Of a stretch of 64,000 nt of DNA, positions 1 to 64,000 are shown piece by piece. Both the position numbers and the translations under genes were made by a program. The DNA is from Dactylonectria macrodidyma (Eukaryota > Ascomycota > Sordariomycetes > Hypocreales > Nectriaceae): contig JAGMUV010000004.1 in assembly GCA_020744425.1 (NCBI GenBank), forward strand, positions 4,154,001-4,218,000, written 5' to 3'. The notes below the pieces were generated by a model that saw nothing but the letters and a program-made list of their open reading frames with translations, had not been told where the DNA came from and made no database searches. Within the stretch, counting starts at the first letter, position 1. Each line of letters starts with the position of its first letter.

Positions 1-663
1 TTAAAGGCATAGGGATTAAGAAATCGATGCACATGGTCTATCGGTAAGAGCTTGACAGGATCCCGTACTTTCTGAGAGCCATAGTCATATGTGTCTAGTC
101 CTAGGGCTACAGGAATTGATGTTCATGATGGGCTGTGGCTCTGGATTCTGCAGCTCGGTTAGAAAGCTTGGGGCGGAAGTTGGTTAGCAATCCAAGGTCT
201 GACAGCATCAGACTCGCGCTGTGGCTGAAAGTCTTCGGCACTTGGCTGTCCGATAACTAATGTGTGTATCTCTTCTTCGTCGAGAGTATTCAGGTTGATA
301 GCGAGAGCTAGTGTTTAGTTTCAAAGACGCATATGTAGCGTGTTTGCTCAATGATGCTAGATTGAGTTGGGATGCAAGCAGCGTTTTCGCTGACATTTAA
401 CCTACCTCCTCCTGAGCTATACAAGCTTGCCAAAGTTTGTAGACAACAGTATGAAAAAGACGACACCAGTAAATATAAACACTGGCATCTAGGCCAATTC
501 TCTTTTCTTCGAAGTACAATCATTCAAGTGCATTTATACCAATTGAATGTCACTTTAATGCCTTATGAACAAGGTGCATTCGCGACTGAATTAAGCACGA
601 ATCTTTAGTCAAAGTGAAGACTCTCGATGGTTTGCCGATAGTTACATTACCATCTGCCAATGC
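1..663. other. Left-edge stretch without a supported gene
   Basis: Short open frames on both strands lack recognisable motifs or splice-supported extensions. It includes the 3' flank of the minus-strand aminotransferase. Nothing further can be supported. Confidence 0.5.
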
Positions 664-2052
664 CTAAACAGATCGTTTTGCCTTCACCTCTTTAGTCAGA
701 GAAGCAAGTCTCTGAATGCCCTCTAGAATCTCGTCTTCAGTATGCCACGCCCAGCATAGCCGAATGCCATTCCCAAACCCACTGGACGCTCTCTCAACGC
801 TCGACTCATCGCCTTCCACAGTCATCATACCGCCATACGCAAACTTCAAGTCATATTTCTCCAAAGCCAGTGCTGCCAACTCTGCTACAGTAATTGACAG
901 ATCTGCAGGGGCTGTAATGTAGGTAAAGTAGCCGCCCGCTACCACCGCTTGTTGCGCATGGTTCTTGGTTTCACCATTGGCGATACCATTGGAGATGAGC
1001 GCTGCCGAGTAGGGCTTGCCCGTCGAAACGCAGAATCCCAGAGGAAGCAGGTGTTCCTTAATGGCTCTGAACATGGCATAGTACCTAGAGCTATAGGTGG
1101 GAATGAGCTTGCTGGCAATGTGTTTCTCGAGCGCGCCGGTGGCAATCATCTCGTAGACGAAGCTGGCTGCTAGTTGCGAAGGACACCCGCCGGATCGAGT
1201 CGCACCGAGTTGGGAGAGCGCGAGAGTGAAAGCGGGTGTCGCTTCTGCCCAGCCCGTTCTAATGCCGGGTGCGATAATCTTGGAGAATGAGCCGTTGCTC
1301 ACGGCATTTCCCCATTCATGCTGAGGCCCGCCATCGAGAGTGCCGTCCAGATCAACGATTCTGGGCGGTACGGCTTCAAGTTTGGAAACATCGCCATTTT
1401 CGTCCTCGGACCACCTCAAAACGTCATAGACATCATCCGTAATGACCAAGGCGTCGAATTCACGAGCCAACCTGACAAGTTCGCATCGTCGCCGGTACGA
1501 CATGGTCTTGCCGCTCGGATTAGCAAAAGTCGGAACGGCGTAAATGATGTGCTTGTACAGATGACTGTATCTTGGCCCAGTTTTCAGCTTTGGCGCTTCT
1601 TGTTTCTCTTCCGCATCGACACACCGTAAGCTTTCACGCAGAAACTCAACGTCGAGGCCCTCCTCGTCTTCCGGAACACCGCGCAATCGGCCCTCGAAGC
1701 CGGCGTCCGTGAAGATCGGGCAAGCGAGGAAATAGCTGGGCTCAATCATCCAAACTCGTTTGGTGTATCCGGGCTCGGCGAATTTCGCCAAAATATTTCC
1801 GAGGTTCGCTGAAGCGCCGTTGGAGACGCAGATCCGGTCCGGGGAAATGCATCCTTTTGGCGAGTAAATCGACGTCAGCCAACCGGCGATGGCCTGTCGT
1901 AGGGGTTGATATCCGGCATCTGGTCCGTAAATAAGGGATGCTGACGTCTTTTTCGGCGATTGCAAGACTTCTGGGGCAGCGCTCAATAGCTGTGATGATG
2001 GGAATAGAGAGGGCGACGGCCAGCCCAGTTGAAGGTTGATGTGCTGAGACAT
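664..2052 (-). CDS. PLP-dependent aminotransferase, class I/II (aminoadipate/kynurenine-type fold)
   Basis: Predicted 462-aa fold-type I aminotransferase moving an amino group between an amino acid and a 2-oxo acid. The PLP-lysine signature SFSKIIAPGIRTGW is present (Lys near residue 258). Upstream lie the ASANLGNI phosphate-cup region, the AVPTFANPSGKTMS segment and the ITDDVYDVL cofactor aspartate region, all in the usual order. The start is the ATG at 2052 (MSQHINLQLGWPSP), because it begins directly with the typical N-terminal arm; an upstream in-frame start would add 26 unrelated residues. No N-terminal targeting peptide is evident, so it is probably cytosolic. It is divergently transcribed from an isocitrate-lyase-like gene 461 bp away, so the two may share control and act on linked 2-oxo or glyoxylate-type metabolites (inference). 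Single exon. The substrate cannot be read from sequence; ARO8/LysN-like and kynurenine-type members look alike. Confidence 0.9.
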   Translation of the reverse strand: MSQHINLQLGWPSPSLFPSSQLLSAAPEVLQSPKKTSASLIYGPDAGYQPLRQAIAGWLTSIYSPKGCISPDRICVSNGASANLGNILAKFAEPGYTKRVWMIEPSYFLACPIFTDAGFEGRLRGVPEDEEGLDVEFLRESLRCVDAEEKQEAPKLKTGPRYSHLYKHIIYAVPTFANPSGKTMSYRRRCELVRLAREFDALVITDDVYDVLRWSEDENGDVSKLEAVPPRIVDLDGTLDGGPQHEWGNAVSNGSFSKIIAPGIRTGWAEATPAFTLALSQLGATRSGGCPSQLAASFVYEMIATGALEKHIASKLIPTYSSRYYAMFRAIKEHLLPLGFCVSTGKPYSAALISNGIANGETKNHAQQAVVAGGYFTYITAPADLSITVAELAALALEKYDLKFAYGGMMTVEGDESSVERASSGFGNGIRLCWAWHTEDEILEGIQRLASLTKEVKAKRSV

Positions 2053-2513
2053 GTTGATTGTTCTGCAAAGAGCGAAAGAGCAGGGATTGTAACAGGCGGT
2101 TATCGTGTGCTTGATGCGGGGATGCAGCAAGGCTTTGCGTTTGCTTCTTATCCTCAGTTAAGAATATACTTGGTTATCAGTACATTCCCATGGATTATCC
2201 CTTGTCATTATTTCCGGAGTGCAAGGCATCCGGGGGGAGGCAGGTAGACTCTAGGGTATTGTTCTCCGCACTTATCGGAGCGGAGTCGCGAGTGCGACGT
2301 ATCGGACTTGATCTCTCCGCAATCCAAATCTGTGGAGTTGAAACGCCGAGCCCCATCATCGACAGCAAGTTGCCAGTCTGTTGCATGTCGGGTGTGGATA
2401 TCCTTCAATATCATAAAATAGGTCTTCGATACTCTCATCAGTGTGCTTATTAGTCTTCACTCTTCGGATTATTTAGAGAAATTCATCCACAAATCACTCG
2501 CTATTCGTTCAAA
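2053..2513. promoter_or_regulatory. Shared divergent promoter of aminotransferase and isocitrate-lyase-like genes
   Basis: The 461-bp spacer serves both start codons. It contains two inverted CGG-triplet pairs of the kind bound by Zn2Cys6 dimers: TCCG-N7-CGGA at 2265-2279 and CGG-N11-CCG at 2303-2319. The second has the Gal4-type spacing. Binding is inferred from pattern only. Confidence 0.5.
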
Positions 2514-4142
2514 ATGCCGGAAATAAAGGTTTCGCTTGCTGAGGAACAGAAGCTGTTTGAGGCTGAAGTATTCGCAATCGAGAAGCAATGGAGCTCACCA
2601 CGGCAATCTCATCTAAAGAGGTATGTTGTTTACGAGATGCAACACGGACCGCATGCTAATTTTCTTCATATTAGACCTTACAATGCCCGAACAATTGCTG
2701 CTTTGAGGTGCCCGCTTACAACATCGTCGGCATCGTCTACACAAGCCGTCAAGCTCTGGAACCAGCTCAACGAGCATAAAAAGAATGCCACGACTGAGCT
2801 CACATTCGGAACCACCGATCCTGTTGTAGTATCCCAAATGGCAAGAACCCAGCAGACCGTCTACGTCTCGGGCGCGCTGTGCGGTTTCTCCGAGGTGGCT
2901 GTGCCTGGCATGGACCACGCTGATTATCCTTGGGATACCGTGCCCAAAGTCGTGGCCAAGATATTCAAGTCGCAGCTGTGGCACCATCAACGCCAACAGC
3001 AGTTCCGCCTCCGTCATACCCAGGAGCAGCGCGCTGAGCTGGAGAACTGGGATTATCTCGCTCCGATTGTGGCCGATGGCGACATGGGCTTCGGCAGCTT
3101 GACGACGACCATGAAGATGGCTAAGGAGTTTGTCGATGCTGGCGTGGCCATGATCCATATTGATGATCTGGCGATTGGCATGAAGAAGTTTACTGTCGGT
3201 CAGGGTCGCACCATCGTACCGACCAGCGAGTATCTCGACAGACTCACGGCTGTTCGGATGCAATTCGATATCATGGGGGCAGAGACGATGCTGCTTTGCC
3301 GCTGTGACACAGATCATTCCGAGTTCATCACGAGCGTCATTGATGAACGAGATCACGAATATGTCCTAGGTGCGACAAACAAAGTCGAGTCTCTGAACGC
3401 CTGTCTTGCCGCAGCCCACACTGAGGGAAAGAATCTCAGGGCCGCGAGGGATGACTGGAAGAACCAGGCAGGACTTAAGACGTTTGACGAAGCTGTTAAG
3501 GCGGTCGCATCGCAGAGCGAGTATGCAGCATACACAGCTGAGTTGAAGAAGACCGAGTTTTCCTCTCTTTCCAGACGCCGAGATATTGCTAGCGAGACGG
3601 TCAGCAAGGGTGTATTCTTCGACTGGGAGTTGCCCCGTTCGTCGATGGGCCAATACATGTTTCAGTCGTGCGTCAAGGCTACCATTGAGCGAGCCATTGT
3701 TGCGGCGCCCCTCGGAGATGTCACCTGGGCTAGAATGGACTCACCGGTGTGGAAAGACCTGGTAGAATTCCACACCGAGGTTCTCAAGGTGTACCCCGAC
3801 CGCCTCTTCGCCTTTGGCTACACCGGCGACTACGACTTCGCCAAAGCCGGCTTCACCGACGCGCAAGTCAAGACGCTACCGCAGGACCTAGCCAAAATGG
3901 GCGTCGTGTGGCAGGTTCAGCCCATCTGGAGCCTGCAGGGCTTAAACATGGTGACGGAGCAGTTTGGAAAGATGTGGGCCGAGGAGGGCATCGCAGGATA
4001 TCTGCGAGACGTCCAGGGGCCGGCTCTTTCTAAGAAGCCGATTACGGATGGGTTTGAGAAATTGAGCTGGTGTGGTGGATATCTGGCGGATGCGTTCTTT
4101 GAGACGGTTGCTGGACAGTCGATTACTGAGTTGGAGGGATAA
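2514..4142 (+). CDS. Isocitrate lyase-superfamily protein lacking the catalytic Cys motif
   Basis: Model join(2514..2620, 2675..4142), 524 aa. The 54-bp intron has a GTATGT donor, GCTAAT branch and TTAG acceptor; because 54 is a multiple of three, retention would only insert 18 residues. The protein aligns along its length with fungal isocitrate/methylisocitrate lyases: N-terminal helices, VYVSG, PIVADGDMGFG, IHIDD, CRCDTD in place of ARTDSE, and FDWELPRS. However, the active-site KKCGH is KKFTVG (near residues 206-211), so the nucleophilic Cys and the His are replaced by Phe and Val. The NCSPSFNW substrate loop is GYTGDYDF (near 417-424). A normal glyoxylate-cycle role is therefore unlikely. 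It may act on another 2-hydroxy-dicarboxylate, or be non-catalytic. The lack of a stop codon over 500 residues argues against simple decay. Divergent partner: the aminotransferase. Confidence 0.88.
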   Translation: MPEIKVSLAEEQKLFEAEVFAIEKQWSSPRQSHLKRYVVYEMQHGPHANFLHIRPYNARTIAALRCPLTTSSASSTQAVKLWNQLNEHKKNATTELTFGTTDPVVVSQMARTQQTVYVSGALCGFSEVAVPGMDHADYPWDTVPKVVAKIFKSQLWHHQRQQQFRLRHTQEQRAELENWDYLAPIVADGDMGFGSLTTTMKMAKEFVDAGVAMIHIDDLAIGMKKFTVGQGRTIVPTSEYLDRLTAVRMQFDIMGAETMLLCRCDTDHSEFITSVIDERDHEYVLGATNKVESLNACLAAAHTEGKNLRAARDDWKNQAGLKTFDEAVKAVASQSEYAAYTAELKKTEFSSLSRRRDIASETVSKGVFFDWELPRSSMGQYMFQSCVKATIERAIVAAPLGDVTWARMDSPVWKDLVEFHTEVLKVYPDRLFAFGYTGDYDFAKAGFTDAQVKTLPQDLAKMGVVWQVQPIWSLQGLNMVTEQFGKMWAEEGIAGYLRDVQGPALSKKPITDGFEKLSWCGGYLADAFFETVAGQSITELEG

Positions 4143-5422
4143 AGCCGTTGTAGCATGCCGAATTAAATAGAAGCCAAGCCAATTCCTTTTTGTATGTGTG
4201 AAGACAGTTCAACTGTTGTTGCCAATGGTATGACTAGCCAATCAATTCAAGACAACAGGTTCCGAGACAGCCGAAACTATTTGCTACTTTTTGAAATCTG
4301 TCATGGAGTAATAGATAATGTTGAGATAAGAAGCAGATGCCGAGATAACTCATGATGTCAGATTAACGACGCCCCACCATAACGCGGGCGCAACATGATC
4401 AGCAGCTATTCTCCGGTTCGGCGACTCAGGTAAGAGACGCTCCTCGGTTTGTTGCGCACCGTCCGCTCCACACTCAGGCTCTATCATCAACGGCATCGCA
4501 CCGTGGCTTAGAGTAAGAATCACAGAGGGTCTGTCGTTCTGGCACAATGCCGCAGTTCAATGTTCCGCACCAGTGTCCTTGACTTACCGCTCGTGCCTTT
4601 ATGTTCCTGCTCCAGGCGGTCGTACTACTCTCTCCCGACTCATTGTCTTGACAGGTTGGGCTCGACGTGCTGAAAAACGGCACTTTCCGCAGGGACCAAG
4701 CCATAGTTCAAAATTAAATCCTGAACGGGTAACCCCTGAATTGATTCAGCTCGTGTGACCGCCTGAGCGGCAGCCGCCAACTAGGCTAAGCTTTGCTAAG
4801 CTTTGGCGTGAATAGTTTAAAATGATAGCGCCTTCTTGACTGCGCGCCAATGGATATTTCAGGGGCTCCGCTGTTGGTTGTCGTGTGACTCGAAGTCCCC
4901 TTTCCTAAATTGGGTTAATTCTGCGGTGGTGGCATCACCTAGGCTTGACAGAGGGTTCAGCTGGACAGGTAACCTGTAGCGACGGCCTAATAACACCAAA
5001 CCAGCTCTAGCGTCGACACGTAGACGGTCTCTGACATGAGCCCTTCTCTCAGCACACTTGCCATGTCTCAGTTAGCGGTCGCGAGTCTCAATTAAACTGC
5101 AAGGATTTTCAAAGCCAAGCCGTAAATAGTTACGCGAGCAGACTAAGTAGACAACCACATAACCCTATCAGAAGCATCTCCTCGTAGCCCGGCGCTTACT
5201 TCGCTGGCAGCACTGACAACTCATCATCAAATGAATTGCGAACAGTGACAAGCTTAGCGGCCCCTCGTAAAATTTCCACACTCTCCCCTGGTCCCCCTTT
5301 CCATGGTTGTGGACTATATCTCTTGGCCATGTCTAGGCTCTTTTAACCTTCGTTTCAACCTTCTTTTCTGTCTTCTCAGGTTTTGGAGCCATCATCACTC
5401 GTTGTTCAACGTCATCTCCAAC
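4143..5422. other. Intergenic region upstream of the bestrophin-like gene
   Basis: No convincing gene; the short frames lack motifs. The last roughly 150 bases before the ATG at 5423 are rich in pyrimidine tracts typical of fungal leaders. Confidence 0.5.
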
Positions 5423-6835
5423 ATGTCGGACGGCGGTATGGATGAGCCTGCCCAGTCCAAGTCCTCTCCCGAGGCGCGGATTAGGCAAGACCCCCCTGGA
5501 ATCGAGATCCTGTCGGGTCATCGTGATTCTCCGCCCTCCCCCTCGATCAACATCAACCCGCAACTCTTGCGTAACAATTCCATCGACGGCGACAACTACT
5601 TCAGTGGTCCGCGGAATATTCAGAAGCATTCGAAATGGCCGCTTATTATGCAGCTGCACGGTTCCATCCTTCCCAAGCTGATTCTCCCGCTGTCCCTCAT
5701 CGCCATCTGGTCAACCGCCATCACCGTTATCTCGAAGAAGGTTCATGATCTTAGTATCGCCTCGGTTCTTCTTACGATCCTCGGTTTCGTCGTCGGTCTC
5801 AGCCTCTCGTTTCGATCCTCGACCGCCTACGAACGGTATGCCGAGGGTCGCCGTTACTGGGGAACCTTGACCTCTGCGTCTCAGACCCTTGGCCGTATTA
5901 TCTGGGTCCACGCCACCGAAGGCGGAACCGGTGGACAGGACTCTCACGAGCTGCTTATCAAGAAGGTCGGGGCTATGAATCTTATCGTCGGCTTTGCCAT
6001 TGCCCTCAAGCACACCCTCCGCTTCGAGCCTTGCGCAAGCCAGCCCGACATCCAGCCCTACATTGCTCATCTCGATACATTCGTCAAGAGCACGACCGAC
6101 ATGTCCACCAAGCGGGAGCCTAGCTTCCACAAATCCATTGGCGAGTACCTCGGTGTCTCCTTTGCCCAAAGCAACCCTCGAAAGCTCCTCAAGAAGGCCG
6201 ACCAACATCAGGGAAACCTCCCACTCGAGATCCTGAGCCATCTGGCAATCACTCTCGACTCCATAGTTGCCAATAAGCAGTTACCACTCTCAATTCATCA
6301 GACCATGGCGTATAACCATATTACCATACTGAATGATGTGATGACAGGCTGCGACCGGGTCCTCAATACGCCTCTGCCCATTGCATACACCATCGCCATC
6401 AGCCAGATCACCTTTGTGTACGTCATCCTCCTGCCGTTTCAGTTAACCGGCCCTCTTGGCTGGGTCGCTATTCCAGCCACCATTGCGGCCGCGTACATCA
6501 TCTTCGGCCTCTTGTTCATCGGCCAGGAGATCGAAAACCCCTTTGGTCATGATGTGAACGACTTGCCCCTCGAGGTCTACTGCGATCAAATCGCCACAGA
6601 CCTGGACATCATTGCCTGCTTTGACCGACGCGACTTGGATGGCTTTCTGCTAGCAGGCATGCCGTTGCACCCCGTCAATGGTGCCTCGGGAGAGAGCTGG
6701 ATGGGCCAGAGCGAGGATAAGCTCCGGGACGCTATCAGGAACAAGCCTCGAGTCATCTTTGATTGGCGGCGTCGTCGCAATGCAGGTGCTTCTGACAGAG
6801 ACCGGATGGAAAAAGATGGAGGTGATTTGGTCTGA
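5423..6835 (+). CDS. Bestrophin-like (UPF0187/RFP-TM) membrane channel protein
   Basis: Predicted 470-aa membrane protein of the fungal bestrophin/UPF0187 family, thought to form anion channels. The start is the ATG at 5423 (MSDGGMDEPAQ), because the in-frame upstream extension has no family character. After about 65 polar residues comes the signature ending in SFRSSTAYERYAEGRRYWG, preceded by two hydrophobic segments (LPKLILPLSLIAIWSTAI and SIASVLLTILGFVVGLSLSF). Two more lie at AYTIAISQITFVYVILLPF and WVAIPATIAAAYIIFGLLFI, followed by the conserved EIENPFGHDVNDLPLE acidic motif. The cytosolic tail ends in basic and acidic clusters. Single exon, normal length. It shares no operon-like logic with the downstream regulator, which is on the same strand after a 582-bp gap. 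Confidence 0.9.
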   Translation: MSDGGMDEPAQSKSSPEARIRQDPPGIEILSGHRDSPPSPSININPQLLRNNSIDGDNYFSGPRNIQKHSKWPLIMQLHGSILPKLILPLSLIAIWSTAITVISKKVHDLSIASVLLTILGFVVGLSLSFRSSTAYERYAEGRRYWGTLTSASQTLGRIIWVHATEGGTGGQDSHELLIKKVGAMNLIVGFAIALKHTLRFEPCASQPDIQPYIAHLDTFVKSTTDMSTKREPSFHKSIGEYLGVSFAQSNPRKLLKKADQHQGNLPLEILSHLAITLDSIVANKQLPLSIHQTMAYNHITILNDVMTGCDRVLNTPLPIAYTIAISQITFVYVILLPFQLTGPLGWVAIPATIAAAYIIFGLLFIGQEIENPFGHDVNDLPLEVYCDQIATDLDIIACFDRRDLDGFLLAGMPLHPVNGASGESWMGQSEDKLRDAIRNKPRVIFDWRRRRNAGASDRDRMEKDGGDLV

Positions 6836-7417
6836 CGTGGAAGAGTAGGCATGCTTCTCGATTCAAGTGGTGAGGAAGTGCCTCTGAGAACGCCACGGGG
6901 GCACATATAACTAAGAAGTAGGAGCCATCTTGTATTCCCTTGACTATCGACACCTTTCGCTGCGAAGTCGAATTAATAACATGATACCAAGATCTGGTGT
7001 CTGTCGCTCTGCATCTTCACAACCCCTTGCCTGTTGACTCCCTGCAAACGAGCCCCCACGAGATATGATAATTGTTGAATTGGACCATGTTGGAACACCT
7101 AGGCGCAGGATGGTCACGTGAGACTGGGCAATTAGGTAGTCTCACCCTCTCCGCACCTTGGCAGCGCTACGTACGTCTCATTCTTTCCCGCTAAGTAATC
7201 CCCTACGGCTAGCTGCAATATACGGCATAGATGAATGCCCAGCTCTCCACCGGCTAATCGTTACTGTGATTATCTCACCCCTCCTGAACCGGCAAGCAAT
7301 GAGGAGGCAAAGCACGTTGGCCCTCAAGATCGGCAGCGACACTTTTCATGCAGCGACACACTTTGAAAAGCTGCTAAATAGCTCCTTGCAACGCCAGCTA
7401 AACACTTGTGATGGGCC
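6836..7417. other. Spacer upstream of Zn2Cys6 regulator gene
   Basis: No gene supported. A CACGTG E-box-like hexamer occurs within gtcacgtgag near 7115. A long open frame runs through here from about 7158 toward the regulator, but its reading frame differs from the supported first exon. Confidence 0.45.
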
Positions 7418-9796
7418 ATGGACGCGCGCAACCAGGCCGCGGCCCGTGGGCGGTCACATTCACCGTTGCGTGGCGATGAGCCTCCGCCTAAGAGACAGAG
7501 AGTCCTCGCCTGCAGGTAAGTATCATGAAAGTCACCTTGAAATTCAGTTCGCTAAACATCAATGCAGGAGATGTCGGCATAGGAAACAGCGATGTGAGGA
7601 TAAGAGGCCTTGTACCAACTGTCAGAAGTCTGGCGATGAGTGCATCCCGACTGAGCCGGCTCCGCGTCCGCAGGTGGACAGCGAGTACATGAGGGCACTG
7701 GAGGAGAGGATTGCTGAGCTAGAGTCGATGGATCCTGGCCAGAGTCTTGATCATATGCAAGGCTCGACGTCTAATGGGCGATCTGTGGCCATTCACGATC
7801 ATGGAAGGATATCTGCGACGACGTCAATACCAAACCCCTCGCTGCGGGATGTGAATCATGAGAGGCATATGGACATCCTTGAACCGCCCAACACCATCGA
7901 CGCATCGCCCCTTGGTCGTCGCTTCAGCACAGTCCCATCCCACCCTCAACACTCGCCCATGGGCGCATTCTCCCTCGGCGACGACTCTGATTCCGAAATC
8001 GATCACGCCATCCCAGGTCTCATCACATCTCCTTCAACCCAGCGCGATGACTACAACGGTGAGCACTCGCCCAGCATCAACCTCAACTCGCCTCGAGACC
8101 GGGTACATCCGGCCCAGGCTCTAGTAGCCGGAGTGTCGAGGGACGTCGAGGAGACTCTACTCGCTGCGTACCGAGAGCGGACACAGGCGCAGTATCCCTT
8201 CTTCTACTGGGGAACGTTCCTCGAGTGGCATTCAGAATGGAAGAGGTGTCCGCCGTCCGATATCAACTCGCGGCTGTGGCAGGGCTTCTTCGTCAATCTG
8301 GTATATTCAACCGCTTTATTGGTTCTCTCCTTGACGAGGATTGGAAAATCAGATGCCAGAACGTTTTACAAATGCGGCATTGCTCTGTTGCCCGCTGTTC
8401 TACGACAGCCTAATCCTGTTCTCCACGCTCAAGCATACCTGCTTCTAGGCGTACACGCGCTACATCGGAGCTCGACACATCGTATATTGTCGTTGGCGTC
8501 GACGACGATGCGGTTCTGCGTCCAACAGCAATTCTACCTCGCTGAAATGGAGCTGGAACCGAAAACGCCAGCGGCACGGTTGGAGAATCAACTTCGTCGC
8601 CGCTGCTTCTGGTCTGCATATAACCTAGACCGGTTGGTCATGTACTCCTTCGATATACCGCCTTCCATTCCCGACGCCATGATCACGACTAAGCTGTACG
8701 CAAATATTGACGACGACGACCTTCCATCCGTTGCTGCGCAAACTCCATCGGACCAAGAACTCCCCGACTCGACAACATATACCTGCGTATCCTCTTCCCT
8801 GCACATCCTTCAGTGCCGGCGAATTCAGTCTGAGATAGCTGGGTACACGCTCCGCTGGGACTACAAGGACCAATTCGCCGAGTCGCTGGACTGGCGGATC
8901 CGGATCCTGGCCGAGATGGAAAACTACAAATCGCGCGTGCAGACATTCTCTGATCCGCAAGCTAAGGGACACACTTCGAACAGATGGCTTGGAATGATTT
9001 ATCACTATACGTTATTGAATCTCTACAGACCGACTAAAGAGAGCGTACTGGGGCCTGCGGGCGATTGGTCGGTGCAGGCGAGTAGTCAAGCGTGCTTGAT
9101 GTTTCGCAAGTCCCAGATGGATCGCCAGATTGCGCAGGCATGGCTTGGAGTGAGTAAATCCTCGGATATATGAATGGGCTAAATACTAACAACATCAAAC
9201 AGTTACTTGTACAATTTCAATCTGGAATCACGCTCTTGTACTGCTTCTGGGCTACACCGCCAGAACACCGTACGGAGAACTACCACACCCCTGATGTTTC
9301 AGACGCATTGAGGGCATGTTCCAACATCCTCGCCATCATGGCCGACCGTTGGCCCAAAGCCGACTGTCTCCGAGACGTCTTCGAGCTACTAGCCCGCGAA
9401 ATCCCCCTCATCGACACAGCAAAGCGGTCCCAAACGCGCATCAGCGAACGAGCCACGGCAACGATCCGGGAAAAGCTCCCCCAAGTACGCGCGCTCGTCG
9501 TCCACCGTTCAATTCTGCGCATGCTGGACGAGATGGTATCAGAGGACTTCCCGCACATTGGTCTGCCCCCCTCGCCGTTTCCGCAGCAGGTTGTCGCTGA
9601 AGCTCCGCAGGCGCAGCAGCAGCGGTTGACGCTGAATCCGCAGCTGGAGACGCCGCCGGGGACTATGACGTTTGAAATGCCGTTTTCTGCCGATCAGATA
9701 TATTCCGTTGATAGGGGGGGCATTGGGGTTTCTACCCTGGGGACAGAGGAGTTGTTGGAGTTCCCGCGTGTGTTTGACTTTGATACCTGGGTGTAA
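7418..9796 (+). CDS. Zn2Cys6 transcription factor with fungal-specific regulatory domain (TF1)
   Basis: Model join(7418..7515, 7568..9149, 9203..9796), 757 aa. Exon 1 encodes MDARNQAAARGRS and ends inside the zinc cluster. Splicing gives ACRRCRHRKQRC followed by a CxxC...C second half, a complete CX2CX6C-type binuclear cluster. Both introns (52 and 53 bp) have GTAAGT/GTGAGT donors and CTAAAC/ACTAAC branch sites. A linker with a short coiled-coil-like segment (EYMRALEERIAELES) follows. The regulatory middle-homology domain contains YPFFYWGTFLEW, VHALHRSSTHRIL and RRRCFWSAYNLDRLV. It is presumably a nuclear DNA-binding activator or repressor of unknown target. The upstream in-frame 5' extension beginning near 7158 was rejected, because the cluster then reads through the intron. 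Confidence 0.85.
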
Positions 9797-10713
9797 TTAG
9801 TGTGAACCCGCTAAACGAAGTGAATTGTACTATTGAGTACACGTCGCCATGCGACTGAAATATCATGAGTTACGGTATGAATCACTCTAAATCATGGCTT
9901 CGGTAGGAAACTTGCCAACCTCTAGACACTCTGCATTACGCCTCAAGTTTCCGAGGCGTGCCTTGATAGTTGGACTTAACTAACTTCACCACCCTCTTGA
10001 AACCGAACTGATTTGCCTATACAGCACGAAAGTGGTGACGAGAGAAATCCGGGTTGAAGATAGATTGTTAAGCAAAAAGGGTTGTTTCTGGGTTTAGAGT
10101 GGAGCATGGAGTCAGTCGTGATAAGCCTGCGCGTCGGTACGGCTTCCGCTCAAGGTATTACGATCAGAATTGAGAGTTTTCGTTTTACTTATTCTCACCC
10201 ACGGAGGATTTGATGTCATTCACCGATGCCATGCGTTCTGCGAGAGCGTAGATCATCACAATTCTGGCCAGGGAACTTACCACATGATCGTCTCAATCAA
10301 GAGTGGAGAACCCTAAACCCGATATGATGATGTTATCCGGTTCCATCCAACGCTCCTCACCACGTCACGCCAAATATCTCTAGATACGTCCAAGTCCGAT
10401 GATTTGAGCCTGTCACAAACACTTTAAATCTGCAGCATTCCGCACCAAGGCATCTCGACTTGAACGACCGCGGTCCGGCAGCCACACGCCCATTCTCAGC
10501 GCGGTAATCGACGTGATAGGTCAGCTAAGACTTCAGATGGACGGCAAGCGATCCGATGATGCTGATAAGAGGTGCGGGGTCATGGCCGCACCTACTGCTG
10601 AAGCGCACGTATATCAGGAAGGCCAAATCTTTGGATGAGACTTCGCCTTCTCATGGTAAACAGCTCTCGCACTGAGTGACCATCTTTATTCTTGACACAA
10701 GGTCGATAATACA
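9797..10713. other. Intergenic region between TF1 and the DUF3445 gene
   Basis: No supported gene. GC-rich blocks with CGG/CCG triplets occur around 10465-10510 and may belong to the promoter of the following gene. Confidence 0.45.
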
Positions 10714-12003
10714 ATGCCGTTCTTCGGGTTATTTCTCGCTCCTCTCGTTTTAGTTACTGTTGGTTGGACCCTGGTAAAGGTACTGCGCGAATCTTTTTAC
10801 CAGTGCTAAATTATGGCCTGCTAATGCCACGGTGCCGATAGTTATGGCGGAAACGACAGAAACCGCAGGCGGTGTCGTTGATACCGCCGATCGACCCTCT
10901 CCACAACTTTGATTGGAAGACAGAGAAGCCAAAGACTCTGAGGCCTTTCAAGCCTGTTTACAACATTACTATGGGTAAGATGGCCAAGTGGCAGCCATGA
11001 GCATAATCTAACATACAACTCTAGCAATACAAGCTGAAACTATGTCTAACCTCATCACCATCGACAGGGACTACCTCAACCGTGTCAACACCCGCCGCGA
11101 CATTGTTACAGAGTACAAAAACACCGTCCACGGCTACGTAGAAGGCGGCCAAGAGGCGGTCCGCGAGCTGTACTCGTTCCTGCTCGTCGACTACCTACCC
11201 GTGCGCTTCCCCACCATGTTTACGATCACCGAGAAAGAGACGTTTCGGAACCATGTGACGGGTAAATCGTTCCCTACGACGGCACCCCTGGATCCTGAAG
11301 TTTGCTTGCGCACCCTGGCTGAGACGGTGGAGGAGGATATCTTTCTGCTAAAAGAAACGGCCGATAGTCATGAATGCCCGGCATTTTTGTGCTGCTTTCC
11401 CACGGGGTTTGATCCGTCGTCGAAGTTAGGTCAGACACTGAAGGGGATTCACGGCCCGGTGCCAGCGTATGACAAGATTGGACCTAGCATGGAGCGTTTT
11501 TTTCGGAAGCTGGAAGTTGGGAAAAGTGTCAGACGCATGAACGTGAGTAGATGGAATGATTGACTATAGGTCGTGTTGAGTGCTAATGCGTGTTAGTGGG
11601 TTGTGCAAACGCATGGAGACTTGATCAATGTGTCGGGAAATCACATCAAGGATGGTGATGAGTTTGTGGCTGATGAGGAAGTTGATCCCAACAAGGTTAG
11701 TCCCCAAATGAGGATGCTCACATTGCCTGATAACTCATTTCTACTTACATTGGCTTACACATGGCATGGCAGGCCCACCTACGCGTCGAGCTCCAATCCC
11801 TCACCCGTCTTCCCAAAACCAAATTTGTCCTGTTTTGCTTCAAGACATATTTATATCCCATCAGCGAGATCAAAGCCGAGGGGTCTGGCCCCGCACTAGC
11901 AGACGCCATCGAAGGACTTCAGAGTGGCAACGCACCCGGCATGTTCAAGTACAAGAGCGCAGTGCGATGGGGAAAAAGCATAGCCTCGTATCTTCAGTCT
12001 TAA
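10714..12003 (+). CDS. DUF3445 protein (haem-dependent oxidative demethylase-like), membrane-anchored
   Basis: Model join(10714..10773, 10842..10974, 11025..11542, 11597..11695, 11773..12003), 346 aa. Every junction agrees in phase. The first intron could instead begin at 10780. Exon 1 supplies a hydrophobic N-terminal segment (MPFFGLFLAPLVLVTVGWTL) followed by LWRKRQK, a signal-anchor pattern. The mature part has the DUF3445 features: FDWKTEKPKTLRPFKPVYNI near the start, LRPF-type proline motif, LPVRFPTMF, PTGFDPSSKLGQTL, HGPVPAYD, MERFFRKL, and the SGNHIKDG plus LRVELQSLTRLPKTKFVLF C-terminal half. Members of this family related to bacterial HODM are haem-dependent oxidative N-demethylases; the fungal substrate is unknown. 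Its stop codon is only 31 bp from the stop of the convergent Cys-rich gene. Confidence 0.82.
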
Positions 12004-12034
12004 AATTCACACAAACTCTTTATATGTGCTATGC

Positions 12035-15000
12035 CTATTCACGATCGTAATTCACAACCTGCCACGACCTCATGTTATCGTTCTCAGTACAGAACGGTCC
12101 GCCCAGCGACTCGCCAGGACATCCCACGCCGGTCTTGTCGAGGGACAGCCGGAAGCCCGTGCAATCATCCGTGTCGTAAAAATAAACCATGAGCGAGTCT
12201 GGCCACTCTCCCGTTGGCGCGCACCACGACCTGAGCGTACCAAATGTCTGCTGGCAGGTGCTAGGACCTCTTCCGGTTTGCTGCAAGAACGGAATCGTGC
12301 CCAAGGTGCACTGTTGGTCACCCCAGAGACGCAGCATCCAGGGATCACCGGTTTGAACTGGCGGGTCTGGCTCTGCCACTGAGGTTGTCGTAGGCTGGGT
12401 AGGCAACGTACAGCTGCATCCCTTGTGAGCGTCGGCTTGACACACGCCTAGCTGCTGGCCGTCGACGGCGATGCCCTGGCAGCCGGAAAAGGAACACGGG
12501 CCCAGGACACCGCAGAAGCCGGGTGTAGATGTGTCTGGGAGACAAGAGCATCCCTTGAAAGCATCCTGACACGTTGCCTCTCCAGCACCGTTGGCCCGGC
12601 CGTTGCATCCATTGCTCTGGCACGACTGGGGCTCGCCGCACTCGAAGCCGGGGGTATCGGTGCTGGGAAGACACTGACACCCCCTGAATGCGTTGGTACA
12701 GGTGGCTTGTCCATCGTTCCAAGTGCCGTCGCAGTCGTTGAGCTCGCACGACTTCTGCTCGCCGCAGTCGAAACCAGGGGTGTTGGCGTTAGGGGTGCAT
12801 TGGCAGCTGTCAAAGTCGCCTCCCTGGCAAGTAGCCTGTCCATCATTCACCGCGCCGTTGCAATCATCGCAAGACTGGCTCGTAGGACAGGGCGGCTTGG
12901 ACGTCGTCGAAGGCGGCTCGGAGCTTGTAGCCGTGCTAGTGGCTTGACCGCCGCACGCACAGCCCTCCCACTTGCCTCTACAGGTAGTGTTCTCAGCATC
13001 ACAGTCGGCGTCACAAGGAAGATTGGATACTTGAGGACATATCCTCGGCGTGTCGTCTGATGGGACGCATTGGCAGCCGTATCGGCCGCCGCCAAAACAT
13101 ATTGGCCCTACAGTTGGAAACGGAGACGGCGCGATTCGGCCGTTGCAGCTTTCATCCTCACAGCCAACCGGATCGTTCGGATCGCATCCGCCGTAGTTCA
13201 TACCGTCTTCCTCTGAGGCCGTGGGCATGGGGCAACCCGCGATGGTCGTCGACGTAAAGGGTTCCGCGGAACACTCCACTACTGTGGCGGCAGGCTGCGT
13301 GGTGCAAGAAAGCGAAGTTCCATCAACCGAGCTGCATGATACAATCAGATCTGTGGCAGTGACGGTTCTGCATCCGCTCGTCGTCGTGTTATCGTCGCCG
13401 TCGTCACCACCGCCGGGAGGGGGAATAGGCGGCGGCGTAGAAATAATAGGCGGGAAGCAGAACCCTACAAGACAGGGAATGCAGATAGGAATAGGTGGGA
13501 TAATACAAGGGATGAGATCGTCGTCGTCATCATCATCATCATCATCACCTGCTGAAGACGTGGGCACAGCTGTAGGACTCGGGAACAACGTCAGCTCGAC
13601 GCCGTCGGTCGTGATGGTCGTCGTTTCCGTGACTGAGGGCAGATCGATCGTGTCGGTTCCGATGATGGCCCACGTCGATGTAAAGGTGACTTCGATGCCG
13701 TCGGAACGGGTCCACACGAAGATGTCGGTGGGAGTGGCCGACGTAGTAACGCCTGTGGTGGCTGAACCTCCTGTGGAGACGGAAGTGAAGGCGGTAGATG
13801 AAGGGCCTCCTCCTGAGTTGGTACCCGTGTTGGTGCTGCCGCCATTTCCATTTGTTCCAGTCTCTGTGGCAGATTCACCGGTAGTTGTGCCGGTAGAGCC
13901 TGAGTCTGTTGTTCCAGCACCACTGCCATCGGTAGTCTCAGTAGATGATCCAGAAGCAGTGTTTGTAGAGTCATCAGCAGTAGTATCAGTAGAGCCCGAG
14001 TTAGTGTTACCAGGAGAGCCACCCTCGGTAGTCTCAGTAGAAGACCCAGAAGCAGTGTTGGTAGAACCACCAGCAGAAGTGTTGGTAGTCTCTCCAGAAC
14101 CTTCGGTAGAAGTTCCCGAGGCAGTATCTGTCGCACCAGTCTCAGCACTAGTAGCGCCAGACTGAGTGCCGCCCGCACCTCCAGAAGGAGTGTTTGTGGC
14201 GTCAGTGTTGGTGTTGGTAGCTCCAGTTTCGGTATTGGTTGCATCTCCGGTTGCAGTGCTGACAGATCCAGACGCAGTGTTTGTAGACTCTCCAGTATGG
14301 CTAGTTTCAACGTCCGACTGAGTGTTTGTCGCGCCGCTTTCGGTGTTCGTAGAGTCTCCAGTGGATGTGTTGCCAGCGCCAGTTCCAGTTGCTGTTGAGC
14401 CTCCTGGAGTTTCTGTAGCTCCAGGGCCAGTGTCAGTCGAGCCACCAGGGGTGTTTGTAGCACCACCCTCGGTGTTGGTTGCGTCAGACTGGGTGCCGGA
14501 TGTACCACCAGAGGCAGTGTTTGTGGCCCCAGATTGGGTGTTGGCACCACCAGACTCAGTATTGGTCTCACCAGGACCTCCAGGGGTAGTGTTCGTAGAG
14601 TCGCCAGAGTTAGTCTCAGTTGAAGAACCAGAGCCAGTGGCGGTCGACTCTCCAACATCACCGTTCGTAGACGTGCCAGAGCCGCCAGGAGTTCCGGGGG
14701 TACCAGAAGATCCAGAGGCGGTATCAGTTGCACTTCCACCTGGGGTGTTTGTGGAACCTTGACCAGAAGTATTGGTTGAATATCCCGAGGGGATACTCTC
14801 CCAGGTACCAGGGGTGGAATCTGTATAAGACACCGAGGCAGTGTTGGTAGAATCCTCAGCTGATGTCTGAGAACCAACGGCAGTGGTCTCACTGGTGTCC
14901 CCAGTTGGGTACATTGTAGAACTCTCTTGGGACACATCAACGTGGGAGGATGTATCTGAAGGGGCCTCCCCAGAGCTACTCCACGACGCAGAGACAGTCA

Positions 15001-15304
15001 CGCTGGAAGAGTCTGGCGAACCCCCAGGACAGCACTTGGCGCCGCAGCAAATTGTTCCTTCCAACCACTCCGTTAGTTTCATCCGATCCTGAGTTGCCTA
15101 GATTCCTTGCAGATGATATCTTCACATACCTGCAGGGCACACCTTCTGCTTCTGCCCACACACGTTCGTGCAACATTGACTGCCGTCGGCTGTCGAGACG
15201 CATCGTCCATCGCACCAAACCTCGCCGTAGCCACAATGGGCAGTGACGGAGGGCGTATAAGCCAGCAGCCACAGCGCCGCGAGGCCAAGGCCCTTCAACT
15301 TCAT
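12035..15304 (-). CDS. Large secreted Cys-rich, Ser/Thr/Gly/Asn-rich mucin-like protein
   Basis: Model complement(join(12035..15057, 15130..15304)), 1065 aa. The signal peptide is MKLKGLGLAALWLLAYTPSV, followed by TA. The 72-bp intron (GTATGT donor, ACTAAC branch) joins a Cys-rich N-terminal module whose continuation reads CPAGTICCGAKCCPGG. Next comes about 400 residues of degenerate TNTASG/GATNT-type repeats, likely O-glycosylated. There follows a globular segment (FVWTRSDGIEVTFTSTW), an Asp run, and a Pro/Ile/Cys segment (IPCIIPPIPICIPCLVGFCF). Then about six CxxC-DG-x-ATC-x-GCxC modules occur, several starting TPGF-CG, and a final ~110-aa domain (WMLRLWGDQQC to RSWQVVNYDRE). There is no GPI-like hydrophobic tail. 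It is probably a cell-wall or extracellular adhesion/matrix protein. No catalytic motif was recognised. Confidence 0.82.
13518..13547. repeat. TCN/TCA trinucleotide microsatellite encoding poly-Asp
   Basis: A run of tcg/tca triplets on the plus strand encodes an uninterrupted aspartate run in the minus-strand mucin-like protein. Triplet periodicity keeps the frame if the run expands or contracts. Confidence 0.85.
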
Positions 15305-16461
15305 GACTATAAAGTCAAGAAAAGTGCTTGAAAAAAGGAAAGGAGCAAAACCAGAAAGTAGGAACTGCAAATGGTGCCTGAACGACTCAAAATCGAGTTC
15401 TAGGATGGGCCTTTCATATCTAATTATTTTATCGTGATTTTCGCTGCTGAGAGCAGAATACTAAAGTTCTTTCAAGGATGCCTATTCATCTCGTCACAAA
15501 AACCCTGGCCTATCCGTCCGGCGGCCGACGCTGCGCATCCTTGGACCTGCATATCGACATGGGATATCCTTGGTTCCTTGCATCTGCCGTCGTCTAGCTG
15601 GCATGCACGGCATGTCCGGGCTGTGCAGCAGGCACACAAGGGCCTTTGAAAACAGCCTGTAAGCACAGCGGGAAATGAGGAACCCGACCCAGTTTGGACA
15701 TATCCGTTCCATATGATCCTTCGATTCGAAAATCCCACCTCGAAAGGATCGCTTACTCATGATGCCATCCTGGTAAGCTGAACGCTAGCGTCGGCTCTTC
15801 TCTTTACAACCCGCCCCGTTTGACGCCCCCATTGGCCCGTCTTACACGACTAGTGGATAGGACGCCCTTTGCAAAAATACCATTTGGGGTCCGAAACAAA
15901 AATACGAGTGCTGGATATGGCAGCATTATTCATGCAGTCGCAAATGGGGCCTTGGAACTCGCTTCCCCAGCAGCCCCCCCGTTAGATGCGGCCCGTGATT
16001 GAAGGACGGACCTCGGGCCGTTGATATGCAGATCTAACGGTGCCGTTTTTTTACTTCATTATTGGCTCGTGAGCCGCGTGATCAGAGTTCGCCGTGTGTT
16101 TCATCTTTTGTTGTCTGGAAATTACACAGTATGCATGGGCGGCCGATTCTTGTCATCCGGCTCCGCCTCACGCATGCCTTCCGATTGAGGGCTAGCCAAT
16201 GTCTATTTTCTGTCGGTGTATGTACTTTGGTAAAGAAGAGTTTATCCTACAACTAAGGACCTATCTGCAGCCTGATTCCTCGCTTCTTGTTCCGTTCTCC
16301 CGTCTCAACGCGTTTGCGGATGCCGTCCTTCCGTTCATTCTTTTTCGATCTTTGAATCAGGTTGATAAGTATTGGAATCTCAAGGCATAAGTTCCAATCT
16401 TTTATCATGGTTAGTCCTCGCCTTCTTTCTTCCCCAGATATCCATATCCTGTTCGCTAAAC
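15305..16461. other. Intergenic region between divergent secreted-protein genes
   Basis: Serves as 5' flank for the minus-strand mucin-like gene and the plus-strand orphan at 16462. No other gene was supported. An ATG followed by GTTAGT near 16407 could mark a 5'-UTR intron of the plus-strand gene, but this is not decisive. Confidence 0.45.
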
Positions 16462-17917
16462 ATGTCTCTTCAGTTCCAACTCGGAGCCATGGACAGGTGC
16501 AAAGCCATGTTCCAACGCATCCTCGTCGTCCTTCTAGGCGTGGCCCTCCTCGGCCAACTCGCTCTATTACCTGCTGGTGCCAATGGCCTCTCGGTTCAGT
16601 CCATATCTGAAGATGCCCACAGTCATGGGTCTCTTCTCGAGAGAGACTTGATCATCCCTCGTGTGAACCGCATCGAGAGATACTTTACCGATGCTGGCTC
16701 CCACACGCACTTTGCACGAGCGCTTGATGCAGGGATGGTCCAGCAAGGTGCCAGGTTCATCTGTGCCCTGAACAAACGAACTTATCCTCCTGCATCGACG
16801 TGGATAAACCCCGCCGACATCACGAACGACATAGAAGGGTGGCAAACCCTGAACCTGGCTGCCGATCCTCCCATTTTCGTTACTCTCTCACCCTGGCTTA
16901 ATGCAAATGGGTTGTCGACTAATGCAGGATCATATACAACCGTTCAGACTCGAAACGTCGAGAACAAGCCCGGCAGTGGAACTGTAAGCATATATCCACT
17001 CAGCTCAAAACACCACCATCCTTCTCTTTGCCTACTCCTAGCACACAACATGCCCAAAACCTGTACACGCAGGATGCTAACCATGACCTAATAGAAAAGC
17101 CCCACCGGCGCCGCCATGAAGAATATCTACAACCTTGGCGACGGCACCATCATCGTTGAGGACGTCACCACCCCCAGGGCCATGGTAGATGTCCTCATAA
17201 GACAGCACGACAAGATCGTGGAGCTGTACGTATCAATGGAAATGCCCGCAAGTGCGGCCGGGCCAGCTCCCGTTGCATCAGACTACGTGGTCCCGGCTCT
17301 CGGGGCGTGGTCTGACATTGCGTACCTGCAGATTGCCCGGGTCGCAGGTGGCAATGCAGGCCAGATGAAAAACGTGAAGCGCATCATTCAGTATCATGTG
17401 AGTGTTGATGCATAAATAAGACTTGGCCTTCGCTAACAGAATCCCTCGTTGGAGGTCATCAACAAATCCACTCAGGTCAGTTAAGCCATTTCTTTCAAGT
17501 ACTGTTGCGTTTATTGTCAATTTCCCTCTGCCCGCCACCATACTCTCGGCATCTTGTTCCATTGCAAGCCCCATCCAACAGGACAATGCCTTTACTAACA
17601 TGTGTTTGCAGGATCAAATTAAAGAAGCCCTAGCTACCGTGGGCAAGGGAGTTGGTGATGTAAGGATCGACCTGGGCCATGCCGCAGAGACCTTCCCGGC
17701 CGCCTCGGAAGCCTGCCAAGCGCTCTTCAAGACTCCCAACGGAAATGGCGGCTATTTCCTCTTCGCGCAGCACCCAGATCAGTTGGGCTCCAAGACTCTC
17801 GACAGTATCTCCGTATTCACGTCAGAAAGAAATCAAGCTGACAATTCAGCTGCAAATGGCGAGGACGTCTCGGTTTGGTTTTTTATGGTGGCGAGCTTCA
17901 TTGATGTGCCTTCATAA
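16462..17917 (+). CDS. Orphan protein with N-terminal signal or anchor segment
   Basis: Model join(16462..16983, 17095..17397, 17440..17475, 17612..17917), 388 aa. All junctions are in phase 0, with GTAAGC/GTGAGT/GTCAGT donors and GCTAAC branches; exon 3 is only 36 nt. The N-terminus holds a long hydrophobic stretch (ILVVLLGVALLGQLALLPAG) compatible with a secretory signal or membrane anchor; a start at 16489 is an alternative. The remaining sequence contains RYFTDAGSHTHFARALDAGM, MKNIYNLGDGTIIVEDVTT and a C-terminal GNGGYFLFAQHPDQLGSKTL. No known family was recognised. The mixed alpha/beta composition and lack of low complexity suggest a folded extracellular or lumenal domain (inference). 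Confidence 0.68.
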
Positions 17918-18429
17918 GAGGCTCAGTAGAATTCTCAGATTAGTCAGACGGCTTGTGGAAGCGATTGTTGGGCGTCAGGATGACGATCATCGTATATTTG
18001 GAAAAGAATTCGTACTCTTTTTTCTTTTCACTGTCGATTGATCTACGCATTTACAATATATTCCTAAGTCGCAGCGATGATGCAATTCCTCATCCCTTCA
18101 AGATTGTAGAACTTCGCTCTAAAGTTACATCTCAAAAGTTTCAGAGCCAGTATGTCGTAGATTGGGAAACCATACATCATACCAGGCTGTTTAAATACAT
18201 CCACACAGCTGCCAGCTCCCCTTGTACGGCCTGATGCGCTGATACCTCGTCCAGTCTGACGCACGTGATTTTCAGACTGCAGTTAAATGCAGTTGTATTA
18301 TCTCGTCACGTGCCAGCGAATGAGTTTTATTATATTTACCCAACCTCCATCATTTGACGGGCTGAGATTCTGTTCCACTTTCGCCCCTCGGCTAACGCAT
18401 ACATAAACAACCACCACAAACAACTCAGC
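17918..18429. other. Intergenic region upstream of F-box-like gene
   Basis: No gene supported. Two CACGTG-like motifs (near 18262 and 18307) lie within 170 bp of the next start codon and may be basic-helix-loop-helix or bZIP sites. Confidence 0.45.
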
Positions 18430-19626
18430 ATGGATCGACTATCTAATCTACCGCCACTACTCTTGGGCGAGATCTTGAAACACATTGAATCTTTCGAAGT
18501 TCTTCATTCTGCAATTACCGCTTCGCCTGTCCTTTACCGGGTGTTTCGTGATATAGGGCCAGCTGTCATTCATGGGGTTGCCACCAACATTCTCGAGCCA
18601 GAACTTCATCAACTTCTCTATTCGATTGCTCGCATACGCAATCAACCGGTTTCACAGTCAATTACCACCTTGGATTCTTTCGGCCAAACCTACATCGCCA
18701 ATCTCACCAGGCCCAAACGTCCCACTACGCGTTTGTCTGCGGATACAACGCCCCAAGTCTGCTTCGGCCTAGTGATTACTGTTCTCAACATCAACAGACT
18801 CGCCATTTCCGTTCTGGGAGAACTTCTTGGCCGGACATCCAAACTAAAACCTCAGCATTCCGTTGTCCGCATTATCGATTTTGCTTCCGGGGCGTACGCA
18901 TTCAATGCAGGCGAGGATCCCTGGCCAGAAGGCCAGGATGCCCCGATTGCTCCTTCGGCCATCGGAAGACCTCCGTCATGGGTGGAAAATTACCGCGTGC
19001 AAAGGGCGTTATGGATGATTCAACTGGGTCTCGAGATTCGCAGCCATGCGCCATGGTTGGTCTGGGGCACGAATGGGAGCACAGTAGCGCAAAACCAAGA
19101 ATGGTCGGTTGCACAAGTATCCCCATGGCTTCCACTCGTCATCGACGCCAACACAATCGCCAAGATGCTCGAGGATGTCATTGCTCCAAAAGTGGTGCCC
19201 GACTGGGATGGTCTATCAACGCCCGGCCCAACAAATGTTTCCCTGACGAAAATGCCTCGCTGTGAAACCTCGCAGAAATCAGACCCCACGCCGAGCGTCA
19301 AGCCTCGGAATGATGATGTTGGGGTGGCATGGTCGCAGGATCGCAATGCTGTCAGGGTACCATCAGATGGACGTCGAGTTTTCGGGCAGCTCCTTATTAA
19401 CCGCCACGTCAGCCTGAACAAGCACATTGTGCAGACTGCGATTAAATCAGGGTTGATGATTTGGGACAGGGAGCGGTTGTGTGACTTAGGGCTGATAGAT
19501 GAGCCGAACAAGGGCGAGGCGGAGGATAAGTGGTGGGAGAACGAGGACAGGCGCCCGCAAATGAGTGTGGATGAAGTTTGGTATGCATGGTACAGCTTGG
19601 AGTTGAGTTCCGAAGAAAAGGAGTAG
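18430..19626 (+). CDS. F-box-like hypothetical protein
   Basis: Single-exon 398-aa protein starting at an ATG in good context. The first ~35 residues (LSNLPPLLLGEILKHIESFE, then LHSAITASPVLYRVF) match the leucine/proline pattern of a degenerate F-box, which in SCF ubiquitin ligases docks to Skp1. The rest resembles the large family of fungal proteins with an N-terminal F-box-like segment and no named substrate domain. It ends in VWYAWYSLELSSEEKE. It may recruit a substrate for ubiquitination, but this is family-based and the F-box is weak. No signal peptide or transmembrane segment. Confidence 0.75.
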   Translation: MDRLSNLPPLLLGEILKHIESFEVLHSAITASPVLYRVFRDIGPAVIHGVATNILEPELHQLLYSIARIRNQPVSQSITTLDSFGQTYIANLTRPKRPTTRLSADTTPQVCFGLVITVLNINRLAISVLGELLGRTSKLKPQHSVVRIIDFASGAYAFNAGEDPWPEGQDAPIAPSAIGRPPSWVENYRVQRALWMIQLGLEIRSHAPWLVWGTNGSTVAQNQEWSVAQVSPWLPLVIDANTIAKMLEDVIAPKVVPDWDGLSTPGPTNVSLTKMPRCETSQKSDPTPSVKPRNDDVGVAWSQDRNAVRVPSDGRRVFGQLLINRHVSLNKHIVQTAIKSGLMIWDRERLCDLGLIDEPNKGEAEDKWWENEDRRPQMSVDEVWYAWYSLELSSEEKE

Positions 19627-20436
19627 GAGGAGGATGAAGAAGAAGACGAATGAATGAGAGTATAATGTTTTATGAGATATCCGAAACGACGGGCTTTTTA
19701 GAAGTTGTCTGCTCTGTGGTCCAACATTTTCCTCGCCAGTGGTCGCCAAGTCTATGATGGCATAAAATGTTATCCCGCCTGATTGCCAGCCACGACACCT
19801 CATAGCAAATCTTGTGTCTATCAAATTGATCACAAATATAATCCCATGTAGGTCTATGTAATCGTTCGCATTTCTAGGGTGCGCTCATTGTGAAGAAATG
19901 GCAAAGACTGCCACGGTTGCCTAGAGTTAACCCACTTTTCTGTGACACAGCGTCTACCAACCGTGTGCAGCCATCATTCAGGATCCAGCCGGAACCAGCA
20001 AGCGTGACGCCATTATGTCATCACTCTTTGATTCTTTCTCAACCACAACTCTCAATGAAGCCCAAATTCATCATCAACGAGGGGGGAGGAATGACCCTTC
20101 AATGGCCTACATGTACTACAAAAACAGTTCTATAGCCATAGCTATTTAATAAATTACCTCACTTCATGTTGCGCCTCTGTCAAGCCGCAAATGTTGCATG
20201 AGGCTCGTATAGCTGAAGAGCCGCTAGCCACTTACACTGTCTAACAGTGTTGCAGCCCCTGGAATGTGGCCTGAGGACGCCAAATCCTCCGAGGATTATA
20301 TAAACCTCAACCACCCTCCATCCAACACCCACCATTGTTCATCAAGCACAATCTGTCTTATCCATCTTCATTTCTCATAGCAATTGATATCCATCTCCTT
20401 CCCACCCGCAAGTGACTTCGCTTCAGCACATCCATC
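19627..20436. other. Intergenic region upstream of rvt
   Basis: No gene supported. The distal half is AT-rich; the proximal 140 bases carry the rvt core promoter, described separately. Confidence 0.5.
20297..20304 (+). promoter_or_regulatory. TATA box of the rvt gene
   Basis: TATATAAA lies 133 bp upstream of the ATG at 20437, followed by a pyrimidine-rich leader. A clear TATA element suggests regulated rather than flat transcription. Confidence 0.55.
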
Positions 20437-23358
20437 ATGGCTACCTCAGGTAGTGTCTTCTCCGACACGCTGCAGGAGATCACCAACACCAAACTCGACG
20501 AGCTGTCCAAGCGGCGCTCCCGCTTCGAGCTGGCAAAGTCGATGATCTTGGATGCCATCCAAGAAGAGACTGATGCTGTCAAGCGTCTCGGACTTCTGAG
20601 CAGCGGCGTCAAGACCTGCTTCGCTATCAAGCTCGACAAGGCCGGCAAGGTCATCGCCAAGCAGACAAAGCATGCACGGCTAGAAACTGAGCTAAAGAAC
20701 CTCGACCGCTTCCTCCCGCAAGCTCGGTGCGATCCGTCCATCTCGACGAAGATGCTAGACCGCTGGGAGCAGTCTCTCCTTTCTCACTTGAACACGCAGT
20801 CCCTCAAGTTCCAGTACGCCTCGCTTTACGGGCAGCTCGTCACCGAGTGGCTTTCCGGCGACAAGGAGGAGGAGAGCGCTGCTGGTGACGATGTCGAGAT
20901 GGGCGAAACTTTTGAGGATGTCGGCGATGCTGCCAAGCTAGAGTCTAGGATGGAATGGGAGAAGATGGTGTTTGAGCCTCCCAATGTGAATGAAGCGGCC
21001 CTCAGCCAGTATCTCGACCGTCTTTTTGGAGCTGGCAACGAAGAAAAGAAGCCGATTCGTAGCGCTTTGGAGAGACTCCGGGAGGAAGTAACCGATTTCG
21101 AGGCAGAGATGGCCTTGCCAACCCAATTCGACATTGCCTCTCTCCGATGGGTCATCCGAGGCCTCCACTCTTCAGACCTGCTCTCCGATGAGAAGCGCGA
21201 GGTCTTGAAGGACTTTGAGAGCAACACCATCATCCTCAACGAAATCGCGGACGTCCTCAACATGCGGATGAGCGCTCTGCGCTCGTGGGCTTGGTGTTCT
21301 GATACCCCGGTCATGGTGGAGATGCGACGCAAGATTAGCGGCATCTACAACATCCATATGCACGAGGATCTTCTCCAGGCCATCTTTCTTCAGTACATTG
21401 GCGTGAAATGGAGCGTGTTCTTCAAAAGGGTCTTCAAAGAGTTCCGTTGCTCCAAAGACGCATGGAAGTCGCCACGCAAAGATATGCCCAAAGCTGCCAA
21501 ACAGCGACTCGGGTACTACCTCGGGCCGCTCTCGCGTTCTCCATGCCTCCAGGCTGCCCGAGCTAGGATCAACTTCAAGAAGTACTTCATGGCACAGCTC
21601 CTGGACGATGAGAAACAGTCGACAGACACAGCAGACGGGGAAGTCGAGGCCGAGTATGAGCAGTTTGCACCGGAGAGCCTCAAACGTAGAGCAGGTGCGG
21701 GCATGCCGGTTCAGGCGCCTCGAGTATCTCTTGCATCCAAGGCTTGTCGGAAAATGGCGGCTCCCGCTGTTATGAAGGTGGCATCGTTTGGGGAAGATGA
21801 CGATGACTATGACACCGATGACGAGGACGAAGACGAAGAGGACGAAAAGCACAACCCCATGGCGCTCAAGCAGGACTTGCTTCACTTGTTGTCTACGGAA
21901 ATCACAATCAACAAACGCCTCTACGGCGAGATGACGGCCTTCCATTCCGTCTTTGAGAGTTGGAACCCCCGGCTGCCGCATGCGACTATCTGCATCGTTC
22001 TTAAATACCTAGGCGTCTCAGAGACTTGGCTTGGCTTCTTTACCAAGTTTCTGCTCGCGCCTCTCAAGTTTGTCGACGACAACATGGACGCGCCGGCACG
22101 TACGCGCCGTCGAGGCACTCCCGCTTCGCACGTCCTCAGCGACGTCTTTGGAGAGACGACGCTGTTCTGCCTAGACTTTGCCATCAACCAGTCGACCTCT
22201 GGGGGCCTATTGTGGCGTATCCATGACGATGTCTGGTTCTGGTCCCGGGACCATGGCGTCGCGGTGCAAGCGTGGAAGACGGTGAGTGACTTTGCTAAGG
22301 TCACCGGCACGGAGATCAATTCGGCCAAGACCGGGACTGTTAGAGTGCCAAACGAAGCCAACAAGATCCTGACAATCGATGAAACCCTGCCCGTTGGTGA
22401 GATCCGCTGGGGTTTCTTACGTCTGTCCCCCCAAAACGGCAGGTTCGAGATCGATCAAGCCATGGTAGACGCGCACATAGACGAGCTGCACAAGCAGCTA
22501 CACGACAAACCCAAGAGCATCTTCTCCTTTATCCAAACGTGGAACACGTACGCGGCGACCTTCTTCACGTCCAACTTTGGCAAGGCAGCCAACTGCTTCG
22601 GCCGCGAGCACGTCGACAACATGCTCGCCACGCATGAGCGCATCCAGCGACACGTCTTCTCCAGGCTGCCCGGCGATGGCGACGAGAAGGTCTCAAGCAT
22701 CGCCGAGTACCTCAAGAAAGCTCTCAAGCAGCGCTTCGGCATTGAGGATGTCCCGGACGGCTACTTGTACTTTCCCATGGAGCTGGGCGGCCTGGACCTG
22801 CAGTCGCCGTTCATCTCGTTGTTGCAGATTCGAGACGAAGTGCCCGAGTCGCCGTCGGATCTACTAGATGCTCTTGAGAAAGCAGAGCGTGACGCGTATG
22901 AGCGCTCCAAGACGGAGTTCCTCGAGGGCAACACTAGACATCAGCGATACGCCCTCGACGACCCAGACTGGGAGCCCGAGTCAGCCCACGACAAGTCAAC
23001 TTTCATGCCTTTCTCCGAGTACACGCTGTACCGCGAAGAGTACAGCTTCGACCACTACAACGAGGGCACGCGGCTGCACGACGTGTTCCGCGCACTGATG
23101 AAACGACCTTCCGACAAGAGCATCGACCCGGATGACAACACCATCTGGACGGCGCACAATCAGCTCGCCGGGCAGGCGAGCCTACGTGGCATCACGAGTC
23201 ACTGGCATAGCATGGATCCATACTGGAAGTGGACATCTATGATGTACGGTCCTGAGATTGTGGATCGCTTTGGGGGGTTGAACATTGTCGATCCGGGTTT
23301 GTTGCCTATGGGCATGGTGAAGATGTTTAGGGATAAGAGGGTTAAGTGGCAGGGTTAG
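20437..23358 (+). CDS. rvt: rvt-type reverse-transcriptase-related cellular gene
   Basis: Single-exon 973-aa protein of the rvt class, single-copy cellular genes derived from reverse transcriptases that are not carried on mobile elements. The N-terminal ~150 residues are helical and coiled-coil-like (LQEITNTKLDELSKRRSRFE). The RT palm occupies roughly residues 490-670. It shows LPHATICIVLKYLGV (from 513), the GTPASHVLSDVFGE segment (from 560), the catalytic pair in LLWRIHDDVWFW (Asp597-Asp598), the KVTGTEINSAKTGTV motif-D region and a WGFLRLSPQNGRF grip-like region. A strongly acidic insert (about 453-473) precedes the palm. A long C-terminal extension follows, as usual in rvt proteins. No integrase, RNase H, endonuclease, LTR or target-site duplication was seen. 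Family members are reported to polymerise nucleotides; the biological role is unresolved. Confidence 0.88.
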   Translation: MATSGSVFSDTLQEITNTKLDELSKRRSRFELAKSMILDAIQEETDAVKRLGLLSSGVKTCFAIKLDKAGKVIAKQTKHARLETELKNLDRFLPQARCDPSISTKMLDRWEQSLLSHLNTQSLKFQYASLYGQLVTEWLSGDKEEESAAGDDVEMGETFEDVGDAAKLESRMEWEKMVFEPPNVNEAALSQYLDRLFGAGNEEKKPIRSALERLREEVTDFEAEMALPTQFDIASLRWVIRGLHSSDLLSDEKREVLKDFESNTIILNEIADVLNMRMSALRSWAWCSDTPVMVEMRRKISGIYNIHMHEDLLQAIFLQYIGVKWSVFFKRVFKEFRCSKDAWKSPRKDMPKAAKQRLGYYLGPLSRSPCLQAARARINFKKYFMAQLLDDEKQSTDTADGEVEAEYEQFAPESLKRRAGAGMPVQAPRVSLASKACRKMAAPAVMKVASFGEDDDDYDTDDEDEDEEDEKHNPMALKQDLLHLLSTEITINKRLYGEMTAFHSVFESWNPRLPHATICIVLKYLGVSETWLGFFTKFLLAPLKFVDDNMDAPARTRRRGTPASHVLSDVFGETTLFCLDFAINQSTSGGLLWRIHDDVWFWSRDHGVAVQAWKTVSDFAKVTGTEINSAKTGTVRVPNEANKILTIDETLPVGEIRWGFLRLSPQNGRFEIDQAMVDAHIDELHKQLHDKPKSIFSFIQTWNTYAATFFTSNFGKAANCFGREHVDNMLATHERIQRHVFSRLPGDGDEKVSSIAEYLKKALKQRFGIEDVPDGYLYFPMELGGLDLQSPFISLLQIRDEVPESPSDLLDALEKAERDAYERSKTEFLEGNTRHQRYALDDPDWEPESAHDKSTFMPFSEYTLYREEYSFDHYNEGTRLHDVFRALMKRPSDKSIDPDDNTIWTAHNQLAGQASLRGITSHWHSMDPYWKWTSMMYGPEIVDRFGGLNIVDPGLLPMGMVKMFRDKRVKWQG

Positions 23359-25306
23359 CTTATATAGGGTTTAGGAGGTCGAGAGAACTAGAGGGGAATT
23401 CGACGTGTCTAAATTGCAAATTACATTGTGTGAGTTGGCATGTCCGGAGAATAGAAGTGGATGAGGTGAATTCAGATTCTTACTCCCGACCTCTATTAAG
23501 GTCAGGTTGCAACATCAAGTTGTTTTCTTAGCGATGTAGTTACGATCTAGGCTGAGTAGGAATAGACGTGAATACATCTTATCTACTCTCACCTTGAAGG
23601 TTTTCTTGAATCCAGTCTTCATAACTACGTGAAATAACTAACCCATGATCCATTCTTGTCGGACCTATTCATCCGGTTGACCTAAGCATCTCGTATAGGG
23701 TAGACCTGCCACGTCGACGAGCACTGACCGGTAGGGTCGCTTGACCTGCATATAGATAGATGCGCTAACTATTATAGTACAGTTTCTAGGATAATATTAC
23801 GGATTGCTAGAAACAGACTTCAGGGTGTACCTGATGAAATAGGATACGAGGTCTTGTTTCCATAATCATGAGGCCTCCCGGTGTATCACCTTATTCACTA
23901 CGCTTCAACCTCAATAACGGAAGCACATTGCCCTTGGAAGCTAGCTCCTTGCGATGTAATATTCAGTGCGTAGGCACAACATAAAATCAGATGTTCGAAA
24001 TGAACATACTATCATTACAAATGTAGGGTAAGTTATCTTGAGAGATGGCGAATGAATGAGCCCTGTTCAGTGAGCCGTTTTCTCCAACATGGAGCACAGC
24101 GCTTACAGTGGGGCGTGTTGCACCAACCATACCCTGACCGCTTGCAACATGGATCATGCATAACAGAATCTTAAATCACAGCTAAACCCATTTAAATAAA
24201 TCATACGACTCCAACGTTTCAAAGCTCCGGGATGGCTTTTTGGTCAATCAAGTGAAGAACTGCCTCGAAATGACTGGCACAAAGGCTTCAATATTGCAGC
24301 AACTTCCTTCATTATAGCCATAACTCACAATGCAAGTTTGCCCAGGCTGAATACATCGAACACCATGCTTTCTTTGCACAATCTAAGATTCATCTGTGCA
24401 TGCTTAGGTGGTTCTGGTAAGCTTCCATTGACCCGAACCTTGCCAAACCCAGCCCTAGCGTCAGCAACGGTGTCGCCTCCATGTAACCACTTTGTGGTCT
24501 AATCGTCGACGGCGTCCGCCGAAACGCCCCCGGAGCTATCGCCGAGTTATTTCTCCTCTGCGTGGAGTTGAGCCCATGGTGTGGACTTGGACCCCCGTGC
24601 GTCCCTTCCCCTCACTGACTCGCACCCCGCGCAGTCCAATGCTGTGGGGTATCGTGGGTCTAGAATGCTGGGGGGATGCTAGGAGTTGTAGATGGATGCT
24701 GGGGTCATCCGGGGGAACGTCCGATGGGCAAAGCCTTTTGGCAGCGGATCCGGGGGAAGCGCCGGGACGTGTCTTGAGTGCCATGAGCCTCGAGTTGGGG
24801 AACTGCAAGGATGGGTACTTAATAACGGGGCTGTCATTGGCCAGTACTCCGTGGCATTTAGAGTCCGTGGAGATCCATGTCAGAGTTGGTCTTGATGATA
24901 CCCAATGGTACATCGCTCACTCACGACCCTGCCAAAGCTGCCTACACTCCCACTCACAACTCCAAGTCCTTCCGGGTACCACTGCTCGAGCCATGTAAGT
25001 GTGGAGAAGAGCATGGAAGCTCACGATGTTGCATCTCCAAGATTTCGGAACCAGTTCTAGGCCCCCAGTTTAAGCAACCCCCTAGCTCGGAGTTTGGTCC
25101 TGCGACTCTCCAAGACCGGTTCCCCGTGGGGAAGTCGGGGTCACGGACGTTCAGCATCCAGAGACTTATCTAGATATATAAAGGTCCCCGGATCCGCCAT
25201 GAATGTCACTCCATCTTCTGCAATCTGCATCTGCATCTTCACTTGCATCTGATCCTTCCAAACAGAAGCATCCTTTTCTACAAAGACTCCACTACTTTGC
25301 TTCATC
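23359..25306. other. Long gene-poor spacer
   Basis: Nearly 2 kb without a supported gene. 23.4-24.4 kb is AT-rich with scattered stops. 24.5-25.1 kb is GC-richer and has an open plus-strand frame of 168 codons, but it has no motif and overlaps frames on both strands. The last 130 bases form the MFS gene promoter. Confidence 0.5.
25175..25182 (+). promoter_or_regulatory. TATA box of the MFS transporter gene
   Basis: TATATAAA lies 132 bp before the start codon at 25307. It is followed by a CT-rich leader with repeated TGCATCT units (around 25217-25250). Confidence 0.6.
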
Positions 25307-26927
25307 ATGGTTCACGAAGTCGATCTCGAGCGGCCCGAGAGCCTCTCCGACGCAAAGCCCGCTCACCAGGAATTTGAGCGCGTCCAGAGACTGGATGACC
25401 TCCCTGATCCTGACGTGGGTAAGAGTGACGAGGAGCGCGCTGCCATTGTATGTTCCCTTGACGTCCTTCAAGTGCCCGAATAAATACTAATTAGTGGGTT
25501 GATGTAGGATAAGAAGTTGATGCGCAAAGTCGACTGGATGCTCATCCCCTGGCTCTCACTCCTGTAAGTCGTCAGTTTAGAAGTCTGACTCGTCTCTAAT
25601 AGTCTACAGCTATCTCCTCTCGTTCCTCGACCGAACCAACATCGGAAACGCCCGTCTCGCCGGCATGGAAGAAGATCTCGGCATGTCCGGCAGGGACTAT
25701 AACCTCTCATTGACTATCTTCTTCATCACCTATGCCCTCTTCGAGCCTTTGACCAATACCCTTCTTAAACGCCTTACGCCCCGTATCTTCTTTACCGGAA
25801 TCATCATCACCTGGGGCGTTATTATGACCCTCATGGGCCTCGTTAAGAACTTTTCAGGTCTCCTCGCGGCGCGGTTCTTCCTAGGTATCGCCGAGGCAGG
25901 TCTATTTCCCGGCGTCAACTACTATCTCTCGTGTTGGTACAAGGGATCCGAGATCGGTGTTCGATCCGCACTGTTTTTCTCGGCTGCCGCAATCGCCGGC
26001 TCCTTCGGAGGGCTGTTGGCTGCGGCCATCGCCAAGATGGATGGCATCAGCGGCATGCCCGGATGGGCTTGGATTTTTATCATCGAGGGTCTTGCGACCT
26101 TAGCGATCGGTCTCGGATGCTGGTGGATGGTCTTCGACTGGCCAGAAACGGCAAGCTTCCTTTCCGCCGATGACAAGGTCCGAATCCAACGACGCATCCT
26201 TGCGGACAAGCAGGCTCCCACGGCTGAAGATTTCGACAAGAGACACATCTACAGCGCTCTCCGAGACTGGAAGACCTACGGCTACATGGTCATCTATATG
26301 GGCTGCCTGATCCCGCTTTACGCCTTCTCGTTGTTCCTGCCGACTATTCTTCGCGGTATGAACTATACGGGAACGCACGCCCAGCTTCTAAGCGTGCCGC
26401 CCTACGCTGTCGCCGCCGTTTGTACTGTTTCTATCGGCTTCTTCGCGGATAGAACGCGCTGGAGAGGATATTGCAACATCGGCGTTGTCCTAGTTGGTAT
26501 CTCTGGCTTTGTCATGCTGATCTCATCTTCCAATCCCAAGATCCAATATGCGGGGACTTTCCTCGGCGCTGCGGGAATCTATCCGACTATTGCCAACACG
26601 CTCTCTTGGGTCATTAACAACACCGAAGGATCCCTCAAGCGTGCCGTCACTCTTGGCATGGTCGTAGGCTGGGGCAACCTTACGGGCGTGGTGTCGTCCA
26701 ACATTTTCCTAGTGCAGGAGTCTCCGCGCTTCTGGACCGGCCACGGCGTCATTTTGGCGAGCCAATGTCTGTTCCTGCTCGGCGGATCCGTCTTTATGCA
26801 CCTCATGTTGCGCTCAGAAAATAAGAAGCGCGCGAACGGTGGTATGGATGAGAAGTGGGCGGCCATGTCGCAGGAACAACAGTGGTTTAGCGGTGATAAG
26901 CGCCCCGATTTTATCTACACGCTGTAG
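25307..26927 (+). CDS. MFS transporter, anion:cation symporter (Dal5/Tna1-like) family
   Basis: Model join(25307..25447, 25508..25563, 25610..26927), 504 aa. The introns (60 and 46 bp) have GTATGT/GTAAGT donors and in-phase joins, reconstructing WMLIPWLSLLYLLSFLDRTN. The family hallmark LDRTNIGNARLAGM, the LKRLTPRIFF cytoplasmic loop and FLGIAEAGLFPGVNYYLSCW are all present. Twelve hydrophobic segments can be counted, with a central soluble loop (DDKVRIQRRILADKQ). The protein should import a small organic anion (allantoate, nicotinate or other vitamin/carboxylate) across the plasma membrane with protons. The substrate is not deducible. The cytosolic N-terminus is acidic. A Zn2Cys6 regulator follows on the same strand and may control it (inference). 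Confidence 0.9.
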
Positions 26928-27965
26928 ATGGGATGTCTCTCGGTGTTGAAATAGTAGTTATCATTACATAGGATAAGAATGAGTCTTTGTTGGATAACGC
27001 TCTGTCGTTTCGTCTCTATTGAGGTCTGTCTTCGCAGGAGTGGGGTTCCCAGCTCTTGATACTAGTCACCTTAGGCAACTGTGAAAGCATTGGGTTTAAA
27101 AATGCTTGAATGTGAAGAAAACTGTGTTATTTTGACTTTGTGATAGCAGCAACTCGCCCTCGATGGGGTGGACAGCCAACTTAGAAGGAGATACTAGTCA
27201 CTTGCTCTCAGCCCAAATATCTACCTCGTAGCATAGGCTTAGGGTATTTCGTAAATTGAATTGCCGTGGTTTTCGTCTTTTTCGGCCTGCGTAAATATTT
27301 GTCTTCCCAGCTGTCGTTATTGGTCATTTGCTCTTCATCGCCTGTCGCAGCAACCTCTGGCATTGGTGTTGACGGCATCGTAACTTCAATTGCAGTGATC
27401 TCGGTTATTCCGAGTTGTCTTTCCAGCTTCCAATACCACTTGCTCTTACGCATCAATCGCCGCAACCCGCGGCACCGGCGTTGACTGTTTCAACCCCTCA
27501 ACTCTTCATATCCTCAACTCCAACGATGTCCGTATCCTCAGCTCTAGTGATGTGATCTTACTAGCTCTTGATGCTGGTCACTTGCTTTGAAGAAGCATCG
27601 CCTGGTCTAGCCTGGTCTAGACTTGCCTTAGCTCGTCTCATCAACTTGAACTCACTCGCTTAGTACTTAAGTTGGCATTTTTCCACCTTCATTAGCATTA
27701 TCCAGCCTCTGATACGTGCCCCTCTCTCGCCATATCCAACGCTAACCCCTATCCGGCAACCCCTCACCCCGCACCCCGCACGGCTGGAGCAACGGTTTTC
27801 CGCAACTCCGAGCCTAAGGTAGCTTAGCCTTTGGGCATCGTCTGGCTTCTCTCAAAACTTCCTACTTCAAAGTTCCCACCCTTTTAACAGGCGCCTCGAA
27901 ACGCGTATCTATTGACGCCTTAGCAACTTTAGCCTCGTAGATTTGAGGTAGGATTATGCGCCGTC
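26928..27965. other. Intergenic region with three copies of a short dispersed motif
   Basis: No gene supported. The motif GAT(A/G)CT(A/G)GTCAC(C/T)T occurs three times: near 27058, 27190 and 27570, the first and third inside a shared AGCTCTTGAT context. A short tandem GCCTGGTCTA duplication lies near 27600-27620. Confidence 0.5.
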
Positions 27966-30123
27966 ATGTCCAAGAGACCCTGGCCCAGTACGGAAAACAA
28001 CGCTCCCGAGGACACTGTGAGTTGATCTACCCCTCGCCTAATGTCTAGGAAACTGATGGTCATCAGCGTCCACCTCCCCCTCCCACTCGTAGAGCTCCGT
28101 CTAGACCTACACCGCATAGCGGCTTAGGTGCCAGTAGCAACGACTTCGACGCCGATGACCCGCCTCTTCCTCTCGTATCGAGGAAGATTAAGGCTTGTTC
28201 TAAATGTCGGAAGCACAAGGTAAAGCCCCCATGGCGACTCATTGATGGAGACATGACAAAATCTAACAAGATGAATAGATCAAATGCATCATAGACGATG
28301 ACGGCCCGCCATGTCGCAGGTGTGCGGAAAAGAAACTTAATTGTGTCATGAGCAAGAGTCTACAGACCATTCTCGATGAGAAATCACAGCAAGTCTACCA
28401 TAACACTACTTCATACCGTCGTTAACCAGACCTAGGTTCTCTGAGTCCGTTGTGCAGGATCTCGAGCAGATGCATGAAATCCTCAAACAGCTTGCCAGCA
28501 AAGCCGGACTCCCACCAATCCCCCCACTCAAGACTCCATCTCAGGAGTCGAGCACCTCAGCCCAGAAAACCCAATCCGTTCCCTCGCCATACGACCAGCC
28601 TGGCCCATCTTGCGACAGCTCACCAAAATCTATGCCCGAGGATGCCGGCCTTCCCCACGTCCCTATTCGCTCACTCTACACCCTGACTAAGCTGAGAGCC
28701 TTGCGATCACCAGATGATGACGATCCGCAGAATGGCCAGTTTGACGACTTTATTTCTCGTGGCTCGATATCCGTGGCCGACGCGGAAAAGCTCTTCAACT
28801 TCTATCGGACCCGTCTAGAGCCTTATATTTACCAAACTGGATGCCCTTATAAATCGTTGGATGAGGTTCGAGCTAAGAGCCCTGCCTTGACTGCTGCCAC
28901 TCTCACCGTCGCCGCACTCCATGACTCAAAATCCGACACTCTCTACGGCGTATGCAGTTCTGAATTCCGCCGCCTCGTTCAGCTATCCCTCTTCGATCGG
29001 CGAATTGATCGCGACTATCTTCGTGCCATGTGCGTCGCCTCGTACTGGCTCAGTGACTTGTCGTGGACCATTTCAGGCTACGCTATCCGCCGAGCCGTCG
29101 AGTTTGACCTGCACAATAGCTACCATCGTGCTGTGGAAGAGCACAGCCATGAAGATGCAGATTGTACGAGGCTCTGGTACATTCTGTACATCTGTGATCA
29201 GCAGCACGCTACCTTGTATGGACGGCCATCGCTTGTTCAGGAAGACACATCTGTTCAGGGATGGGAAGTCTTTCTCAATTCGGAAATAGCCAATGAGGAG
29301 GATAACCGTCTGCTCAGTCAAGTCGCAGTCGTAAGCATCTTGCGGGCCATTAGGGAGCTCTTCAACGTCGACAAGCGCAAGCCAATTCCTCGGGTCTACC
29401 TCAATCACATCTTTCACTTCAAGCAACAGCTTGATCAATGGTTCCAGCATTGGACAGGAAAGGTCAAAGGTAAGTCGATAACTCCGATGATCCCTTTGTT
29501 TGTCCGACTTTAACTAACAATCCACAGAACAATGGCCAGAAATTGGGTCCTTTCCTCGCAAAGGAATCATGCTCCACCACAACTTTGCGCAGCTCTACCT
29601 GTACTCCCACATCTTCCGCGGCTTATCTCAGGACCAGCCCTTCCCCTCGTACTTCCTCGACTGCGCTTCCAACGCCATCCAAGCCGCCACCACCATTGTC
29701 GATCTCATGATCAACGACCCCGACATCGCTATCGGAATTGTAGGAATGCCTTCATATGTGCACTCCATGACGGCCTTTGCGAGCATGTTCCTCACAAAGG
29801 TCACAATCATATACGGCGGCCATCTGATCGAGCGCGAGCGCGTCTACACCCTCATCGTCAGCCTTGTGCAGCAATACCGCTTGCAGCCAGCAGGGAAGTG
29901 GCATCTGCCGAAGCTGATGATTACGGGACTCGAACGGATGGCCGAGACGCTCAAGCCCGTGACGCCGGGTGGGATGAGCATGGGACCGAACATGCCCCGC
30001 GACCAGGGCAGGGATATGAACGGCAACATTTTGGGCTTGGATAACATGTTTACTGACCTGGATTGCGATGTATTGTTTAACTATGACATGAACTTTGGGC
30101 TTTCTGGGCCAAGTCAGTTATGA
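27966..30123 (+). CDS. Zn2Cys6 transcription factor with fungal-specific regulatory domain (TF2)
   Basis: Model join(27966..28016, 28067..28219, 28279..28392, 28458..29469, 29528..30123), 641 aa. The zinc cluster reads CSKCRKHK in exon 2 joined to IKCIIDDDGPPCRRC then C in exon 3, a standard CX2CX6C...CX2CX6C module split by intron 2. Intron 3 has a weak donor (GTCTAC), so that junction is the least certain; the last intron (GTAAGT donor, ACTAAC branch) is firm. Downstream lies a Pro/Ser-rich linker. The middle-homology domain contains LRAMCVASYWLSDLSW, RRAVEFDLHNSYHRAV and RLWYILYICDQQHATLYGRP. It is a nuclear regulator of unknown target; the MFS transporter upstream is the nearest candidate. 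Confidence 0.8.
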
Positions 30124-30866
30124 GGCATGAGTCCGTCAAAATGAGAAATCAAGATCGAGTCTTACTCGATCTAGAGACCCAATTTATTTCCCGTGCCTTC
30201 GATCGACATTAGTGTGCTCCTTTAACGGCCTCTTTGTTTCCGCAAGGTTTCTCTCACCTATGTATCAAAATGACGACATGGCAACAGTCCACATAATCCT
30301 AAACAGTCTGTATCATGCCGTCGCTTCCAAATCAAATTTCGATCAATCATGTCACCTGAGCAAACTGAGTCTAACATTAAACGAGGTTTTTATGTCACAG
30401 TTTCGATAAAACATAGGCTAATTACTTTGAATGATATTTGGATCCTCAATGATTAATATTGCACATATTCAACCCTGGACATGGGTCAGAATTAAAATTG
30501 AGAGTACGAGTAAATGAGTTTTAAGTTTAGTCAACTTATTTCAAACACCAAGCCATTTTGTATACACTAGCCGAGAGGCATTTGTTTGCGCTGCTCTGTC
30601 TTTCCTTCACCTCAGTTATCATATAAGGAATTTCCTCATTGCCCAATCAATGCAAAAGGTCAACAGGCGCGTGCCTCAGGCACCCAGCCTGTCGGAACAT
30701 TCCGTCTGACTGCTGCTTTATGCCTGATCTTCGTTGGGTCCCTACCCAAACTCCCTTTTGATATCTGAACTAAGCATCTGCTGCACGACCCCAGTTGTAT
30801 TCTCTCGAGTAAACCTATGGAATCTTGATACTTTTGCCTCTCTTTGCTGCGCATTCGAAACTCAGA
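30124..30866. other. Intergenic region and promoter of the vWA-protease gene
   Basis: No gene supported. It is AT-rich to about 30560. Two short palindromes lie in the proximal part (separate entry). Confidence 0.5.
30671..30704. promoter_or_regulatory. Pair of palindromes upstream of the vWA-protease gene
   Basis: GTGCC-TCA-GGCAC (30671-30683) and CGGAA-CA-TTCCG (30693-30704) sit 163-196 bp before the start codon. The second fits both a CGG-N6-CCG Zn2Cys6 site and a GAAnnTTC heat-shock-factor half-pair. Function is inferred from symmetry only. Confidence 0.4.
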
Positions 30867-33122
30867 ATGGCTGATAAACGTTCGAGCGTCGTGGTCGGGT
30901 GCCTCCTCGATGTATCGGGCTCCATGCGCAACGCTCTCGAAGTCGGGCGATCAGATAATGGCGAAATCGAGCGCCTTCGTGCTGTGCTTCGTGCCACGTT
31001 GAAGGTCGCTCGTGCAGAGCAAAAGAAAAACCCCGACACTCTCATGTTTGTCGGTGTATTCGGACTCAACGAAGGGATGCGATACCCACCAGTGGTGGAC
31101 CTCTGCGGAGTGGTGGACGCACTGCTCGACATTCGAGGCGACAACAGGTCTGGCCACGATCTCCTTGTCGAACTCGCAGGCCAGCATGATCGGGCGTATA
31201 TCGAGAGGTATATCCGGAGCAAACTCGCCGAAGATGAGGCTCGCATAGTGTATAGACATCTGCGGGGGGATGAGGAACGTGTCACGGAGTTTGTCGACGC
31301 GATCCCGACTGAGGAGGAGAATCGTCAAGCCCGAGGCCGACTTGCCAGCCTGGGGCGCTTTCTTGGCGTTGCGGCTGGCTTTGCGCTTAGCGCTGCAATG
31401 AACACTGTGGCTACGGGACCAGCGGGCATACCCATTACCATTGCCTTGAGTATGAGTGCTGGTGGTGCTGGCAGTGTTACTGGCGTGGTGGTTGCAAACC
31501 GAACTGCAGATGCCATCGAGGATAATAGGGTGGACAACTCGGAAGCTCTGAGACTCGCCCGCAACATCTGGGAAGAGTGGTGGCAACGGTTTGCTAATTT
31601 CGAACCGCGCTCAGTCGCTAACGTTATCAACCTGCTGGAGCGACTGCAAGAACACTCGAACGATGCGTCAGCCGAAGACGGTGAAGATCAGCCTACCAAC
31701 GAAGACCAGCCTACCAACGAAAATCGGGGGAATCTTACGGTGCTCGATACGCTACGCCGGTACATGTACGGTCGCACACCATTGAAAAAGGCACTGCGTC
31801 GGGCGATCAAAGCGTTTAGGGAGTCTCGCCAGCCAGAGAGTATTCGGCAACGCGTTCTCATATTGATATCAGATGGCCATTCCACAGATGGAAACCCGAT
31901 CGATCTTGCCAAAGAACTGACCGAGGCGGATGACGAAAATGAGAAAGCTACCTTGGCTGTGATCCACCTCACTAGCAACTCGAATATACCTCGCCGTCGG
32001 CTCTATGACAGCGAAGCCAAAGACTGGGACAAGGGCCAGCGCACACTCTTTCAAATGGCGAGCAGAGTGGCAGGAGATGTACATCCAGTTCCTGTACTGG
32101 CCTCAATGGGCTGGAGAATCCCCCTCTCTGGCGAATTCGCGTTATACACGACGGTATGCACTGTTGAGGCTCTGGACGAGTTCTGCTTATTGCTGCTTTC
32201 TGCTCGCTTCGGATCGGCCGATACTCTGCTGGACCTCGTCGGCCGGACCAACCTCGATGCTTACATCAACGATGAGTACATACGCACACGGAGGAATCCC
32301 ACCAATCAAGAAAACTCGCCGACTTGCTACGCCCATGCCACTGCTGCAGTACTGCACATGGCGCTCCTGCGTGTGGTAGGCCGGGAAGGCGGTCACCCTG
32401 ACATCAAGAAGATCCGAGAGAGAATCCTGAATGAGTGTCCACCAACAAAAGATGGGGGATCTGTCAAGGACGTACTTGAGAAGGCAACTAGCTCGACTTG
32501 GTACCGCCCACTACTCTTTCGCGAGGTCGACGTCATGGGTGCGCGGCACGCGGTCCTACGTCGGCGCCCTGTACTGACTACATTCTACCTCTCAGAGTCG
32601 GGCTGGAAATGCTTCATTAAGCACTTCAAGACCGAGGCAACCTCCAAGTCGATACTCACACGTCAGGATATGACTGTCCACACATCAGATACTCCGGTCA
32701 GTGGCCATGCCGTTGTCCTAACGGGCTGCGGACCCCGTTCGCTTACGTTCCTCAACTCATGGGGGAGCAACTGGGGCGACGAAGGCAAATTCAGTATCGA
32801 GGACCACACAATCTTGGAGTCAGCTGGGGCGCCCGTGTGCTTTTACGACGTGTATTGGCTAGAGAGAGACCTTACCGAGCCAGAGCGCAAGGCGTTTGAC
32901 ACAAAGGCGGACGAGGCGATGTGCTCACAGGCAGCGAAGTGGCCTAGCATTTTCGAATTCGAAGCTCTCTGCCCAGGCTGTGTCAAAACTGCGCGAATAG
33001 CCAAATTCACTGGAAGTATCCGGAAGGCTATATGCCCAAACTGCCATCAATCGTTCACGCCTGAGCCAGGCCATCTAGTGCAGGCGCTCTACATGCGTGC
33101 CGGGCTTGGTGATGCTCCGTGA
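30867..33122 (+). CDS. vWA domain + papain-like protease + zinc-ribbon protein
   Basis: Single-exon 751-aa protein; start ATG at 30867 (MADKRSSVVVG). Residues 8-90 begin a von Willebrand A fold with the MIDAS motif DVSGS (Asp15, Ser17, Ser19). Its third ligand appears only at RTPLKKAL (Thr304), with LILISDGHSTDG after it, so about 200 residues are inserted into the domain. That insert holds a Gly/Ala-rich hydrophobic stretch (about 163-210). Residues ~465-665 are papain-like (C1 fold): Gln481, Cys487 in NSPTCYAHATA, His614 in SGHAVVL and Asn630 in NSWGSNWGDEG. The spacings (6, 127, 16) are close to papain's. A C-terminal CPGC...CPNC zinc ribbon (702-726) closes the protein. With no signal or pro-peptide it is probably intracellular. 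A protease tied to a metal-dependent adhesion module is plausible; substrate and partner are unknown. Confidence 0.87.
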   Translation: MADKRSSVVVGCLLDVSGSMRNALEVGRSDNGEIERLRAVLRATLKVARAEQKKNPDTLMFVGVFGLNEGMRYPPVVDLCGVVDALLDIRGDNRSGHDLLVELAGQHDRAYIERYIRSKLAEDEARIVYRHLRGDEERVTEFVDAIPTEEENRQARGRLASLGRFLGVAAGFALSAAMNTVATGPAGIPITIALSMSAGGAGSVTGVVVANRTADAIEDNRVDNSEALRLARNIWEEWWQRFANFEPRSVANVINLLERLQEHSNDASAEDGEDQPTNEDQPTNENRGNLTVLDTLRRYMYGRTPLKKALRRAIKAFRESRQPESIRQRVLILISDGHSTDGNPIDLAKELTEADDENEKATLAVIHLTSNSNIPRRRLYDSEAKDWDKGQRTLFQMASRVAGDVHPVPVLASMGWRIPLSGEFALYTTVCTVEALDEFCLLLLSARFGSADTLLDLVGRTNLDAYINDEYIRTRRNPTNQENSPTCYAHATAAVLHMALLRVVGREGGHPDIKKIRERILNECPPTKDGGSVKDVLEKATSSTWYRPLLFREVDVMGARHAVLRRRPVLTTFYLSESGWKCFIKHFKTEATSKSILTRQDMTVHTSDTPVSGHAVVLTGCGPRSLTFLNSWGSNWGDEGKFSIEDHTILESAGAPVCFYDVYWLERDLTEPERKAFDTKADEAMCSQAAKWPSIFEFEALCPGCVKTARIAKFTGSIRKAICPNCHQSFTPEPGHLVQALYMRAGLGDAP

Positions 33123-33268
33123 TCCAGTGCTACATCCGAAACCTTGCATCTCGCTAGTTGCTCAATGAGAACGAAACGTTTAGTGAACATCGAAACTACT
33201 CAAGGTGGTATCGTGATAAGATTGACCATCCTTGCTGTGAATCTGCGACATCCCCCTTGTGCTTCATT

Positions 33269-33396
33269 CAGAGTCAACCCACACAAGGGATAAAGAGACT
33301 ATGTGACGTGGAGCGGCAAACTGTTCATGATACAGAGTCAACCCACATAAGCAACAAAGACACTATGTGATGTGAAGCGACAAGCTGTTCATGATA
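33269..33396. repeat. 64-bp tandem duplication
   Basis: Two adjacent 64-bp units (33269-33332 and 33333-33396), each starting cagagtcaaccc and ending ctgttcatgata. They differ at nine positions by eye, mostly transitions, about 86% identity. Confidence 0.85.
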
Positions 33397-33454
33397 CTGT
33401 GCTTGACTCCGATGACAGTAGGTCAATGAAGTGAAGTGCAAAAGACCAATGGCA

Positions 33455-33461
33455 TATAAAA
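33455..33461 (+). promoter_or_regulatory. TATA box of small Cys-rich gene
   Basis: TATAAAA, 171 bp before the ATG at 33632, with a CCAAT box just upstream. Confidence 0.5.
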
Positions 33462-33631
33462 CTATATGTCACATCACGCGGAAATGTATTCCTCATCCGA
33501 CACATCGCCTCAACTCACAAGTGCAGTACACCTCATCTTCCAACCACAACACTTAATTCACACCAGTCAATACCAACCAATACCAAACAACACCATACAA
33601 CACCAGTCAAAGCCAGCCCAGCAACTATACA

Positions 33632-33886
33632 ATGTGTTACTATCTTTGGAAAACCTGCATCCTCTGCAAGGTCGCTCAACCTGCCGAGACAATCAGCTGC
33701 AACGAGTTCAAGGCGGCTACAGCGGCAGCGGCGGCCGCAAAACAGCCTCTGCCCTTTCAAGTCGAATGCATCGAGAAGAACCTCAACGCGCCACGTCAAT
33801 GTGGAGGCGAGCTCAGTTATCGAGACTGCGAGGTACCCAAATGTCCTGGGAAGAACATCGCATATGTCATGGGTGGAGCCGTCTAA
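33632..33886 (+). CDS. Small cysteine-rich protein (MCYY-type)
   Basis: An 84-aa protein in a single exon, with eight cysteines (2, 9, 12, 23, 46, 57, 66, 71), a CILC pair, an alanine run in the middle and a C-terminal CEVPKCPGKN. It resembles the many fungal short proteins that begin MC(Y/F)Y and space cysteines so as to suggest zinc binding. It has no signal peptide, so it is not an ordinary secreted effector. It lies 509 bp downstream of the vWA-protease gene on the same strand, with its own TATA and CCAAT elements. Real coding is supported by the promoter, the ATG context and the cysteine pattern, but no function is known. Confidence 0.55.
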   Translation: MCYYLWKTCILCKVAQPAETISCNEFKAATAAAAAAKQPLPFQVECIEKNLNAPRQCGGELSYRDCEVPKCPGKNIAYVMGGAV

Positions 33887-36335
33887 ATCACGGCGTGACG
33901 ATGCAGCAAGAGGCGTATGCTCGTCGTGCTTCAAATCTTTGCTCAAACAAGCGCAAAGTGGCTAGCTACCTTTACATCTGAGGACGCAAACATGAGGGAT
34001 AAGCAGCCTAGAGAAAATAGCAACAAGGAACGGTCGGGGAACTTAAAGATGGGGTGAATTCACTAAAAATCACAAAGTCAACTTCCATCAATAGTTTTCT
34101 TACTACAATTTACGCCTCGCTCAGTATATTATGCAACCGTGAGCAGATAGACTTTGTCAGAAAGCGTCGTAGATGGGTTATTCAGCTAACTGGGAAGTAT
34201 CTTGCTAGATCACTAGTAGATGATAGAGGTTAGGTTCCATTGCTATGCTTTGAGCCTCACTCTACCTGAATAAACAAATTTGAAGGCTACATCAAATCTC
34301 AGGCCACTTGTTCGCTATTAACAAGCCACAGTCGATATCATATCCTATGAGAACCAATGAAGAGCCTTGTCGAGTATCTTTGCCGAGACTATGGTTGATC
34401 GAATATTTGCGGAGGTTGGTTACGTTGTGTGTCTTCCTATGCCACCCACGTCTTGGACACTTGCGTATCTAGACGCGCCAGTGGTCCTTACCGAAACTGA
34501 ATGATACCACCTTGATGTCCCGTGCTACCAGAACCCTGTACGCTCAGTCAACGCGAATTACAACCTACACTCTCGAGCCTCATAGAGATGATTTTAGCCG
34601 AAGCTTCACCCAAATTTGATGAGATGATAACTAGATAAATGATCTGGCTTGGAATTTTAGGGATGTGTCGGCACATTATAGCTTGGTGATGCTGTTTTAC
34701 TTGGTTACCCTATAGTCTCTGCGAGATTGGAACTGATCAAGAAGCCTTTAATTTCGCGATGCAGCGCGCGTTGCCGTTGACTAGCTAAAATCTCACTTAT
34801 TATACCTGGTGAATAAACACGCATTGCAATTCGTGCAGAAGGCAGGTAATGTTCTTGGTGCGGGCGTAGTACGCTACAAGTGTCAAATGTAGAGAACAAG
34901 CCACTAACAGTAGCGCATCCTACCAGGCAAACGCTAGAAAACGAAACAGCGTTACAGCACTTGCCTATCTTTTAGCTCGCTGAATACGAAGGTTAAATCA
35001 AGCATGACGATCCCGAAGACGAATCGCCTTGATCTAGCTACCGCATCCGCGCTTACCGCACTTGTTCGTCTTTCCTGAGCCTTCATGGGTCCTCCGCACT
35101 TATTCAGGTCCTCATAATACACCTTGAATACTGCTTCGTCGTGATTTCCTTAATGCCTAATATTGTGCACTTTTGCATCTGTGTGAAAATTACATGGGAT
35201 CGTGTAGCCCCTGGCGAGTCAGCCCTCGTATCCTCGGTTCTGTAGGTCGGTTTCAGGTAGTGTCGAGCCTCAGCTATAAGCGATGAAGGTTGCGAGGATG
35301 GGTTGTGAGATATTCGGCTCTATGATGGCGTCCATACTGGCCAACAAGCTGCAGGACGTGCGGGCGTGCTACGTACTTATTGAATTGCATCAGTGGTTTT
35401 AACTTTTGGCTTTCAAGATGGAAGAAATGGCGTTAGATATCGAACAGGTGATGATCATCAAGCATGGTCCGTCCATGCGCTAGGCCGTCGTTAATCTCCC
35501 GAAATTTCGGGGCGACTCAGGAACATGGTTTGATAATTCATCACCTGAGTTCCCGAGTCCGATGTAACCCTTCTTCTTTTGTAAAAAGGAGAGTGCATTA
35601 GCTCCTACACTAGGGACGAAGAGTATTTATCGTGAACTAGTCATGAACGCATACGAAGCAGCCCTGTCGCGGGCCGTCAGCCAAGACGGCGGGATAGGGA
35701 CCTTGGCGGATAGATTTGATTTTGCGGATTCGTCCTGACAAAAATCTTACAGGTTTGGAGACGGAATCACTAAAATATGCTTCACAAGTGTCGCAAAAAT
35801 CTCCATTTGAGGGTTCGGCTACCGGTCGTATATGGGGCCGTTATGGAGAAGAACTAGTTGTCACCCAATGGAGCATCCCACAATACTATGTGGTCCGTAT
35901 GGCGTCTGGGAAAGACAAGGTTCGGGCCCCTTATTCCCACAATGGTCCCCTAGCCTATATCGGCCCAGATATGGTACTCGTCATGGCATTCAGGGACACC
36001 GACAACCGGGTTGAATCCCATGCTTGGCAGACAGATAGCCAGTGGAGTAAGTGCGGAATTTGCACGCAGTAGGCTAGACGAGCTATTGATTTCGGATTCA
36101 CGAGAAACTTAGGCCTGGCAAGTGCCTACTACGTACTTAGCAACTAAGCTTACTGGATTAAGGTGAAGGGTCATGGAATTGTGGGTTGCCGACGCGGCAG
36201 TCTAGTTATTATTCGGTCTAGCATAGTATCTACCGGCAGGGACATTAGTCTAGCATAGCCTCTCGTCTTTTGGCACCCTTGACCCCAGACTTGGCAGCGA
36301 GTCAGTCAGTGATGGAATCCATACTGAGTGGCAGC
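33887..36335. other. Long gene-poor spacer
   Basis: AT-rich, stop-dense sequence with no intact gene. The only coding-like stretch is the possible exon at 35753-36053 (separate entry). Confidence 0.5.
35753..36053 (+). pseudogene. Possible orphan exon or gene remnant
   Basis: An open stretch of about 100 codons follows a CTGAC branch and TTACAG acceptor-like site and ends at a GTAAGT donor-like site (TGGA|GTAAGT). It encodes a plausible folded sequence with WSIPQYYVVRMASGKDK and FRDTDNRVESHAWQTD. No start codon, upstream exon or downstream exon could be joined. It may be a remnant of a beta-propeller/lectin-like gene (weak guess) or chance. Confidence 0.25.
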
Positions 36336-37575
36336 TTAGACGGAAGAAATCCATCGCTGCAGGACGCTCTGGATCTTGTCGCTGTTCTTCTCCATAAAGA
36401 ACATGTGGCCGTTGCCGTGGATGCCAACCTCGCCGAGCTCGAGATGCTGGGCCTTGGAGCAGCCGGCCTGCTTGAGGAAGCGGACGGTGCAGTAGTCGTA
36501 GGGCATGTGGTACGAAGCCTCGGAGGTGACGAGTAGGATGGGCTTGCTGGCCAGGTTGACAAGCTTGCGGGGCGTAGGGCTCTCAGCCTGGAGGACGCAC
36601 TCGACGAAGTCATCGCCGCGGGCCTCGTAGGTGGCCTGGACGAGGTCGGTGGCCGGATCGGACACGGCCGGCGAGTAGGTCAGGGCAACGTCGGTCAAGC
36701 CCCAGGCCCTGCCAGCCTTGGTGCTGAAGACAGCCTCGCGGAAGGGTGGGCCGGTGGGCTCGAGGAGGATCAGGGCCTTGGTGAGGGCTGGTCGGGCATC
36801 GGCGATCAGGATGGGCATTAGGCCGCCCTGGCTGTGGCCGACCAGGATGACAGGCTTGCCGATCTTGTCGAGGAGGGCAGCACCGGCATTCTGCATGGTC
36901 GTCTGCTGGTACGTGGCGTTGTTGATGAACTGGATGTTGGAGCTGTAGAAGGCATCAAAGTAGTCGTCGCCCATGACGCCAGTGCCGGGCCATTGGGTGT
37001 GCAAGCTGGCCTGGGCCCACAGGTTGTAGTCCTTGACGGCAGTGAAGCGCTGCTGGATGATCTCGGCCGAGTACGTCGACGGCTTGGTCGCTCCGTACGA
37101 TGGCTGCCATGCCGAACGACCTCGGAAGGTCTGGTCGACGATGTAGACCTCATAGCCCTGAGCAATGAAGCGAGACGCCCAACCGCGGCTGCCATCAGGC
37201 TTGTTGAGGAAGTTCTACCACGGGGGGTTGGTGTATTAGTTTCAGCCGCTTTCCAATGGTGAGACACACGACGCCTCGGATCAAAATACTCACTGTGCCA
37301 GTCTGCCCCTGGCCGTGGATAAAGACCACGGGATTCTTCTGGGTGGCTCCACGCGCCGGCACCAGCTTCTCGACGTACATCTGGTCGCGGAAGATGTGAC
37401 CACCAGACCCGTCGTCGACGTAGGCGCCACCCACGTAGAAGAAGGTCCGCACATGCGACGCCTCTCCCGCGGTCGAGACGTCGCCTGAGTTTCCGTAGGG
37501 GTTTCCTCCCGGGTGGGCAAAGCCATGGCCGAAAAGGGCCGCAGCCGCGACAGCCAGCTTGATGACGGAATACAT
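36336..37575 (-). CDS. Secreted alpha/beta-hydrolase (esterase-like)
   Basis: Model complement(join(36336..37214, 37294..37575)), 386 aa. Exon 1 encodes a signal peptide ([20 protein letters not shown]) and the first strands, ending [10 protein letters not shown] (oxyanion-type HG). The 79-bp intron (GTGAGT donor) joins in phase to [20 protein letters not shown]. The nucleophile elbow is GHSQGG (Ser near 222), and the catalytic His is in HGNGHMFFM (near 364). The acid is probably the Glu/Asp around [14 protein letters not shown]. It should hydrolyse an ester or similar bond outside the cell, like other fungal secreted AB-hydrolase proteins. The substrate is unknown. No binding module. The upstream DNA on this strand carries purine-rich tracts. 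Confidence 0.85.
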
Positions 37576-39207
37576 GGTGAGACGGTTTTACTTCCTTCTT
37601 CTTCCTTCTTTTGTTCCCGTGGATGGATGAAGCTAACGCAAACACGTAGCGATGGGACGGGTGTGGGAGAAGGAAAAGGATTCAAAAAAGAGTGACTAGG
37701 TTAAGGATAAAAGAGTGTGGTGGCGGCAGAGACCCTTCGATGTATTTTTTTCTCCATGGTGCTACGCTTATTTAACATACTTTGACACTAACATACGAGC
37801 TGCCAACCGCGCTCCACGCTGCCATAGCGCACCTTGTACTGATCCCTGGGCGCATAATATTCCCTGGCATATTATCTGCCCCAGGAGCTTACGCAGCAAA
37901 TCTTCTTTGTCTTCTAGACGCCAGAATGTTGAGCCCGGCAGTGGAGTCGGCCTCCCCGGCGGACGGCAACCACGGAACGGCCCTGAGCGAGGCTGTCTTT
38001 GCTTCGATAGTGCTTACTTCTTATGCTTGGCAGGTTCTTCTTTCGAAATAATGTTACTACAGGGGACGGATTGCCTTGACTTGCGTCCGGCGCACCTGTC
38101 ACGTTCAAGTCTAGTCTAGTCCTTTATAGTGCGGCGGGGCGACTCACCTCTTCGAAGCGAACCTGGAGCTAAGCCAGGATATTCTAGTTCAGGCCCCGTA
38201 TTAAAGTCGCCAGTCGCCTAATCTCCGGAGGGTCAAGAAGGACCGGGTTTGTCGGACCATGGAAGTAGGCCCGGAAGAGAGAAGAATGACAGTAGTCCAT
38301 GCTCAATCTACCGACTAGATGCGGCTTTTAATGGCCCAAAGAGACTACCTAGGGAGTGGGTTATCAGGGGACCGGGGAGGGGCTACCCGTTAAGGCGAGA
38401 AACACAAGGCAATACTTCGGCATGGAGCTGCCTCTGGTCATCGATGACAAAGGGCTTTCAAGGGTTCCGAGTCAAGGGTTCAGGGCACAGGGTCTCGGGG
38501 ATCAAGAGAGTGACGACCTCGTCCTGGGCGATACATGGTCAGACCGCCGGTTCTCGCGGCATGCAAAAGTATCTCCGATACGCGGAAGGGGGAAAGACAT
38601 AATTATACTCGAAGTTACGCCTCCCATCAATCCATCCCATCCCATCCTGCGAGGCGTTCATCCCGACCGGCCTTGCACCCTTGCCCCTGCATGGAAGACC
38701 AGACCAGACCCAGCCTTGACCCATTGGCATGATGCATGCAGCATCACACGCGGCAGAGCCACCCAGATGGGCTGCTGCAAGCCAGGGCCACGGCACACAC
38801 GACCACATGGCCGGGTCTTTTTTTGATCCTCTCCCCCCCATGGCCCTGGGAGGCGTTACCACCTAGACGGTTGCCTTTTTTCTTCTGCAAGCCCTTTTTT
38901 CCGCCGAATAAGGAAATGTCTAAGAAGGGGTCGGAGCATTTCGCGTGGCAAGTGGAAAGGTTGGCCCAATGTGCCGATCAGCAAGGGTCATCCTGTATTA
39001 GGCAACATGTAGCATAGACTGTTAGCAGCAAAACATGATACGTGTGGTGTGAATAGAAGTGGACGACCATCCTCCACCACGGTCCATCTTTTCTGCTTTT
39101 GTCCCTCTTCCTGGTCTTCTCTTTCTCCTTCTCGTCTGCCCTTTTTCTTACCGGTCTGATTTTCTCTCCTTCATACCCATCCATCCCCTGGCCGGCTTAC
39201 CCGAACC
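37576..39207. other. Intergenic region between divergent hydrolase and membrane-protein genes
   Basis: 1.6 kb without a supported gene. The short frames overlap on both strands and lack motifs. The last 150 bases are a pyrimidine-rich leader for the gene at 39208. Confidence 0.5.
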
Positions 39208-40494
39208 ATGGAGGATCCTACGCTCCTCATCCACTGGCTCTTCAGCTGCCTGACGTTTGTCATCATCGTGGTGAGGCTGGTGTGGAGAAAGGTAGCCAAG
39301 CAACCGTTCAACCTTGGCGACTACCTTTCCATGGCGGCGTGTGTGTGCGCCATGACTCGTCTTGGCCTCATCCACGTTGTCCTGACTTGGGGCACCAACA
39401 ATCTTTCCGCGGCGGTCCGCAAGACAAAGGTGTTCACCGCCGTCGAGATCGAGCACCGCACCATTGGCAGCAAGCTCTCCATTGCCAATCGCGTCTTTTA
39501 CAACTCCTAGTCAGTCTCTCCCCTTCCTTGGTACTCCGCAGCGGTCTGATCCCGCTCCTCCCGCATGATCCACCATCCGTGCGGGAAATCTTGACGCCAT
39601 CTACACTGTGGCACTTGCGCTAACAGTATCGTGTTGACAGTCTTTGGCTGCAAAAGCTGGTCTTGTTGGACGTATATCGTCGGCTGCTTCTGAACTTGCG
39701 GTTCGAGAAGCTGACCATCTACTCGTTCCTCGTCGTCTTCTTCGGCACCTACGTCGCCTGCCAGGTGACGACCTTTAGCGAATGCGTGCCCTTCCATTTG
39801 TACTGGCAGGTTGTTCCTGATCCAGGTATGTTGCTCGCCGTGCTCCGCATCGTTGGGGAAAATCAACCCAAGTACTAATACTTGTCTTATTATAGGAGAG
39901 TGTGTTAAAGCACAGTTGCAGCTTATCGTGGTTGGTGTCTTAAACATTATCACCGACACCATGCTCCTCGTCCTCCCCATTCCGCTAGTATTCACGCTGA
40001 AGACGCCTTGGCAGCGTAAGCTGAAGTTATACGCCCTCTTCATGCTGGGCACCTTCATCATCGCCATCACCTGCATTCGCCTCCCCATCAACGCCAACAA
40101 CAAGGACAGCCAGATCAGCCGCACGACGTGGGCCAGCATCGAGCTGCTCACCGCCGCCATTGTCGTTAACGCGCCGACCATCTACGGATTGTATAACAAG
40201 CGAGCCCAGGCCAAGTCGTCGTCACGGTCGCAAGGGACTGGTGCTTACGACGGAAGGGGGACCAACAACGTGTCTATCGCGCACAGGAGCAGGACGAATC
40301 CCGATGACGAGTCGTACTCAATGGGCCGCATCCGCAAGCCTATGGATGGCATTATTCAGACCAAGGAGGTTATCGTGGCTGAATTTAGGGATACGGAGAA
40401 CCGAGGAAGACCAGGTGGAAAGTACGCAAACTTGCCAGATGATGTGGAAAATGCCTCAAGTCAGGGCAGTCAACGAGGGATTCTCAAAGATTAA
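39208..40494 (+). CDS. Rhodopsin-like fungal integral membrane protein (PTH11-related class)
   Basis: Model join(39208..39509, 39641..39825, 39896..40494), 361 aa. Junctions are in phase; the second intron (70 bp) has a GTATGT donor and ACTAAT branch. The first (131 bp) has a GTCAGT donor. About seven hydrophobic segments occur, including WLFSCLTFVIIVVRLVW, FLVVFFGTYVACQVTTF and LIVVGVLNIITDTMLLVLP. The last contains the family's N-x-x-x-D motif; LPIPLVFTLKTPWQRKLKL and ARTTWASIELL-like positions also fit. The C-terminal ~120 residues are cytosolic, polar and rich in Ser/Arg. Proteins of this class include PTH11-type GPCR-like receptors, but this one lacks an N-terminal CFEM domain. Ligand and signalling role are unknown. 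Confidence 0.85.
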
Positions 40495-41473
40495 AGCAAC
40501 GCAAACTATAATAAGCACGTATACGACGGGTTATCTTCTATGCCACGGGATTTCCTTTATTCTCGTACAAACTTCACATATATATCCTTTCCTGAAGCCC
40601 GTTTAAGCTCAGACATGCACATGCGTCCTGGATGATGATCCTTCGAAAGACCCCAGGCGCGGAAATTTGTGCATCAGCGGCAGGGTTTGATCGTGGGTAG
40701 CGAGCGAAAAAAACAGACTTGTTTAATATTAGATGCAAGTTAAATTACCTGCAGCCAGGGGCTAGATGTCGACTGCTCCTGGACTGTTGGTTCATGCGAC
40801 AATTGCAAAAAGTGACAATTAGTAGTAAAACGCTTATAATAACAGTTATAGAATCTGTCCTAGATAGCAATTACTATAAAAGCATTCCCAAGTCCGAACC
40901 CGCTTCAGCGAAGAGCCCTGAACAAGCCGTCACATATCCTATGCTAATCCAGACCACTCATCAGCGGTGGTCTGTGTGATAACATTGCTTGTGTTCCATT
41001 GTCAAACTCCAAGGTGAATAATCCGGTCCAAGTGGTGCAGAATCGCGAGCATTAAGAAACGTTAGATGCAAGACTGTCTCAACTAAGGACCGTTTTACTG
41101 GTTCAACCGTTCCGCGCACTTTGTGACATTTGATAGACATACTCGGTACCGTATGTACCTTGCTTACGATTCGTCGTCTTGCAAATCCATTGCCGTGTAG
41201 CGTAACACTTGATGCACTCGGTTCGCGTAAGATGGCTTAGCGAATGTGGGTACTAAGACAAAAAGCCATCTACGATCTAGGCAGCTAGACCCTTCCGCAT
41301 GGGACCATTAATATCATGTTTGGCGAATTGTCTCGGCATACAGTGTTGCCGATTTGTACGTTCTATCGTCTCTTTGAATTCATCATATAGACCGCAGTGA
41401 ACTGACTGCAGTACTCGCCCTTCATTCTTCGTCTTCATTCCACTTCTGTTCTATTAAATACTAAGCTTCAAAA
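40495..41473. other. Intergenic region upstream of ADGF pseudogene
   Basis: No gene seen. AT-rich from about 40720. Confidence 0.5.
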
Positions 41474-43233
41474 ATGTTCCTCTCCACCTTGGTAATCACT
41501 CTGGCTCTTGCCGAGTCCTCTATTGCTCACGCGTGGAACACTATTCCTAGAACCGGCAGCATCATTGTTCAAGAGCACGTGCGCGCAAGGGCGGCTTTGA
41601 CTTCACTAGAGAGGAGACCGCGACAGGGTTTCACTCCCGGTTGACGATGGATGAGGGACACTACTAAGAAGATACAGACCAACCCTTCAGAGCCACCCTA
41701 TCAGCCGTGGCCAAGAAAGCGGATGCCATCGTCCATGCGATCCGAACGGACGTAATTGACACTATTTGGCGTGCTAACTCTACCTGCAACCTGATGGACA
41801 TGAGAGGTTTGCGGGCCAGATTTTCCCCTCGGCCCGTCCCTGCATCTCAGAAACCCAGTTCTGGAAAATCGTCAAAAGATATCCCAAAGGAGCCCTGTTG
41901 CATACTCATCTCATGGCAATGCTGCCTTTCGAAGCCTTGCTAGAGACTGTTGTCCATACTGAAGGCATGTCGATTTATGCATCTCAGAACGTAGCTACTG
42001 AAGGAGGCCGTTGGAACGCATCCATCACCTTTTCTCACCACAACACCACTATCCTAGAGGGTCTTTCGATTGACTCGTTCTTCTATGTGCCTAATACAGC
42101 TGTAGATATCAAGGCAGCAGCTAGAGTTTTTCCTGGGGTGAAGATGCTTTCCTCAGGTATCTAAAGTCGAAGATGGTGATCTCACCTGAAGAATCAATTC
42201 GCCATGAGCGTCGAGTGGATGACATCTGGCGACAGTTCCAAGCCGTCTTTTACCCAACCAGAAGTTTGTTTTCGTACGAGCCCGTCGTTCGTACGTTCTA
42301 TCAAAAGATGTTCGCATCATTGGTGGATGATGGGATCAGTTGGATGGAAATTAGGATAGGATATGCTAGTGGCATGTTGGTTCACCAAGGGGACGAAAGT
42401 CCTAATCCAGATTTGGAGTTTTGGTGGCAGGTCATGAAAGAGGAAATCACGAGATTCCAGGCAACTGAAAAGGGAAAAGACTTTTTGGGTGCCAGAGTAA
42501 TTTGGTCAGACTATCGAGGCAATGGCCAGGCTTCATTAATTGAGAGTAAGCTCCTTAGTTCCATTACCAAGGTTGGAGCAGTGCTGATATGAGTCCACAG
42601 GCATGAAGACAGCACTGGGCCGGAATGTCGAATTTCCTGAGTTATTCAGTGGCTATGACGTTATTGGAAGAGAGGAGCTTGGCCGCACCCTTACAAACAT
42701 GACTCCTGAACTTCTTTGGTTCCAAGACCAGGCTGCTGACGTGAACATCTCTCTGCCATTCTTCTTCCACGCCGGCGAAACCCTTGGCGATGGAGATGCA
42801 ACGTATGGCAACCTGTTAGATGACTCTTTTGCTTAGCACGCGGCGCATTGGACATGGATTTTCTCTGTATAAGCATCCCGAGTTGACAAAAAAAGTCATC
42901 GAAAGCGGTGGACTGGTGGAAGTCCGCCCCGTCTCAAATGAGGTTCTACGCCTGACATCGGATATTACACCATCTCCTGCCAGCCATGATTGCGCACAGC
43001 ATAACCACAGCCATCAGTAACGATGACCCTGCGATCCTGGGACAGGATGCGGCGGGTGTGAGTTATGACCTCTATCAGGTTGTTCAGGGTTTTGAAAATA
43101 TCGGGCTGGCTGGGTTGGTAAGTGCCATTCCTCTCATTATGAGATGCGGTCTTAACTAATATCTCAACAGGGTGCTCGAACACATAACAGTATCCGTTGG
43201 TCTAATTTCGAAGACCAGTCAGACGAGGAGTGA
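41474..43233 (+). pseudogene. Adenosine deaminase growth factor (ADGF/CECR1-like) pseudogene
   Basis: The plus strand encodes a secreted adenosine deaminase in pieces in different frames. A signal peptide (MFLSTLVITLALAESSIAHA) is followed by a stop near 41642. KADAIVHAIR to DTIW lies in one frame, then FWKIVKRYPKGALLHTHL in another. MVISPEESIRHE lies in a third, FFFHAGETLGDGDATYGN next, then TRRIGHGFSLYKHP, then ISNDDPAILG. At least four frame changes (about 41790, 42140, 42822, 42968) separate these blocks. Two normal introns (42546-42600 and 43118-43170) keep good splice sites. The metal and catalytic residues (HxH, HAGE Glu, GHG His, DD) survive, so decay is recent. The family converts extracellular adenosine to inosine. 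Sequencing error is possible but unlikely, given the intact neighbours. Confidence 0.8.
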
Positions 43234-44319
43234 ATGAGGGACATCCATCTTGCGGAGCGCAGCGATGGGGTCAAGGCTAAGCGTCTCCAAGCATAGAATC
43301 GATAGTGGGAAAAAGGTTTGCGAATGGATCGTACACGAGTTCAGAACTAGCGATGGTTCATTTGATGAGCAATGTTGCATCTGATAGGAAGGGTGCATTG
43401 TGATGTAAATAGAAGCTCTTGATTTCTATCTAACTGAGGGCTCGCGGCAGACCTATTTGTAGGTTGCCCTCATAGCTATGATAAGGTTCTCGGTAGACCG
43501 GATCCCAAGGGATCTGGGTCTTTGAGACCGGCTTGTTAGGAAGCTGGGTCTTCGAGACTGGCTTGCTAGAAAGCCGGGTCTTTGAGACCGGTTTGCTAGA
43601 GATCCGAGCCTTTGAGACTGGTCTTCAGTCTTCAAATAGTTGATAGATGTGACAAGCAACTCAGAAACCCAGAGGTGTCATCGGATGCGAACCAATGTGC
43701 TTTGGACCTGCGTTGAGCTGTACGATGATGCCGGCAATGCACAGGACGTTGTATCGTCAGAATCTCTTGTCACGATTTGGGAAGAATTAGTGAAAGAAGC
43801 GAAGAACCAGTTTGTGTTTCACATTTTCCATCAAATGTGGACTGATATGGATTAGTCTCGACAGAATTGGGAGGGGAGGAATATGAGTATTAGCAGCTAT
43901 TCGCACAGTAAACTATTGCCATTTACATTGCATTTCTATATAGGCCCCATTCTCCTTGCTTAGCAAGAGTGATCGTAATTAAGATTATAAGGATGTAAAA
44001 ATATCAGAGGTAAAAGAACTAAATCAGGGTGGTATTATGCTAACTTAGAGATAACTTTGCTGTAGTTAAGCTTAGCGGCTATTGATGTGCTGCGTAAATA
44101 GCACTATTTAATTATGCAAATAACAATACTCAGGCACATAAGAGCGGAAAATTGTCGCAATTCAATTTGTTGATCTCAACCCTGCTCCAATTTGAGGTCT
44201 TCGTAATTAACATTAGAGGCGTATAACTACCCCATGAAAAGCATATAAATCACGAATAGGTACGGAAGACTCCTAATACAAATTCCGTGCTGTGCTGCCC
44301 AGTAGTGCGCGAACAATCT
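43234..44319. other. Spacer containing a 30-bp tandem array
   Basis: AT-rich apart from the tandem repeat. A 56-codon plus-strand frame at 43685-43855 has an ATG but no motif and is not called. Confidence 0.5.
43511..43630. repeat. Four 30-bp tandem repeats with hairpin cores
   Basis: Units 43511-43540, 43541-43570, 43571-43600 and 43601-43630. Each contains an inverted core of the type GGTCT-TTG-AGACC with small changes. The 30-bp length keeps any reading frame open; on the minus strand it gives a ten-residue repeat. No host gene was supported. Confidence 0.85.
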
Positions 44320-47300
44320 TTAAAACATGTCTGTCAAGCCACCTGCATCAAAGGGATCTCCAAAATCGTCCCTCCTCGCCAATTGGCCACTCTCTTCACC
44401 AGTCTCATCCTCGTCCTCAAGGCCCGACTGCCACGGTCGATATAGCGGTTTGAGTTTCCACTGCCAATCAGGAGAGTGACTTCCACCCGCAGCTTCTATA
44501 CCCTCTGCCATGTCGTTATAGCCATTGACTGATGCCCAGTCTAACGGGGTGAAGCCCTCTTCGTCTGTGGGCGATGGGTTGATTCCTGGTACCCTCAAGA
44601 GGGCGTTGGCTGCTACTCGATTTCCTGTCATTCCCGCGGTGTGAAGAGCCGTATATCCGCGATAGTCACTGCCGTTCACGTTAACGCCTATTCCAGCAAA
44701 TGCTTTGATCAGCCACTCGACTGAAGACAAGACGGGCTGGGCTTCCGTAGAATCAATCTCTCCGTCGACTTCAACTTCTTCGACAACCTCATCCAAATCA
44801 CGAACAACGAGTTTCTTACGATGAACCCAGTGACAGAGGTAGTGAAGCGCTGAGCGTCCAAAGCGATCGGTGTGACCGGCCTGTCGGGCAATTTCTGACC
44901 GGGAGCATTTTGAGTGAATGAACCTGACTAAGTATTCCACCGTCTGAGCATTCTCACTCAGCACTCCTAGAAGAACAATGTTTCTCTCAAACTTGTCTTT
45001 GAGGTCCCATCTTGCCCCGCGCTGGATGAGCGTTTGTGCGCACTCGACAGATCCGCCCATGAGAGCATGGTGTAGTGGCGTAAAAGATGAACTATCTCGT
45101 TTATTGAGGTCAACGCCAATGCCTAGCAAGACAGACACAGCGGGCTCATTCCCAAATATGCATGCAAAGTGTAGAGGCGTTCGGCCTTTGGTATCTTTAG
45201 TATTAACCTGAGGCTGAAGAATCGGGAGACACTGCCGGATAAAGCTGTCGGAGTGCCACATGACGAGGTAATGCAAGAGACTCCTTCCTTCCAAGTCAGA
45301 CTTGTACGTGCCAAAGTCTCTGATGGGCCCCTCTAGGAGAAGGCTAACGATTGCGCGATGGCCTTGTTCGGCAGCGACGTGAATGGGGAGTTTGCCAAAA
45401 TTGTCTCGGATAGAATAACTCGCGCCAGCTTGGAGCAAGCTCTTGCAGGCAGCTTGGTTCCGATACTCGGCTGCGACATGGAGAGCGGTGCGTCCATCGT
45501 GAGATACGATATTCAGCCAAGATGCAGGCTTGGTTATGAGAAGGGACGATAAAGAATCCCAATGAAGCTCGCTAGCCCAATGAGCAATCGTTCTGCCTCT
45601 CGAATCGGTGGCGTCGTCATCGACTGAGAATTGTCGGACCAGCACATTGACTATCTGTTCCCAGTCTTGTTGAGTGCAGAGCATAAGGAGCTTTGACCCA
45701 TGATCGTGCGACCTCTGTAGAACGGAGTAGGGAAGCTTTTCTAGGATCCGCGCCACGCGTTGCTTCACGCCGTGATACGCGTATCGTTCTAGTAAACTGA
45801 AACCGTCTCTGTCAATCAAGACAGCTTTTCTTGGATCACGAGCGAGAATCAGGTTTTCTACAGAGTGCCATCGAAGCGACGCAGCTCGGTAGATGAATGT
45901 CCGCGGAGTCTCGTCCTCGATGGGATTGCCATACCAATTAAGCTGCACTGGGCCAGGGAGAATGCGATCCTTGTCGAACCAGTTTTCGGGAACGTCGGAC
46001 CGGGCGATGAGCTTGACGGTGCTGTCTTGGGACTTGCCTTCAGAAAACACTTGGTCCAGAGCGTTGAGCCCTTGGCTATTCTGGTCGTAGATGTCAACGT
46101 CCTTGCGACGGAGAAGCTCAAACGTGACTTCCTGAAGCTTCGGTTGTGATAAGCACCACTGAAGTGCCGTCCAGCCCTTTTTACTTTTTGCATTGACTTC
46201 CACACGAGGATCACCCAGTAATCGTATAATTAGGGATGGATCAACTTCAGCTTCGAGAGCAAGGTGAAGTACATCATCAACCGACTGGTCCGCCGACCTT
46301 AGCCGAGTGTTGTCATTGGCCAAGAGCATTTCTAGAGACTGTTTCCGATCCTCAAGCAGAGACCATAGCAACGGTGTCCAGCCACGGCAATCAACCCCAT
46401 TGACATCTTCCCCGCGATGGACTAGATTAGAAAGCACAGCAGGATAGTCTCCCGCCTTCAAGATGAAGTGCATTGGAGGCAGACGAGAGAACTGATCAAC
46501 GTTGGCCCAGAAGGGACCGCGGTGGTATTTCGCCATGCCTAAAAGGGTGGCAACCATAAGAAAATACTGAGACTGGCGGAGTAGGGCAAAATTAGTCAGT
46601 GAATTGCTCACTTCAGGATCAGACGATCCATGGTCGCAATGGTAGTTCCAGTAAAAGACGCAGTACGCGAACAAGCCTCGGGTGCGTTCATCCAACTCTG
46701 TCTGACCCAGTCTCAGCATGGCTTTGCCGATTCTTTCAGAAACCTCGGAGTCATTCTCGAAGGCGTCGGTGTCGTCGTACTTGCTAAAATCGAAGGAACC
46801 GAAAAGCTCCTCTCCTCGGAGAGAGTTGATAAACATGTCCCTCATCCTATCCGCCATGGCCACCCGCGCAATGTCGCGGAACTTGACCAGGTCTCTGAAG
46901 CTGAGGACTGTGATGCAACTCTTGGCCAACTCAGCGTCGATGTCTGCTTCGCGAACGAGGAACTTGGAGAGAACTCCTGAGCTGGCGTCTGATGGCTGAG
47001 GACCTGGAGACGTGAGGAGCTCCTTGACAGTAGTGTGGGCGAATCTGACATTCAAATCTGGATCGACGCGGAGCAAGTACCCAAAGGCTTGGTCGAACTG
47101 CGTGTCAAAGTTGAAGCCGAGCGCGTTGTTGAGGTCAGACCAAGTCCTTTGACCGGTACTGATGGCTACGGCGTGCTGAAGCTCACTCAAGGTGAGAGGT
47201 TTGCGAGAACCAAGCACCCAAGTGAAGCCGATTTTTGCAACGTCTTGTGCGTCTTCTGGTATCCTCTCGAGAAGAGAGCAGTACAATGCCTTCGCCTCAC

Positions 47301-49226
47301 CGGATAGTCTGCGAAGACCTTCGAGCCGAGACTTGATGACTTGCGCCGACCAGTACGAAACTCCGGCTGTAAAGTGGCGCCAGGCCAGAGACGCTTGTAG
47401 AAAATTGCCCTCGGAAATTTCCAGCATTGAGTCTTCGATGAGGTTCTGATACTGCCACGGAATGGTCCCGCTGGAGCAGAGATCTTCTAGTTTGGCGTTG
47501 ATAAAGTGCCGCACATCTTCAAAGACGACGTCTTGCCGTCGAATATCGATCCACGCTACGGAGTTGACAACGCCTCGTGCTGAAGGACCACTGCGATCGC
47601 AGATGATGAATTTGAGCTTTTGACCAAGATCACCTGATACTAAGCGTTGAATTCGTTGAATCAGTGTATTTCGAGACTGTTCCTGAACCTCGTCAATAGC
47701 ATCGATGAGGATCCAAAAGTCAAAATCAGGACTGCGCTGTAAGACTGTAGTTAAAAGCCTCCAAATAAGGTGGTACTTGTCCTTGTCCGAGTCATGGTCG
47801 CCGATAGCCTCCATATCTGATTCACTCAGGTAACGGAACAGATTCTTGCTGTGAGAGAGGGCCTGGTACAAAAGAGACTGTGCAATTTGCAAGTCGGAAT
47901 CTCGTAGCCACTGCTTCGAAGTGCAAAAGAAGAAGGCAACTATGGACTCCCTGACAGAGATTTCTGTGTTCTTCTGGAGCCAGCGCCGGAGATTTTCGAT
48001 GAGAAACCTGGAGATGGTTGTTTTGCCGATGCCTGGGGCTCCAGATATCCATAGAATCCGGTTCTGGCGTTGATCTCGCCACTCTTGGAAGACAGAGCTC
48101 TCGGTGATCCATGAACAAGTACCGGGGCTTGGTCGAGGAACGCTCCTTAGGACCTCATCCGGGTCGATAGTCTTGATGGAACGCAGAAACTGATCTCGCA
48201 GTGGGCTCTGAGTGGTATGAGCGCGGTTAAGGGCATTCTCGACCATTTCTACAATGCAGTCAAGGACCATTTGGTATTTCTCATTCCTCATGTTTGAGAA
48301 TTTGCACATTGATCGATGATCGGCCTCGATGGGAATGGGGATCTCGTTGGGCAGGCCGATGACTGCGGAATCCTCCTCCACTATCAGACCTGATCGTTTG
48401 GTGGGTTGACGCTCATAGATAGAAAAGATTCGGTGCAAGGACTCGGAACGCTCGATGAACTGCGTACAAGTGGCACCCAGCATTGCTGATTTTCGCTTGA
48501 GATCTTCTAGAAGCTGCGTGCGAATAGACCCTAGTGTCAGAACGTCGGCCAGCTTTCCTAGCAAATTTCCCCAGTAAGCCGTGTCGGATCCGCGGTGAGG
48601 AGTGCCGAGGAACATGATGCCAAACGTGTCTCTCGTGATGGAACTGTATCGCCGGCTTCTCTCATGAGCAATAGCGAGCGCCCTTTTCACGATAACGCCC
48701 CCGAGGCTGTGGCATATAAACAACAACGGCCGCTTCTCCGTGTGCCCGAACTGCCGTCGTTTCGCCATCAACCTCTCGAGCAGCGTTCTCGAATGATCGT
48801 CGACACCAGAGGCCGAGCCAGCAAAGGCGACGCGCGAGTTATACCCGTAAGTGAAGATGCGCGCGTAGGGAATATCGAGCGGCAGAAAGTCTGCGAGCCA
48901 GAGTTTCCCATCTTGAGCCCAAGTTTTGTATGCTTTTCCATTGAGGCCGTGGACAGCGACAATGCTAAGTTGAGATGGTCAGCAATTTGACAAGGGTTGG
49001 AGAGTCAGGCCACGCACTCAACCTTGGTCCCTTGAGCGTCGAAGTCGTCGCTTTTGAGTGGCCATAATTGGAATAGACCAAATAGATCATCTTCGTCGGC
49101 ATGCGAATCAGATGGTGTTGCCTGCGTCAATGTCGTGGAATGAGAAGTCCGACCCGCTTCGCTTCCCATCGAAGGACCATCATCATCAACAGAAGATTTC
49201 GAGAATCGCTCAATAAGCTTATCCAT
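44320..49226 (-). CDS. NLR-type STAND protein: lipase-like + NACHT + ankyrin repeats
   Basis: Model complement(join(44320..48964, 49018..49226)), 1617 aa. The 53-bp intron has a GTGCGT donor; the join gives TKVDIVAVHGLNG. Residues ~70-290 form a lipase-like alpha/beta-hydrolase domain with the nucleophile in ICHSLGG (Ser156) and GTPHRGSDT. The NACHT NTPase follows, with Walker A GAPGIGKTT (378-386) and Walker B-type FWILIDAIDEV (about 486-496). About a dozen ankyrin repeats fill the second half (for example GRTALHVAAEYRNQAACKSL and GRTPLHFACIFGNEPAVSVL). In fungi this architecture belongs to NLRs implicated in non-self recognition and programmed cell death. The hydrolase would be the effector, NACHT the switch and ankyrins the sensor (inference). 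Acidic Ser-rich N-terminus, no signal peptide. Repeat copies look divergent rather than near-identical. Confidence 0.9.
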
Positions 49227-49744
49227 AGAAGGTGACCTATTTGAGTCTTGAATCTGAGGGATCTGTTGTAGGTGCTAGATACGAGGTAGTGCATGGGTGG
49301 ATGGAGAAGGGCAACGCTTGGCTTACCCCTCTCGCTAACTCGTATCGCGACCTGACGGCATGCAGGCTAACTGAATAATCACACGCACTTATTCAGGTCA
49401 AAGCGTCACGTGAACTCAGGCCAGTAAGATGCGATCATAAATGCCCTTGGAATATGTGACTTTCCTGCCTCCATTATAACGGTCGGTGACCTAGCTGTAT
49501 GTCTCATTGCGCGCAGAGAAAGTAAAGGCCAACCGCAATGAATAGGGTAATCAAGATCAATCACCTTTTATTAGTTCTGATGTGAATGTATTGATTATCA
49601 TTATGCGAATGACGTTTGGCAACCAGCACCATCCCCGTCGTACGGCTTGCAATGGGGCAAATCATTGGCTTAGGTTGACGGAGCATGTTCAACTAGTACC
49701 ATATTTGACTACGACTGAAATGAGTAGAAAGGTGCACCCAGTTA
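49227..49744. other. Promoter region of the NLR gene
   Basis: No gene. It separates the NLR start from the stop of the DUF3632 gene on the same strand. A CACGTGA-type motif lies near 49408. Confidence 0.5.
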
Positions 49745-50746
49745 TCAATCCACCCAGTTTACGTCAACGTCGATATCATCAGCATCCACACTATCCTTCC
49801 CAGTCCTCTTCAGCTCCTCAAACATAGCTGCCTGGAGCCTTTCCGAGAACCTAGCCTCGCCTGGAACGTCGTAGAATAATTCACGGCCGGTGTTGATCAT
49901 AACCATGAATCCCTTCTTCCCTTCCTTGGCCACATCTGAATCAGAACTGTGACTGAGCTCCTGGAGGCGTCGTCGCCAGAACAACCATCGCTTCATGCTG
50001 AACCCAGGCTCTTTGATGCCTGACTTGCGTGTTAGTGCAGCAGGTGTCTGTACTTGGGCCGTTGATCGCTCCCCGAAGGACCTCTTAGTAGCTGAGAACG
50101 CGAGAAGCTTGTGTCGACAATGGCTGATCCAAACAACGGCCACCGGGAGAAGAGCGGCAAATTTATCTCGGTCATCCGTCTCGAGGACTTCACGCAGATA
50201 CCAGAGTGCCGTGTGTCCAATTGAATCTCCGTAAATACCAGCTTCCAGGGCCTTGGCTGAAAAGGAAGCAAGGCTGGACTGCTGAGCAACAGTTCCAGTC
50301 GATAGAAGCTGCTCCCACGAGGCATGCAAGCTATTGACAAAGCCATAAGATTCCCAAGTCGCCGCGGTAGGCTCGGTCCTGTGTAGAACCCTGTGAAGTG
50401 AGTCGAATTCCTTACTCCACATTATCAGTGTGATCAGATGCTCCTGAAATGGATCGTCCTTGTCGAGGGCTTTGGCCATCTCAATGACCATGTACCAGAT
50501 GAGATCAAGCTTTCGCTGTACAGGTTCAGACGGCGATTGAGTGGAGCCGTCCTTGATGAAGAGGATGATGAAGCTGAGAATAGAATCCAACTCGGAACGC
50601 TTTTCCTCTTCCTTCGAGAGTTTCATGGCAGACACGAACGACTCTCGGAGTTCCCGAACAACGCGTGCCTCATCGGACTGGACAGGCCGCCCAGTTGACG
50701 AGTCGGCTGACAACTCGGTTGCAAACTGCTCATTTGGCGTTGACAT
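49745..50746 (-). CDS. DUF3632-like hypothetical protein
   Basis: Single-exon 333-aa soluble protein resembling the fungal DUF3632 family. It has an acidic N-terminus, a helical region (DLIWYMVIEMAKALDKDD, then HLITLIMWSKEF) and the W-rich segments WESYGFVNSLHASWEQLL and GHTALWYLREVL. These patterns fit that family of unknown function. The C-terminus is rich in acidic residues and ends VDADDIDVDVNWVD. There is no signal peptide, transmembrane segment or catalytic motif. It lies directly upstream of the NLR gene on the same strand with a 518-bp gap, so each probably has its own promoter. Confidence 0.72.
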   Translation of the reverse strand: MSTPNEQFATELSADSSTGRPVQSDEARVVRELRESFVSAMKLSKEEEKRSELDSILSFIILFIKDGSTQSPSEPVQRKLDLIWYMVIEMAKALDKDDPFQEHLITLIMWSKEFDSLHRVLHRTEPTAATWESYGFVNSLHASWEQLLSTGTVAQQSSLASFSAKALEAGIYGDSIGHTALWYLREVLETDDRDKFAALLPVAVVWISHCRHKLLAFSATKRSFGERSTAQVQTPAALTRKSGIKEPGFSMKRWLFWRRRLQELSHSSDSDVAKEGKKGFMVMINTGRELFYDVPGEARFSERLQAAMFEELKRTGKDSVDADDIDVDVNWVD

Positions 50747-51462
50747 TATGTGATAAGTAAATATGTACTACAAAGGGTCGAAGAAGCGGAGGAAGAATTT
50801 CTATACTGGTAGAAATGTTGTTGACGGGTGTGTTGTGTTGGTTAAATAGTTCTTGGCTGTTGCATCCACATGGCGTGTTGTTGGGAATCATTACTGGGTT
50901 GAGTATAGACATTAGGCAGCCATCTCTAGGCAGCCGCTTACATAATGTAATTTTTTCGTCTGTTTTTCTTTTCAATCGAGCTGGCAATGGTGCGTAGGTT
51001 CTTTCGAATGCCCCAGTTCGACAGTCTTGAGCGTTCTGTCTACACGTTCTGTCTACAAAGATGAGGCAATGTGAAGCGAAAGGAAACCGCCCGCTATTGG
51101 TTGGCTCTAGTGACATGCGTCTCCTATTGGCTCAAATGACCCACCTTTTCACTTAATCCTGGTCGCCCAGGAAGCAACAGAAGACCAGATCTACAGGTCA
51201 CGATATTGCGTCACATTCATGAAAAATTAAATATCACATTCTCAATAGTCTAGTTACAAATACTCATTGAGCACTTAAATACCTGGCGCAAGGCAGGATG
51301 TGCATACCGTGAAGAATTCCAAACCCTTTTACAGTGACGACATGGCGCTGTCCTTGGGGTAAGAACGCCTCATCGAGATTTGGTTTCGTTCATGGTGTTC
51401 CACATTTGAAAGTAAACGCATCCCACTTGATGTATTAAGTTATGTTCTTGCCCCATATTGAC
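50747..51462. other. Intergenic region
   Basis: Contains the 5' flank of the DUF3632 gene and the 3' flank of the Thr-rich gene. No other feature was seen. Confidence 0.5.
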
Positions 51463-53245
51463 TTAGCTGAAGTACACCCCACATCTTCCAGGACGACCGG
51501 TGCAAACAGGAGGGTTTGGGTTAGGGTACTTCGTCTCTCTAATTACAATTGTTCGCGTACTGGTAACAACTTCGCCGCACTCTGTTGTTGTAATACTGAC
51601 AGTATCAGTAGTATAGACAGTCTCAGTAGCAGCTGCTGGGGTCACAAAGATGGTGACCGTAGCAGGAGTAGGCGCAATTCTAGTGGTGGTATTCTCCAGG
51701 ATCGTGCGTGTCGAGGTAGTTGTGGTTGTTGAAGTCGTAGTAGATCGATCAGCAGTGGAGGTGATTGTCTCTGTAGTGGTGGGTGTGGTTGTAACAGTGG
51801 CATCCACGTCAGAGCAGACCGTAGTAGTAAGGGGATCGGGAAATACGGTCGTGGTATCAGTGACTATGCTCGTCTCATATTCAGTAGCGGCTGTTGTAAC
51901 AGTGACCGTAGGAGTAGCAGCAGTTTCAACCTCGGTCGCGGTGTTCGTAACCGTCTGTATCTCTGTATCCGAGTCGTAGCTGCAAGTTGTAGTAGTTGCT
52001 GGATCAGGGGTGACAGTCACAATGTCTGTTGTCTCGATTGTACGTCCAAGGTTCTCAGTAACGCTGACGGTGGACACTTGAGTGACGGTGCCACTGGCAA
52101 TTGTTGTTGTCGCGGCGACATTGCAGTTGAGTGTGCCCGCTGCTCGCCTTTGGAGCCGGCCCGATTGATCATTAACGACACAGAGCCGTGTCACGGTTGA
52201 AGTGGCCACGACAGTCTCAGTGATAACACGAGGACCGTCTGTTACCGTGAAGACACTGGTAATTGTGCCAGCTGGCAAGGTCTCCGTAGTTGTGGTCCTG
52301 TCACCAAAGACGGTAACCTCATCAGGGTTGTCGTAAATGGTTTGAGTCAAGTACTCTGTCGTAGACACACACTCGCTGGCAGTCTCGATGAATGTGGACG
52401 GATCAGGAGTCACTGTGCTTGTCGCGAACTCGGTACTCTCAGGAGCAGCCTCCGTCAAGGTTCCAGTGGTGCAGAGATTGGTCGATGTTTCTTGTGCAAC
52501 GTTCGAAGTAGATGTAGTAGTCTCTGTTGCAGTCTCCGTTGTGGTCTCTGTTTCAACGGTAACCTCGGCGTCGGGTGTGGTCGTGGTAGTTGTCGTCTCA
52601 GATTCGATCTGGGTCTGGGTAATTGTCCCGTCGACGCATCGGCTGCTCGTGGTCACGACGGGCAGTGTTGATGATGTCGTCTGAGTGATGGTTGTGTCGC
52701 TTGAGATGGTTACTGTAGCAGTGGCTGTTTGTGAGACAGTTGCCACTGAATAGACAGTGCTCTGAGTATTAGCTGCGAATGTGATTTTTTGAGTGGTTGT
52801 CGTCGCCAGGGCAGATCGAATCCCGAAATGGGTAATGGTCACCGGAGAGCCGGGTTTCAAACTTTTGGTGTAAGCCAAGAATGTAAGTAGGACAGTTTGG
52901 AGCGAATTGGCGACAACAGTTGATCCCGCATTTGGAAGTTGGCCGGTCGTAGTCGAAACAATACCATCGTTCCGGGTGAACGCAAGGTTTGCCTTCTCAA
53001 CCTCCGCATAGCAGGGACTGAAACAACTGCGGTCAGCTTGCAACTCCGTCGAATAAAAGGCAAGGAACCCACCAAACAACAAATTCTATGGTGAAAAGGT
53101 TGGTGCCACTGGTGTCAAATATGCAAACTCCGTCCTGGCCCTGACCATATGTTGGAATCAGTGTGTCACAGGGGTAAGCGCCACAGTCAGCGGCAGCAAT
53201 ACCCAAAAGACACGCCCAAAGGGCGAGAAGGTATGAAGCAATCAT
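51463..53245 (-). CDS. Secreted threonine-rich low-complexity protein
   Basis: Model complement(join(51463..53017, 53073..53245)), 575 aa. The signal peptide MIASYLLALWACLLGIAAA is followed by DCGAYPCDT. A 55-bp intron (GTGGGT donor, CTGAC branch) joins FTIEFVVC to PCYAEVEKANL in phase. A small Cys-containing N-terminal domain leads to about 400 residues of TTTxT(V)T repeats with regularly spaced Cys and Pro-Asp pairs (for example VTPDPATTTTC and FPDPLTTTVC). An RRAAG site (QRRAAGTLNC) sits in the middle and could be a Kex2-type cut. The C-terminus ends VCTGRPGRCGVYFS, with no GPI tail. It is likely O-glycosylated and located in the wall or secreted. No catalytic domain. Confidence 0.75.
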
Positions 53246-55446
53246 GGCTTCTGGTTTGTAACGAATGTATGCAATGAATGACGGTCGAGGGTCGAGCTTG
53301 AAAGAATGACAGAACCTACGCACTCCACGTCATTGGCGAAGGAATTGCTGGAGTAGATCATCCAAGTATATGACTCTGAGGGCGGCAAACCGACGGGCGG
53401 TAGTACATGTTCAGGTATGTGGCCCCAGTAAGGGGCTTGGAGGTTATGGAATAGCGCCTCAAGCCACATTCAATAGCTTGTCTAGATGCGCTGTCTGTAC
53501 CCATCTAAACGGTGGGTAGCCGTAAGTCTGACTGGGGTGGCGTATCGTATTTTTACAATAATCAATATTGGTACGTAAATATTCCACCGGCAGGTTCCAA
53601 TCTCATTGCTGAACAGAATTTACTCGATATGGCATGGCATTTCCAACTTTAAGCAGAGCACGATGGTTTTACGGGTACTCGTAGTGGTGTGATTCTATTA
53701 CTTCCGACCCTCCATAATGGTGATGGGGGAAGTACGACAAGTGTGGACTGGGAAGCAATATATGTATTGAACTACTCTGTATTCCTAGGAAATCTCAATG
53801 AGGTGTCAACCCAGAACGCTTGGCGTCATCTCTCTTGTGGAGGTTCAAGACGTTGTTTTGTTTGTCCTGTCAGCAAGCTCATTAGGGCGGAGACGATTGT
53901 TTGATTCAGAATCACCATCTACGGGTCTATTGCCAATACCCATCCTAGTCTGGTCATAGCTACTAACCCGAGAAGATTCTTGTACCCAGTTCCAGCTCAT
54001 CTGGCATCACCTGATCCACGCGCTCACAGGGGAAACGAGCCATCCTAATAGGTGCGTGGAAGATGTTAGTCCTGGTTTTCCTTAAGCGACAGCGCATTGG
54101 GGGAGGTCCAGGACTCGGGGAACCGGAGAGGCCTTGCAAATTACGCAGGGGGCTGTCCCACTGCTCCACCAACAACCAACAATCACACGAAGAACCCCGT
54201 TCTCTGCCGAGTCAGAACGACAAGAAGTATTTTCCTTGGCCGATCATATGATCCACGCCTAATAAAGCTTGTATTCATCGAGCTTAGTACCGCTGCTGAA
54301 ACGATAAACAACAACGGAGTCGCTCAATTTATCCTCAAGCGAAGGCCTTGGCCTCAAATATCGATTTGATTATCCATGTAATCCCCACTTTGTGGGTTGC
54401 TGATATTTTTCACCCACGTCTTTCTGGAATATCTGTTTGGCAGCACGACCACAATGATGATAGTTGTGGACACCTTGATGTCATATACTGCGATTCCTGG
54501 CCCAGCCTCTCATGTCTTCGGAGAATATATATCCGTAGTGACGCCTCCCGTCACACACTAGACTAACCGTCGGGAGTGGCTGCGACTGTCTCCTCGGGGG
54601 GCTTCTCAAAACCGAAGTTAGTAAAAATGGTGACGCTGCTAGTGAAAAATTCTTAGCAGTAGCTCACCGCACTAGTTTAGCAGCCGCCACATTACTCAAC
54701 AGAGAACCAAAAAATAACCTAGCCATGTCCAAATCCGATGCTTTAGTATGGATTGCCTCTAGCGTCGAATCGGGAACATCGAGATGGTCGTGGCTTGCTG
54801 ACTCGACAGACAAAAATGTAACAATGACCCGCAGTGGGTAAACTGGCGACACCGCGAGACTATTGAATTGACCCCATCAGCTAATCCCAAACGCAGTGGC
54901 ATCCGACTTTTATGCACAGAGCCGTCACACAAGACGCACTGCATTCACTGCTTAGGAAATGCCTTTTTTTTTCCTTCCCAAGCCGGCACTCAACCAAGAT
55001 TGACGAGAGGATGAGAGGACAAGGAAGGCTGAAAACGGCATCAAGCAGTTATAATCCAAGTATTTATCATGATACAAGCCCATCCTAAACCGGTATGTTT
55101 GCTGAGCAATCCGCAACGGAAAACTGTTACAAGCTCCCACTTTCCCTCGCAGTCCCCAGATCGCCACGAGAAGCCGTCCGAACCCCTCGATGGGCTATAA
55201 CCTCATGGGCTTTAATTATATCAGGACCTTCCGTACGTGTACCCACAATTCATATACGCTCTCTTCTGAGATCAGCTCCTAGCATTCGAAAAATAGGCTG
55301 AACCGCCTTGCCAAGGAGTCCAGTAGTGCTCCTGATTTGAGGTCTCGGGCAGCGATGGTTAGGTACGGTAAGCCAATCTGCGTTTGGCCAAACTTCATTA
55401 CAAGTGGCATCTGTCGTCGACACTGTGCTCGCAAAGTCGGCCATCA
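53246..55446. other. Long gene-poor spacer
   Basis: 2.2 kb with only short overlapping frames and no motif. No transposon ends were recognised. Confidence 0.5.
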
Positions 55447-56585
55447 TTATGACCGGGGGTACCCACCCCCATATGGAGCCTGGGGTGAATTGGGGTCATA
55501 GGTGACTTTGTCGTGGTTGATAATGACGTTTTGACCGGAGCTGGAGACACGAAGAGTGTTATGGCTGAGGACGATGCTAGAGACATCGGAAACGCGCTGG
55601 GAGGCTAGCCTTGACGTTATTAGGGGAGATCTGACTACCTGATGCACTCGAGGCTTGGCGTTTTGACTGCGGTGACGGTCCGCGAAATCGTAGCAGGTAC
55701 TGTTACTCAATTCCGCTTCGTAGATGGGGAGGATGTAGAAGGACAAGTTGGATACTTGCGATAGACTGGCCTTTGAAAACATGGAAAGTGCTGTTGTGTG
55801 CATGTCTATGCTATCCAGAGAGGTCATGGATCGTCTGTTGTTGATACAACGCCTGTATACCCTTGACCGCTGTAAGTCTTGCTCGAAGGCGGCGATTTCT
55901 ATGTCTGCCATTGATGTGAGTGTTCTGTCCTGGGGATATCTCGACCGAGATCTTGACTGTATCGATGGCAACATTGCCGAGCCAGCGGGATACAGGCTCT
56001 CGAACCTTCTCATCCTCAAATTTAAGTCTTGGTTCGTCCTGAGAACCTCTTCGACGAGAACGGAGAGCTGTCTATTGGACGCCTCTGCTGCCTCCATCAA
56101 CTGACTGTAATTCATTAGTGAGGGTTACTCAATTGCATCAAAAACATCTTAACGCACCATTGTAATATAGACAGCATCAAGGTCAAAGATGACTTGTGGT
56201 TTTGAAGCTGCTGAGCGATAGCGGTCAACTTGGACTCGTGTCTTGTCCACTTCAATCGGTCAAGGACTGAAATGTCACCATCGACATTCAGATCGTTGAT
56301 GATGTCACTCAGCTCTGAGTATGTAGTGACACAACCGGTCAACGTCGTGATGACATGTTCAAGCAATATGAGCGACGCTCGCTCCGCTGATACTTGGGTT
56401 CGACCGGTGATGTACGTCTGCAAGGATGTCGCAGCGGCCGAGATGCCGTTTACCTCCATGAGAAGATTTCGAACTAGCCGGACTGCGTCACTGGTGTAGA
56501 TACTCATGTTTGACAAGAATGACGTGATTTTGGCCCCGGCGGCGAGGAGCCCGACAACAGAGGCTGCGACAGATAACGGATCCAT
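55447..56585 (-). CDS. Solo STAND N-terminal-type (Fungal_N-like) helical domain protein
   Basis: Model complement(join(55447..56104, 56158..56585)), 361 aa. The 53-bp intron (GTGCGT donor, ACTAAT branch, TTACAG acceptor) joins in phase. The start MDPLSVAASVVGLLAAGAKI is the standard opening of the fungal N-terminal domain of STAND/NLR proteins. The helices that follow (VRLVRNLLMEVNGISAAATS and AERASLILLEHVITTLTGCV) fit it too. No NTPase P-loop or repeat domain follows. Instead there is a coiled-coil-like helix (ASNRQLSVLVEEVLRTNQDL), a Ser/Arg-rich linker and a short C-terminal tail ending APYGGGYPRS. It may be a stand-alone signalling or adaptor module, or a truncated NLR relative. The N-terminus is hydrophobic like HeLo-type pore domains, but membrane action is not shown. 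Confidence 0.78.
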
Positions 56586-57176
56586 TGTCTTGACCGATCA
56601 GAAGATACAAGCCAAAAATCCAGTCGGTCGAAATGGATTAATACGTGGAAATATTTAATATTTTGAGAATACGATGCTGCTTATCTGACGACTTAGCAGA
56701 AGCGGTGTGCCTTGCCAGCGATTCTACTCGCACTGCCCCGTTGCCTCGTTTTCGTCACTTTAGCTTTGTAGTCAGCCCAAGGCACACTACAGTGAACACA
56801 GCCTCTATCACAAAACATGCAGCTGCAGCCACTCGAATCCGGTTAGACCCAAGAGTTCTTCAGAATGTCATCGCGCCTGTTACTGAAGGCATAAATGAAA
56901 ATTGATGAAATTAATGGTGGATTAGTTGAAGTGATACCTGCTCGCAAAGCATTCGTCACCGCACATGTCTGGAATCTACGACATCGCAATCCAGATGAGT
57001 GATTGAACTGAAATGGGCGAGGAGGAGATAAATGATTTTAGACATCAGCAAATGCCTGGTTTTAATTGCAGCTAACTAAACCAATTTGATGAGCTACAAG
57101 TAGTAAATCTGCGGTGGCCAGGCCCTGAGACTAAATATGTCTCGGGTGTGCTAGACTTGTTCTCTCCAACTGGAAA
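56586..57176. other. Intergenic region
   Basis: AT-rich in its second half. No gene seen. Confidence 0.5.
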
Positions 57177-57787
57177 CTAGAAAGTGTGGAGATAATCGCC
57201 AATGAAGTTCTTTCCAAGCTTGGCCACAGCGTTGGCAATCTCACCAGCACCGAGGGAGTTGGCGAGCACCCTGGCCCATTCGGCCACAGTGCCCTGAATG
57301 GTAGTGACCAAGAAGCGATGCTACAAACCTGCGTCAGCAAAGCATGCCTTGGGATCTCTACAAACTGAGAAACTCTTACCTGGTAGGGCTTGTTGTTCTT
57401 GTCGTGAAGAGCAACCCAGCGGCCTTCTCCATTCTTGTTCTTCTGGCCGTACTGGAATCGATCGTTGATGTTGACGATGAAGGAGTCTTGCAAGAGTAAG
57501 TAAAGGTTTGTTCTGTTTGTCTCACGGGGCTACAACTCACTGCCCTCCTTTCTGATGCCAGGGATTTTGCCAATGTAGTCGGGGCTACCCTCATCCTTGT
57601 AGAAACGATCCTGGACGTAGAGAAGAACATCCACGTTTCCTTTGGACTGGTTGGTCGCTCTAACAATGTAGTATCGCGCGTTCTTGGTCGACCAGTTCTG
57701 CGACCACTCAATGCCCTGAGCAGCCTGCTCAGACTCCGCGGTGTAGGCGGGGATGATGAGAGTGTTACCGGACTCGGGGTAAGACAT
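57177..57787 (-). CDS. Orphan 165-aa soluble protein
   Basis: Model complement(join(57177..57320, 57380..57486, 57541..57787)). The start is MSYPESGNTLIIPAYTAESE. Introns of 54 and 59 bp join in phase. The acceptor TTTGTAG of the second intron is preferred, because it yields HRFLVTTIQGTVAEWARVLA and a stop at 57177; using the earlier CAG changes frame and gives poorer sequence. Features are GIEWSQNWSTKNARYYIVRA, NVDVLLYVQDRFY and FIVNINDRFQYGQKNKNGEG, suggesting beta strands, followed by a helical C-terminus (LGAGEIANAVAKLGKNFIGD). There is no signal peptide. I do not recognise the family. Exon structure and codon-like conservation of hydrophobic pattern support a real gene. Confidence 0.65.
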
Positions 57788-60573
57788 GGTGAAGATGATG
57801 TATGAGAGATGGGGTTGATGGGTAGGGAAGTGTTGGTTTGATTGCTGTGGATTGCTGAAAAGTTGGTATTGCGATGATGAGAAGAGATCGATTGAGAGCG
57901 GAAAAATCGTGACCTTTAAGTAGAATTTCACAATCACTTCGAGCACCATCTACAATGCTGTACTCGGTGATCTGTTAAGTCTCACCTGGTGACTTGCTTG
58001 GCTCATCTTGACGCATCACCAGTGATGCCATCTTCGTCTAGATTGTGGAATTCTCGCTTACACCAGTCTAGTCGAGTGATGCATCCAGAAAGCTGATTCT
58101 ATCCTATTGATTCACAATCCTCAGAAAAACTCATTTCTGTGGAGTAGTGTCATGCCATGAGCCGATGCAGAGCTTGCTCGGTGCCATTCTTGCCACATCA
58201 CAGGCAAACAAGCCACCGTTAAGTCAACTATAGTTTTGAGTGAGCCCGGGGTTCCAACGCCTACGCCCAACACCTGACACTTCTAACTTTCGCACATGCG
58301 AAGTGGAGCAGGGCTAGAAGAAGAAAAAATCACGAAACGGTATGTATTTGAGTTCTAATACGAGTACCGCAATCCAGATAGCACTACTATCAAAGAAAAA
58401 AATTCGTGGGCGAAATGATGCAAGTCTTGACCCTCAGCTTCCTCATATTCAGAATGGTGAGCACTCGGAAAACGAAAGAGTGTGCCAAAGGTCCCACCTC
58501 CGGCGGCAGACTGGACAGTGAAGTGTCTCAACCATCGATATTACAATTCAGCGTTTGTACTCGCCCAGCGTTCGGTCTCTAAAAACAACTGCATCGAAAG
58601 TGATAATAACTTGACTTAGACATACGTCTTGACAGAAACCTAGTGGTAGGTACAATTGAGGATGTCACCTCCACATGGAGGAGACATCTGTATTCCACAG
58701 AATAATTACTCCGTCCAGAAACTAGCCCAGCCCGACCCTCGTGCTCTAGCGAGCTGCATGGCGTCGGAGGCAGACAGCACTAGTTTCAGTGCGCGTCGCC
58801 ATGCTTTGAAGGAATGCAGACTACAGGCTTTTCGGTCCTGAGGCCGAGAGAGTTAAACTTAACCTCATCTGTCGGTAGTCTAAAGCTCCATGGCTTTGGC
58901 TATTTTGAGTAAACTTTCCCGTGGCTGGCTGTGCCACGCGGCCCACACGGTGGTATTATTGGTTTCCCCACAAAGGCTTTGTTATTGTGTTCAGGTCTGG
59001 TGAGTGATCCTGGTATTCAGATCATTCTAAGTCACTGACCGGGGTCATGGAACACAATCTTCATTCCAGGTTGCGCCTCGAGAGATAGAACCTTGCTGAA
59101 GCCTGTAAATAGGTTAGCTGTTTCAAATTGTGGCTGGCTGACGAAGTTCTGCCTAGTGTAGTCCAGGGCAATAGATCACTTCAGTATCTAACTTCCTCAT
59201 GAATAATACTCTCATTGGCTCATACAATCTGCTTAGGCTTTCGGTTAGTGAGTGATTTCGTCACTGAGTCCTGAGTTCTAACACGATCCGCCGAATCTCA
59301 CGATCATCCAGGTTGGAAGGCAAGGGGTGTCGATACCGGCTCAGTCGGCACGTTTGGGGCCGGGCCAGAGGACTGGTACAGTGGAGGCAGCGAGAAGCTT
59401 CTCATCACTTACAGATTATAGTTCACTACTTTAGGGCGAAGTGCCAACAATTGCCAGGCAAAGTTGCGTTCGTCCTCTGCACGATCAATTACCAATGCAG
59501 ACACCAGGATCAAGTTTATTGTATGGCTTACGAGCTTGGGACGAAGGTTATCACCCCAGGGCCGTACCCATAATTTACATCTCTGATTTACCCACCGCGG
59601 ATCGATGCTCATGTTCGCTACGCATTGGCAAGTGTAATTTCTCAAGTAAAACTTTTTTTGTGCGCAAGAGACACAAGAGACTTCTGCCGAGTCCGCCATG
59701 CTGTGCTCTAACGGACTTGTCGTCAGCCGAGTCTGATTCGAAAGATATGTGATAAATACTGGTGAAAACTCGCTAAGTTATCACACTTGCCCATGTGGCC
59801 ATCATTCGATGCACCGCCATTCCTACTACGCTCTTCACAGTGCCGTCACAGTACCGGTGGGTTTACTTCTAGCTATGTCTGTAGGTTTCAGAGAGGAATG
59901 AGTCGGTCAATAGTGTGTTGATCTCTAGTTTGAACTAGGGTCATCTCTCGTACCACCTTATCCGTACGGCGGCCGCAAACGAGGCATGTCGGCGCCTTAG
60001 CCCCTTGCAGCCGTATGGGAGAGAGCTGTCACAAATATGCTTCTCGATTCGTGAAGACAGCAGCTGGAGATGGAAAGCCTACGAAGTTACAACACATTTG
60101 TAAGTGACACTCGCATAGTGATGAAGATGGGTGGGCCGATTCCGAAGCGCTGTAGGGAAGTGCGAGTCCTTGGCGCGTAACGCCATCCTTAGTCTTCTAC
60201 AAGTGCAAAGCTTTTTCGCCTGAGTTGTCGGCTTAGCAATGCTTGCTTGATGGGAAACGAATGTCGTATGATGGAATTGGCGTCAGCTCTCATTGCCAAC
60301 ACTCGAGGTGAGGAAGTGGCTAGACACCATCATGATCGTGAAGCAAAGGGGGAGATCTTGTAGAGACTAGCACATGGATTGGGCTGTGCTGGACCGCCTT
60401 GGAAACTATAATTAGCGAAAGCCTTACTCGCATAAATGGCACATCGTAAAAGAGATGGGGTATAAGAACGTGAAGCCTCTCCCTGTTTTCTACGACTCTC
60501 TCTCATCAGACACCAAACCATCTCATCCCCATCTTTTCATTGACCACACGGAACAAAACCCAAGTACCACAAG
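57788..60573. other. Long gene-poor spacer
   Basis: 2.8 kb with no supported gene. Small plus- and minus-strand frames (58.7 and 59.3-59.7 kb) lack motifs and splice support. A TATAAG element at 60461-60466 lies 113 bp before the next start. Confidence 0.5.
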
Positions 60574-62594
60574 ATGGACTCTGCGCCGCTTGCAAACCGT
60601 CGCAACAAGCCCTCCGCTTGGAGGCTTGATCATCCTACCCCCGCCCCGGAAACGGAAGCAGCGCATTTCAACTCTCAGGGGTTCCAGAAAATGACCGATT
60701 CTATCATCGGGCAAGATGGAGTGCCTCCAGTTGATGGTGGCGATCGCCAATCCGGCGGTATGCACCGCTGTAAGTGAAACGGGACAATGCCGCAACATCA
60801 CCCCAGCTAATAATGACAGACATCGTCAAGATTGAGTCGCGATTCGAGAATAGCAAGACAGGTCTTTCCATCTGGAAAATTGGTACCGGATGGCTCATCC
60901 GCTCTGATCTCCTCGTCACCGCAGGCGACGTTGTGTATGACACAGAGTACCAGCTCGGCGGCGCCACGCAAGTCAAATGCTACATCGGCTATCGAGGACG
61001 CACCTCTCCAGAGAACTCGCAGATCCAACCTCGATATGGTCGACGTGTCGTGACCTCGTCTGAGTGGATCGACGAAGTGGCGACAAGCTCACGAGACATT
61101 GCCTTCATCCAGGTCGCAGAGCCATTTGACATTGATATTTGTACTTGCAAGGCACTTGAAGACGTCAAGATTGGCGAACCTGAGCCTGTCAGTGCTGTCC
61201 CTCGACAGGGTAAGTGAGCAAGGAGATTACGGACAAAGAAAGATGCTAATTCTGTATGCTCAACAGAGGAACCGGCCCCAGTCGTTCCCGAGACTGAAGA
61301 AAAGGTCAGTCTTACCGTCACCCACTGCAGTAGCTGTGGCGAGACTTGCAGCGACTCGGGCGTTGTCCCAGTCGAAGAACCTGTGGTTCAAGAAGAGGTA
61401 AAACCTGATGATGCTCCTTTCATCACCCCGTCTGTCAACATCGAGACCGAGTTTGAGATTATCCCGAAAGAACCCCCAGTCGCTTCTGACACAACTTCGG
61501 AGGTCGAGGACATTGCCCCAGTAGTTGAAACAGTGGTGGAAGCTGTCGAAGCGAGTACCACTACCAGCGAATTCTATGAAGTGCTCAAGACCGTTGCCAG
61601 TATCGACACCGAGTCTGATAATGCCGCCTCTCCCCTGCTTGGTTCCGACAGCAGTTCCGCCAGCGTCTCAGCAGGAGCCTTGCTCAGCTACGTCGTTGGA
61701 GCAGATACCATTTCTAGCACTGCCCCCACCAAGATTCATGGCGCTGCAGAGCGTGCGTTGCTCGCCGAGGCCTCTCTCCAGGCCGTCTTGGCGATTGAAG
61801 AATCTGCCGAGCTGGATGAGATCCTGAATCATATGGAACAAAACTGGAACGAAAATGCCCCCAAGGTTGATGAAGCTGCCGCACTTCTTCTTCCTTACCT
61901 CAAGGATTCGGCCAAGGGTGTTGCTTTCTTCGACCCAGCCGACAACGAGAAAGTTACGCAGCTGGCCAAGCGCAAGCACCTCCCGATCGGAAATCTTCAC
62001 GTAGTCGGTGCCGATGGAGTCGGCAAGGATTTCATCACGGGCTTATTTGGACCAACACGCCCTCTCCATGGTAAAAAGGAGGTCTTCAACTCCCTTGCCC
62101 CTGTCCTGAAGGGTGGAGTCGAGGCAATTGAGCAGCTTGTCTCTCGATCTGGCAAAGCTGCTGTAGCTGATTGGATTCCCAAGCTCCTCGAGACGGCAGC
62201 AGCTCGCAGTACTACGCTGGCCCCTATGTCTACTGGGCCTGATTACGAAGCAGCTCGAATCCTCCTACAGCGTGCCATCATGGCAGACGCCGCGCTGCAG
62301 GCAATTGCGGGCCTTTCTCAGCAGAAGCTTCAGGCTGTGAAGCTCCTTGCTCTCAATTCGGAGCATGTTGATGAGGATATTTTTGACTTCATCAAAAGAT
62401 TGATTCAGGAAATTGGGCCTCTCGCCGTCTCACCCGCTAAGCATGCTGTTAAGAAATTTGTTCGGCTGTTCATCGATGCTCCCCCGAAGCCTCAGCCGGT
62501 GGAGCAGGTGTCGATCAAACCGGCTCCAGGCAAGCTTGTTCTGCGACAACTGTTGCGTGAAAACAAAACCCCAGCCAGGGTGAGTAATGACTAG
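60574..62594 (+). CDS. Trypsin-fold pseudoprotease fused to a duplicated helical module
   Basis: Model join(60574..60769, 60820..61209, 61267..62594), 637 aa, introns of 50 and 57 bp. Residues ~65-190 match the N-terminal half of fungal V8/trypsin-like (PA clan) proteases: YIVKIESRF, GTGWLIRSDLLVTAGDVVYD, VKCYIGYRGR, RYGRRVVTSSEW, RDIAFIQVAEPF. The His of the usual TAGH is Asp102, and no GDSG-type serine region follows, so it cannot work as a serine protease. An acidic, Glu/Pro/Val-rich linker with CSSC leads to two related helical repeats, ERALLAEASLQAVLAI (near 357) and QRAIMADAALQAIAGL (near 530). The basic tail starts IKPAPGKLVLRQLL. A GTGAGT at the 3' end could allow an alternative last codon. 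No signal peptide; probably cytosolic. Function unknown; a binding or scaffold role is inferred. Confidence 0.8.
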
Positions 62595-62956
62595 AATATT
62601 AGAAGAGAGCGATTTACTCGAGCTGACGGTTTCCAAGGTCCTGTAATGCCCGGGATTGCTTGGTGTGGTTGATAGCATGAAATGGAGTTGTAGGGGACGT
62701 GTTGAAAGGGATGAGTTGCGAGCCAACAGGGGCCCCTGGATGGCGGAGTGCACTTGGAAACGGCCACCTCCGTACATTACTTTTCTTGGTCGGATCTTGG
62801 AGCTCGCTACTGTCTTTTGCATTGGTTTCATCCTTTTGGCCAAAGTTGATACTCAATTCATACTACTTGTTTGTCCTTGCTCAGACGTAAATTCTCACCG
62901 TACGTACTAACAAGCGGGCAAGCCCAAACAATGAGAACGTGTCGTTGATGTTGCAG
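62595..62956. other. Spacer before a start-less exon
   Basis: Short frames on both strands; no first exon could be joined to the frame that opens at about 62957. Confidence 0.4.
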
Positions 62957-63534
62957 CGGGGCAGCGCTCCGCGTTTTATGGGCCACTTTTGACATCCCTC
63001 TTCGAATTCTTTAAGCAAAGTAGGCACACTCAAGGCGCATCTAGAACAGAAGAAGAGCAAGAGTTGGCCATCAATGGGGTCTTTTGGGCGCTTAAGTACG
63101 ATCTCAAACCTCATGGCCAGATATTGGCGAGAATATGGGAAGGTGGGCATGAGCGAGACATGAACAAAGAAGACAGATCCGTCATTTCTGTGGTAGTTGA
63201 CGGAGCAGGCCTGGGCTTATGGGATACTGGGATCGCAGCCGATCTCGTAAAGAAGTACCTGTCACTGGACCACAACCGTGATGAATGGTATTTTTGGATT
63301 GAATCTCTTGGCTATGCCATAGCGATGCACAGATGGGTCTTAGCCGAGAATCTCGCAAACTCAACCAACTCTGATGGGTTTTCAAGGCGGCACGCCCAGG
63401 GACAATGGTTCGACACGATGGTAGATGCTTTACGCTGCAGAAGGTGCAAAGCTTTGGTGAAGAAGTCGGGTCCTCAGGTACATGAGGTAGTGGAATTGTG
63501 TAAGTATCACAGAGCAGCGATGGGACAGTTTTGA
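62957..63534 (+). CDS. Hypothetical protein exon, 5' end unresolved
   Basis: An open frame of about 190 codons runs from an acceptor-like GTTGCAG ending at 62956 to the TGA at 63534. It reads like real protein: FYGPLLTSLFEFFKQS, INGVFWALKYDLKPHGQILA, VISVVVDGAGLGLWDTGIAA and WYFWIESLGYAIAMHRWVLA. No ATG occurs in frame before residue ~70 (MNKEDRS), and no upstream exon was found. Either a first exon is missing from my model or the gene has lost its start. I do not recognise the family. A CRRC pair and a Lys-rich C-terminus are present. Confidence 0.4.
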
Positions 63535-63814
63535 GGACGTCTATTGCATCACCACCGGAGCCACGTGTCGACCACATAGCCTAACAAAATTTGCCAAAAT
63601 ATCAACGACCCGAGAGTTCCAAGAACGAGTTCCTCCGTCAAATGCTCACGGTGTATCTAGGGTAGATCTAGAAGTAGTTATGTTTGTAGTATCAATGCAT
63701 GCAACAATGAACCATCCAAGACTCCTCCCCATGCCGCCCCCTACCCGCAAGGCCCGAGTCCATTGGCTGCGAGACAAGGGAAAGCTAGAAGCCCAGTCTC
63801 TAGGCCAGCATGTC
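63535..63814. other. Spacer before the right-edge gene
   Basis: No supported gene. It holds the 3' flanks of two converging genes. Confidence 0.4.
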
Positions 63815-64000
63815 CTAGTTGCCTTCACCCCCAGCCTCCAGGTTATCCTCTAATCCCATCTCCTTGTACGCAGCGACCAGGTTCCCGACCCTACGGTCCT
63901 CTGGGTTCTCCGCAATGCTCACCACGTTGATGGGGAGCTGAGACTGAATGTGGGTCGCAATCAACGTCTTCATATCCTTGTCCTCTTCGCCAACATCAGC
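63815..64000 (-). CDS. C-terminal part of a gene cut by the window edge
   Basis: The minus strand is open for 61 codons from the window edge to a TAG at 63815-63817. The sequence (MKTLIATHIQSQLPINVVSI, then AENPEDRRVGNLVAAYKEMG) has normal protein character: an amphipathic helix, then a short strand and another helix, with an acidic Gly-rich end. It is too short to assign a family; the start and any introns lie beyond position 64000. Confidence 0.5.
   Translation of the reverse strand, partial: ADVGEEDKDMKTLIATHIQSQLPINVVSIAENPEDRRVGNLVAAYKEMGLEDNLEAGGEGN

Follow-up and report, generated by a model that had tools for sequence, protein, structure and literature searches.

Bleomycin hydrolase (C1B) and the calpains are papain-fold proteases of the cytosol in which access or activation is governed by other parts of the protein; neither is known to have a vWA domain or a C-terminal CxxC ribbon. 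Papain-type and vWA domains do occur together in the vWFA-C1 peptidases, a family named in 2023 from metazoans, choanoflagellates and fungi (PMC10380794). According to the accessible text of that paper, the family is widespread in basal metazoans and protostomes and sparse outside metazoans, fungi and choanoflagellates. The same text states that fungi have lost all ancestral eukaryotic C1A peptidases. What it lists in fungi is vWFA-C1 together with some C1A genes gained by horizontal transfer, and it describes transfer of C1A genes from bacteria, Streptomycetes included, to Ascomycota. This loss is what lends interest to a conserved papain-type enzyme in fungi, and the wide occurrence of the family in basal metazoans and protostomes means that a result obtained in a laboratory fungus could carry over. 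The accessible text gives no function for vWFA-C1, and the word ‘zinc’ is absent from the paper's main text. In the open-licence literature the term vWFA-C1 was found in no other paper, and no description of an insert in the vWA domain or of a ribbon in vWFA-C1 was found in the accessible parts of that literature.

The window analysed here is a stretch of 64,000 nt from Dactylonectria macrodidyma. At 30867..33122 (+) it holds an open reading frame which, judged from its translation and its homologues, encodes a vWFA-C1 peptidase of 751 aa in a single exon, with one stop codon at the end and no need for an intron; vWFA and C1A papain domains lie on this one chain according to the predicted folds. 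All further coordinates within the gene are on the same strand. The frame is already open upstream, from 30813, and the ATG at 30867 fits as the start because the distance from the DVS motif to the start is identical to that of the window protein in 54 of 105 family members. The gene itself is the sole match to the protein in its own genome (77.3 Mb searched). A sequence-only reading of the locus had picked out D15-V-S17-G-S19, T304, D336, Q481, C487, H614, N630, C702, C705, C723 and C726, and each of these residues is found in the translation, as are the spacings of 6, 127 and 16 along Gln481/Cys487/His614/Asn630 and the CxxC-x17-CxxC arrangement; the residue pattern is far above chance. Its suggestion that the protein may be previously undescribed has to be given up, since vWFA-C1 had already been named (PMC10380794). 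The same reading had allowed that an already characterised family would count against it, and here the accessible text of the paper divides the answer: the family is named and mapped there, but not characterised.

A protein search returned 144 homologues at E ≤ 0.001 from 7,995 scored candidates, of which 120 were listed. The listed rows with a legible organism name presumably all belong to filamentous ascomycetes. Among 121 records including the window protein, the alignment took the 105 with lengths of 640-800 aa and dropped the other 16 for length; 55 members were scanned with Pfam. Identity to the window protein lies between 40 and 64% among the aligned fungal homologues (88 of the 121 records), and the core is conserved. 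Fourteen positions were checked, comprising D15, S17, S19, T304, D336, Q481, C487, H614, N630, W632 and the four ribbon cysteines; all fourteen are retained in 89 of the 105 aligned members, while the remaining 16 show gaps alone (8), substitutions alone (3) or both (5). This is a genuine and well-conserved family. Those 89 members retain the active site along with the MIDAS, which speaks for a working enzyme in which the vWA site is important.

In the structural model the N-terminal part of the protein adopts a vWA fold, as had been proposed. Its N-terminal half, residues 4-95 (30876..31151), carries the MIDAS motif DxSxS (D15, S17 and S19, retained in 102, 102 and 101 of the 105 aligned sequences), and its C-terminal half, residues 297-430 (31755..32156), supplies T304 (103/105) and D336 (105/105) within SDGxSTDGxP. 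The Pfam VWA model matches the window protein at E 9.3e-06 and 50 of the 55 scanned members at E ≤ 0.01. DxSxS, Thr and Asp come together at the predicted metal site throughout the alignment, and this near-invariance indicates a selected binding site, which would be expected to bind a metal ion and an acidic residue of a partner. Between the two halves, residues 96-147 (31152..31307) form a conserved helical module inside the vWA domain, with model helices at 96-106, 110-119, 122-134 and 136-145; its identity is 0.82 between close pairs, a term used here for the 181 pairs of family members with an overall identity of 65-95%.

Ku70, TFIIH subunits and integrins are among the best structural matches to the predicted vWA part. 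The presence of Ku70 and TFIIH subunits beside the integrins is consistent with a vWA domain that serves as a constant scaffold, as it does in Ku, TFIIH p44/Ssl1 and Rpn10, and that would hold a constitutively active protease within a larger housekeeping complex with no gating; the single match in the genome and the conserved core of the fungal homologues also agree with such a role. However, the hypervariable segment beside the MIDAS described below would be odd for a constant scaffold, as would, for a housekeeping component, the sparse occurrence beyond metazoans, fungi and choanoflagellates that the accessible text of PMC10380794 reports, and we consider this arrangement unlikely.

The vWA domain is followed by a helical linker, residues 431-466 (32157..32264), which occupies the place of a papain pro-region and is modelled partly at low confidence (pLDDT < 50 at residues 448-462); residues 431-476 are 0.85 identical in close pairs. 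Structures were predicted for the whole protein and, separately, for residues 431-751, and in the model the protease part, residues 467-665 (32265..32861), adopts a papain fold. Gln481, at the oxyanion-hole position, and the catalytic Cys487 (32307..32327 from the first to the second), His614 (32706..32708) and Asn630 (32754..32756) follow in the papain order and are retained in 103, 102, 105 and 103 of the 105 aligned members, in agreement with the papain-like domain of the sequence-only reading. A profile built from ten papain-part sequences matches papain (PDB) at E 4.5e-04 and places papain Q19, C25, H159 and N175 on the Gln, Cys, His and Asn of the family, the N-terminal Gln-Cys piece alone scoring 3.0 bits. 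The closest folds listed for the protease part are classical papains and cathepsins, at 14-22% identity in the structural rows. Sequence profiles alone undersell the papain part of this family: Pfam Peptidase_C1, a detection aid and not a definition, scores the window protein at 13.1 bits against a cut-off of 20.7 (E 0.099) and reaches E ≤ 0.01 in 8 of the 55 members scanned, while the relative P0175 lies above the cut-off with 23.3. Likewise, PF00112 has no match in the D. macrodidyma genome at E ≤ 0.001, and the same profile misses the window gene too. In line with the absence of a signal or pro-peptide noted earlier, no signal sequence is seen by eye and no model of a papain pro-region is among the nine Pfam families listed for the window protein at E ≤ 1.

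The residues of the active site vary in few members. Asn630 is replaced by His in the nearest relative, P0002, and by Val in P0097, and the alignment has gaps at C487 in P0056, P0066 and P0094; a protease domain reduced to an inactive remnant that only binds could be read from these cases. Against this, the catalytic Cys, His and Asn are kept in at least 102 of the 105 sequences, which makes a remnant very improbable, and the window protein is predicted to be catalytically active.

The C-terminal zinc-ribbon-like motif, residues 699-735 (32961..33071), contains the two conserved CxxC pairs of the CxxC-x17-CxxC pattern, from which a zinc ribbon had been predicted; C702, C705 and C723 are each retained in 101 and C726 in 102 of the 105 aligned sequences. 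Curated zinc-ribbon profiles stay below their cut-offs on the window protein, and at E ≤ 0.01 Zn_ribbon_5 matches two of the 55 scanned members and three other ribbon models one each. The motif is shared with P0175, a protein of Reticulomyxa filosa, and the ribbon travels with the protease and likely holds a substrate or partner. That a double CxxC ribbon accompanies the catalytic unit both in fungi and in this rhizarian protein could also mean that the papain-like domain is specialised within clan CA, perhaps as a ubiquitin-like-protein peptidase or transferase, with a ribbon that recognises the modifier; deubiquitinases and transglutaminase-like proteins are placed within the papain-like superfamily in the accessible text of PMC10318531. 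The retention of Gln, Cys, His, Asn, Ser631 and Trp632, each in 101-105 of the 105 members, and the classical papains and cathepsins among the closest listed folds speak against such a specialisation, which we regard as quite improbable.

Between the N-terminal half of the vWA domain and the MIDAS threonine (residues ~147-225) lies a segment that the sequence-only reading had overlooked. This hypervariable, glycine-zipper-rich segment, residues 148-224 (31308..31538), has GxxxGxxxG at residues 163-171 and a high content of Ala, Gly and Val, and ranges in length from 7 to 101 residues across the 105 members, with a median of 61. Its identity in close pairs is 0.44, compared with 0.63-0.85 in the nine further regions that were measured. 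When all pairs are taken, identity is 16% in the segment and 20% in residues 265-296, and the segment is thus the most variable part of the protein yet not the sole variable part. The motif GxxxG occurs 301 times in the segments of the family against 119.6 (sd 9.3) in composition-preserving shuffles, none of 500 shuffles reaching 301, although the member sequences share ancestry and are not 105 independent trials. In the model the segment forms low-confidence helices at 149-178 and 204-223 around a turn, with pLDDT < 50 at 177-203. The best mean hydropathy over 19 residues of the segment is at least 1.6 in 52 of the 105 members, below 1.2 or unscorable for shortness of the segment in 33, and between these limits in 20. 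Hydropathy alone is no proof of a membrane segment, since 27 of the 105 proteins reach the 1.6 threshold outside the segment too and the window protein's own segment, at 1.55, lies slightly under that threshold. On a FastTree tree built without the segment columns, the two hydropathy classes, which label 85 of the 105 rows, require no fewer than 18 changes, where 200 shuffles give 26.6 on average; the classes follow descent in part and switch often.

The enrichment in GxxxG would fit an executioner or sensor of fungal immunity or allorecognition, in which the zipper segment would insert into or recognise membranes and the protease would then cut a cell-death substrate, for example a gasdermin-like protein. 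Matches at E ≤ 0.01 to Gly-zipper_Omp (4), C19orf12-like (3) and ApoL (1) among the 55 scanned members point in the same direction, although they are weak, with a best E of 1.5e-4 and no position within the protein given, and the 33 segments of low hydropathy or insufficient length are difficult to reconcile with membrane insertion. A precedent is available in fungi, where, according to the accessible text of PMC12881547, proteases serve as sensors adjoining gasdermin genes and multidomain sensor proteases take part in cell death. Forty ORFs of at least 150 aa were listed in the window and 20 of these were scanned with Pfam; no gasdermin match was found among the 20, and gasdermin PF04598 has no match in the D. 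macrodidyma genome, the control genomes likewise giving none. A gene of NLR type, with a NACHT domain (NPHP3_N) and many ankyrin repeats, was recognised by the Pfam scan at 44320-48771 (-), ~11 kb from the window gene, but places of NACHT type are common throughout this genome, where NPHP3_N has at least 150 scored matches and 344 first-look candidates in 77.3 Mb, or ~0.12-0.29 expected per 64 kb if evenly spread. The NLR neighbourhood is therefore weak evidence and was given little weight as a clue to function. The window protein itself has no Pfam match to NACHT or NB-ARC at E ≤ 1. An executioner or sensor of immunity or allorecognition as outlined above appears distinctly unlikely.

The other scanned neighbours include an aminotransferase, an isocitrate lyase family protein, a bestrophin, an MFS transporter, an alpha/beta hydrolase, a rhodopsin-domain protein, a DUF3632 protein and fungal transcription-factor domains, one of them with a Zn2Cys6 cluster, and nothing recognised beside the window gene among the 20 ORFs hints at a two-gene module. 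A small Cys-containing frame lies just 3' of the gene at 33557-33886 (+), overlapped in a different frame by an ORF at 33466-33981 with no Pfam match. Two long frames of the window, 20437-23358 (+) and 12035-15082 (-), encode 973 and 1015 aa, respectively, and have no Pfam match at E ≤ 0.001.

Outside fungi, a search with the papain part reached P0173 from Didymodactylos carnosus, which we take to be a rotifer, at E 1.1e-29. A search from P0173 led in turn to P0175 from Reticulomyxa filosa (Rhizaria) and to partial proteins, of which three carry a precomputed vWA hit. P0175 shows 38% identity over protease and ribbon and has four of the four ribbon cysteines, and the partial protein P0178 shows 35% identity over 338 columns that cover the C-terminal half of the vWA domain, the linker and the start of the active site. 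Judged from these partial relatives, the vWA-papain-ribbon order likely occurs beyond fungi too. A record from Xylogone sp., P0166 (547 aa), combines by eye an NLR-like N-terminal part, which has no Pfam match at E ≤ 0.1, with a fragment of vWFA-C1 protease and ribbon, and may be a gene-model chimera.

In prokaryotic contigs, 17 loci match the family, each within residues 299-427 (vWA) alone, and by eye the frames around the match hold no papain part at 14 of the 17 (all except L008, L011 and L017). Nine of 296 Actinomycetota genomes match; two of the 11 places listed touch the papain His/Asn region alone (model positions 559-602), and no vWA-papain fusion is found among these 11 places, a sample in which up to three candidates were scored per genome. 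With no fusion among the listed actinobacterial places, a bacterial origin of the fusion gains no support from this sample, although a sample does not prove absence. The best of the 17 loci, from Actinacidiphila (L002), encodes a 504-aa vWA protein whose residues 246-427 align to the C-terminal half of the fungal vWA domain (hhalign probability 98.8, E 6.1e-17), sharing YGATPL, SDGDSTDGDP and HPLP...GWHVPAG in the aligned part and, by eye, DVSGSM and a similarly placed insert; unlike the window protein, it has no protease domain and its chain stops past the vWA part. This locus has divergent vWA genes at 5839-6990 (-) and 6909-8423 (+), which may be an undescribed bacterial pair; the profile of the fungal family matches each of the two. 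Three viral loci carry short C1 ORFs of phage type (L028 4437-5192, L029 1071-1730 and L030 4476-5132) with LDQGxxGSCTGNA and LTFLNSWG, and were placed by eye outside the vWFA-C1 family.

We propose, tentatively and with a confidence just short of even, that the fungal vWFA-C1 peptidase is a predicted intracellular cysteine protease that would be switched on or aimed by the binding of a partner to its vWA domain. As the pro-region is missing, a papain enzyme in the cytosol would have to be silenced by other means, for which the vWA part and its insert are the obvious candidate; together with the helical insert, the vWA part would act as an intramolecular brake in place of the pro-region. The brake would be released by partner binding, or by membrane binding through the glycine-zipper segment, while the zinc ribbon would keep a substrate or assembly partner beside the active site and the fast-changing segment next to the MIDAS would follow a partner or target that itself changes. 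The ligand- or partner-gated cytosolic protease of the sequence-only reading is kept as plausible, whereas the self/non-self or stress-response role suggested there finds only indirect support, from the hypervariable insert and by analogy with the fungal sensor proteases of PMC12881547, as its accessible text presents them. An extended version, which we regard as improbable, is an NLR-independent intracellular immune protease on one polypeptide, common to fungi and animals, in which a fast-evolving glycine-zipper hairpin, looped out by the MIDAS, would sense a non-self partner or damaged membrane and free a papain enzyme for which zymogen processing is unnecessary, with the ribbon holding a death or defence substrate. 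If the proposal of a partner-gated protease is true, the protein would be a simple model for the silencing of an intracellular papain enzyme by a metal-site recognition domain with a hypervariable glycine-zipper segment, and would give fungal conflict biology a new candidate.

The prokaryotic MoxR-vWA conflict systems, as presented in the accessible text of PMC7159879, have a peptidase class other than that of the window protein and a MoxR ATPase, which the window protein lacks; no MoxR match was found among the 20 ORFs scanned out of the 40 with a length of at least 150 aa. The gasdermin-activating sensor proteases of filamentous fungi (HET-Q2 S8 and CHAT; accessible text of PMC12881547) are likewise multidomain and intracellular, but belong to other protease classes, and no gasdermin neighbour was seen beside the window gene. 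The accessible text of PMC9815663, on fungal NLR effectors, contains neither “papain” nor “vWA”, and that of PMC10318531 does not contain “VWA”. The Pfam models proper to bleomycin hydrolase and the calpains are absent among the nine families listed for the window protein, and it is set apart from the papain and cathepsin C1A enzymes by a vWA domain ahead of the protease, a ribbon after it and the lack of any recognised pro-region or signal. With the vWFA-C1 family, by contrast, it shares the joining of vWFA and papain (C1A) domains on one chain; its ribbon and its vWA insert do not figure in the accessible family description (PMC10380794). The family has been known by name since 2023, and what most deserves pursuit in it is the hypervariable glycine-zipper segment and the shared ribbon.
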